From an uncultured SAR86 cluster bacterium (GTDB lineage: Bacteria > Pseudomonadota > Gammaproteobacteria > Magnimaribacterales > AG-339-G14), in contig CACNYO010000008.1 of the NCBI GenBank assembly GCA_902624765.1, positions 1 through 41,279 of the forward strand: 41,279 nucleotides of DNA. The letters run 5' to 3'. The stretch's first letter is position 1, and every line of letters begins with the position of its first letter. The notes beneath the pieces were generated by a model. It searched no databases, was not told the DNA's origin, and saw only the letters and a program-made list of their open reading frames with translations. Made by a program: the position numbers and the translations under genes. This document shows, piece after piece, positions 1-41,279 of the stretch.

Positions 1-425
1 ATATCTTGACCGAGAAGATTAGACCTCAGCCAATGAGAGATAACCACCGAAGAGGAGTCTTCATTCGCATCTAAAGATTTTAGATTTTTGTTGAAAAGAA
101 ATTCTAAATTTTTTGAGACACCAAGGAATCTTTTTGAACCTAATAGTTCAACTCTTGTTAGATCTAAGTCTTTGATAATTTCATTTACTTTCGTATCTTT
201 GTGAGTATATAAACTATCCCCTGAATATTTATTTATTAGAGCAACTTGATCGGATTTTGCTCTAAGGTCGTCAAAATTTCTAATTGGTTGCAGAGGCTCT
301 GGAAGAGAACTTTGCCTAAGGTTTTCAATTCCAAAATTTACATTTAATTCTGTATCTTCAGAAATAGCCTTGGCTGATGCTGAAAGAGCATCCTTTATAG
401 TTTGTTTATCAGATTTCTCTAACAA
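1..425 (-). CDS. cobT: Cobaltochelatase subunit CobT, N-terminal part (runs off the window)
   Basis: This open frame continues past the window edge, so only about 141 N-terminal residues are visible. It begins just downstream of cobS. No ATG is available: the best start is TTG at 425, two bases after the cobS stop codon, with an ATT at 431 as a less likely alternative. The N-terminus (an alanine-rich helix, then an acidic segment ending in NVNFG) resembles aerobic cobaltochelatase CobT, the partner of the CobS AAA+ ATPase in inserting cobalt into hydrogenobyrinic diamide. The C-terminal metal-binding (MIDAS/VWA) domain lies outside the window, so an intact protein cannot be confirmed. The identification leans partly on the neighbouring cobS, which normally precedes cobT. 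No other cobalamin gene is present here. Confidence 0.65.
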   Translation of the reverse strand, partial: MLEKSDKQTIKDALSASAKAISEDTELNVNFGIENLRQSSLPEPLQPIRNFDDLRAKSDQVALINKYSGDSLYTHKDTKVNEIIKDLDLTRVELLGSKRFLGVSKNLEFLFNKNLKSLDANEDSSSVVISHWLRSNLLGQD

Positions 426-426
426 T

Positions 427-1413
427 TTAATTAGATTCTGAGCTCAGGGAACTGGTGGTCTCAGCGCCAAAACATCTCTGAAAATATTCAGAAATAATTG
501 GTCTTTCAGTTTCATCTGACTTATTGAGGAAAGAAAGCTCAAATGATTTAACCAAATCCTCAAAAATAGAATAATTTTCAGCCCAGCTGATAACTGTTCT
601 AGGTGACATCAAAGTTGATATATCTCCACTTTCAAAGCCTTTTCTTGTCAAATTGGCAAGTCTAATCATATTTAGAACCGTTTCTTTCCCTTCTTTGTTA
701 TCTAAATCTTTTACTTTTGAAAGAATTACTTTTTGTTCAAGCTCCTCATCCAAATAGTTTAAAACTGACACAATTTGCCATCTATCCATTTGCCCTTGAT
801 TTATTTGTTGAGTGCCATGATATAGACCAGTGCTATCTCCCAAACCTACAGTATTAGCAGTTGCAAATAATCTAAAATATGGATTAGGCGTTAGTACTCT
901 GTTTTGATCTAACAAAGTCAGCTTTCCTTCGGCTTCAAGAACCCTTTGAATGACAAACATAACATCTGGTCTTCCTGCATCGTATTCATCAAAAACTAAA
1001 GCTACCGAATTTTGAATTGCCCAAGGAAGTATTCCTTCAATAAATTTTGTTAATTGCACACCATCTTCTATAACTATTGCATCTTTGCCCAACAAGTCCA
1101 ATCTACTGATATGACTATCCAAGTTAATTCTCACACAAGGCCAATTTAATCTCGAAGCAACTTGCTCAATGTGAGTTGACTTACCAGAACCATGCAAACC
1201 TTGAATCATTACTCGACGATTATGTGAAAATCCAGCGAGGATTGAGAGCGTGGTCTCCTTATCAAAACAATAGTCTGGATCAAGAGCAGGAACGTATTCA
1301 CTGGGCTCAGAAAAGGCTGGTACCTCAAGTTTAGAGTCAAAACCGAAGGTATTTCCAACGCTAACCTTAATGTCTGGAGTAGCGCTGATATTTTGTGAAG
1401 TTGAGATTGTCAT
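427..1413 (-). CDS. cobS: Cobaltochelatase AAA+ ATPase subunit CobS
   Basis: This 328-residue MoxR-like AAA+ ATPase has the usual CobS length. Walker A is GLHGSGKST (residues 72-80), Walker B is ALVFDE (138-143), and a sensor-1 type FATAN lies near 183-187. The stretches around SHISRLDLLGKDAI and YHGTQQINQGQMDRW are typical of CobS. With CobT it forms the chaperone ring that drives ATP-dependent cobalt insertion by CobN in aerobic B12 synthesis. It is transcribed toward cobT with a 1-2 base gap, so the two are probably one operon. It is divergent from cysE across 95 bp. Family assignment is secure. Its physiological role is less so, because cobN and corrin-ring genes are absent from the window; isolated CobS/CobT pairs occur in genomes without full B12 synthesis. 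Confidence 0.9.
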   Translation of the reverse strand: MTISTSQNISATPDIKVSVGNTFGFDSKLEVPAFSEPSEYVPALDPDYCFDKETTLSILAGFSHNRRVMIQGLHGSGKSTHIEQVASRLNWPCVRINLDSHISRLDLLGKDAIVIEDGVQLTKFIEGILPWAIQNSVALVFDEYDAGRPDVMFVIQRVLEAEGKLTLLDQNRVLTPNPYFRLFATANTVGLGDSTGLYHGTQQINQGQMDRWQIVSVLNYLDEELEQKVILSKVKDLDNKEGKETVLNMIRLANLTRKGFESGDISTLMSPRTVISWAENYSIFEDLVKSFELSFLNKSDETERPIISEYFQRCFGAETTSSLSSESN

Positions 1414-1508
1414 ATCATTATTTTTTAAATTATTATCCTTTTATACCCTAAAACTTCAAATATATAGCTATGACTTTTTGTTAACTTCGTCTAGACTTCT
1501 TTTTTTTT

Positions 1509-2294
1509 ATGAATGCCGTAGATAAAAATATATGGACAAAGCTTCGATCTGAGGCTGAGGACTATATAAAATCCAATGAGGATTATAAAGACTTTTTGGA
1601 GTCTTTGGTTCTATCTAACGACGATTTTATTTCATCTATTAGTTTAAAACTATCAAGAGACTTATCTCAAGCATGGTCTTTTACTGAAAAAAAATTATAT
1701 CCAGGCATCTTACAAGCCTTGAATAGCACAGAAATTTCAAAAGCTATTGAAATGGATCTAAATGCAGTCATCTCGCGAGATCCTGCAACGAATACCATCA
1801 TTGAAACCTTCTTATTTTCTAAGGGATTCTCAGCCTTGCAGGCTTACAGGGCTTCTAATTATCACTGGAACAGTGAAAATCTTTTATCTTATTTCCTCCA
1901 AAGTAGGAGTTCGCAAGTTTACGGTGTAGACATACATCCTGCAGCCAAAATCGGAAAAGGAATAATGCTCGATCATGCTACTGGCATTGTGATTGGAGAA
2001 ACTTCAGTGATTGAGGATGATGTATCTATATTCCAAGGAGTAACTCTTGGGGGAACGGGAAAAGAGATAGGAGACAGACACCCAAAAGTAAGAAAAGGAG
2101 TTTTAATTAGTTCAGGGGCTAAGATTTTAGGTAATGTTGAAATTGGTGAGGGAGCAAAAATTGCTGCTGGTAGTGTAGTGCTGGAAGATGTTCCTGAACA
2201 TATGACTGTAGCAGGTGTGCCAGCAAAAGTGGTTGGTAAGACTTCCATAAAAACACCAGGGATCGAAATTGATCACACAATAGAGGAAAATTAA
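1509..2294 (+). CDS. cysE: Serine O-acetyltransferase
   Basis: CysE makes O-acetylserine from L-serine and acetyl-CoA, the first step of cysteine synthesis, in the cytoplasm. The 261-residue protein has the N-terminal helical domain (about 1-140) followed by left-handed beta-helix hexapeptide repeats (about 140-245). Residues matching the E. coli active site are visible: D91, D155 and H156 in the DHATG motif, and H191 in GDRHPK. The GVTLGGTG turn is also present. The C-terminus is of normal length, so it could bind cysteine synthase and be inhibited by cysteine, as in the family. The ATG at 1509 follows a run of T with no Shine-Dalgarno sequence. The stop overlaps the tesB start by one base (TAATG), which suggests translational coupling. 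Confidence 0.93.
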   Translation: MNAVDKNIWTKLRSEAEDYIKSNEDYKDFLESLVLSNDDFISSISLKLSRDLSQAWSFTEKKLYPGILQALNSTEISKAIEMDLNAVISRDPATNTIIETFLFSKGFSALQAYRASNYHWNSENLLSYFLQSRSSQVYGVDIHPAAKIGKGIMLDHATGIVIGETSVIEDDVSIFQGVTLGGTGKEIGDRHPKVRKGVLISSGAKILGNVEIGEGAKIAAGSVVLEDVPEHMTVAGVPAKVVGKTSIKTPGIEIDHTIEEN

Positions 2295-3181
2295 TGTCGT
2301 CACAAAAAAGCTTAGATGATTTAGTTAAGACACTTGATCTAGAAAAATTGGAAGAAAATTTATATAGAGGCGAGTGTGAAAAAACTGCATGGGGTAGAGT
2401 ATTTGGAGGCCAAGTTTTAGGTCAAGCCCTAAGTGCAGCCTACAATACTATTGAAGAGAAAAGATATGCTCACTCTTTTCATGCATATTTTTTAAGACCA
2501 GGAAGAATAGATATCCCAATTGTTTATCAAGTGGTAAGAATAAGGGACGGGGGAAGTTTCACAACGAGAACAGTTGACGCAATTCAAAATGGTGAGGTTA
2601 TTTTCAATATGTCTGTCTCTTTTCAAAAAGACGAGGGAGGTTTTGAGCATCAATTCGACATGCCTGATGTTCCTGGCCCAGAAGAACTTAAAAGTGAAAG
2701 AGAATTAAGAGAGTCAATGATGGATCAAATTCCTGAAGAGTATAGAGATGGATTTTTGAGAGAAAAAGCAATTGAATTAAGAACAGTTGAACAATTTAGT
2801 CCATTGAATGATGAAAAAAAACCTCCTTACAAACATACCTGGATGAAGGCAAATGGAAATCTTCCAGATGACATTCTTGTCCACCAAAACATACTTGCGT
2901 ACGCGTCAGATTTTGGATTACTTAGTACGGCACAACTTCCGCATGGAATCGGTTGGGGAGGCATGAATAGAAAAGTAATGGCAGCGAGCATTGATCATGC
3001 TATGTGGTTTCATAGACCTTTTAGAGCAGATGAATGGTTACTGTATGTTACAGATAGTCCCAGCGCCAGTAATGCAAAGGGATTTAATAGAGGAAGCGTC
3101 TATACTCAAGATGGAATTTTGGTAGCATCTGCTATTCAAGAGGGTCTTATGAGAAAAATCAAACCATCCAAAGATAGATAG
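2294..3181 (+). CDS. tesB: Acyl-CoA thioesterase II
   Basis: TesB hydrolyses medium- and long-chain acyl-CoA to free fatty acid and CoA. The 295-residue protein has the two tandem hotdog halves: an N-terminal GRVFGGQVLGQAL segment (residues 34-46) and a C-terminal half with YASDFG, HAMWFHRPF and IQEGLMR. Against the E. coli Asp/Thr/Gln catalytic triad I find D206, S232 (Ser in place of Thr, in ASIDHAMWFH) and Q282. The start overlaps the cysE stop by one base. It converges on gltD with a 7 bp gap. No functional link to cysteine synthesis is evident beyond co-transcription. Confidence 0.92.
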   Translation: MSSQKSLDDLVKTLDLEKLEENLYRGECEKTAWGRVFGGQVLGQALSAAYNTIEEKRYAHSFHAYFLRPGRIDIPIVYQVVRIRDGGSFTTRTVDAIQNGEVIFNMSVSFQKDEGGFEHQFDMPDVPGPEELKSERELRESMMDQIPEEYRDGFLREKAIELRTVEQFSPLNDEKKPPYKHTWMKANGNLPDDILVHQNILAYASDFGLLSTAQLPHGIGWGGMNRKVMAASIDHAMWFHRPFRADEWLLYVTDSPSASNAKGFNRGSVYTQDGILVASAIQEGLMRKIKPSKDR

Positions 3182-3188
3182 TTTTATA

Positions 3189-4634
3189 TCAAACTAGGGT
3201 AGTTTTACCCATTAGCTCTTTATCTATTTCTCTTGCCGCAGCTCTACCTTCATTTATTGCCCAGACAACTAGAGATTGACCTCTTCTGCAATCGCCAGCA
3301 GCAAAAACTTTTGGGTGAGAAGTTTTGTGGATATTATGATCAGCCTTGAAATTTGATCTTTCATCAAGATCAATATCAATTTCTTTGTTGATATAATTTT
3401 CTGGACCAAGAAAACCCATCGCAAGAAGTATAAGATCTGCTTTCCAAGTTTTTTCTGTGCCCTTTATTTCTTGGAAGGCTGAGTCAACCATTACTGTTTT
3501 GATACCAGTGAGCTTGCCATTTTTATCTCTTATGAATTCTTTTCCAGAAATAGAATATTCCCTAGGATCTTTTCCTAAAATTTCAATTGATTCTTCATGT
3601 CCATAATCAACTTTGTGTATTCTAGGGAAAAGTGGCCAAGGATTATTATCTGCTCTATCTTTTGGCAACTCAGGCATTATTTCAAAATTAAGAAGACTTT
3701 TGCATTTGTGTCTTAATGAGGTGCCAAGACAATCGTTTCCGGTATCACCTCCACCAATGACGATGACGTCTTTATCCTTAGCGGAAATAAATTTTTTATT
3801 CTTAAGCTTGCTGTCTAGAAGGCTCTTTGTATTTTTACCCAGAAATTCCATAGCGAAGTGAACACCATCTCCTTCTCTGCCAGGGATCGGAAGATCTCTG
3901 GGTTTTGTTGCTCCAGTGGTTAGAAGGACAGAATCATTATCATTGATAAGGTCTTCAAGAGAGAGAGAATTTGGAGCGCCGATATCAGTATTTGTATGGA
4001 AAACTATTCCTTCCTTTTCCATAATTTCAATTCTCATATCCAATATTGATTTTTCAAGTTTCATGTTAGGAATTCCATACATCATTAGTCCACCAATTCG
4101 ATCGGATCTTTCATAAACATCAACATTATGCCCGACGCTGTTTAATTGTTGTGCAGCTGAAAGGCCAGCAGGACCGGATCCAACTATAGCTATTTTTCTG
4201 TTAGTTCTGACCTCAGGAACTCTTGGCTTCAACCATCCAGATTTTATTCCTTTATCAGCGATGGCAAATTCTAGATTTTTGATTGCCACAGGGGTTTCGG
4301 TTATACCTAAAACACAAGCTCCCTCACATACTGCAGGACAAACTCTTCCAGTAACTTCGGGAAAATTATTTGTTTTGAAAAGTCTGTCGAATGCATCTTC
4401 CCATTGTTCGTTGTAAACCAAATCGTTCCACTCAGGGATTAAATTATAAACAGGACAGCCTTCACCAGATTGACAAAAAGGAACTCCACAATTCATGCAC
4501 CTTGCTGCTTGAGTATTCAAGAGCTTTTCATCATGATCTGTGTATATTTCTTTAAAGTCTAATACACGAGACTTTGCTGGCCTATACGGCTCAACCTCTC
4601 TAGAAAATTCTTTAAAGCCGGTTACTTTCCCCAT
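3189..4634 (-). CDS. gltD: Glutamate synthase (NADPH) small subunit
   Basis: This 481-residue protein is the beta subunit of NADPH-GOGAT. It takes electrons from NADPH through FAD and passes them to the large subunit. The N-terminal cysteines for 4Fe-4S clusters are visible (C46, C49, C54, C60, then C99, C103, C107). An FAD-binding GSGPAG lies at 152-157 and the NADPH-binding GGGDTG at 294-299. The C-terminal AAGDCRRGQSLVVWAI segment closes the FAD site. It lies directly downstream of gltB with one base between the stop and this start, so the two subunits are co-translated. Any control by the glutamine riboswitch ahead of gltB would reach it through that coupling. Confidence 0.95.
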   Translation of the reverse strand: MGKVTGFKEFSREVEPYRPAKSRVLDFKEIYTDHDEKLLNTQAARCMNCGVPFCQSGEGCPVYNLIPEWNDLVYNEQWEDAFDRLFKTNNFPEVTGRVCPAVCEGACVLGITETPVAIKNLEFAIADKGIKSGWLKPRVPEVRTNRKIAIVGSGPAGLSAAQQLNSVGHNVDVYERSDRIGGLMMYGIPNMKLEKSILDMRIEIMEKEGIVFHTNTDIGAPNSLSLEDLINDNDSVLLTTGATKPRDLPIPGREGDGVHFAMEFLGKNTKSLLDSKLKNKKFISAKDKDVIVIGGGDTGNDCLGTSLRHKCKSLLNFEIMPELPKDRADNNPWPLFPRIHKVDYGHEESIEILGKDPREYSISGKEFIRDKNGKLTGIKTVMVDSAFQEIKGTEKTWKADLILLAMGFLGPENYINKEIDIDLDERSNFKADHNIHKTSHPKVFAAGDCRRGQSLVVWAINEGRAAAREIDKELMGKTTLV

Positions 4635-4635
4635 T

Positions 4636-7600
4636 TCAACTCACTTTTAATTTCTTTTCCTTCATTTCTATCATTACCCTTTTATAATCAGTTGGCATTA
4701 CTTTGATAAAGCTATCTAATGCACTATTCCAACCATTAAGAATTTTAGTTGCTACTGCTGAATCAGTATATTTCTTATGATTTTTAATTAATTGCTTAAG
4801 CTCTTTCAAATCTTCTTCATCTTCTAAATTTTCAAGCTCAAAGGTGCTGGCGTTACATTTTTTGTAGAATAGTTTTCTTGGGTCATATACATAAGCAACT
4901 CCTCCACTCATCCCGGCACCAAAATTTCTACCTGTTTCTCCGAGAATTACAGCTACTCCTCCAGTCATATATTCGCAGCCATGATCTCCAATGCCCTCAA
5001 CTACAACCTTTGCTCCACTATTTCTTACACAAAATCTTTCTGCTGCAATTCCTCTAAAATATGCTTCGCCTCCAGTGGCTCCGTATAAGGCGACATTTCC
5101 AAGAATAATATTCTCTTCAGCTAGAAAACTGGATTTTTTATCAGGGTAGATTATGATTTTTCCACCTGAGAGACCCTTTCCAACATAGTCATTGGCATCT
5201 CCTTCCAGTTCTAAAGTCATTCCTTTGCAACTCCATGCCCCAAGACTTTGTCCAGCAGATCCTTTTAATTTCAAGTGAACAGAATCCTCTGGTAAACCAT
5301 TATTTTCCCAAACTTTCGATATTTCGTTAGATAGGATCGTTCCAAAAACCCTATCTGTATTTCCAATTTCTTGTTCTATTTTTATCTTTTTTCTATTGAG
5401 TATGTTTGGTTTGATTTTTTTCAGAAGTTTAAGATCCAAAGATTCTTCGAGATTATGATTTTGATCTTGAGTCTTGTATACATCAGTATTTTTAAATATC
5501 TTTTCAGCAGGAGTTAAAAGATTTGATAAATCAATTCCATCTTTTTTCCAATGGTTGATAGCAGTATCCAACTCAAGCAAATCAACTCTGCCAATCATTT
5601 CATTCAGGGTCTTGATGCCTAACTTAGCCATTATCATCCTCAATTCTTTTGCAACCATAAATAGGTAATTTACGACATTCTCAGGTTTGCCTTTGAACTT
5701 CTCTCTAAGATCCTTATCTTGTGTTGCTATTCCAACAGGACAGGTATTTAGGTGGCACTTTCTCATCATGATGCAGCCCAAGGTTACTAAAGGAGCAGTT
5801 GAGAAGCCAAACTCTTCAGCTCCCAAAATTGCAGCTATTGCAACATCTCTTCCCGTTTTTAATTGACCATCTGTTTGCAGGACTACTCTTGATCTTAGAT
5901 TATTCATTACTAGAGTCTGATGTGTTTCGGCAATACCCAGCTCCCAAGGAAGTCCTGCATGCTTGATGGAAGTTAATGGAGAAGCTCCTGTTCCCCCATC
6001 GTGACCAGCTATAACTAAATGGTCAGTTTTAGCTTTAACGACTCCAGCTGCAATTGTGCCAACTCCAATTTCAGAGACCAATTTCACACTGATTCTAGCT
6101 TTTCTATTTGCATTCTTAAGATCATGTATAAGTTGAGCTATATCTTCAATTGAATAAATATCGTGATGCGGGGGAGGGCTAATCAATCCTACTCCTGGAG
6201 TAGAATGCCTGATTCTTGCAATATATTGATCCACTTTCTTACCAGGTAACTCACCTCCTTCTCCAGGTTTTGCACCTTGAGCTATTTTTATTTGTAGCTC
6301 ATCAGAATTAGTAAGGTACCACATCGTCACCCCGAATCTTCCAGAGGCAACTTGTTTTATTGCAGATCTCTTAGACCTTCCATCTTTTAGAGGTTTAAAC
6401 CTAACTGGATCCTCTCCTCCTTCACCAGTATTGGATTTGCCTCCAAGCTCATTCATAGCCAAAGCAAGTGACTCATGAGCTTCAGTTGAAATTGATCCCA
6501 AAGACATCGCCCCTGTAGCGAATCTTTTTACTATTTCTTTTTCTGACTCAACCTGATCGATAGGTATACCTTTTTTTGGATACTTGAACTTCATCAAACC
6601 TCTGAGAGTACTATTTCTTGTAGTTTGTTCATTGGCATGATTGGAAAATTCCCAATATTTAGTCTCATCATTAGCCTGAGAAGCCAATTGCAATGATGAA
6701 ATGGATTTAGGATCCCACATGTGAGAATCACCTCCATTACGCCAATGGAAATCTCCGGGATTTGGAAGGACTGAAACTTTATTTTGATCGTATTCTGGGA
6801 AACCTATAGAGTGCCTTCTTTCAACTTCCTCTGCCAATACATCAAAATTAACTCCTTGTACCCTACTGGTAGTTCCAGGGAAACAAAGTTTTATTATTTC
6901 TTCTGCCAATCCAACAGCTTCGAATATTTGAGCACCTTTGTAAGATTGAAGAGTAGATATACCCATCTTAGCCATAACCTTTAACATACCTTTTGCAACG
7001 CCCTTTTTGTAAGCATTTACAAGATCAGAAGAACTTTTCAGATTTTCATCTTGCAGTATGCCATCGTCTACAGATTTCTCTAATACATCAAATGCCAAGT
7101 AGGGATTGATTGCATCTGCGCCATAGCCTATCAGAAGGCAATGGTGATGAACTTCCCGTGCTTCACCTGATTCAACTATCAATCCAAGTTGAGTTCTTTT
7201 CTCTTTCTTAACTAGATAATGATGAATACATGAGCAAGCAAGTAATGAACTAATTGCAACCTTCTCTTTTGACAACTCACGATCAGATAACAGCACAAAT
7301 GAATAGCCTTGCTTTATTGCATCCTCTGAATCTCTGCAAATTCTCTTCAAAGCTTTCTTCAAGCCTATTGATCCGCTTCCTCTCTCGTAGGTAATATCAA
7401 TAGTTTTGGTTTTCCATCCAAACGTTCTTAAATTTTTTATACTTTCGAGCTCTTGATTTGAAAGAATTGGATGTTTTAATCTTAATCTATGAGCATTTTT
7501 TTCTTGGGATTCTAGTAAATTACTTTCAGGACCAATTAAGCATTCAAGCGACATAATCACTTCTTCCCTAATTGAATCAATTGGTGGGTTGGTAATTTGT

Positions 7601-9195
7601 GCAAAGAGTTGCTTGAAGTAGTCGTATATCATCCTAGGCTTATCAGATAAACAGGCCAAGGCAGCGTCATTTCCCATTGAGCCGAGAGGATCCCTTAGCT
7701 CTGTTACAAGCGGCAGAAGCATGAACTCTAGGGTTTCTGTTGTATAACCAAAGGACTGCATTCGTGAGATCAGGTCATCCTTAGAAGATTTAGTTTTATA
7801 TTTTTTAAGATCTTGCAGGTCTACAATTTGGTTATTGATCCAATCACGGTAAGGATATTTATTTGAAATATTTTTTTTGATTTCCTCATCAGGAATCATT
7901 CTTCCTTTTTCAAAATCAATTAGAAACATTTTTCCTGGTTGCAGTCTTCCTTTGGAGAGAACCTTAGATTGATCAACTGGAAGGACTCCAACCTCTGATG
8001 CCATGATGACTTTGTCATCATCTGTAACATAGAATCTGCTTGGTCTGAGACCATTTCTATCTAAGACGGCTCCAACATAGTTACCGTCAGTAAATACAAT
8101 CGAAGCAGGTCCATCCCAGGGCTCCATGAATGAAGACGAGTATTCATAAAAAGCCTTTTTTGCTGAACTCATTTCATTATCGTTTTGCCATGCTTCAGGA
8201 ATCATCATCATTGCTGCTTCTGTAAGTTCTCTTCCAGACATAATTAAAAGTTCCAAAACATTATCGAAAGATCCAGAGTCTGAGCAGTCTGGTTCAGCAA
8301 TAGGAAACAACTTTGTAATTTTTGAACCAAAGTATTCACTTTTTGCTAGACCTTGTCTGGAATACATTTGATTCATATTTCCCTTAAGTGTATTTATTTC
8401 ACCGTTGTGGCACATATATCTGTTTGGCTGAGCTCTGTCCCAAGAAGGAAATGTATTGGTACTGAATCTTGAATGAACCATTGCAAGATGAGTTTCAAAC
8501 TTTTTATGTTCTAAATCTGGATAAAAAGGAAAAAGTTGAGCAGGAGTCAACATACCTTTGTAAGCAATAAGTCGCGAAGACAAAGTACAAGCATAAAACA
8601 TAAAAGATTGTTTTAAGTTCTCCCTATATCTCAAGCGCTTAGTGAAAATTTTTCTAATCAAATAAAGCTTTCTCTCAAAGGCATCTTGATCAATTCTTGA
8701 TGATTTTTGGATAAAAATTTGTTGAATTTCAGGTTGACAGTCCAAGGCAGCTGGACCTACGTTTGCTTTTTTCGGGTTTACCGGTACTTTCCTCCATCCT
8801 AAAAACTCTTGGCCCTCTGATTTTATTGTTTCTTCGACAACTTTTTTACAATACGATCTTTCCTTTCTGTCTTGGGGAAGGAAAATATTACCGGTAGCGT
8901 AGCTCCCAAAAGAAGGAAGATTTATTTTGATTTTTTTTGCTTGATCTTGGAAAAAAGAGTCTGGCAAAGCCATAAGAATCCCAGCTCCATCTCCAGTATT
9001 TTCCTCAAATCCACATCCGCCTCTATGATCCATTCTAGAGTTAATTAAATAGGCATCATCCATAATTTCCCTAGAGGGGATACCTTTAATATTCGCGACT
9101 AAGCCAACGCCGCAAGAGTCTTTCTCGCTGCTTGGATCATATAGTCCAATTTTTTTTGGACGTTCCAATAATTTATTTTTCTTATCTTCTACCAT
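4636..9195 (-). CDS. gltB: Glutamate synthase (NADPH) large subunit
   Basis: This is the 1519-residue alpha subunit of GOGAT, which converts glutamine plus 2-oxoglutarate into two glutamates. The N-terminal glutaminase domain should mature by cleavage before Cys28 (KDSCGVG), the Ntn nucleophile, removing a 27-residue propeptide. The central and FMN-binding synthase domains follow (GEGGEDPVRF, ARISVKLVSE, AGHDGGTGASP). A 3Fe-4S motif is at C1141, C1147 and C1152 (CIMMRKCHLNTC). The C-terminal GXGXG beta-helix domain (for example GGVAVILGETGRNFGAGMSGG) completes the protein. The length is normal. The leader carries an apparent L-glutamine riboswitch and a Shine-Dalgarno-masking hairpin, described separately, so expression probably responds to glutamine. 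Confidence 0.96.
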   Translation of the reverse strand: MVEDKKNKLLERPKKIGLYDPSSEKDSCGVGLVANIKGIPSREIMDDAYLINSRMDHRGGCGFEENTGDGAGILMALPDSFFQDQAKKIKINLPSFGSYATGNIFLPQDRKERSYCKKVVEETIKSEGQEFLGWRKVPVNPKKANVGPAALDCQPEIQQIFIQKSSRIDQDAFERKLYLIRKIFTKRLRYRENLKQSFMFYACTLSSRLIAYKGMLTPAQLFPFYPDLEHKKFETHLAMVHSRFSTNTFPSWDRAQPNRYMCHNGEINTLKGNMNQMYSRQGLAKSEYFGSKITKLFPIAEPDCSDSGSFDNVLELLIMSGRELTEAAMMMIPEAWQNDNEMSSAKKAFYEYSSSFMEPWDGPASIVFTDGNYVGAVLDRNGLRPSRFYVTDDDKVIMASEVGVLPVDQSKVLSKGRLQPGKMFLIDFEKGRMIPDEEIKKNISNKYPYRDWINNQIVDLQDLKKYKTKSSKDDLISRMQSFGYTTETLEFMLLPLVTELRDPLGSMGNDAALACLSDKPRMIYDYFKQLFAQITNPPIDSIREEVIMSLECLIGPESNLLESQEKNAHRLRLKHPILSNQELESIKNLRTFGWKTKTIDITYERGSGSIGLKKALKRICRDSEDAIKQGYSFVLLSDRELSKEKVAISSLLACSCIHHYLVKKEKRTQLGLIVESGEAREVHHHCLLIGYGADAINPYLAFDVLEKSVDDGILQDENLKSSSDLVNAYKKGVAKGMLKVMAKMGISTLQSYKGAQIFEAVGLAEEIIKLCFPGTTSRVQGVNFDVLAEEVERRHSIGFPEYDQNKVSVLPNPGDFHWRNGGDSHMWDPKSISSLQLASQANDETKYWEFSNHANEQTTRNSTLRGLMKFKYPKKGIPIDQVESEKEIVKRFATGAMSLGSISTEAHESLALAMNELGGKSNTGEGGEDPVRFKPLKDGRSKRSAIKQVASGRFGVTMWYLTNSDELQIKIAQGAKPGEGGELPGKKVDQYIARIRHSTPGVGLISPPPHHDIYSIEDIAQLIHDLKNANRKARISVKLVSEIGVGTIAAGVVKAKTDHLVIAGHDGGTGASPLTSIKHAGLPWELGIAETHQTLVMNNLRSRVVLQTDGQLKTGRDVAIAAILGAEEFGFSTAPLVTLGCIMMRKCHLNTCPVGIATQDKDLREKFKGKPENVVNYLFMVAKELRMIMAKLGIKTLNEMIGRVDLLELDTAINHWKKDGIDLSNLLTPAEKIFKNTDVYKTQDQNHNLEESLDLKLLKKIKPNILNRKKIKIEQEIGNTDRVFGTILSNEISKVWENNGLPEDSVHLKLKGSAGQSLGAWSCKGMTLELEGDANDYVGKGLSGGKIIIYPDKKSSFLAEENIILGNVALYGATGGEAYFRGIAAERFCVRNSGAKVVVEGIGDHGCEYMTGGVAVILGETGRNFGAGMSGGVAYVYDPRKLFYKKCNASTFELENLEDEEDLKELKQLIKNHKKYTDSAVATKILNGWNSALDSFIKVMPTDYKRVMIEMKEKKLKVS

Positions 9196-9206
9196 CGATA
9201 ATATCT

Positions 9207-9228
9207 CATCCTTCCTACTAGAAAGATG
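9207..9228 (-). promoter_or_regulatory. Hairpin masking the gltB Shine-Dalgarno sequence (riboswitch expression platform)
   Basis: On the minus strand CATCTTTC (9228-9221) pairs with GAAGGATG (9214-9207), an 8 bp stem including one G-U pair, with a 6-base loop. The 3' arm contains most of AGGAAGGA (9216-9209), the only good ribosome-binding sequence before the gltB ATG, which it precedes by about 12 bases. The hairpin starts on the base right after P1 of the aptamer, so aptamer folding and hairpin folding could compete. The role as a translational switch is inference. Confidence 0.6.
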
Positions 9229-9285
9229 CGTTCCTTCGGTTTGATTTTTTACCTACTTCCGTCCTTTCACAAAGGATGAACGATT
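9226..9285 (-). promoter_or_regulatory. glnA-class L-glutamine riboswitch aptamer in the gltB leader
   Basis: Reading the minus strand, the leader folds as a three-way junction with the conserved sequences I know from the glnA glutamine aptamer. P1 pairs CGTTC (9282-9278) with GAACG (9233-9229). P2 is a perfect 6 bp stem TCCTTT/AAAGGA (9276-9262) with a GTG loop. It is followed by the conserved CGGAAGTAGG, and a short P3 pairs GGT with ACC around an A-rich loop. The closing strand reads CCGAAGGAACGCA. The conserved blocks and spacing match the family and it precedes a glutamine-using enzyme. Ligand specificity is inferred from family resemblance. Confidence 0.88.
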
Positions 9286-9335
9286 GATCTTTAGCCCAAG
9301 ATCACAAGGAAGAATTGCTATTTCTTATTAGCTTA

Positions 9336-9365
9336 TTTATACCAAAAAATCATAAAAAAGACCAA
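9336..9365 (-). promoter_or_regulatory. Possible sigma70 promoter for gltBD
   Basis: On the minus strand TTGGTC (9365-9360) and TATAAA (9341-9336) are separated by 18 bases, a loose match to sigma70 boxes. Transcription would begin near 9329, giving a leader of about 135 bases that contains the entire riboswitch. In DNA this AT-rich such boxes can occur by chance. Confidence 0.3.
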
Positions 9366-9380
9366 TTTTTATTCTATGGC

Positions 9381-9400
9381 ATAAAAAATATATTTTTTAT
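9381..9400. repeat. 20-base AT-only perfect palindrome at the aroB stop codon
   Basis: The 20 bases 9381-9400 are a perfect palindrome made only of A and T, overlapping the aroB stop codon. It could fold as a weak hairpin at the end of the aroB message, but it has no G-C pairs. Its use as a terminator is uncertain. Confidence 0.35.
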
Positions 9401-10486
9401 ATTTTTAAGCTATTTAGGATTTTTTCTTCCGGAATATTTTCAACAATTTCAGCTTTTCCGATGCCATCTAAAACAATGAACCTTAGGTTGCTGTTTTTAC
9501 TCTTTTTATCTAACTCCATGGCTTTTAAAATTTTTTGCGGTTCACAATCAGAAGGTAATTCTGTTGGGAGTTTGTATTTTTTATTTATTTTCCTAACTCG
9601 ATCATATTCCTTGATTGTCAATTTATTTAGCAAAAGAGATAATTTTGCTGCACATAACATACCAACTCCAACGGCTTCTCCATGATTTAATCCTTTAAAT
9701 GATTGCACGCTCTCTATGGCATGAGCAAAAGTGTGCCCAAAGTTTAGATGAGCTCTAACTGATTTCTCTTCTTCGTCCTGTTCTACAATTTTTGCTTTTA
9801 TTTTTGAAGATATCTTGATGAGGTTTACCAATTCAATTGAATTTTTTCCAGTTCTAAAGTCTCCCTGAAACTTTTCTAATCTTAATAAAAGTTTTTTATC
9901 GTCAATAAGAGCATGCTTAATTATTTCTGAATATCCAGCAGTTATATGTCTTTTGCTTAATGATTTAAGATAATAAGTATCTACCATTACAGCCAAAGGT
10001 TGCTTAAAAGCCCCGATCATATTTTTAAATTTTTTGCTATTCACTCCTGTTTTACCTCCTATGGAAGCATCTACTTGTGCTAGAAGAGAAGTCGGGATAT
10101 GCATTACATCGATACCTCGAAGATAAACGGAAGCGATAAAGCCAGAGATGTCAGTGGTAATTCCGCCACCAAAAGATACGATTAAAGAGTCTCTTGAAAA
10201 TTTAGAGTCGATTAATTTTTCTAATATTCTTTCAGCGGTTTCTAAAGATTTATTTTTTTCGTTAGCCACGAACTTAAAGGACTCAAATTTACTTGGTTTC
10301 GATTTTTTTATGAAAGTTTGTACCTTTTTTTAAAGATGAGATTGGAAGTTTTGAGTCAAAGATTAGTAAAATTTCTTTTGCATCAGATAGCTTCTTGAGA
10401 GAAAAATTAGTAATGAAATTCTCACCAAAATAAATGTTGTAACTTGAACTGGCTGCTTTTACTTTTAATTGATTAATTTTTTTCAT
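9397..10486 (-). CDS. aroB: 3-Dehydroquinate synthase, split by a +1 frameshift
   Basis: AroB converts DAHP to 3-dehydroquinate in the shikimate pathway. The gene is in two frames. A 65-codon N-terminal piece starts at ATG 10486 (YNIYFGENF, ILLIFDSKL). The C-terminal piece has the NAD and zinc sites: GGGITTDISGF, PTSLLAQVDASIGGKTGVN, GYSEIIKHA and HLNFGHTFAHAIE. Together they span about 363 codons, the normal AroB length. The C-terminal frame is open only after a TAA at the first of two A7 runs (plus-strand T runs 10325-10331 and 10303-10309), and the N-terminal frame ends shortly after the second. Loss of one A in either run would restore a single reading frame. Sequencing error, a real mutation or slippage are all possible. 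The start overlaps the aroK end by 14 bases. Confidence 0.85.
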
Positions 10487-10979
10487 CTAGCTCTTTAATA
10501 ATTTCTGAAAGAATATCTTTGCTCTTATATTTATCCACATTAATTTCAACATTAGAAACTTCTTTGTAAAAATCCATTCTTTGATCATAAAGCTCCTTCA
10601 GTTTATTTAACTTATTTACATTTTTTAAAAGAGGCCTCTTATCTGATTTTGATATTCTTTTGAACTGTCTTTTAACAGAAGCATTTAAAAAAATAACTTT
10701 ATTTTCCTTCAATTTCTTTCGATTTTCTTCATCTGTGACAATTCCTCCGCCAGTTGCAATGACCATATTCAAGCTATTTGGAATGTTATTTAAAAAATCT
10801 TTTTCTTTTTTTCTAAAATATCCCTCACCATCATTTTCAAATATTTCATTAATGGTTTTATTTTCTTTTTTTTCTATTTCTTTATCTGTATCAATGAACT
10901 TTTTATCTAATCTTTTAGCAAGCTTCTTGCCAAGACTTGATTTTCCAGATCCCATTGGGCCAACAAGAAAGATGTTCAT
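10473..10979 (-). CDS. aroK: Shikimate kinase
   Basis: AroK phosphorylates shikimate at the 3-hydroxyl using ATP. At 168 residues it has the family size. The P-loop GPMGSGKSS starts at residue 7. The shikimate-binding acidic motif FIDTDKEIE has D30 and D32, an arginine follows at YFRKKE (R56), and the GGGIV motif lies near 77-81. It precedes aroB with a 14-base overlap, the usual aroK-aroB order. The gene diverges from mrcA across 36 bp. A TATAAT box ends six bases before the ATG, suggesting a leaderless message. Confidence 0.93.
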   Translation of the reverse strand: MNIFLVGPMGSGKSSLGKKLAKRLDKKFIDTDKEIEKKENKTINEIFENDGEGYFRKKEKDFLNNIPNSLNMVIATGGGIVTDEENRKKLKENKVIFLNASVKRQFKRISKSDKRPLLKNVNKLNKLKELYDQRMDFYKEVSNVEINVDKYKSKDILSEIIKELDEKN

Positions 10980-10985
10980 CTGTGC

Positions 10986-10991
10986 ATTATA
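10986..10991 (-). promoter_or_regulatory. -10 box for a probable leaderless aroK transcript
   Basis: The minus strand carries a perfect TATAAT at 10991-10986, separated from the aroK ATG (10979) by six bases. A start at the usual distance would fall on or next to the A of the ATG. No clear -35 box is seen 16-18 bases upstream. There is no Shine-Dalgarno sequence. Confidence 0.45.
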
Positions 10992-11015
10992 TCTATTAGA
11001 ATTATCTTTTAGAAA

Positions 11016-13412
11016 ATGAAAAATTTTTTTAGAACATTATTTAAATCAAAGTTATTTCTAATATCTTTAATCACTATTCTTTTGCCATTTCAAATGGCGC
11101 TGGGTGTTTATATTTATCTTTACCCTGAATTACCTAAAATAAGTGACCTCGATCAAGCAGAATTACAAATCCCTTTAAAAATATTTACAAGCGATGGGAA
11201 GCTTATATCTGAATTTGGGGAAATACATAGAACTAAGATCAGTTTTGATGATATTCCTGAAGGCCTTATTAATGCATATCTTGCAGCAGAAGACGATGAA
11301 TTTTTTTCTCATACAGGCATAGATTTTACAGCTCTTGCTAGAGCTATAAGCGAATTGATAATCACTGGAGAAAAGGGAAGCGGAGGCGGAACTTTGACCA
11401 TGCAAGTTGCTAGAAATTATCTACTTACTCAAGAAAAAACATATAAGAGAAAACTAAAAGAAATTTATACAGCCTTCATGCTTGAAGTTTTCCTAACTAA
11501 AGAAGAAATATTTGAACTCTATGTGAATAAAGTATTTTTGGGTAACAGGGCCTACGGTGTTGTTGCAGCTTCTTCAATTTACTATGGAAAATCCCTTGAA
11601 GATTTGACTATTGCTCAATATGCAATGATTGCTGCTTCAACTCAGCGACCTTCTGAAGTTAATCCGTTGGCGAATAAAAGAAGAGCATTGAATAGAAGAA
11701 ACTGGATTCTTAAACGAATGAAAGATCTTGAATATATTTCAAATAGTGATTATGAAATTAATATTTCTAGACCTCTTACAGCAGATAATTTTGGGATAAA
11801 ACCTGAAGTAGAGGCTGGCCATTTGGCGGAGGAAATCAGAAAATATATGGTCATTAACTACGGAAAAGAGGTATATAAAGATGGATATGCAGTCTATTCA
11901 ACCGTAAATTCAAAACATCAACTTTCTGCAAATAAAGCTCTCAAAAATGGAATAGAAAGCTATGAGAATAGGCACGGATTCAGAAAGCCTCAGAACTATG
12001 AAAATCTGATACCAAATAAGTTTCTTAGTAAGTCAGAAGTTTTTTATCAATTATTTTATCAAGATATAGATTTTTCTGATGAGTATGGAATAGAAAAAGC
12101 AGATGAACATCCCTTTAAGGAGATTGAATCTCTTTATGAATCTCTACCCAAATATAAAGATTTTGTTCCCGCTATACTTCTTTCTGTCGAAGATGCAGCG
12201 GTATTTCTTATCAACTCCAATTTGGAACTTATCAGAATATTTAAGGCAGACTTGATTACAAAGATCAGACCAAAAATAGATGAAAATAGACTAGATAGAG
12301 AAGTGCAGGAATTCTCAGATTTCTTTTCTCCAGGAGATCTTGTTTGGATGAGTCAAAATCAAAATAAAGTTGAATTCTCTCAATATCCAGAGATCCAATC
12401 ATGCATTGTCAGTCTTGATCCTAAGGATGGAAGGATATTGGCCTTGGTTGGAGGATATGATTTTTACTCCAGCAACTATAATCGAGTTTTCCAGGCAAAA
12501 CCTCAACTTGGTTCGAACTTTAAACCTTTTTTATACAGTGCTGCTTTTGAGAATGGATTTAACCCATCTTCTATAATTCTTGATGCTCCAATAGTGTTTG
12601 AAGATGAAAATTTAGAAGATGTTTGGCGCCCAAAAAATTCTTCCGGTAGATTCTATGGACCTACTAGATTAAGAGAAGCATTGGTTCAATCAAGAAATAT
12701 TGTTTCCGTCAGACTTCTGCAAGAATTAGGTATTGATAAAGTAAGAAAACATGTTCAAAAATATGGATTCCAAGAGGATGAAATTCCAAATGACCTATCA
12801 CTGGCTCTAGGTTCTTATAGTTCAACCCCGCTTCAAAATGCAAAAGCATTTTCTATCATTGCTAATGGTGGAAAGTCTATAAATCCTTTTTTCATTGAAA
12901 AAATTATCCTTCCTGATTCAGAGGTTTTAGATTTCTCAAAAACAAAAACTTTAGATTTCAGGACTTCAAGATTATGGAACGGATACAACGAAGAAAATGA
13001 TGAAGAAGAAATAATTGATCCAAGAATTACTTATGTAATAAATGATATTTTGATGGAAGCTGCAGAAAGAGGCACAGCAAGAAATTTAAAAAAATTGTCT
13101 AGAGATGATTTTGCAGGCAAGACTGGAACAACAAATGATGCAGAAAGCACTTGGTTTACTGGTTTTAATCATAATTTTTTAGCAACAGTTTGGTTTGGAT
13201 ACGATCAACCAAAACCATTGGGTGAGAAAGAGTTTGGAAGCACAACTGCTTTACCAATCTGGATGAATTATGTTTCTGAAGTTGAGAAATATATTAATAA
13301 AGGAACGCAACCTAGACCTAAAAACTTATCTGCAGCACGATTGAATAAGAATACTGGAGAAATTGCTAAGCCAGATGAAAAGAATATCTTCTTCGATTTC
13401 CTTATAAATTAA
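11016..13412 (+). CDS. mrcA: Penicillin-binding protein 1A
   Basis: This 798-residue bifunctional class A PBP polymerises glycan strands and cross-links peptides in the periplasm. A signal-anchor helix is visible at about 13-37. The GT51 transglycosylase domain follows, with catalytic E92 in AYLAAEDDEFF and the GGGTLTMQVARN block. The transpeptidase motifs are S500-N-F-K503 (SxxK), S559-R-N561 (SxN) and K702-T-G. It is slightly shorter than E. coli PBP1A (850). Divergence from aroK-aroB matches the common gammaproteobacterial arrangement, but the pilMNOPQ genes that often sit between are missing. The gene converges on slmA one base away. Confidence 0.95.
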   Translation: MKNFFRTLFKSKLFLISLITILLPFQMALGVYIYLYPELPKISDLDQAELQIPLKIFTSDGKLISEFGEIHRTKISFDDIPEGLINAYLAAEDDEFFSHTGIDFTALARAISELIITGEKGSGGGTLTMQVARNYLLTQEKTYKRKLKEIYTAFMLEVFLTKEEIFELYVNKVFLGNRAYGVVAASSIYYGKSLEDLTIAQYAMIAASTQRPSEVNPLANKRRALNRRNWILKRMKDLEYISNSDYEINISRPLTADNFGIKPEVEAGHLAEEIRKYMVINYGKEVYKDGYAVYSTVNSKHQLSANKALKNGIESYENRHGFRKPQNYENLIPNKFLSKSEVFYQLFYQDIDFSDEYGIEKADEHPFKEIESLYESLPKYKDFVPAILLSVEDAAVFLINSNLELIRIFKADLITKIRPKIDENRLDREVQEFSDFFSPGDLVWMSQNQNKVEFSQYPEIQSCIVSLDPKDGRILALVGGYDFYSSNYNRVFQAKPQLGSNFKPFLYSAAFENGFNPSSIILDAPIVFEDENLEDVWRPKNSSGRFYGPTRLREALVQSRNIVSVRLLQELGIDKVRKHVQKYGFQEDEIPNDLSLALGSYSSTPLQNAKAFSIIANGGKSINPFFIEKIILPDSEVLDFSKTKTLDFRTSRLWNGYNEENDEEEIIDPRITYVINDILMEAAERGTARNLKKLSRDDFAGKTGTTNDAESTWFTGFNHNFLATVWFGYDQPKPLGEKEFGSTTALPIWMNYVSEVEKYINKGTQPRPKNLSAARLNKNTGEIAKPDEKNIFFDFLIN

Positions 13413-13413
13413 T

Positions 13414-13998
13414 TCACTTATAAATTGATAGCATTAGTTTTGGTGAATATTCATTCCATTCTTCTACTATCTTTCTTTTAAAATTCGATCTAACGAAGCT
13501 TTGGATCTTTCCTTCCAAAATAGAAATTATTAATCCAGCAGAATCAGTAGGTGTTAAGTGAAATTTTGCCTTAGTTGATTGTTGATAATTTTGAAAAGCT
13601 AGTTTTATTTCTAGCTCAAATCTTTCAAATAAATGATTTACCTTTTCCTCTATCTTCACCTCATCTGTTGAAAGCGCCTCTCTGGTTAAAATTTTACAAA
13701 TACCTTTATTTTTTTCACAAAAGGCTAATATCAGAGTACAAATATTCAATGGAGTTTCTGGGCTGGAAACTTCCTTTTTTATGGATGATATTCTTGGAAA
13801 AATATTTTCTTCACAAAAATCAACTAAACCTTCATATATCTTCCTTTTGCTTGGAAAATGTTTATAGATTGCTGCTTCAGTTATTTCACATCTTTTCGCT
13901 AATTCAGCTGTGGTAATTTTTATCGGTTCTTTACTTTCAAGCATGGAAACTAAAGTCTGCATAATATTAATTTGTCTATTTGTAAGAGTTTCAGTCAT
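13414..13998 (-). CDS. slmA: Nucleoid occlusion factor SlmA (TetR family)
   Basis: This 194-residue TetR-type protein has an N-terminal helix-turn-helix at about 28-52 (ITTAELAKRCEITEAAIYKHFPSK), which closely matches SlmA. The ligand/FtsZ-binding domain shows SlmA-like blocks such as MLESKEPIKITTAELA, LILAFCEKNKGICKILTREAL and HLFERFE. In E. coli SlmA binds specific DNA sites and blocks FtsZ ring assembly over the nucleoid. The gene follows argB with a one-base gap; argB-slmA adjacency is familiar in gammaproteobacteria and supports this over a generic TetR repressor. I saw no obvious SlmA-binding site in this window. Confidence 0.8.
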   Translation of the reverse strand: MTETLTNRQINIMQTLVSMLESKEPIKITTAELAKRCEITEAAIYKHFPSKRKIYEGLVDFCEENIFPRISSIKKEVSSPETPLNICTLILAFCEKNKGICKILTREALSTDEVKIEEKVNHLFERFELEIKLAFQNYQQSTKAKFHLTPTDSAGLIISILEGKIQSFVRSNFKRKIVEEWNEYSPKLMLSIYK

Positions 13999-13999
13999 C

Positions 14000-14851
14000 T
14001 TATTTAGTTATCCAAGTTCCAACGCCTTTATCCGTAAGGATCTCAACTAAAACTGCATGCGGCACTCTACCATCGACAATATGAGCACTTTTTACACCGC
14101 TTTCTAGACTTTTTATAATAGATGAGAGTTTTGGAAGCATTCCCCCTTTTATTGATTTATTAATTTTTTTGGCCTTTTTGATATTCATTTCAGATATTTT
14201 TTTCCCTTTATCAGTTAATACTCCTTTTACATCCGTCATCATAATTATTTTTTCTGCTTTTAATTTTTCAGCAACCTTGCAAGCCACATGATCAGCATTA
14301 ATATTGTAATGCATTCCAAATCTATCCCTACCAATAGGAGCAATTACAGGGATCTTTCCATTAAAAATATTTTTCTTAATTAAATCACCATCAACTTTTG
14401 TAATATCTCCCACAAAACCGAGATCCATCTTTCTTTTAATTTTTTTACAGATAAGAATACTCTCTCTAACGTCATTGAATTTTTTTGTTCTTGCTCCCCA
14501 AGTTTTGATCAGTTCAGCAATATCTTCGTTTACTTCCCTGAGAGTTTTAACAATAATTTTTATTGAATCTTCATCTGTTTTTCTAAGACCATCAATAAAT
14601 ACACTTCTTAAATTATTCTTCTTCAAATTTCTTTCAATTTGAGGTCCACCCCCGTGAACTAGAACAGGAAATATTCCAATTTGCCTCATTAAAGCGATAT
14701 CTCTTGCAAAATTTTGCCTTAATTTATTTTCTTTCATAGCGCTGCCGCCATACTTAATGACCACTATTTTCCCAGAAAATTTTTGTATATAAGGCAGGGC
14801 CTCACTAAGGATCTTTGCTAGTGATTCTGCTGATGTACTATCTTTGATCAT
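14000..14851 (-). CDS. argB: N-acetylglutamate kinase
   Basis: ArgB phosphorylates N-acetyl-L-glutamate, the second step of arginine synthesis. The 283-residue amino acid kinase fold shows KYGGSAM (K33 onward) and HGGGP (66-70) for phosphate binding, plus NADHVACKVAEKL and SIKGGMLPKL near the C-terminus. It has an N-terminal helical extension (about residues 5-25), which in the family goes with hexamer formation and arginine feedback inhibition; that is inference here. The start overlaps the algC stop by one base (TAATG) and the stop is one base from slmA, so algC-argB-slmA looks like one operon. Confidence 0.95.
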   Translation of the reverse strand: MIKDSTSAESLAKILSEALPYIQKFSGKIVVIKYGGSAMKENKLRQNFARDIALMRQIGIFPVLVHGGGPQIERNLKKNNLRSVFIDGLRKTDEDSIKIIVKTLREVNEDIAELIKTWGARTKKFNDVRESILICKKIKRKMDLGFVGDITKVDGDLIKKNIFNGKIPVIAPIGRDRFGMHYNINADHVACKVAEKLKAEKIIMMTDVKGVLTDKGKKISEMNIKKAKKINKSIKGGMLPKLSSIIKSLESGVKSAHIVDGRVPHAVLVEILTDKGVGTWITK

Positions 14852-16230
14852 TAAAAATTTGTTTCGATCGTATTATCCACTTTTGAAAGAGCTTTTTTAA
14901 ATACATTTTTTATATCATCTAAATCTTGAGGTGAATTTCCTTCGAATCTTAAAACCAATTTTGGTGAAGTATTTGATGCCCTAATAAGACCCCAACAAGA
15001 ATCTTTATCTATTCTGATTCCATCTAGGGAGCTAATCTCTCCACTTTCTTTCTCCAGTATTTTTATTAGTTTATTTACTATTGAAAACTTATTTTCATCT
15101 GAAACCGATAAATTTATCTCTGGAGTTGATAAATTTTGAGGTATTTCAGAAAAAATATCTGATGAACTTTTTTCCTTTTCTGACAAAATTTCTAACATCC
15201 TACTTCCAGCATAAATTGCATCATCGAAACCGAACCATCTGTCTTTAAAGAAAATATGCCCACTCATTTCTCCTGCTAAAAGAGCATTCTTTTCAAAAAG
15301 ATTTTTCTTTATGAAGGAGTGACCGGTTTTTGACATGTAAGCTATGCCAGAATTTTCTTCAATGAAATTTTTTAGGACGTTAGAACATTTAACGTCGAAA
15401 ATAATTGTCGCGTTTTTATTTTTTTCTAAAACTTGACCTGCATATATAATCATTTGAATATCCGGATAGATAATTTTCCCTGAGTTATCGACAATTCCAA
15501 CTCTATCTGCATCACCATCCAAGGCTATACCAATATCAGCATTTGATTCTTTTATTTTGTTCTGTAAGTCTTTAAGATTCTTCGGATCGCCAGGATCAGG
15601 GTGATGATTTGGAAAATTTCCATCAACTTCGCTGAAAAGCTCTATAACTTCACAACCAATTTCCTTAAAAGCTTGAGGAGCAATTACCCCTCCAACACCA
15701 TTTCCACAATCAAGGCAAATTTTCATGGGGCTTTTTAATGAGATATTGTTTCCAAGCTCATTAATATAATCATCCAAAATATCTATCTCTTCTAAATTAC
15801 CTTTCTTGATTTCTTTAAAGCGTGCACCTTGAAGTATGTCATTTTTAATATCTTGAATTTCTTCCCCAAAAATCGTTTTACCGCCTAAAATTATTTTAAA
15901 ACCATTATATTCTTTGGGGTTGTGGCTTCCTGTGATCATAACTCCATTCTTTGTATTGAATTTCTCAACGGCAAAGTAAAGTAAAGGTGAGGGTACCATA
16001 CCTACATTTATGACATTTATGTCATTATCTAAGAACGACTTAATCAAGGCAGAGCAAATTCTTTCTCCAGACAATCTTCCATCGCGTGCTACAGCAACTT
16101 GCTTTAAACCTAATTTTTTAATTTTATGACTCAAAGCTGATCCCAACGACACAACAAATTCATCGGTCAGGTCCTCAGATGCAATACCTCTGATATCATA
16201 TGCTCTAAAAATATTTTGATTAATTTTCAT
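14851..16230 (-). CDS. algC: Phosphomannomutase/phosphoglucomutase
   Basis: This alpha-D-phosphohexomutase interconverts mannose or glucose 6- and 1-phosphates, feeding LPS and other surface glycans. I start it at ATG 16230 (MKINQNIFRAYDIRG), giving 459 residues. An in-frame TTG 30 bases upstream would run into ilvE. The phosphoserine loop TGSHNP has S102 as the phosphorylated residue. The metal-binding DGDADR, the sugar-specificity loop GEMSGH and a C-terminal phosphate-binding RASNTSPKLVLRFE are present. The order algC-argB recalls Pseudomonas. Only 17 bp separate its start from that of the divergent ilvE, so each promoter must lie inside the other gene or the mRNAs are leaderless. Confidence 0.88.
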   Translation of the reverse strand: MKINQNIFRAYDIRGIASEDLTDEFVVSLGSALSHKIKKLGLKQVAVARDGRLSGERICSALIKSFLDNDINVINVGMVPSPLLYFAVEKFNTKNGVMITGSHNPKEYNGFKIILGGKTIFGEEIQDIKNDILQGARFKEIKKGNLEEIDILDDYINELGNNISLKSPMKICLDCGNGVGGVIAPQAFKEIGCEVIELFSEVDGNFPNHHPDPGDPKNLKDLQNKIKESNADIGIALDGDADRVGIVDNSGKIIYPDIQMIIYAGQVLEKNKNATIIFDVKCSNVLKNFIEENSGIAYMSKTGHSFIKKNLFEKNALLAGEMSGHIFFKDRWFGFDDAIYAGSRMLEILSEKEKSSSDIFSEIPQNLSTPEINLSVSDENKFSIVNKLIKILEKESGEISSLDGIRIDKDSCWGLIRASNTSPKLVLRFEGNSPQDLDDIKNVFKKALSKVDNTIETNF

Positions 16231-16247
16231 TTGGTTCAAATTTAGAC

Positions 16248-17186
16248 ATGGATACTTCAAAAGGCCTCGATAATATAGATGGCGTTGTATGGTTTGACGG
16301 ACAGTATGTTGACTGGAAGGATGCCAAAGTTCATGTTTTAACTCATACTCTTCATTACGGATTAGGTGTATTTGAAGGTGTTAGGGCTTATTCTACCACG
16401 CAAGGACCAACGATTTTCCGTCTTAAGGACCACACAGATCGCCTTTTCGAATCCGCAGAAACAGTTAAATTAAAAATTCCTTATTCAAAAGACGAACTAA
16501 ATAAAGCTCAAATAGAAGTCGTAAAAAAAAATAAATTAGAGGAAGCTTATATAAGGCCCATGTGTTTTTATGGCTCTGAAGGATTGGGACTCAGGGCTGA
16601 TAATCTTAAAGTTCACTGTATTGTCGCAGCTTGGTACTGGCCAAGCTATCTATCTCCAGAGCTTTATGAGAAAGGAATCAAAGTAAAACTATCTTCCTTT
16701 ACAAGACAAAGAGGAAATAAAGTTTCGAGATCTAAAGTTAACGGGAACTACGTTAATTCTATTGTTGCTCTTAATGAAGCTCTTGAGGCGGGCTTTGATG
16801 AAGCATTGATGTTGGATACAGAAGGAAATGTTGCTGAAGGTTCTGGAGAAAACTTTTTCATGGTGAAAGATGGGAAAATATTGACTCCTGATGTTGAGGC
16901 TTCACTTAACGGAATAACAAGAAAAAGCATCATTGATTTAGCAAAGAGTGAAAAAATTGATGTCATTGAAAGGAAAATCTCTCCGGAGGAGGTTATTCAG
17001 GCAGATGAACTTTTTTTTACAGGAACCGCAGCAGAGGTATTACCAATAACATTTGTTGATAAAAATAAAATATCAGATGGTCAAAGAGGGCCTGTTACCA
17101 AGATTCTTCAATCAAAATACTCTAGGCATGTGAGAGGAGAGAATATTTTATTCCCAGAATGGTTAACTAATATTTCTGATAATTGA
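16248..17186 (+). CDS. ilvE: Branched-chain amino acid aminotransferase
   Basis: IlvE is a class IV PLP aminotransferase that makes leucine, isoleucine and valine from their keto acids using glutamate. The 312-residue protein has HVLTHTLHYGLGVFEGVRAY, the PLP lysine K163 in SRSKVNGNYVNS, EGSGENFF and FFTGTAAEVLPI. No better start than ATG 16248 is available. The stop overlaps the TTG start of the downstream heptosyltransferase by four bases. ilvE next to core-LPS genes is also seen in Pseudomonas, so the link is positional rather than metabolic. Confidence 0.93.
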   Translation: MDTSKGLDNIDGVVWFDGQYVDWKDAKVHVLTHTLHYGLGVFEGVRAYSTTQGPTIFRLKDHTDRLFESAETVKLKIPYSKDELNKAQIEVVKKNKLEEAYIRPMCFYGSEGLGLRADNLKVHCIVAAWYWPSYLSPELYEKGIKVKLSSFTRQRGNKVSRSKVNGNYVNSIVALNEALEAGFDEALMLDTEGNVAEGSGENFFMVKDGKILTPDVEASLNGITRKSIIDLAKSEKIDVIERKISPEEVIQADELFFTGTAAEVLPITFVDKNKISDGQRGPVTKILQSKYSRHVRGENILFPEWLTNISDN

Positions 17187-18139
17187 GAATCTTGATAATA
17201 AAAACTTCTTCTCTGGGAGATATAATTCATTCTTTTCCAGCTATAGAAGACATAAAAAAGAATTACCCTGAATCGAGAGTAGATTTTCTAGTCGATAACA
17301 CATTTCTCAGCACAGCAAAATTAAATAAGTCTATCGACAATTTCTTTCCAATATCATTAAGAGAAACAAAGAATCAATCTTTTATGAAAAGACTTAAAAA
17401 TTTAAATGAAGAAATAAATGAATCATTTAAAAATATTAATTATGACTTTGTAATTGATTTTCAAGGATTAATGAGGACTCAAATTATAGGATCAAAAATC
17501 AAAAAAATATCTAGTTCCAAAAATTTTATTGGATATGATTTTAGATCTGCAAAAGAAGGACTTTTTACATTTTTATACGATAGAGGAATAAATGTAACTA
17601 AGGACGAACATGCCGTAATGAGAATGAAAAAATTAGCAGCTGAAAGTTTGAATTATGAGCTAAGTAAGGAGCATGAATATGGTTTTAACCAAGAAGGCCT
17701 AGGTAAAAAAAATAAAATCATTTTTGTTCACGGTTCTAGTAAGAGAAATAAAGAATATCCCTTGGATCATTGGAAAAAATTAGCTGATCACTTAAACAAT
17801 CTCAATTTAGATATTTGTATTCCTGTCCATGGAGAGAATCAATTAAATTTCTTTAAAGAAATTAATAAGATTAATTCTAGGTCTTTTAAGTTAGAAACTG
17901 ATAATTTTCATGAGATCAAAGAAGAGTTTGTTCAATGTTCGTTTTTTATAGGAGTCGACTCAGGTTTAACTCACATATGTGCAGGATTAGGATTATCTGG
18001 AATTTTTTTATTTGGACCAACAGATCCATCTAAAGTGGGACCTGTTTTTGATCACCAAAGAGTGATCAAGAGATCTGAAATGACTGAAATAAATCCTTCC
18101 CTAATTATTGAGATGCTTAAAGAAGAAAGTTTTGAATAA
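17183..18139 (+). CDS. waaC: Lipopolysaccharide heptosyltransferase I (GT9)
   Basis: This 318-residue GT9 (GT-B fold) enzyme most resembles WaaC, which adds the first heptose from ADP-heptose to Kdo on lipid A at the inner membrane. The N-terminal RILIIKTSSLGDIIHSFPA is the diagnostic heptosyltransferase motif. VIDFQGLMRT and the C-terminal GVDSGLTHICAGLG and FGPTDPSKVGP match WaaC-type donor-binding segments. Translation appears to start at TTG 17183, overlapping the ilvE stop. It is the only heptosyltransferase in the window, and a WaaF partner was not seen. WaaC versus WaaF is a family-level judgement. Confidence 0.8.
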   Translation: MRILIIKTSSLGDIIHSFPAIEDIKKNYPESRVDFLVDNTFLSTAKLNKSIDNFFPISLRETKNQSFMKRLKNLNEEINESFKNINYDFVIDFQGLMRTQIIGSKIKKISSSKNFIGYDFRSAKEGLFTFLYDRGINVTKDEHAVMRMKKLAAESLNYELSKEHEYGFNQEGLGKKNKIIFVHGSSKRNKEYPLDHWKKLADHLNNLNLDICIPVHGENQLNFFKEINKINSRSFKLETDNFHEIKEEFVQCSFFIGVDSGLTHICAGLGLSGIFLFGPTDPSKVGPVFDHQRVIKRSEMTEINPSLIIEMLKEESFE

Positions 18140-19376
18140 GGAAAAACTAAAAATTGGCTTGATAACTTACAGAGGTAATCCTTCTTCAGGAGGTCAAGGC
18201 ATTTACATAAACTATCTAAGCAGAGCTTTATCTGATCTTGGCCATGAGGTTACTGTCATTTCTGGTCCCCCCTATCCAGAAATTAGAGAAGATATCAAAC
18301 TAGTTAAAATTCCAAGCCTTGATTTATTCTCTAAAAAAAATAAGTTGCTTGACGTTAATTTTTCTAATTTATTATCTTTAAATAATCTCAAAGAATGGAT
18401 AAGTGCTAATACTGGAGGTTTTCCCGAGCCACATACTTTTGGCCCAAGACTCAAGAAATTTATAGATGAAAATGCTGATCAATTTGATGTAGTTCATGAT
18501 AATCAGACTCTATGCAAAGAACTTATTTCACTTCAGAAAAAACTTCCACTAGTAACAACGATCCATCATCCAATTACGAAAGATTTAGAATTCCAGCTAA
18601 AAAGTACAGATGATTTTTTTTTAAAACTCCTTATTAAAAGATGGCACTCATTTCTTCCAGCTCAAATAAAGGTTTCGAAAAAATTAAAAAAAGTTATTGT
18701 TCCTTCTGAGTCATCAAAGAAAGATGTAGTAAAAGATTTTTCCCTAAAAGAAGAGAGCATCGAGGTTGTTCACAATGGTATAGATTTGAATGTTTTCTAT
18801 CCCTCCGAAAAGCCTTTTGAAGACTACAAAATTTTATCCATAGCAAGTTCCGATGTCCCAATGAAAGGTTTAGATTTTATGATCAAAGCCTTTCCAAGAA
18901 TTAAAGAAAATTATCCAAAAGCAAAATTGACTGTTTTAGGAAAAATAAGAGAGGATGGACACACGGAGAGGCTCATAAATGGTTTAAATCTTAAAGATGA
19001 TATTAATTTCATATCAGGTTTATCTCATTCAGATTTAAGAAAAGAATACTGCTCTTCCCATCTAGTAGTTATTCCTTCTTTATACGAAGGATTTGGATTT
19101 GCTGCAGGAGAGGCAATGGCTTGTGGAGTCCCTGCGGTGGTATCCGATGGCGGATCTTTAAAGGAAATTATTGGAGAAGCAGGAAAGGTAGTTTTACCTG
19201 GAGATGAAAATGCTATTTTTAATGCTGTAAACAAATTATTTTCTTCAGAAGATTTAAGAAAAAAGATTGTAGCCAAAGGTATTTCAAGAGTTAAAGATAA
19301 ATTTACGTGGCACAATGCAGCTTTGAAGTTAGAAAACATTTATCAAAAAATGATAGAAAATCATGCAAACAATTAA
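18132..19376 (+). CDS. GT4-type glycosyltransferase, probable LPS core
   Basis: This is a GT-B, GT4-family retaining glycosyltransferase of about 414 residues. I place the start at TTG 18132 (NKEKLKIGLITYRG), which overlaps the waaC stop; a TTG at 18108 is open but would add an unlikely N-terminus. The N-terminal glycine-rich loop SSGGQGIYINYLSRAL fits the acceptor side. The C-terminal donor site shows HNGIDLNVFYPSE, GLSHSDLRKEY and the EGFGFAAGE (E-x7-E) motif. Its position between waaC and a methyltransferase in the LPS block suggests transfer of a core sugar. Neither donor nor linkage can be read from sequence. Confidence 0.8.
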   Translation: MNKEKLKIGLITYRGNPSSGGQGIYINYLSRALSDLGHEVTVISGPPYPEIREDIKLVKIPSLDLFSKKNKLLDVNFSNLLSLNNLKEWISANTGGFPEPHTFGPRLKKFIDENADQFDVVHDNQTLCKELISLQKKLPLVTTIHHPITKDLEFQLKSTDDFFLKLLIKRWHSFLPAQIKVSKKLKKVIVPSESSKKDVVKDFSLKEESIEVVHNGIDLNVFYPSEKPFEDYKILSIASSDVPMKGLDFMIKAFPRIKENYPKAKLTVLGKIREDGHTERLINGLNLKDDINFISGLSHSDLRKEYCSSHLVVIPSLYEGFGFAAGEAMACGVPAVVSDGGSLKEIIGEAGKVVLPGDENAIFNAVNKLFSSEDLRKKIVAKGISRVKDKFTWHNAALKLENIYQKMIENHANN

Positions 19377-20067
19377 TATTCAGATACTTAATCCAACAGA
19401 TAATTCAAAATTTCTTGACCTAGGTTGTGGTGAAGGACGTCATTGTTTTGGTGCTTACATGCATGCGAATCTTGATGTTTACGGCTTTGACTTGAATCCA
19501 AATGATGTTCAGAAGGCAGTTGATAATTTTCCACAATTTGATGAAAGTTCTCATAAAAAAAGCTGTAGCTTTGGATGCACAGATGCAACAAAACTTCCTT
19601 TCATTGATGAAACATTTGATTATGTAATTTGCTCTGAGGTGCTTGAGCATATTCCTGACGTCGATCGCGCAGTAGATGAAATCATAAGAGTTACCAAGAG
19701 AAAGGGTAAAATTGCCGTGAGTGTACCCTCTTTCTTTCCAGAGTGGATTTGCTGGTCTCTCAGTAAGGATTATCAGTTAACGCCTGGAGGGCATGTCAGG
19801 ATTTTTAAATACAAAAAGCTTAGGAAAATGATTGAGGAAAGAAATTGTAAATTTTTAAAGAAACATCGAGAGCATGCTCTTCATAGTCCTTATTGGTGGT
19901 TAAAATGCTTATTTTGGAAAAACCAAGATAATTCATTTCTGGTAAACAAATACCATGATTTTTTAGTTTGGGATATGATGAAGAAACCCTTCATCACCAG
20001 ATTTCTAGAAAAAATACTGCAACCTTTGATTGGTAAAAGCATAGTTATTTATTTTGAGAAAGAATAG
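19363..20067 (+). CDS. Class I SAM-dependent methyltransferase in the LPS block
   Basis: This 234-residue protein has a Rossmann methyltransferase core: motif I is FLDLGCGEG (17-25), the acidic end of strand 2 is YGFDLNP, and DYVICSEVLEHIPDVD forms the post-motif typical of Methyltransf_11 enzymes. The ATG overlaps the upstream glycosyltransferase by 14 bases, so coupling is likely. The C-terminal half carries aromatic and basic residues of unknown role. Given the neighbours it may methylate a sugar or lipid-linked intermediate. That is inference, and small-molecule or quinone methylation cannot be excluded. Confidence 0.75.
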   Translation: MQTINIQILNPTDNSKFLDLGCGEGRHCFGAYMHANLDVYGFDLNPNDVQKAVDNFPQFDESSHKKSCSFGCTDATKLPFIDETFDYVICSEVLEHIPDVDRAVDEIIRVTKRKGKIAVSVPSFFPEWICWSLSKDYQLTPGGHVRIFKYKKLRKMIEERNCKFLKKHREHALHSPYWWLKCLFWKNQDNSFLVNKYHDFLVWDMMKKPFITRFLEKILQPLIGKSIVIYFEKE

Positions 20068-20075
20068 AACCAAAT

Positions 20076-21071
20076 TTGAAATCTTTACCTAATTTAAATC
20101 ATCTTTCGGAATACATTGCCCACAGCCAAGATGAATGGGGCGGAATTCCATCAGAGCGGGAGAAAATTCTGGATCCTTGGGATCACATTGAATGTTGCAT
20201 GGCTTTGGATGTTTGCGGAAAAAAGGAAAGTTCTTCCTTAGGATTCCAATGGCTTATTGATCATCAAGAGGATGATGGATCATGGTATTCAGAGTACCAA
20301 GCAAACAAAAATATATCTGCTAGAAAAGAGTCAAACTTTTCTTCATACATTGCAGTTGGAGCGCTGCATAATTATGAGAGCTATGGAGATTTAAAATTTT
20401 TGGAAAATTTATTTCCAACCCTTGAAAAGTCTCTTAGATTTACACTGTCAGCACAAAGCGATTTAGGTGAATTTTCTTGGGCAATGGAAAATGGAAGATG
20501 GCTTGACGATGCTCTTAAAACTGGCAACTCATCCATCTATATGAGTTTGAAAGCTTATAAAAAAATCTTTGACTTGTTAGGCCAAAATTCTGATGAAATA
20601 AAAAGTTCTTTAGTTTCTCTAAAAAAAGTTTTTTTAAATAATATATCTAGATTTGATAGAAATTGGGATTCAAAAGAAAGATACAGCATGGATTGGTATT
20701 ATCCAATTTTGGCTGGTATTTATGATAAATCAGAATCCATTAAGCAGATTAATTCCAAATGGGATATCTTCATCAACGAGGAATTTGGTTGTAGATGTGT
20801 AAGCGATAGACCTTGGATCACAGTGGCTGAAACATCGGAACTAATAATAGCCTTAAATAAAATAGATGAAACTAAAAAAGCCAATGATCTTTTTGAAAAA
20901 GTTAGTGAATTAAAAGATCCTAAAGATAATCTTTTCTGGATGGGCTATGTTTTTGACGATAAAAAATTTTGGCCAACAGAGAAACCTACTTGGACTGCAG
21001 CAGCTTATATTCTTGCAGCAAATGCATTAAATGGATTTACTTCAGCAGGAGATTTTTTTAAGAAACTGTAA
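20076..21071 (+). CDS. Alpha/alpha-toroid protein with a QW motif (prenyltransferase/terpene-cyclase-like), unknown function
   Basis: I do not recognise a named gene. The 331-residue protein seems to be all-helical, with repeated aromatic-rich helices like the (alpha/alpha) toroids of squalene cyclases, prenyltransferases and some carbohydrate enzymes. A clear QW motif lies at residues 56-70 (GFQWLIDHQEDDGSW). Related aromatic repeats occur at the C-terminus (PTWTAAAYILAANAL). The DXDD acid motif of squalene-hopene cyclases is not evident. It likely starts at TTG 20076, nine bases after the methyltransferase gene. The setting between LPS glycosyltransferase/methyltransferase genes and hldE hints at work on a lipid- or glycan-linked substrate, but this is only a guess. 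Confidence 0.6.
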   Translation: MKSLPNLNHLSEYIAHSQDEWGGIPSEREKILDPWDHIECCMALDVCGKKESSSLGFQWLIDHQEDDGSWYSEYQANKNISARKESNFSSYIAVGALHNYESYGDLKFLENLFPTLEKSLRFTLSAQSDLGEFSWAMENGRWLDDALKTGNSSIYMSLKAYKKIFDLLGQNSDEIKSSLVSLKKVFLNNISRFDRNWDSKERYSMDWYYPILAGIYDKSESIKQINSKWDIFINEEFGCRCVSDRPWITVAETSELIIALNKIDETKKANDLFEKVSELKDPKDNLFWMGYVFDDKKFWPTEKPTWTAAAYILAANALNGFTSAGDFFKKL

Positions 21072-21072
21072 A

Positions 21073-21690
21073 CTATATTTTTTTTAAAATTCCTAAAGTT
21101 TTATATATTTCGATGAACTTAAATTTCTTTGTTGCTATAACATGTTCAAATAATTCATAGGGAGGTCTTCCTCCATCGTTAGGATCAGGAAAAACATCAT
21201 GAATAAGCAAATAACCATCTTTACAAATGAAATTGCTCCAAGCCTCAAAATCAGAAAATGCTGATTCTTTGCTATGGCTCCCGTCAATAAATAGAAGACT
21301 AATTTTATAATTATTTGGCCAAATTAAACTCACTTCTTTTGAGTCACCAATTGCAGGCAATATAGATTCTTTGCAAGAAAAATTATCAATGTAAGATCTA
21401 AAAACAGGATAAGTATTAAATTTATTAATTCTTTGATCAAAAAAATGTTTATCGAAATATTCTTCTCCTGGCTGATGTTCTTCTGAACCAATATGATGAT
21501 CAACTGTTACTAAATAACTATCATTTGCCGCACAGGCTTCGGCAATTACCAGAGAAGATTTTCCACAATATGTTCCAATCTCTAGGCAAGGACCTTTTTT
21601 TGAAGCTTCTAAAGCTAATTCAAAAAGTCTTTCTGCTTCAGAAAAATCAAGGAAACCTATATGATTATTAAAATTTTTAATCCAGTTCAC
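21073..21690 (-). CDS. Class I SAM-dependent methyltransferase (Methyltransf_24-like)
   Basis: This 205-residue protein has a SAM-binding motif CLEIGTYCGKSSLVIAEA (about 34-51), an acidic strand-2 end (TVDHH), and a LLFIDGSHS segment followed by DGYLLIHDVFPD, typical of small metal-dependent or CmcI-like methyltransferases. The only usable start is GTG 21690. That leaves six bases before the ATG of the divergent hydrolase gene. It is the one gene oriented against its neighbours in the LPS block. The substrate is unknown; sugar modification is suggested only by location. Confidence 0.7.
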   Translation of the reverse strand: MNWIKNFNNHIGFLDFSEAERLFELALEASKKGPCLEIGTYCGKSSLVIAEACAANDSYLVTVDHHIGSEEHQPGEEYFDKHFFDQRINKFNTYPVFRSYIDNFSCKESILPAIGDSKEVSLIWPNNYKISLLFIDGSHSKESAFSDFEAWSNFICKDGYLLIHDVFPDPNDGGRPPYELFEHVIATKKFKFIEIYKTLGILKKI

Positions 21691-21696
21691 TTTTAA

Positions 21697-22572
21697 ATGT
21701 TTATAAGAGAAGTCTACACGAATTCAAAAGGAGAAAATTTTTCTTACCTGATGCATGGAAATTCAGATGCTGAAAACCTGATTTTTTTCTTTCATGCTAC
21801 TGGCTTCAATGCAGAGACTTACAATAATTTTCTTAGTAACTTATCAAAAAAATTAGGTGAGAATTACAAAATAGTTTCTTTAGATCAGAGAGGGCATGGA
21901 CTATCTTTAGCAAATGCAGACCCTGACAAACTAACTACTTGGAATTCATTTGTAAAAGATGCAAAAGATTTTGTTCAAACGTTTTCATCAAAAAAACTAT
22001 ATTTTTCTGGTCATTCGATGGGAGCAATAATTGCGCTTAAGCTTTCAACGGAATTTTCAGAAATTTCTAGATTATTCTTAATAGATCCTGTTCTGCCTGG
22101 TCCCAAATTTTCAGCTTATGGGAGATTGAAGAAAGTTCTTAGATTGAATAAAACTTCCCATATGGTCTTGGCTGCAAAAAATAGAAGGTTCGAATTTGCA
22201 TCAAAGCAAGAAGCATTTAACCATTTTAAAGGAAGAGGAGCCTATAAATCTTGGAATGATGATATTTTGCAAGATTATCTAAATGGAGGAATGATTGTCG
22301 AAGATGGAAAATCATATTTGAGCTGTCATCCTCACTGGGAAGCAGAAGTCTTTAATACTGCCTCTCTAGATACCTGGAAATACATAAAAAAAGTGAAATG
22401 CGAAGTATTTATTCCTTACGCATTAATTGCATCAACCATGGGTGATGGCGCAAGAAAAAGCATACAAAAATACCAAAACTTCAGGCTTAAGCCATATGAT
22501 GCTTCCCATTTCCTTCCAATGGAAAAGGGCGATCAACTTAGTTCTGATATAGAATCTTTTATCTTAAGATAA
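21697..22572 (+). CDS. Alpha/beta-hydrolase
   Basis: This 291-residue alpha/beta-hydrolase has an oxyanion region FFHATGFNAETY, the strand DQRGHGLS, the nucleophile elbow GHSMG with S107, and a C-terminal histidine in DASHFLP (H271). The acid is probably the aspartate of LIDPVLPG or a later one. No signal peptide is seen, so it should be cytoplasmic. The stop lies two bases before hldE, which suggests co-transcription with heptose metabolism. The specific ester or amide substrate cannot be told from the sequence. Confidence 0.75.
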   Translation: MFIREVYTNSKGENFSYLMHGNSDAENLIFFFHATGFNAETYNNFLSNLSKKLGENYKIVSLDQRGHGLSLANADPDKLTTWNSFVKDAKDFVQTFSSKKLYFSGHSMGAIIALKLSTEFSEISRLFLIDPVLPGPKFSAYGRLKKVLRLNKTSHMVLAAKNRRFEFASKQEAFNHFKGRGAYKSWNDDILQDYLNGGMIVEDGKSYLSCHPHWEAEVFNTASLDTWKYIKKVKCEVFIPYALIASTMGDGARKSIQKYQNFRLKPYDASHFLPMEKGDQLSSDIESFILR

Positions 22573-22574
22573 GA

Positions 22575-23918
22575 ATGAAAAAGAAAATCACAGTAATCGG
22601 CGATGTCATGATCGATTGGTACCTCCATGGAGAATCTTCAAGAATTTCTCCTGAAGCGCCTGTGCCAGTCGTTAATTTTAAAGAGTCACAGTTTCAATTG
22701 GGGGGTGCCGCAAATGTTGCAAATAACTTAAAGCATCTTGAAATTGAACCTTTTCTTATCGGCGCTGCTGGCAAAGATCATTTTGGTTCTGTATTAAAAG
22801 AGCATTTAAGAGCAGAAAAAATAAAGTTTAATGTGTTTTCGGAAAATAGTTTTCAAACAATATGTAAACAAAGATTGATGTCTTCCAATCAGCAATTGGT
22901 AAGGATAGATTATGAGCATTATTTCCAGGCAAGCAAGCTAAGGAATTTATTTGGAACGTTCACAAAAAATATTACCAAAGCAGATCTAATAATAATCTCA
23001 GACTACGGAAAAGGGACTATTTTTAATGCAAGAAAATTGATCCAATCAGCCAGAAAATTAAAAAAGAAGGTTCTAATTGATCCGAAAGGTAATGATTTTT
23101 CTAAGTACAAAGGAGCAAATTTAATTACTCCAAATAAAAAAGAATTTGAGGAAGCTATGGGCAAAGTGAATTCCAGAAAGGATTTGCAAAATAAAGCAAA
23201 GAAAATGCTGGAGCATTTGAAATTAGAATCACTTATTGTGACCCTTGGCTCTGAAGGAATGTATGTCCTTACTAAAACCAGTAATAAAATTGAAGGAGAT
23301 TTTATAAATGCACATCCGCAAGAGGTTTATGATGTATCTGGGGCAGGTGATACGACAATTGCTGCCTTGGGAGCTGCTTTATCTGAGGGCATGGATATTT
23401 TTTCTGCTGCTGAATTCGCTAATCTTGCTGCTTCGATCTCAGTCTCTAAGGTGGGTACATCCACAGTTAACAAGGAAGAAATAATTAGATTGATGGACTC
23501 AGATGGAAGCAACAAACAAGTGGTCGTTTTTACAAACGGATGCTTTGATATTATCCACTCAGGCCATTTGGATCTGCTCAAAGAAGCGAGAAGTTACGGA
23601 GATAAATTAATTGTTGGTCTTAACTCTGATAAATCAGTTAGAAATTTAAAGGGGCCTGATAGGCCTGTAATTGAACAATCTGAACGAAAGAAAATACTAT
23701 CTGCCTTAAAATTTGTGGATGAAGTCATTATATTTAATGAAGAAAATCCTCTAAAACTAATAAAAAAAATAAAGCCAAAAATATTAGTCAAAGGATCAGA
23801 CTATAAAAAAGATCAAGTGATTGGCGGAAAATTTGTAGAATCCTACGGAGGTGAAATAAAGCTTATTAAACTTACCAAAGGTAAATCATCTAGCAAAATT
23901 ATAAATAAATTACGTTGA
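22575..23918 (+). CDS. hldE: Bifunctional heptose 7-phosphate kinase / heptose 1-phosphate adenylyltransferase
   Basis: HldE supplies ADP-heptose for the LPS inner core, in two separate steps. The N-terminal ribokinase-like domain (about 1-305) shows GDVMIDWYLHG, LGGAANVANNL and the catalytic DVSGAGDTTIAALGAAL. The C-terminal nucleotidyltransferase domain (about 315-447) begins VVFTNGCFDIIHSGHLDLL, with the HxGH signature and later VKGSDYKKDQV. At 447 residues it is a little shorter than E. coli HldE (477). It provides the donor for the heptosyltransferase encoded upstream at 17183. GmhA, GmhB and HldD are not in this window. Confidence 0.94.
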   Translation: MKKKITVIGDVMIDWYLHGESSRISPEAPVPVVNFKESQFQLGGAANVANNLKHLEIEPFLIGAAGKDHFGSVLKEHLRAEKIKFNVFSENSFQTICKQRLMSSNQQLVRIDYEHYFQASKLRNLFGTFTKNITKADLIIISDYGKGTIFNARKLIQSARKLKKKVLIDPKGNDFSKYKGANLITPNKKEFEEAMGKVNSRKDLQNKAKKMLEHLKLESLIVTLGSEGMYVLTKTSNKIEGDFINAHPQEVYDVSGAGDTTIAALGAALSEGMDIFSAAEFANLAASISVSKVGTSTVNKEEIIRLMDSDGSNKQVVVFTNGCFDIIHSGHLDLLKEARSYGDKLIVGLNSDKSVRNLKGPDRPVIEQSERKKILSALKFVDEVIIFNEENPLKLIKKIKPKILVKGSDYKKDQVIGGKFVESYGGEIKLIKLTKGKSSSKIINKLR

Positions 23919-23920
23919 TT

Positions 23921-23959
23921 AAGTGATTTAAAATTTTAGTTGATGTAAATCATTTTTTT
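23921..23959 (+). terminator. Probable intrinsic terminator after hldE
   Basis: AAGTGATTTA (23921-23930) can pair with TAAATCATTT (23946-23955) with one G-U pair and a 15-base loop, followed by a T run (23953-23959). The stem is AT-rich, so the strength is uncertain. It overlaps the 3' end of the convergent acyltransferase gene. Confidence 0.45.
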
Positions 23960-24858
23960 CTCATTAAGCTTTGATCATAAATCTCTAAGTCGTCCTTCGG
24001 CCTATGTTTGAACCTTCTATGTATCCATAAATATCTTGCTGGCTGCTCCCTTATTGAGATTTCAATTTTTTTATTAAGCAAAGCTAAGTCCGCATAAAGA
24101 TCTTCACCGCTCATGTCTATTTCTTTCAATATAATTTTGTATCTTTTTTTTATTTCCTCTAAATGAAGAAAATAAACTTTACATCCCGATCTTTTTTTTG
24201 CAATTGAAGGAAATTTAACCGTTAATGTGGGCACATTGAAATACGGTACGAATATCGAGTGATCGTATCCATAATCCTGATCGGGTAAATAAAGTAGATT
24301 TTCACCTTTTTGCAACAGTCTCATTGATTTTAAAACTTCATTAGGAAATAAGATTTGTTTAAAGTACTTTGCCCTTGAATCAAAAATAAATTTATTTACT
24401 AATTTACCTTTTTGTTTTTTTGCCATTGCATTCACATCAAACATTAATGCAGCAACCCTTCCTGTGATCTCCAAGTCTGTTGTATGAGGAATTAAAACTA
24501 GATTTCCTTCTAAAGATTTAGTCAGCTCATCTAAGTCAAATTCATTCAGATTTATAAGAAGTTTCTTAAAATCATTTTTACTAAGAACCCAAGCTTTAAG
24601 ACTATGAAAAATAGAGGCACCAAGGTGAGAAAAATGTTTATTTAGGATTTTAGATCTTTCTAATTCATTTAATTCTGGAAAACAAACCTCTAAATTTTTA
24701 TGAGCAATTTTTCGTCTTATTTTCCCAAACTTTTTTAAAAAATAGGCAATAGGTTTTGCGCAAATAAATTCCAATAGGTTCAATAGATAGAGCGTTAAAG
24801 ACATTTTAAAATTTTTCCCATTATAGTAGCATTTGAATAAATCGAAGATCCGGAGCAT
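23950..24858 (-). CDS. Lipid A biosynthesis acyltransferase (LpxL/HtrB family)
   Basis: This 302-residue inner-membrane enzyme adds a secondary acyl chain from acyl-ACP to lipid A. A hydrophobic N-terminal helix lies near 20-40. KIAHKNLEVCFPELNELER is the family hallmark. The H-x4-E active-site motif is H125 TTDLE130, and YLPDQDYG and YLWIHRRFKHRP match LpxL. It could be LpxL or LpxM; the sequence does not decide between laurate and myristate. The ATG at 24858 gives nearly the family length, although M19 (24804) is a possible start. It is divergent from waaA, whose likely start is only three bases away. Confidence 0.85.
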   Translation of the reverse strand: MLRIFDLFKCYYNGKNFKMSLTLYLLNLLEFICAKPIAYFLKKFGKIRRKIAHKNLEVCFPELNELERSKILNKHFSHLGASIFHSLKAWVLSKNDFKKLLINLNEFDLDELTKSLEGNLVLIPHTTDLEITGRVAALMFDVNAMAKKQKGKLVNKFIFDSRAKYFKQILFPNEVLKSMRLLQKGENLLYLPDQDYGYDHSIFVPYFNVPTLTVKFPSIAKKRSGCKVYFLHLEEIKKRYKIILKEIDMSGEDLYADLALLNKKIEISIREQPARYLWIHRRFKHRPKDDLEIYDQSLMRKK

Positions 24859-24861
24859 TTT

Positions 24862-26115
24862 ATTTTCTTTTTTTACAATTTTTTTATTTCTTTAATAATT
24901 CCTTTTGCTCTAATGAGACACATATTTAGAGCAAGCTCTATTGGAGAGAAAAAAATTCAAGCTTTGGAAAAGATCGGATTATATAAAGGTAAGAAAAACT
25001 CAAATAAATCAATTTGGGTTCATGCAGTGTCAGTTGGTGAGGTTAATGTTGCTCTTAAACTAATTCAAGATCTTGAAGAGGTTTTAGAAAATCCTAATTT
25101 TGTTTTATCAACAACTACTCTTACCGGAGCAAAAAAAGCCAGAGAAAACCTTAGTAAAAATTCAAAACATGTCTATTTCCCTTTTGATTTAAGATTTATA
25201 TGCAAAAAATTCATTAGCTTCCATAATCCATCAATACTCTTATTGATTGAAACTGAAATTTGGCCAAATCTAATCAACTTATCAAATGAATCTCAAATCC
25301 CAGTTGTTATTGTAAACGGCAGATTGTCAGATAAATCATTAAAAAAATATAAAGGACTAAATTTTTTCTTTGAAAAGAGCTTTAAAAAAATTAGTTTTGC
25401 TTTTGTCCAATCAAAAAATGACTACGAAAGATTTTCTGAAGCTGGTATCAATGAAAAATCAATCGACGTGAGCGGTTCTATCAAATTTGATATCAATGTT
25501 TCTTCAGAAAATAATTTGAGCGAAAAAGAAATTGAATACTTCAAAGGTAAATATCTTTTTGTTTGTGGGAGTACGCATCCTGGCGAGGAAGAAATTCTTA
25601 TTGATAGCTTTGTAGAACTTAAAAAACAAAATAAGCATTTAGTCTTAGCCCCACGACATCCAGAAAGATATGAAGAAATAAAAGAATTATTAAAAGAAAA
25701 AAAACTTAACGGTGCTCGGTTTACCAAAATTTCATCAAAAATATATGATAAAAGCGATGTCACTATAGTTGATGTTATTGGAAGATTATCAGATTTTTAT
25801 AAAATTGCTGACTGTGTTTTCGTAGGAGGAACTCTAGTTGATCATGGAGGACAAAATTTCCTGGAGCCAGCTTTTTTTAATAAACCTATTATTTCAGGAA
25901 GAAGCACATACAATTTTGAAGAAATAGCAAAAAAATTAAATGATCTTGGCTTATTAAAATTTGTGTCTGATAAGGATGAAATTACTTTTGCAATTGAAAA
26001 TATGGAAGTTATTTCTGATTTAATAAAAGAGGAAACCAATCTTTGGCTAAATGCAAATAAAGGAGCTTCAAAGATGATTAGTAAAAAAATCTTCGAAAAG
26101 TTCAGTTTTATTTAA
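24862..26115 (+). CDS. waaA: 3-Deoxy-D-manno-octulosonic acid (Kdo) transferase, likely ATT start
   Basis: WaaA (KdtA, GT30) transfers Kdo from CMP-Kdo to lipid IVA. SIWVHAVSVGEVNVA, STTTLTGAKKAREN, ETEIWPNLI, GSIKFDI, APRHPERYEEI and VGGTLVDHGGQNFLEPA are all WaaA motifs. The first ATG (24913) would remove the N-terminal membrane anchor. The frame is open upstream to 24841 and encodes a hydrophobic stretch ending IIPFALMRHIFRASS that aligns with the E. coli anchor. No ATG, GTG or TTG is available there. ATT at 24862 lies six bases after GGAG (24852-24855), ideal Shine-Dalgarno spacing, giving 417 residues (E. coli 425). The start at 24862 is inference; 24913 is the conventional alternative. 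Confidence 0.9.
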   Translation: MFFFYNFFISLIIPFALMRHIFRASSIGEKKIQALEKIGLYKGKKNSNKSIWVHAVSVGEVNVALKLIQDLEEVLENPNFVLSTTTLTGAKKARENLSKNSKHVYFPFDLRFICKKFISFHNPSILLLIETEIWPNLINLSNESQIPVVIVNGRLSDKSLKKYKGLNFFFEKSFKKISFAFVQSKNDYERFSEAGINEKSIDVSGSIKFDINVSSENNLSEKEIEYFKGKYLFVCGSTHPGEEEILIDSFVELKKQNKHLVLAPRHPERYEEIKELLKEKKLNGARFTKISSKIYDKSDVTIVDVIGRLSDFYKIADCVFVGGTLVDHGGQNFLEPAFFNKPIISGRSTYNFEEIAKKLNDLGLLKFVSDKDEITFAIENMEVISDLIKEETNLWLNANKGASKMISKKIFEKFSFI

Positions 26116-26142
26116 CTTTACAAACATTCGAGGTATAAAAAG

Positions 26143-26159
26143 TGCTCTCTTTTAGAGCA
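26143..26159. repeat. Inverted repeat between waaA and the PII gene
   Basis: TGCTCT (26143-26148) and AGAGCA (26154-26159) form a perfect 6 bp stem with a 5-base loop. No T tract follows, so it is not a convincing terminator. It might be an operator-like dyad upstream of the PII gene. Confidence 0.3.
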
Positions 26160-26237
26160 ATTTGCACTAATATATTTCTAATATAATTTTTACCCGATCT
26201 ATAAGACATTTTTTTTAAATTTTATAGTAATATTTGA

Positions 26238-26600
<363 letters not shown>

Positions 26601-26668
26601 ACCTATCTCTTTGATCTTAAGTTCTTCATTATTATTAATCCATTTGAGTACCAAAGGAATTTTATAAA

Positions 26669-28288
26669 TCAGTTCAAAGAAGATTCCGCAAATTCTTTTG
26701 CCCATTTGTAATTTGCTTTTCCATTTGGTGCACGCTTGACCTCTTCCGTAAGAAGAATACTTTTTGGAACTTTATAACCAGCTAAATTTGTTTTTAAGAA
26801 AGCAATTAGTTCTGCCTCACTAGGATCATTATCTTTTTCTGAAGATACAACGGCTACAACTTTTTGACCAAATCTTTCGTCTGGCAAGCCAACAACAAGA
26901 CAGTCATAGACACTTGAATTGAGTTTTAAAGCTTCCTCAACCTCTTCAGGATAAACTTTCTCTCCAGCAGTATTAATGCAATTACTGCCTCTTCCTAAAA
27001 GAGTGATGGATCCATCTTCCTCGAGTAGAGCATAATCTCCGGGAAAACTGTACCTTATTCCATTAAATTCTTTGAAGGTCTCAGCAGATTTATCTGGATC
27101 TTTATAATAGCCTTCTGGTACCAATCCGCTTGTGCCTATTTTGCCTCTTACACCTGAACCTGGAGTAACTTCTTTTCCTTCGTCATCCACAATGATAACC
27201 CCAGGGTTTATATTAAATTTAGCTGTTTTTGCAGGATTATCTCTAGATGAGATTGATGAACCCATTCCACCTTCTGTAGACCCCATGGTATCAATCAGAA
27301 CCATATCTTTATGTTTAAGAAGTCCATCTTTTACTTCCGAACTCCACATAACTCCACTAGATATTATTGTCTGCAGGCTATCTATTGAATAATCATTTCC
27401 ATCATTGGAGGCTTTATTTAAAGAGTCCAACATTGGTTTTGCAAACGCATCACCTACGATAACAACACTTGTAGCTTTATTAGATTCTACTTCTCTCCAT
27501 AATCGATCCGGATCAAATCCTAGAGCGGGCATGGTAACAACACTTCCTCCAGATAAATGAGGTAAAAATGCTCCTAACCACATACCAGTACCGTGCATTA
27601 AAGGACAGCCAACCAAGCTAACTGGTAACTCATTAGATGCTGCTTTTTCTTTAATAATTGACTCAATATCCTCTATGTTTTCAGGTACAGGAAAACCCAT
27701 CGCAAAAGCTGTTTTCATCATAGAGCCCAGAAATGAGCCTTGCTTATACATTACCCCTTTAGGCATACCGGTAGTTCCGCCGGTATAGAGCATATAAAAA
27801 TTTTCTTCCGATCGATCTTTTTCTTCTTGTTTAATTTCATTTTGAATAATATCTGAATATTCATCTGAACCCTCTAGAAGATCTTTCGAACCATCCATAA
27901 CCTGAATGTATGCCTTAATTTTGGGGAGTTTATTTTTTATTGATTTAATTCTGTCAGAGTAACAAGCTTGATAAAAGATTGCCTCCGCATCTGAATTATC
28001 TAGTAAATAAATTAGCTCATCTTCTTGATATCGGTAATTTACATTTATTGGAACACATTCATTTTTAAAAGTTGCGAATTGAGCTACGAGGTATTCATTT
28101 GAATTGTGAAGGTACAGTCCAACTTTCGAGTCAAAGGAAAGACCTTTGCTCTCTAAGTAACTCGCCAACTTAGCTGCTTGATCTTCATATTCTCCCCAGC
28201 TTAATACTTTATCTTCGCAAATAAGAGCTGGCTCCTCTGGAATAATTTTTGAAATTTTTTCAAAAATAGATGCAAAATGCATATTCAT
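26669..28288 (-). CDS. AMP-dependent acyl-CoA synthetase/ligase
   Basis: This 539-residue member of the ANL superfamily activates a carboxylic acid to acyl-AMP and then acyl-CoA. The ATP loop is YTGGTTGMPKG (168-178). The adenylate motif SGVMWSSEVK / DTMGSTEGG follows, then PGDYALLEEDGSITLLGRGSNCINTAGEKVYPEEVEE, and the C-terminal catalytic lysine K524 in APNGKANYK. A strong GGGGGA ribosome site precedes the ATG. It resembles fatty-acid or steroid-side-chain type ligases, but substrate length cannot be decided. It is divergent from miaA and convergent with the PII gene. Confidence 0.85.
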   Translation of the reverse strand: MNMHFASIFEKISKIIPEEPALICEDKVLSWGEYEDQAAKLASYLESKGLSFDSKVGLYLHNSNEYLVAQFATFKNECVPINVNYRYQEDELIYLLDNSDAEAIFYQACYSDRIKSIKNKLPKIKAYIQVMDGSKDLLEGSDEYSDIIQNEIKQEEKDRSEENFYMLYTGGTTGMPKGVMYKQGSFLGSMMKTAFAMGFPVPENIEDIESIIKEKAASNELPVSLVGCPLMHGTGMWLGAFLPHLSGGSVVTMPALGFDPDRLWREVESNKATSVVIVGDAFAKPMLDSLNKASNDGNDYSIDSLQTIISSGVMWSSEVKDGLLKHKDMVLIDTMGSTEGGMGSSISSRDNPAKTAKFNINPGVIIVDDEGKEVTPGSGVRGKIGTSGLVPEGYYKDPDKSAETFKEFNGIRYSFPGDYALLEEDGSITLLGRGSNCINTAGEKVYPEEVEEALKLNSSVYDCLVVGLPDERFGQKVVAVVSSEKDNDPSEAELIAFLKTNLAGYKVPKSILLTEEVKRAPNGKANYKWAKEFAESSLN

Positions 28289-28368
28289 ATTTCCCCCAAA
28301 AATTTTCTTATGTTTCGAAGTGTTAAATTAGTTAATAATTAAACAAAATACAATAGTTTGAAAATATT

Positions 28369-29283
28369 TTGAAAACCTTATCTCCGATTATTTGCATTTT
28401 AGGGCCGACGAATTCTGGGAAGACGGATCTTTCGCTTAGACTTTTTGATGAAATATCAGCAGATCTGATAAGTGTTGATTCCGTTCAAATCTATAAACAC
28501 GCAGACATTGGCAGCAATAAAATATCTAAAGATCTGCAAAGTAAATATCCTCATGAGCTTATCGATATTATTGAGCCAAATGAATCTTATTCCGTGGGTG
28601 AATTTTTAAAGGACTTAAAGCGGTCTATAGATAAATCAACTAAGTCAAATAAAGTACCAATTTTAGTTGGTGGTTCGATGATGTATTTTTTTTCATATCT
28701 AGTTGGATTTGATGATCTTCCTAAGTCTGATCCCAGCGTTAGAAGAAAAATTCTTCAAGACATTGATACGAAAGGAAAAGAAATTGCTTACAAAAAACTA
28801 AAAGCAAAAGACCCTGAGGCAGCAAAAAATATTCACCCTAACGATACCCAAAGAATAGTCAGGGCTTTGGAAGTTATAGAAATTTCAAAAAAAACTATGA
28901 GTTCTTTCTTTAAAAGAAAAGAAAATTCTATTTCAAATGTTTTTTCTGTTGTAATTGATAAAGGTAGAGGCTCTAATTTTGATGAGGATCTGAAAAATAG
29001 AGTCGAAGTTATGCTTAGAAAAGGTTTTATTGATGAAGTTGAAGAAATAATAAAAATGTATAAATCTAACGAATTACCCCTTCTAAATTCTTCTGGTTAC
29101 AAAGAAGTTTCAATGTATTTAGATAATAAAATAAAAAAGGATGTTCTTATTGAAAAAATATTTTTTGCCCATAAGAAATTAGCAAAGCACCAAAGAACCT
29201 GGATTAAAAAAATCCCTAACTTAAAAGCTTTTCAAAGTTTGGATACTGCTAAAGAGGAAATAATTGATTATTTATCTTATTGA
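28369..29283 (+). CDS. miaA: tRNA dimethylallyltransferase
   Basis: MiaA adds a dimethylallyl group to N6 of A37 in tRNAs reading U-starting codons. The 304-residue protein has the P-loop GPTNSGKT (12-19), DSVQIYKHADIGSNK, the LVGGSMMYF segment and DTQRIVRALEVIE, all diagnostic. The start is TTG 28369 (KTLSPIICILGP); no ATG fits. It is followed by hflK after 37 bases. In most gammaproteobacteria hfq and hflX lie between, and here they do not. Confidence 0.94.
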   Translation: MKTLSPIICILGPTNSGKTDLSLRLFDEISADLISVDSVQIYKHADIGSNKISKDLQSKYPHELIDIIEPNESYSVGEFLKDLKRSIDKSTKSNKVPILVGGSMMYFFSYLVGFDDLPKSDPSVRRKILQDIDTKGKEIAYKKLKAKDPEAAKNIHPNDTQRIVRALEVIEISKKTMSSFFKRKENSISNVFSVVIDKGRGSNFDEDLKNRVEVMLRKGFIDEVEEIIKMYKSNELPLLNSSGYKEVSMYLDNKIKKDVLIEKIFFAHKKLAKHQRTWIKKIPNLKAFQSLDTAKEEIIDYLSY

Positions 29284-29320
29284 GTATCTTTATATTAATC
29301 TTATCTTTAGAATGTGATTT

Positions 29321-30445
29321 ATGTCTTGGAATAACAATGGAAATAATGGATCAAGAGATCCTTGGGGTGGGAAGGACGGCCCTCCAGATATCGATGAAGC
29401 TTTAAAAAAATTTAGAGAACAATTCAGCTTCCTTTTTGGAAAAAGATCAAGTTCTGGTGGTGGTGACTTTAAACCAAGGAAATTTCTTACATCTGCTCTA
29501 GGAGTGATATCTATCTTATATGCAGCTTTAGGGATTTATACTGTAGATGCTCAAGAGCAAGCAGTTGTGCTCAGATTTGGTGAATACGTTAATACCAAAG
29601 GACCAGGCATACATTGGAATCCTCCCATTATCGATACTAGGACTATTGTGAATACTGAAAAATTATTCACTCATACCGCAACTTCTTCAATGCTAACCAA
29701 GGATGAAAACATTGTAATTGTTGAGATTGGGGTTCAATACAAAAAATCTAATCCAGTCAATTACCTATTAGAAGCTTCAACTCCTGACGATAGTCTGGCA
29801 CAAGCATCCGAGGCCGCCTTAAGGCATGTTGTCGGCAGCAATATAATGGACGATGTCCTCACCACTGGAAGAGAGCAAATTGCATTCGATGTTAAAGACA
29901 GATTACAACAAAGACTAGATGACTACTTAACTGGTATTGAGGTTGTAACTGTCAATGTTAAAGAATCTAAGCCTCCCGATGCAGTGAGAGAGGCATTTGA
30001 TGATGTAGTAAAGGCTAGAGAGGATGAGGTCAGATTGAGAAACCAAGCTGAGACGTATGCGAATGAGGTAGTTCCAATAGCTAGAGGTGATGCACAAAGA
30101 ACTATTCAGGATGCAGAGGGTTACAAGAACAAAGTGATAGCAGAAGCTGAAGGTGATGCCTCTCGCTTTAGTCAGTTACTTGTTGAATACAAGAAAGCTC
30201 CAGAAGTTACCAGACAAAGACTTTATTTGGATGCTGTTCAGTCTGTAATGGATAGTAGCACTAAGGTTATGATCGATGTGCAAGATGGTAACAACATTCT
30301 ATATTTGCCTTTAGATAAGATCGCATCTGCTGCGGTAGCCGCAGATAGAAATAATTCATCATCTAATATTGATCAAGATATTTCCATCGGAGATATCACA
30401 GATCAAGTTATAGAAGAAATTAGAAAAAGACAGGAGAGAAGATAA
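29321..30445 (+). CDS. hflK: FtsH protease modulator HflK
   Basis: HflK is an SPFH/prohibitin-family membrane protein that forms a large cage with HflC around the FtsH protease. The 374-residue protein has a Gly/Asn-rich N-terminus with DPWGG, a transmembrane helix at about 56-76, and the SPFH domain starting at DAQEQAVVLRFGEY. The helical region NQAETYANEVVPIARGDAQRTIQDAEGYK is typical of HflK. The stop overlaps the hflC start by one base (TAATG). Confidence 0.95.
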   Translation: MSWNNNGNNGSRDPWGGKDGPPDIDEALKKFREQFSFLFGKRSSSGGGDFKPRKFLTSALGVISILYAALGIYTVDAQEQAVVLRFGEYVNTKGPGIHWNPPIIDTRTIVNTEKLFTHTATSSMLTKDENIVIVEIGVQYKKSNPVNYLLEASTPDDSLAQASEAALRHVVGSNIMDDVLTTGREQIAFDVKDRLQQRLDDYLTGIEVVTVNVKESKPPDAVREAFDDVVKAREDEVRLRNQAETYANEVVPIARGDAQRTIQDAEGYKNKVIAEAEGDASRFSQLLVEYKKAPEVTRQRLYLDAVQSVMDSSTKVMIDVQDGNNILYLPLDKIASAAVAADRNNSSSNIDQDISIGDITDQVIEEIRKRQERR

Positions 30446-31320
30446 TGAGTAGGCTAGGTTTGTTTATTGTATCAGCAGTTGTAATCACTACAGTCATCCT
30501 TGCTAATACACTTTACATAGTCACTGATAGAGAGACGGCTATCAAACTAAGATTTGGTGAGATTATCGATTCTTCAATTGAGCCAGGGTTACATTTCAAA
30601 GTTCCAATCCTTCATACAATTAAAAAATTCGATGAAAGAGTTTTAACCTTAGATAATTTACCTCAACCTTACTTCACTTCTGAGAAGAAAAGATTGATTG
30701 TTGATTACTTTGTTAAGTGGAGAATTACAAATGATGAGCAATTTTATATCACTACATCAGGCGGCCAACTTTCGGCTCTCAGAGCTCTTTTGACTCAAAG
30801 AGCTGATGAAGGCTTAAGAAACCAATTTGGTACAAGAAGTGTACAAGAGGTTGTTTCTGGGGAAAGAGATGAGCTTATGGCTAACCTAACCACAAATCTT
30901 AACCAAACAGTTGGTGACGAATTAGGAATTGAAGTGATTGATGTAAGGATAAAAAAGATTGAATTACCTAATGAGGTTAACGACTCAGTGTATAACAGAA
31001 TGAGAACTGAACGTGAAAGGTTAGCTCAGGAACTAAGGGCTCAAGGAAACGAAATTGCTGAAGAATTAAGAGCTACAGCTGATAAAGAAAGGACAATAAT
31101 TCTTGCTAATGCTTATAAAATATCTGAAGAACTGAGAGGCGAGGGTGATGCAACTGCGGCAAATATTTATGCAGATGCATTTAATGAAGATCCAGAATTT
31201 TATGAATTCACTAGAAGTTTAAAAGCTTATCAGATGTCATTTAAAAATAAATCAGATGTTCTTTTAATTGATCCGGATAGCGATTTTTTCAAATACTTGG
31301 ATAGCTCAAAAGGTAATTAA
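30445..31320 (+). CDS. hflC: FtsH protease modulator HflC
   Basis: This is the partner of HflK in the FtsH-regulating membrane complex. The 291-residue SPFH protein has an N-terminal transmembrane helix (about 3-26), then LYIVTDRETAIKLRFGEI, the conserved VDYFVKWRI strand and the long helix RMRTERERLAQELRAQGNE. Its helical C-terminal part resembles other HflC proteins. It overlaps hflK by one base and is followed by hisZ five bases later. Confidence 0.95.
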   Translation: MSRLGLFIVSAVVITTVILANTLYIVTDRETAIKLRFGEIIDSSIEPGLHFKVPILHTIKKFDERVLTLDNLPQPYFTSEKKRLIVDYFVKWRITNDEQFYITTSGGQLSALRALLTQRADEGLRNQFGTRSVQEVVSGERDELMANLTTNLNQTVGDELGIEVIDVRIKKIELPNEVNDSVYNRMRTERERLAQELRAQGNEIAEELRATADKERTIILANAYKISEELRGEGDATAANIYADAFNEDPEFYEFTRSLKAYQMSFKNKSDVLLIDPDSDFFKYLDSSKGN

Positions 31321-31325
31321 TAGGT

Positions 31326-32306
31326 ATGTCAGATTTCTGGAATCTCCCGGATGGAGTAGAAGAAATCGTTCCTCCTCTATCGACTAACTTAGAAAAAACA
31401 AAAACTGATTTATTAGATTATTTTCAAAATAAAGGTTTCGATCTTATTTTTACACCTTTGGTTGAATATTCGGATTCTATAGGGGGTCTAGCGAACGAGG
31501 AATTATCAAGATCGAGTTTCCAGTTTTCAGATACTGCTTCTGAAAGATCACTTGCCTTAAGACCTGATATTTCACAACAGGTAGCCAGAATAGATAGAAG
31601 ATTTCTTACTGAAAAAAATAAAAAATACTGTTACTACGGAGAAGTTACAAAAAAACCACTTGGTTCTTTCACTAAAGCGATTAGCACTATGAAAGTTGGG
31701 CTAGAAATTTTTTATGATAGTGAGACAGGAGTTAAAGAAGATATTTTTAACGCATTATCTGGAACTCTTAAAAAATTAGGTCTTAAAGATTATGTTCTAA
31801 CCATTGGAGATATTTCTATTCTGGATGAAATACTCGATAAACTGAGATTTCCTTCAGATAAAAGAAATAAACTTAAGGGTATTTTATCTTCAAGATCAAA
31901 AAGTGATTTATCTGAATTTTTGAGGCAAGAAGGAAAGGGACTAAGAACTTTTACAATCTTGTCGAACCTGCTCGACATTATTGGTGATTATGAGCAGGAA
32001 TTTAAGAACCTTAATTTGATTTGCAAGGAATTAAAAATTGATCCGAAAAAAGTTAAAAGCGTTAAACAATCTTTTGATATTCTAAAAAATAATAAAATTA
32101 AGAATGTCTTGATTGATATGGTCGATTTTCCTGGATACTCATATCACTCTGGTATTGTTTTTTCTATTTTTCAACCAAAAACGGGAGTTCCATTGATTAA
32201 CGGTGGACAGTACAAAACCCCTTTTTCAAAAGCCAATAAAAAAGAAAGAAAGGGTATGGGTTTCGATATAGATTTAATATCTATTTTAAAATTACAAAGT
32301 AAATGA
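31326..32306 (+). CDS. hisZ: ATP phosphoribosyltransferase regulatory subunit
   Basis: HisZ is a catalytically inactive paralogue of histidyl-tRNA synthetase that pairs with short-form HisG for the first step of histidine synthesis. The 326-residue protein has LPDGVEEIVPPLS, FDLIFTPLVEYSD, ALRPDISQQVARI and the C-terminal YSYHSGIVFSIF segment. It lacks the anticodon-binding domain of a true HisRS. hisZ between hflC and purA is a familiar gammaproteobacterial order. The stop overlaps the purA start by four bases (ATGA). HisG itself is outside the window. Confidence 0.88.
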   Translation: MSDFWNLPDGVEEIVPPLSTNLEKTKTDLLDYFQNKGFDLIFTPLVEYSDSIGGLANEELSRSSFQFSDTASERSLALRPDISQQVARIDRRFLTEKNKKYCYYGEVTKKPLGSFTKAISTMKVGLEIFYDSETGVKEDIFNALSGTLKKLGLKDYVLTIGDISILDEILDKLRFPSDKRNKLKGILSSRSKSDLSEFLRQEGKGLRTFTILSNLLDIIGDYEQEFKNLNLICKELKIDPKKVKSVKQSFDILKNNKIKNVLIDMVDFPGYSYHSGIVFSIFQPKTGVPLINGGQYKTPFSKANKKERKGMGFDIDLISILKLQSK

Positions 32307-33586
32307 CAAAAAACCAAAATTTTGCAGTGCTCGGTCTTCAATGGGGAGATGAGGGAAAAGGAAAAATAGTAAACTTTTTGTCCCCAAATTTTCATGCAAC
32401 TTGCAGATTTCAAGGCGGTCATAACGCGGGGCATACTCTTATTGTGAATGGCAAAAAATTAATTCTTCACTTGCTACCATCTTCTATATGTGAAAAAGAT
32501 GCTCTCTCGCTAATTGGTAAAGGTGTGGTTCTTTCTCCTAATGACCTGTTTGATGAAATATCAGAAGCTAATACTTTTCTTCAAGGTGTCGAAGAAAGAT
32601 TAAAAATAAGTTCTGCCTGTGTACTCATCCTCGATCATCATAAAAAGTTTGATCAATGTAGAGAAAAATCTAATTCATTTAAAACAATTGGCACAACCGG
32701 AAGAGGGATTGGTCCCGCCTATGAAGATAAAGTAGGAAGGAGAGCGATAAGACTTGTCGATTGTTTTTATGAAAAGATTTTGGAAGAAAAATTAAGAGAA
32801 AATTTAGATTTTTATAATTTTATGTTTAATAAACTCTTCTCAGTGAAAGAGGTTAATTTTGAAGAAACTTTTGAAAAAGCCTTAAGTTATGGTGAAAGAT
32901 TGAGACCTATGACGAAAGATATATCTAAACTTATTACAGAAATGAATAATAAAGGAAGGAAGGTTCTCTTTGAGGGCGCGCAAGGTGCATTATTAGATGT
33001 AGATAATGGAACTTATCCTTATGTTACATCAAGCAATTCATCTGCAGCTGGTATTGCTTCAGGCACGGGCTTAGGGCCGCTATCGGTTAGTAATATTTTA
33101 GGTATCGCCAAAGCTTATACAACGAGAGTTGGTGAAGGTCCAATGCCTACAGAACTTTTTGATGATGTTGGCATTCATATTGCAAAGAAAGGTGGTGAAG
33201 TAGGAGCTACTACAGGAAGACCGAGAAGATGCGGATGGTTTGATGCTGTGGCTATGAAAAAAGTAATTCAATCTAATAGTATTAAAAGCCTTTGCATTAC
33301 AAAACTTGATGTCTTTGATGGAATGGAGAGCATTAAAATTTGCAATAGCTATGACAACTCAGATGAGTTCTTTGAGGAATCTCTTAACCTAGATCACGTA
33401 AAGCCTCACTATATTGAGTTATCTGGATGGAATAAACCTATTTATGGCCTAAAAAATTTGGACGATTTTCCTAGAGAAGCTGTTGAATTTATTTCAAAAA
33501 TTGAAGAGGTTTGCGGCGTAACAGTTGACATAATTTCCACTGGACCAGAAAGAGAAAGCACAATATTTAAAAATAATATTATTTAG
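32303..33586 (+). CDS. purA: Adenylosuccinate synthetase
   Basis: PurA joins IMP and aspartate using GTP, the first committed step to AMP. The 427-residue protein has the P-loop variant GLQWGDEGKGK (11-21), with D16 as catalytic base, FQGGHNAGHT, GTTGRGIGPAYEDKVGRRA, and VGEGPMPTE. It ends convergently with nusB, the two coding regions overlapping by eight bases. The gene follows hisZ with a four-base overlap. Confidence 0.96.
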   Translation: MTKNQNFAVLGLQWGDEGKGKIVNFLSPNFHATCRFQGGHNAGHTLIVNGKKLILHLLPSSICEKDALSLIGKGVVLSPNDLFDEISEANTFLQGVEERLKISSACVLILDHHKKFDQCREKSNSFKTIGTTGRGIGPAYEDKVGRRAIRLVDCFYEKILEEKLRENLDFYNFMFNKLFSVKEVNFEETFEKALSYGERLRPMTKDISKLITEMNNKGRKVLFEGAQGALLDVDNGTYPYVTSSNSSAAGIASGTGLGPLSVSNILGIAKAYTTRVGEGPMPTELFDDVGIHIAKKGGEVGATTGRPRRCGWFDAVAMKKVIQSNSIKSLCITKLDVFDGMESIKICNSYDNSDEFFEESLNLDHVKPHYIELSGWNKPIYGLKNLDDFPREAVEFISKIEEVCGVTVDIISTGPERESTIFKNNII

Positions 33587-33986
33587 CTGCGATATAGGAA
33601 TCTAGTACACCATTTATGAATCTGTAACTATCTTCTTGACCAAACTTTTTTGCTAACTTTACAGCTTCATTGATTACTATTGGATAGTCTATATCTGAAT
33701 TTTCAAATTCAAAGATAGATTGCCGAAGAATTGAAATTTCTATTTCACCGATTGACTTAATTTCTATGCTTGAATTATCAGTGATACTTTTATTTAAAGT
33801 ATCATTATTTTTATAAATCCCTTTTAATTTTTCGGCGACTTCTGAAATATCAAATTCTCTATATGATTTCTTGAATTGATTTATTAAATTGGTATTGGAA
33901 ATATCAGATATTTCTTTTTGATAAAGAGCTTGCAAGAGAATTTCTCGGGTCTTTGTGGGGGAGAGCTTTTTTTTAATCAGCGGCAT
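33579..33986 (-). CDS. nusB: Transcription antitermination factor NusB
   Basis: NusB binds boxA RNA with NusE in rRNA antitermination. I start at ATG 33986 (MPLIKKKLSPTKTREILLQALYQKE), giving 135 residues; a TTG further upstream (34004) is open but less likely. The all-helical protein shows EIEISILRQSIFE and PIVINEAVKLAKKFGQEDSYRFINGVLD, which are NusB signatures. It overlaps ribH by 14 bases. The usual next gene, thiL, is not here but lies some 6 kb away at 40359. Confidence 0.92.
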   Translation of the reverse strand: MPLIKKKLSPTKTREILLQALYQKEISDISNTNLINQFKKSYREFDISEVAEKLKGIYKNNDTLNKSITDNSSIEIKSIGEIEISILRQSIFEFENSDIDYPIVINEAVKLAKKFGQEDSYRFINGVLDSYIAAK

Positions 33987-34437
33987 CTTTTGAGAACAAG
34001 TCAATCATCTTTATAAGGCTTTTTGCGTACTCAGATCCTTTGACCTCTGCTCTTTGCTTTGCCTGCAATTCATTATCGGTAGTTAAAACTCCAAAAATCA
34101 CTGGTTTCTTATTTGAAATGCTTACCTGAGATAAGGACCTAGCAGTTTCATGAGCTAGCACTTCAAAATGATAGGTTTCCCCTTTGATAATAGTGCCCAA
34201 AGCCAAAACTGCATCATATGAATCAATAAATTTTTCTGCAGCTTGAGATAATTCAAATGCACCTGGAACTTCAATACTATGAATTTTATTGACTTTAAAC
34301 TCTTGCAGCTCAGAAATTGCATCCTCTCGCATCCTATCAATAATCTCTCGATTCCAAGAGGTTGAAATTATTAAGATATGGTATTGAGAATAATCTTTTT
34401 TATCGATGTTAATTTTTGTTTTACCAATCTCAGTCAT
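33973..34437 (-). CDS. ribH: 6,7-Dimethyl-8-ribityllumazine synthase
   Basis: RibH condenses the ribityl-pyrimidine with 3,4-dihydroxy-2-butanone 4-phosphate, the penultimate step to riboflavin. The 154-residue protein has IISTSWNREI, VPGAFELSQAAEKF, ALGTIIKGETYHFEVLAHE (with the catalytic histidine) and PVIFGVLTTDNELQAKQRA. It follows the ribBX gene after two bases. Lumazine is converted to riboflavin by riboflavin synthase, whose gene is not in this operon. Confidence 0.95.
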   Translation of the reverse strand: MTEIGKTKINIDKKDYSQYHILIISTSWNREIIDRMREDAISELQEFKVNKIHSIEVPGAFELSQAAEKFIDSYDAVLALGTIIKGETYHFEVLAHETARSLSQVSISNKKPVIFGVLTTDNELQAKQRAEVKGSEYAKSLIKMIDLFSKDAAD

Positions 34438-34439
34438 AA

Positions 34440-35513
34440 TTAATTTGAAATAAATTCTATAACTTCCAGATCAAAACCTGATAACGAGGGGTATTTAGCC
34501 TCCGCTCCCAGAAGTCTAATTTTTGAAACACCAAATTCTTTAAGTATTTGAGAACCTACGCCTATCCTTCTTTTATCAGAATCTGAAGAATTGATTCTTC
34601 CTTCAATATCATCATCAGGTTGAGTTAAATCTGAACTGATTAGGATTATTAAACCATTTTCAGAAGTAGATATTTTTTTCATCGCATCCTCAAGTGACCA
34701 TCTCTCGCCATAGTCATTGGACTTGAAAATATCATGCTTAATATTTATTTGTTGAACTCTTACAAGGGTTGGTTCAGATGATCTTATTTCTCCTTTTTTT
34801 AAAGCATAATGGACTTCATTTAAAAGAGAGTCTTTGTAGACAAAAAAATTGAAATCTCCGTATTTATTTTTGATACTTGATTCGCTTATTAGTTCAATTG
34901 ATTTTTCATTCGTCAATCTGTAATTAATTAGGTCCGCTATTGTTCCGATCTTAAGATCATGTTTTTTGCAAAATTTTTCTAAATCAGGCCTCCTAGACAT
35001 TGAACCGTCTTCATTCATTATCTCGCATATCACAGCCGCTGGATGGAACCCTGACAATCTTGCCAGATCAATACTAGCCTCAGTATGACCAGATCTATTC
35101 AAGACCCCTCCATCTTCTGCTTTAAGGGGGAAAATATGCCCGGGCTGAACTATATCTGAACTTAGAGCTTTAGGATTCGATGCGACTTCTATTGTTTTAG
35201 ATCTATCTTTAGCTGAGATACCTGTTGTTATTCCGCTTGCAGCTTCAATGGATACTGTAAAAGCAGTTTCATGCTTACTTTTATTAGTTTTGACCATTTG
35301 ATCAAGTTTTAATTTATCGCAATGTTCTTCTGTTAAAGCAAGACAAATAAGACCTCTGCCATGCATTGCCATGAAATTTATGGCTTCTGGAGATACATTT
35401 TCAGCAGGTAAAATTAAATCTCCTTCGTTTTCTCTATCTTCATCATCCATTAATACAACCATTTTTCCTTTTTTAAGGTCGGACAGTAATTCATTTGTAG
35501 TATTAAGAGACAT
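34440..35513 (-). CDS. ribB: 3,4-Dihydroxy-2-butanone-4-phosphate synthase with degenerate GTP cyclohydrolase II-like domain
   Basis: The N-terminal domain (about 1-200) is RibB, which makes the four-carbon unit for lumazine from ribulose 5-phosphate: VVLMDDEDRENEGDLI, NFMAMHGRGLIC, PGHIFPLKAEDGGVLNRSGHTEASIDLARL and CEIMNEDGSM are all intact. The C-terminal domain (about 205-357) has a RibA-like fold pattern (SEPTLVRVQ, NDYGERWSLEDAMKKI) but lacks the zinc cysteines (the CDC region) needed for GTP cyclohydrolase II. This is the RibBX type, so a separate RibA is expected elsewhere. It overlaps the end of ribD by 11 bases. Confidence 0.9.
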   Translation of the reverse strand: MSLNTTNELLSDLKKGKMVVLMDDEDRENEGDLILPAENVSPEAINFMAMHGRGLICLALTEEHCDKLKLDQMVKTNKSKHETAFTVSIEAASGITTGISAKDRSKTIEVASNPKALSSDIVQPGHIFPLKAEDGGVLNRSGHTEASIDLARLSGFHPAAVICEIMNEDGSMSRRPDLEKFCKKHDLKIGTIADLINYRLTNEKSIELISESSIKNKYGDFNFFVYKDSLLNEVHYALKKGEIRSSEPTLVRVQQINIKHDIFKSNDYGERWSLEDAMKKISTSENGLIILISSDLTQPDDDIEGRINSSDSDKRRIGVGSQILKEFGVSKIRLLGAEAKYPSLSGFDLEVIEFISN

Positions 35514-36609
35514 TTTTCTTTCTAAGTACTAGTTTAAGATCCTTTCCTATAGATTTTTCTTCTATGATTTCTAAATCAGGAGAATTTAATATACCTTCTA
35601 AATTTTTATTAGTATAAAAACTATTTGCTTTATTGCCTAAAACTTTTGGTGCTATGTAAAAAATGTACTCATCAATAAGATTTAAATCAATAAAACTCGA
35701 TATCAATCTAGGACCCGCCTCAAGAAGAACATCTTTAATATTTATTGAACCAAGAAAGCTCAGCACGGAAGGAATAGATATTTGATTAGCATCAGATTCA
35801 ACTTCAACTATCTCAACATTCTGAGTTTCAGTAGCGTGCATCCTTACATTTTTATTAGTGGTAAAAATAATTTTTTTTGAATTATCTTGAAAGAACTTTT
35901 TATTATTATCAATTTGTGATTTTGAAGAGAGCAAAGCTTTGAGAGGTTGTTTAAATTTCTCATTTTTAAGTGCCTCTTCAAGTCTTACGTTAAGAAGGGG
36001 GTCATCTGCATCTATAGTTCCCGAGCCAGTGATGATTGCACCTGAAATGGCTCTATAAAAATAACCATCTTTCCTAGACTCTTTAGATGTAATCCATTGT
36101 TCATTATTTTTTTTAAACGCAATTTTCCCATCCATAGAGCAAGCTATCTTAGCCCTAACAAAAGGCTTTCCTTCTTCTAAATGCTTAAAAAAACCATTAT
36201 TAAGAACTGAATGATTAAGATTTAATTTCTCAACCCCAAAACCTTTTTCATTTAAAATAAGAGATCCTTTTTGGGAAGGATCGCTTTGCATATAGATAAT
36301 TTCTTTAAAAAGGTATTTTTGAATCAAATCTGTGCAAGGTGGTGTTTTTTTTTCTGTAGAGCAGGGCTCGAGTGTTACGAACAAAGAACTGCCCTCAAGG
36401 ACTTGCTTTGTTGACTCCTTATACTTTGATTCTGCATTGAGTATTGCATTTACTTCTGCATGATTTGATCCTGGAGAGACATGCCATCCTTCAGAGATGA
36501 TCATGCCGTTTTTATAAATTAGACATCCTACATTAGGATTTTCTCTTGTTGTAAAACTTCCTTTTAAAGCCAAATGGATAGCTCTTTCCATCAAAGCTGA
36601 TTTGTTCAT
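35503..36609 (-). CDS. ribD: Bifunctional riboflavin biosynthesis deaminase/reductase
   Basis: RibD deaminates and then reduces the pyrimidine intermediate of riboflavin synthesis. I start at ATG 36609, overlapping the nrdR stop (TGATG); 368 residues result. The deaminase domain has zinc ligands in HAEVNA (H50, E52) and C83 and C92 (PCSTEKKTPPC). The reductase domain starts near 148 (VRAKIACSMDGKIAF) and includes AIITGSGTIDADDPLLNVR and VLLEAGPRLISSF. In many gammaproteobacteria riboflavin synthase follows; here the ribBX gene follows directly. Confidence 0.94.
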   Translation of the reverse strand: MNKSALMERAIHLALKGSFTTRENPNVGCLIYKNGMIISEGWHVSPGSNHAEVNAILNAESKYKESTKQVLEGSSLFVTLEPCSTEKKTPPCTDLIQKYLFKEIIYMQSDPSQKGSLILNEKGFGVEKLNLNHSVLNNGFFKHLEEGKPFVRAKIACSMDGKIAFKKNNEQWITSKESRKDGYFYRAISGAIITGSGTIDADDPLLNVRLEEALKNEKFKQPLKALLSSKSQIDNNKKFFQDNSKKIIFTTNKNVRMHATETQNVEIVEVESDANQISIPSVLSFLGSINIKDVLLEAGPRLISSFIDLNLIDEYIFYIAPKVLGNKANSFYTNKNLEGILNSPDLEIIEEKSIGKDLKLVLRKKNVS

Positions 36610-37061
36610 CAATCGTTAGAAAGTTTTTTTACTTCTTCACTAAACTCAAGTGGATCTTGGAAGCTTCTATATACAGAGGCAAATCTAACAAACGCTACTT
36701 CATCAATTTTTCTTAAATGCTTCATGACAGTTTCACCAATAACTCTAGATGAAACTTCTCTTTCACCAAATCCTCTTATGTCTCTTTTAATTTGCTCAAT
36801 TAAAGTTTCAAAGTCTTCTTCACTTACAGGTCTCTTTTCTAAAGAGCGCGAAATACCTTCTTTAAGCTTAATTTCATCGAAGGGAACTCTTGATTTATCT
36901 TGTTTGACGATTTTAGGCATAAGTAGTTCGGCGAGCTCAAAAGTAGTCCACCTTTCATTGCACTTACTACATTCTCTTCGCCTTCTGATTTGGCTACTAT
37001 CTGCAACCAGTCTTGAATCAATTACCTTGCTTTCTTCGTATGAACAAAAAGGGCATTTCAT
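36609..37061 (-). CDS. nrdR: Transcriptional repressor NrdR
   Basis: NrdR is a zinc-finger/ATP-cone repressor of ribonucleotide reductase genes. In the 150-residue protein the zinc ribbon is C3, C6, C31, C34 (MKCPFC ... ECSKC). The ATP-cone domain spans about 48-138 ([49 protein letters not shown]). It overlaps the glyA stop by four bases and is followed by ribD. The glyA-nrdR-ribD order is common in gammaproteobacteria. No NrdR box was recognised in the window. Confidence 0.96.
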
Positions 37062-38326
37062 GGATTAATTTTAGATGATTCATAAACGGGAAAAGCTGAG
37101 CAAAGATCTTTAACCTCTGATTTTATGCTTTCTATTAAATTGTCGTTTTTCACATCTAAAATTATATTAGAAATCCAATCTGAAAGAATATCCATTTCAT
37201 CTTCTTTGAAACCTCTTCTTGTGACAGCTGGAGTTCCAATCCGTATTCCTGAGGTAACGAAAGGAGATTTTGGATCATTTGGTACTGCATTTTTATTAAC
37301 AGTTATATTGGCTCTACCCAATGCGTTATCAACTTCTTTTCCTGTTAAATCTTTGCTAACAAGATTGACTAGGAACATATGATTATTTGTTCCATTGGAG
37401 ACAATGTCGATCCCTTTCTCCATTATTTTTTTACTTAGGTATTGAGCATTTTTAAGAACTTGATTTTGATATTCTTTGAATTCCGGCTCCATTGCTTCTT
37501 TAAAACACACTGCTTTTGCAGCAATTACATGCATCAAAGGACCTCCTTGAGAGCCAGGAAAGAGTGCTGAATTTAATTTTTTGTGTATGTCCTCATTTTC
37601 TTTAGCAAGAATAAGCCCACCTCTTGGACCAACAAGCGTTTTATGAGTTGTAGTTGTGACGACATCTGCGAAAGGTACAGGAGAGGGATAAATACCTGCA
37701 GCTACTAAACCTGAAACATGAGACATATCTGCCAATAAGTAAGCTCCAACTGAATCAGCTATTTCTCTGAATCTATCCCATTTAATAATTCCTGAAAATG
37801 CACTAAAACCTGAGATGATAACTTTGGGTTTATGCTCTTCAGCCAAAGCTTGCACTTCATCGTAATTGATATCACCACTTTCATCCAAACCATAGCTGAA
37901 TGACTCATAGATTTTTCCTGAAAAATTTACTTTAGCGCCATGCGTTAAATGACCTCCTTGATCAAGACTCATCCCAAGTAATTTATCTCCTGCATCACAT
38001 AAAGCTAAAAAAACTGCTGCGTTAGCGCTTGCCCCTGAATGAGGTTGCACATTGGCATAATCAGCTCCGAATAACTCTTTTGCCCTATCTATAGCAAGCT
38101 GTTCTGCAACATCAACAAATTCACATCCTCCGTAGTATCTTTTTCCTGGATAACCTTCAGCATATTTATTTGTTAGAACAGAACCTTGGGCTTCTAAGAC
38201 TCTTGGCGAGGTATAATTTTCAGAGGCTATAAGTTCTATGTGTTCTTCTTGACGTTTTTTTTCATTTTCAAGAGAACTCCAAAGTTCTTCATCAAAAGAT
38301 TGAATGGATAGATTTTCTGTATACAT
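37058..38326 (-). CDS. glyA: Serine hydroxymethyltransferase
   Basis: GlyA is the PLP enzyme interconverting serine and glycine while producing methylene-tetrahydrofolate. The 422-residue protein has [57 protein letters not shown] and the PLP-lysine motif [14 protein letters not shown]. It heads the operon glyA-nrdR-ribD-ribBX-ribH-nusB. Only 30 bases separate it from the upstream nth, which is on the same strand, so read-through from nth is possible. Confidence 0.97.
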
Positions 38327-38356
38327 AATAGAATTATAACTTCTACAGCAAATTTT

Positions 38357-39010
38357 CTAAGCTTTATTGGTTATAACCTTCTTCTTTCTTTTTGGAAATA
38401 ATTCGGTGCACATGAAACATATCGTTCCATCACATCCCCTGGCAGTACAAAATTGTCTTCCATATAAAATAATTTGTATGTGCAATTTTCCCCAGAGTGA
38501 TTTATCGAAAAGATTCTTCAAATCTTTTTCAGTTTGTACCACGGACTTTCCATTTGTTAGATCCCATCTTTGTGCCAATCTATGTATATGGGTATCTACT
38601 GGAAATGTCTCTATTCCAAAAGCCTGATTTAGAACCACTGATGCAGTCTTATGCCCAACTCCAGGAAGATCTTCTAATGCCTTAATATCTTTTGGAACCT
38701 TTGAGTTGTATCGATCTATTAATATTTTTGAGGTTTCAACTATCGCTTTAGTCTTTTTGGGCGCGAGCCCGCAACTTTTAATATAGTCATATATCTTGTC
38801 ATGACCTAGAGAGAACATTTCTTCAGGAGAGGCAGCAACTTTAAAAAGTTCTTTGGTCACAATATTAACTCTTTCATCAGTACACTGAGCACTCAATAAG
38901 ACAGCAATAAGAAGAGTAAATGAATTTTTATGATTTAAAGGAACTTTTGGGTTGGGGTACATTTCTTGCAACCTATTAGCAATAAAAACAGCTCTTTGTT
39001 TTCTATTCAT
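38357..39010 (-). CDS. nth: Endonuclease III
   Basis: Nth is a DNA glycosylase/AP lyase that removes oxidised pyrimidines. The 217-residue protein has the helix-hairpin-helix LPGVGHKTA with catalytic K121, and D139 in FPVDTHIHRL. LLSAQCTDERVN is the N-terminal family hallmark. The C-terminal iron-sulfur region has C188, C193, C198 and C201, a spacing different from the usual C-x6-C-x2-C-x5-C of E. coli; see findings. The ATG at 39010 is well supported by the family N-terminus. Confidence 0.93.
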   Translation of the reverse strand: MNRKQRAVFIANRLQEMYPNPKVPLNHKNSFTLLIAVLLSAQCTDERVNIVTKELFKVAASPEEMFSLGHDKIYDYIKSCGLAPKKTKAIVETSKILIDRYNSKVPKDIKALEDLPGVGHKTASVVLNQAFGIETFPVDTHIHRLAQRWDLTNGKSVVQTEKDLKNLFDKSLWGKLHIQIILYGRQFCTARGCDGTICFMCTELFPKRKKKVITNKA

Positions 39011-39136
39011 AAATTTGCAGGAAGAATTACTTATACTTTCTTAAAAACTAGATTAGTATATGCTTTCGTTGAATAAAAATAAGTAAAAAGTTTATTTGTT
39101 TATTATTTTACGGTTCAATTAATTTAAGGAGAATTT

Positions 39137-40330
39137 ATGAGAAACGTGGTTATCGTTGATAGTGTAAGGACTGGTTTAGCAAAGTCCTTCAGAGGGGGAT
39201 TCAACCAAACAAGAGCTGATAATATGACTGCTCATCTAGTGAATGCGCTTTTAGATAGAAATCCATCATTAAAACCTGAAATGGTAGAAGATATGATTTT
39301 AGGATGTGGAGCGCCTGAAGGTGCCCAAGGTCATAACATAGCAAGAAATGTTGCAGTTTTATCAAATCTTCCAATTGAGGTTGGTGGAACTACGGTTAAT
39401 AGATACTGTTCATCAGGTTTACAAACTGTAGCAATGGCTGCTAATCAGGTTGCCAGTGGATTTTCTGACTGCATTATGGCGGGAGGAGTAGAGTCAATAA
39501 GTACTACTCAAGGTCAAACTAACATGCATATGTATGTAAACGAGCAGCTAGCTGAAGACGTGCCAGGAATCTATCATGCCATGGGTCAAACCGCTGAGTG
39601 TGTGGCAAAAAGATACAACGTCACTAGGGAGGCACAAGATGAGTATGCTTTATCGAGTCAGCAAAGAACCGCAGCAGCACAGGAAGCCGGGTATTATGAT
39701 GATGAAATTATTCCAATGAATACAGTAATGAAACTCGTCAACAAAGAAACCGGTGAAGAGAAAGATGTAGAAGTTACTGTAGATAGGGATGATTGCAATA
39801 GACCAGAAACTACTATTGAAGGTCTTTCTTCCTTAAAGCCTGTTTTTGATCCGGAAGGCGGCTCTGTTACTGCTGGTAATTCCTCACAATTATCTGATGG
39901 TGCATCTGTTACTTTAGTGATGAGCGAAGATAAAGCCAAAGAACTAGGCTTAGAACCAAAACTCTATTTTAGAGGGTTCACCGTTGTAGGTTGTCAGCCA
40001 GATGAGATGGGAATAGGTCCAGTTTATTCAATACCTAAATTATTGAAATCAGCTAATCTATCTATTGAAGATATTGATTTATGGGAACTTAATGAAGCTT
40101 TTGCTTCTCAAGTAGTCTACATAAGAGATACTCTCGGACTGCCTACCGAAAAGCTTAATGTAAATGGCGGTTCTATCTCTATTGGCCATCCTTTTGGAAT
40201 GACAGGTTCTAGACAGGTAGGACATGTCGCTAGGGAGCTTAATAGACGAGGCGGCAAATACGGCATTGTTACTATGTGTGTTGGTGGCGGAATGGGTGCC
40301 ACTGGTTTATTTGAAGCATACAATTCTTAA
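39137..40330 (+). CDS. Acetyl-CoA acyltransferase (thiolase)
   Basis: This 397-residue thiolase either cleaves 3-ketoacyl-CoA in beta-oxidation or condenses acetyl-CoA. The nucleophile is C91 in NRYCSSGLQTVAMAANQV. NEAFASQ, the histidine in GGSISIGHPFGMTGSRQ, and the second cysteine in CVGGGMG complete the active site. An excellent ribosome site, AAGGAG, precedes the ATG. It is preceded by 126 bp with no other gene, likely containing its promoter, and followed by a strong terminator. FadA-like degradation is favoured by type, but AtoB/PhaA roles cannot be ruled out. Confidence 0.92.
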   Translation: MRNVVIVDSVRTGLAKSFRGGFNQTRADNMTAHLVNALLDRNPSLKPEMVEDMILGCGAPEGAQGHNIARNVAVLSNLPIEVGGTTVNRYCSSGLQTVAMAANQVASGFSDCIMAGGVESISTTQGQTNMHMYVNEQLAEDVPGIYHAMGQTAECVAKRYNVTREAQDEYALSSQQRTAAAQEAGYYDDEIIPMNTVMKLVNKETGEEKDVEVTVDRDDCNRPETTIEGLSSLKPVFDPEGGSVTAGNSSQLSDGASVTLVMSEDKAKELGLEPKLYFRGFTVVGCQPDEMGIGPVYSIPKLLKSANLSIEDIDLWELNEAFASQVVYIRDTLGLPTEKLNVNGGSISIGHPFGMTGSRQVGHVARELNRRGGKYGIVTMCVGGGMGATGLFEAYNS

Positions 40331-40340
40331 TAAGAAAGTT

Positions 40341-40384
40341 AAATTCGTCTATCTGTAAATGTCACAGGTAGACGAATTTTTTTT
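40341..40384 (+). terminator. Strong intrinsic terminator of the thiolase gene, enclosing the thiL start codon
   Basis: Bases 40341-40356 pair with 40364-40379 over 16 base pairs (one T-G wobble), closing a 7-base loop, AAATGTC (40357-40363). Eight T follow (40377-40384). It sits 11 bases after the thiolase stop, a textbook factor-independent terminator. The ATG within the loop is the thiL start codon, and the T tract encodes the Phe-Phe-Leu of thiL. Confidence 0.88.
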
Positions 40385-41279
40385 AATAGAAAAATATTTT
40401 AAAAATATTGGATCAAAATTCTTAAACAAAAAAAATTTTATTCTTGGTTCTGGTGATGATTCAGCCGTTTTCAAAAGCAGAAATAATCTCTGTTACTCGG
40501 TCGATCAAAATTACGAAGAAATTCATTTTCCTAAATGCTTACCTCCTGAATTCATAGCAACAAGATCGGTGCTTCGCTCTTTCAGTGATATATCAGCGAT
40601 GGGAGCTAAACCTCTTTGGTTTAGCGTTGCTCTTGCATGTAATTTTGATGAGAAATTTATAAAGGACTTTTCAAGAGGCTTAAAAAAAGTATCAAAATTA
40701 TTAAACGTACCTCTGATCGGTGGTGACTTAATAAAGAAAAATCAAAAATCAGTGACTGTATCGGTATGCGGTGAAATCAATAAAAATAAATATCTTTCAA
40801 GATCTGGAGCCAAACATAAACAAAACATTTATCTAACTGGAGAATTGGGGCTTGCTAGAAAAGGTTTAGAAGAAATCAAAAAAAATTCCAATAAAAATAT
40901 TTACAGAAAAAAAGATGTAAAACGATTTGTTTTTCCTGAACTAAGATTAGAAATTTCCAATTTCATATCAAGGTTTGCTACGTCATGCATAGATATTTCA
41001 GATGGTTTTATTGCAGATTTAGAGAAAATTCTTCTTTCCAGCAATCAAGGGGCAGTAATTGATCTAGATAAAATTCCAAGGACTGAAAAGCTATCATTTG
41101 ATGATTTTACATTTGGAGATGATCTCGAATTAATTTTTACCGCGGACAAGAAACATCATGAGGAAATTATTAAACTTTCTTTAAACTCGAGAACTAACAT
41201 TAACTTGATTGGACAAACAAAAAGAAATAGTGAAATAAAATATATTCTAAATAACGAAGAAGTAAAATTTCCAAGAAAA
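40359..41279 (+). CDS. thiL: Thiamine-monophosphate kinase (3' end beyond window)
   Basis: ThiL phosphorylates thiamine monophosphate to thiamine diphosphate. The open frame of 307 codons runs to the window edge with no stop. N-terminal DEFFLIEKYF aligns with the ThiL start, followed by ILGSGDDSAVF, SFSDISAMGAKPLWFSVALA, PLIGGDL, ISDGFIADL and FGDDLELIFTA, which are ThiL motifs including the metal-binding aspartates. The ATG at 40359 is the only sensible start and lies in the loop of the thiolase terminator. No Shine-Dalgarno sequence is near. thiL usually follows nusB; here it has been moved. Confidence 0.92.
   Translation, partial: MSQVDEFFLIEKYFKNIGSKFLNKKNFILGSGDDSAVFKSRNNLCYSVDQNYEEIHFPKCLPPEFIATRSVLRSFSDISAMGAKPLWFSVALACNFDEKFIKDFSRGLKKVSKLLNVPLIGGDLIKKNQKSVTVSVCGEINKNKYLSRSGAKHKQNIYLTGELGLARKGLEEIKKNSNKNIYRKKDVKRFVFPELRLEISNFISRFATSCIDISDGFIADLEKILLSSNQGAVIDLDKIPRTEKLSFDDFTFGDDLELIFTADKKHHEEIIKLSLNSRTNINLIGQTKRNSEIKYILNNEEVKFPRK

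Follow-up and report, generated by a model that had tools for sequence, protein, structure and literature searches.

The leader of the glutamate synthase gene gltB in a marine SAR86 genome carries a full-length type 1 (glnA class) glutamine riboswitch aptamer, and it is very probable that this aptamer works as a glutamine riboswitch acting on gltBD, in one direction or the other. We scanned the whole window (the 41,279-nt stretch of DNA analyzed here, which is contig C8 of a 0.97-Mb genome that is 72% complete) against 4227 Rfam families with cmscan. The sole match above the gathering score was RF01739 (Glutamine) at 9284-9225 on the minus strand (63.2 bits, E 8.1e-12, against a curated cut-off of 35 bits), and it spans model positions 1-53 of 53. 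The preliminary description had assigned this leader to the glnA class of L-glutamine aptamers and had proposed a covariance-model search as a check. The strong RF01739 match bears out that assignment, and the named blocks (P1 CGTTC/GAACG, a perfect P2 and the conserved strings CGGAAGTAGG and CCGAAGGAACGCA) are all present in the sequence, although the interval given at the time, 9226-9285, was off by one base. Among 14 control genomes Synechococcus elongatus alone matched RF01739, and in a sample of the class four of 369 genomes did so, three of them from the window's order and the fourth an outside genome, G486. Because matches are this scarce, the match in the gltB leader stands above chance. 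The element has the P1-P2-P3 three-way junction with the conserved CGGAAGUA and GAAGGAACGCA, and the gene whose 5' leader it occupies, gltB, serves nitrogen metabolism and starts 29 nt further on. Sequence comparison thus confirms positions 9284-9225 as a full-length glnA (type 1) glutamine aptamer. The features of the region are as follows.

3189-4634, minus strand: gltD, glutamate synthase small subunit, 481 aa, directly after gltB (Pfam and NCBIfam TIGR01317, 693 bits)
4636-9195, minus strand: gltB, glutamate synthase large subunit, 1519 aa (Pfam and NCBIfam PRK11750, 1728 bits)
9207-9228, minus strand: predicted hairpin covering the Shine-Dalgarno (SD)-like stretch, CAUCUUUCU (9228-9220)/GGAAGGAUG (9215-9207), right after P1 (ViennaRNA fold with the aptamer imposed)
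9210-9215, minus strand: SD-like GGAAGG, a putative ribosome site at a long spacing of 14 nt before the ATG (sequence)
9225-9284, minus strand: type 1 glutamine riboswitch aptamer (whole-model RF01739 match; covarying P2 and P3 among 101 distinct cores)
9282-9278 with 9233-9229, minus strand: aptamer P1, CGTTC/GAACG (sequence)
9276-9271 with 9267-9262, minus strand: aptamer P2, UCCUUU/AAAGGA, perfect, 6 bp (sequence)
9261-9254, minus strand: aptamer J2/3, CGGAAGUA (sequence)
9253-9251 with 9240-9238, minus strand: aptamer P3 (sequence)
9237-9234, minus strand: aptamer J3/1, GAAG (sequence)
9286-9303, minus strand: small hairpin GAUCUU/AAGAUC directly 5' of the aptamer (leader folds and sequences)
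9308-9314, minus strand: upstream UUCUUCC, an alternative anti-SD able to base-pair with the SD-like stretch (unconstrained full-leader fold)
9336-9365, minus strand: promoter-like TTGGTC-18 nt-TATAAA, seen in 7/7 leaders of the genus and weak, since a consensus scan did not report it

The NCBIfam matches listed above uphold the earlier identification of the genes as gltBD. Pfam matches identify aroB and aroK upstream of the leader, likewise on the minus strand. In a collection of named genomes the two closest GltB relatives (74% and 78% identity over the best segment) both come from SAR86 cluster bacteria, a cluster that NCBI taxonomy places in the Gammaproteobacteria, in agreement with the proposal that the host is a streamlined marine gammaproteobacterium.

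Conservation of the element was followed among relatives. RF01739 scored above its cut-off in 7 of the 40 genomes of the window's family, all seven in the window's genus and each ahead of gltB. The genus comprises nine genomes, of which G008 gave no gltB match and G012 a gltB match that lacks the 5' part, so that the aptamer precedes gltB in 7/7 genomes in which the 5' end of the gene is present. Covariation was assessed on 101 distinct canonical cores, 99 from the order and two from the outside genome G486. In P2, 398 of 404 cells are paired (mean 81% and maximum 85% over 1000 shuffles), and in P3 301 of 303 (shuffled mean 77%, maximum 83%). Both helices covary among the relatives with pairing above all 1000 shuffles, which are a soft control because the 101 sequences are related. 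P1 reads CGUUC/GAACG in 101/101 cores; conservation of P1 and of the core is partly by construction, since the collecting pattern fixed parts of both, and a helix that never varies is uninformative for covariation. The preliminary description had proposed to test P1-P3 for covariation in related leaders; in the related aptamers pairing is kept, with P2 and P3 covarying.

Across the order, RF01739 matched in 95 of 203 genomes (81 above the cut-off). These come from 13 of 22 genera; a single genome has as many as seven matches, and many of the matches stand in tandem. In a phylum sample one of 398 genomes matched, namely the window's own. G486, a small-genome gammaproteobacterium outside the order, carries two separate aptamers, one ahead of a gltB-like ORF (PF00310, 556 bits) and the other ahead of a gltD-like ORF (PF14691, PF07992); behind each of them (L126, L128) a hairpin, CACCAAACU/AGUUUGGUG, begins immediately after P1. 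We read the downstream genes at 118 loci, some of them overlapping, from 88 genomes (87 of the 95 matching order genomes plus G486), labelling them by short motifs and by family scans of representatives. Counted as genomes per kind, these genes encode GlnII-type glutamine synthetase (24), Gcw_chp/TorF porin (16), DUF4278-like (13) and DUF4177-like (12) proteins, circularly permuted ATP-grasp (9), gltB (8, seven of the window's genus plus G486), TonB receptor (8), GlnA-type glutamine synthetase (2) and gltD (1), with other small proteins in 11, 4, 2 and 1 genomes and unlabelled loci in four. The small-protein labels are soft, because only one of four scanned DUF4278 representatives scored above the Pfam cut-off, the other three falling just below it, as did the DUF4177 representative. 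Among the 87 order genomes read, an aptamer before gltB is confined to the window's genus.

Two further observations were made at these loci. At L147, L149, L171, L176, L130 and loci like them, glutamine aptamers in tandem precede genes for small, basic proteins (about 43-54 aa) that have no annotation, and by analogy we would guess that these proteins act like cyanobacterial glutamine synthetase inactivating factors. At L097 a hairpin and then a U run (GGCUACUAAAC...GUUUAGCC-CUUUUU) lie in the Gcw_chp/TorF porin leader downstream of the aptamer, which suggests transcriptional control in that branch.

The gltB-leader element shares with glnA RNA, type 1 (RF01739), the P1-P2-P3 junction, J2/3, J3/1 and the place before a nitrogen-assimilation gene, and differs from it in a P3 loop 6 nt longer than the consensus and in its SAR86 host. 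The available text of a 2018 review (PMC6316151) restricts glutamine riboswitches to cyanobacteria and traces their link with glutamine synthetase, PII and transporter genes to environmental sequences from strains not in culture. Glutamate synthase is already listed among the glnA-RNA target genes in the accessible part of Weinberg et al. 2010 (PMC2864571), and thus the element belongs to a known class and is less novel than was earlier implied. A literature search gave no published account of glutamine riboswitches in SAR86 among the matches listed. Type 2 (Downstream-peptide or Glutamine-II, RF01704) senses glutamine with a related core, according to excerpts of PMC2864571 and PMC6316151, and stands before small DUF4278-type genes, as does a second aptamer of the window's genome described below. 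With a cut-off of 33 bits, RF01704 had no match at gathering score in the window and none above cut-off in 13 SAR86 genomes with DUF4278 leaders (0/13, best 17.4 bits), and we rejected membership in Glutamine-II for both. The gltD motif of Negativicutes is also a glutamate synthase leader RNA, with a possible hairpin that occludes the ribosome-binding site; judged by its published description, as far as the available text of PMC8632094 gives it, it is a different RNA from other bacteria.

The sister genera have another kind of gltB leader. Among 30 gltB leaders of the family the aptamer core is found in the seven of the window's genus and is absent from the 23 of genera g2, g3 and g4. All of these 23 carry GCAU-[A/U]UCAC-AUGC and then AAAA-GUGN, in one or two copies, and pairing of the UCAC loop with GUGA would make these elements pseudoknot-like. 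Full four-base loop pairing is present in 23 of 25 loci (the 23 leaders and two more), L211 and L212 having one mismatch each; this pairing barely varies, so its covariation support is slight. By eye, a further hairpin lies 3' of these elements, mostly with a GUCC loop and a GGGC or GGAC tail, and the gltB leaders of the two closest GltB relatives resemble those of g4. Searched for as a pattern, the elements turned up in 26 of the 203 genomes of the order; g2-g4 account for 25 of these and the nine genomes of the window's genus for none, and a reversed control pattern matched none of the 203. For two of these leaders, an Rfam search with E-values up to 10 turned up no plausible family, and a search of the available papers found no account of a 2-oxoglutarate riboswitch class, a candidate for them. 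The elements may serve as a DNA site. Loci at which they replace the aptamer on gltB are L199-L201, L207 and L210-L228.

How the aptamer might act on gltB was approached by folding. There is no terminator-like site in 9100-9450, which makes translational control the better reading for gltB and disfavors transcription termination; control is thus probably exerted at translation. With the aptamer imposed, ViennaRNA predicts the SD-covering hairpin CAUCUUUCU/GGAAGGAUG in 7/7 leaders of the genus. In the glutamine riboswitch, C60 pairs with G23 of J2/3 once glutamine is bound, as stated in the available portion of PMC11477058. Judged by its position, C9228, the first base of the SD-covering hairpin, would correspond to C60, and because the hairpin begins at this base, ligand binding and the hairpin would compete for it. 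We propose that L-glutamine would bind, lock J2/3 into the base of P1 and take C9228 into a pair. The bound state would then compete with the hairpin at 9228-9207 that covers the SD-like stretch and also with an anti-P1 pairing, GAAGGA/UCUUUC, which breaks P1 and was found in unconstrained full-leader folds, so that GOGAT translation would follow the level of its own substrate. The upstream UUCUUCC is weak as an anti-SD, since 100 of 2000 shuffled versions of the upstream segment also formed a helix as long as its pairing with the SD. Pairing of the 5' strand of P2 (UCAUCCUU) with AAGGAUGA at the SD was rejected as a candidate; it is available in the window but is shortened where P2 changes (L002: UCAUCCCU).

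SD accessibility was modelled by folding the seven leaders, in a short and in the full form. In a short leader with C60 removed, to resemble the ligand-bound state, accessibility was 0.43-0.71 in three leaders and 0.04-0.17 in four. In the full leader it was 0.00-0.05 in 7/7 without ligand, and the SD stayed mostly closed (0.00-0.19) in the ligand-like state, with an SD opening cost of 4.2-8.4 kcal/mol across both states. Folding energies of the seven leaders, taken three ways, did not decide between on and off. The sequence 3' of the aptamer was also compared among downstream genes. Tails starting CAUC make up 6/7 distinct gltB tails and most non-DUF4278 small-protein tails, 1/19 GlnII glutamine synthetase tails and 0/9 DUF4278 tails. 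This layout would group gltB with the small-protein genes and apart from the DUF4278 genes. The cyanobacterial counterparts of DUF4278 leaders are known activators; since DUF4278 leaders have another tail, this precedent does not transfer to gltB by layout.

Glutamine could act on the same switch in the opposite sense, a sub-case that we consider possible and the less probable of the two directions. Glutamine would here steady P1, freeing CAUCUUUC from the anti-P1 pairing GAAGGA/UCUUUC; CAUCUUUC would cover the SD, and GOGAT would fall when glutamine is plentiful. Translational off switches usually have such a layout, in which P1 frees a strand to cover the SD, and the appearance of the anti-P1 hairpin in unconstrained full-leader folds, together with the identity of the string GAAGGAACGCAUCUUUC in 7/7 leaders of the genus, is consistent with it. 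However, the modelled SD is already closed without ligand (at most 0.05 in 7/7), which leaves little room for repression. Moreover, both known glutamine riboswitch types are reported as activators in the available text of PMC6316151, and for this reason we lean to "on with glutamine", which we prefer over "off" and to which we give about an even chance, with a smaller share for neither direction.

An aptamer fold that is kept on gltB but does not switch the gene by itself, whether it affects mRNA stability, binds a protein or is a relic, is unlikely. Such a role would fit with the 23/23 sister-genus leaders that lack the aptamer and with full-leader folds that show no clear change in SD access, but the invariant core, the covarying helices and the recurrence ahead of nitrogen genes across the order point to ligand sensing. 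A chance resemblance or an assembly artefact is very improbable: the E-value is 8e-12, and the same element stands at the same place in seven independent genomes.

The window's genome has a second glutamine aptamer outside the window, at G000:C5:14086-14218 (L305:1501-1633, plus strand), which went unreported when the genome was searched with RF01739. It lies shortly after an ammonium transporter gene (PF00909, 312 bits) and ahead of the ORF of a DUF4278-like micro-protein, and its P3 is enlarged by a conserved inserted domain of some 75 nt. A covariance model of the P3-inserted form, built from 19 such sequences, gave full-length matches of at least 105 bits in 42 of 203 order genomes from three families, the 19 being included by construction. 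The form is present in 33 of the 40 genomes of the window's family and in 3 of 274 genomes of a class sample, all three from the order and one of them weak. Over 33 distinct sequences the modelled structure has 95.1% of cells paired, compared with 83.7% in shuffled alignments and 33-55% when slid by 1-3 columns; 14 pairs are changed on both sides in these 33 sequences, in an alignment fitted to the model. P3 of the inserted form, which lies outside the model, switches as a whole from AGAUA/UAUCU to AAAAC/GUUUU, and GAAAACC, AGCAAGUACC and GGGAACGAGACCGA are nearly invariant.

The insert pattern also occurs in 41 marine viral contigs from IMG/VR (L320-L360). Both halves of the glutamine aptamer flank it in 40 of these, the remaining contig being cut at its end, and an ORF with YRG repeats lies behind it in 37, the other four contigs ending too soon. 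Phage genes adjoin the insert in the three viral contigs examined (major head protein, ribonucleotide reductase and DNA polymerase), and two query sequences gave no blastn match among the named phages of a phage collection. Glutamine riboswitches have been reported in marine phages in the accessible parts of PMC9004378 and PMC9964418. Tentatively, and with more doubt than belief, we suggest a composite riboswitch in which the multi-hairpin domain at the tip of P3 would respond to a further signal, giving a single RNA gated by two inputs; this RNA and its micro-protein in uncultured marine phages would steer host nitrogen metabolism, and the gltB leaders of the sister genera would have swapped the glutamine aptamer for a tandem pseudoknot sensor. 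A second aptamer is the boldest reading of the P3 insert, and a domain for tertiary contact or stability would be the sober one.

SAR86 ranks among the most abundant groups of bacteria in surface ocean waters, according to the available text of PMC11582366. Our analysis places many glutamine aptamers in this group, before glutamine synthetases, glutamate synthase, porins, TonB receptors and micro-proteins, and nitrogen control in a streamlined heterotroph thereby becomes testable. The change of gltB leader type among sister genera and the P3-inserted form shared with phages are leads for new RNA sensors.
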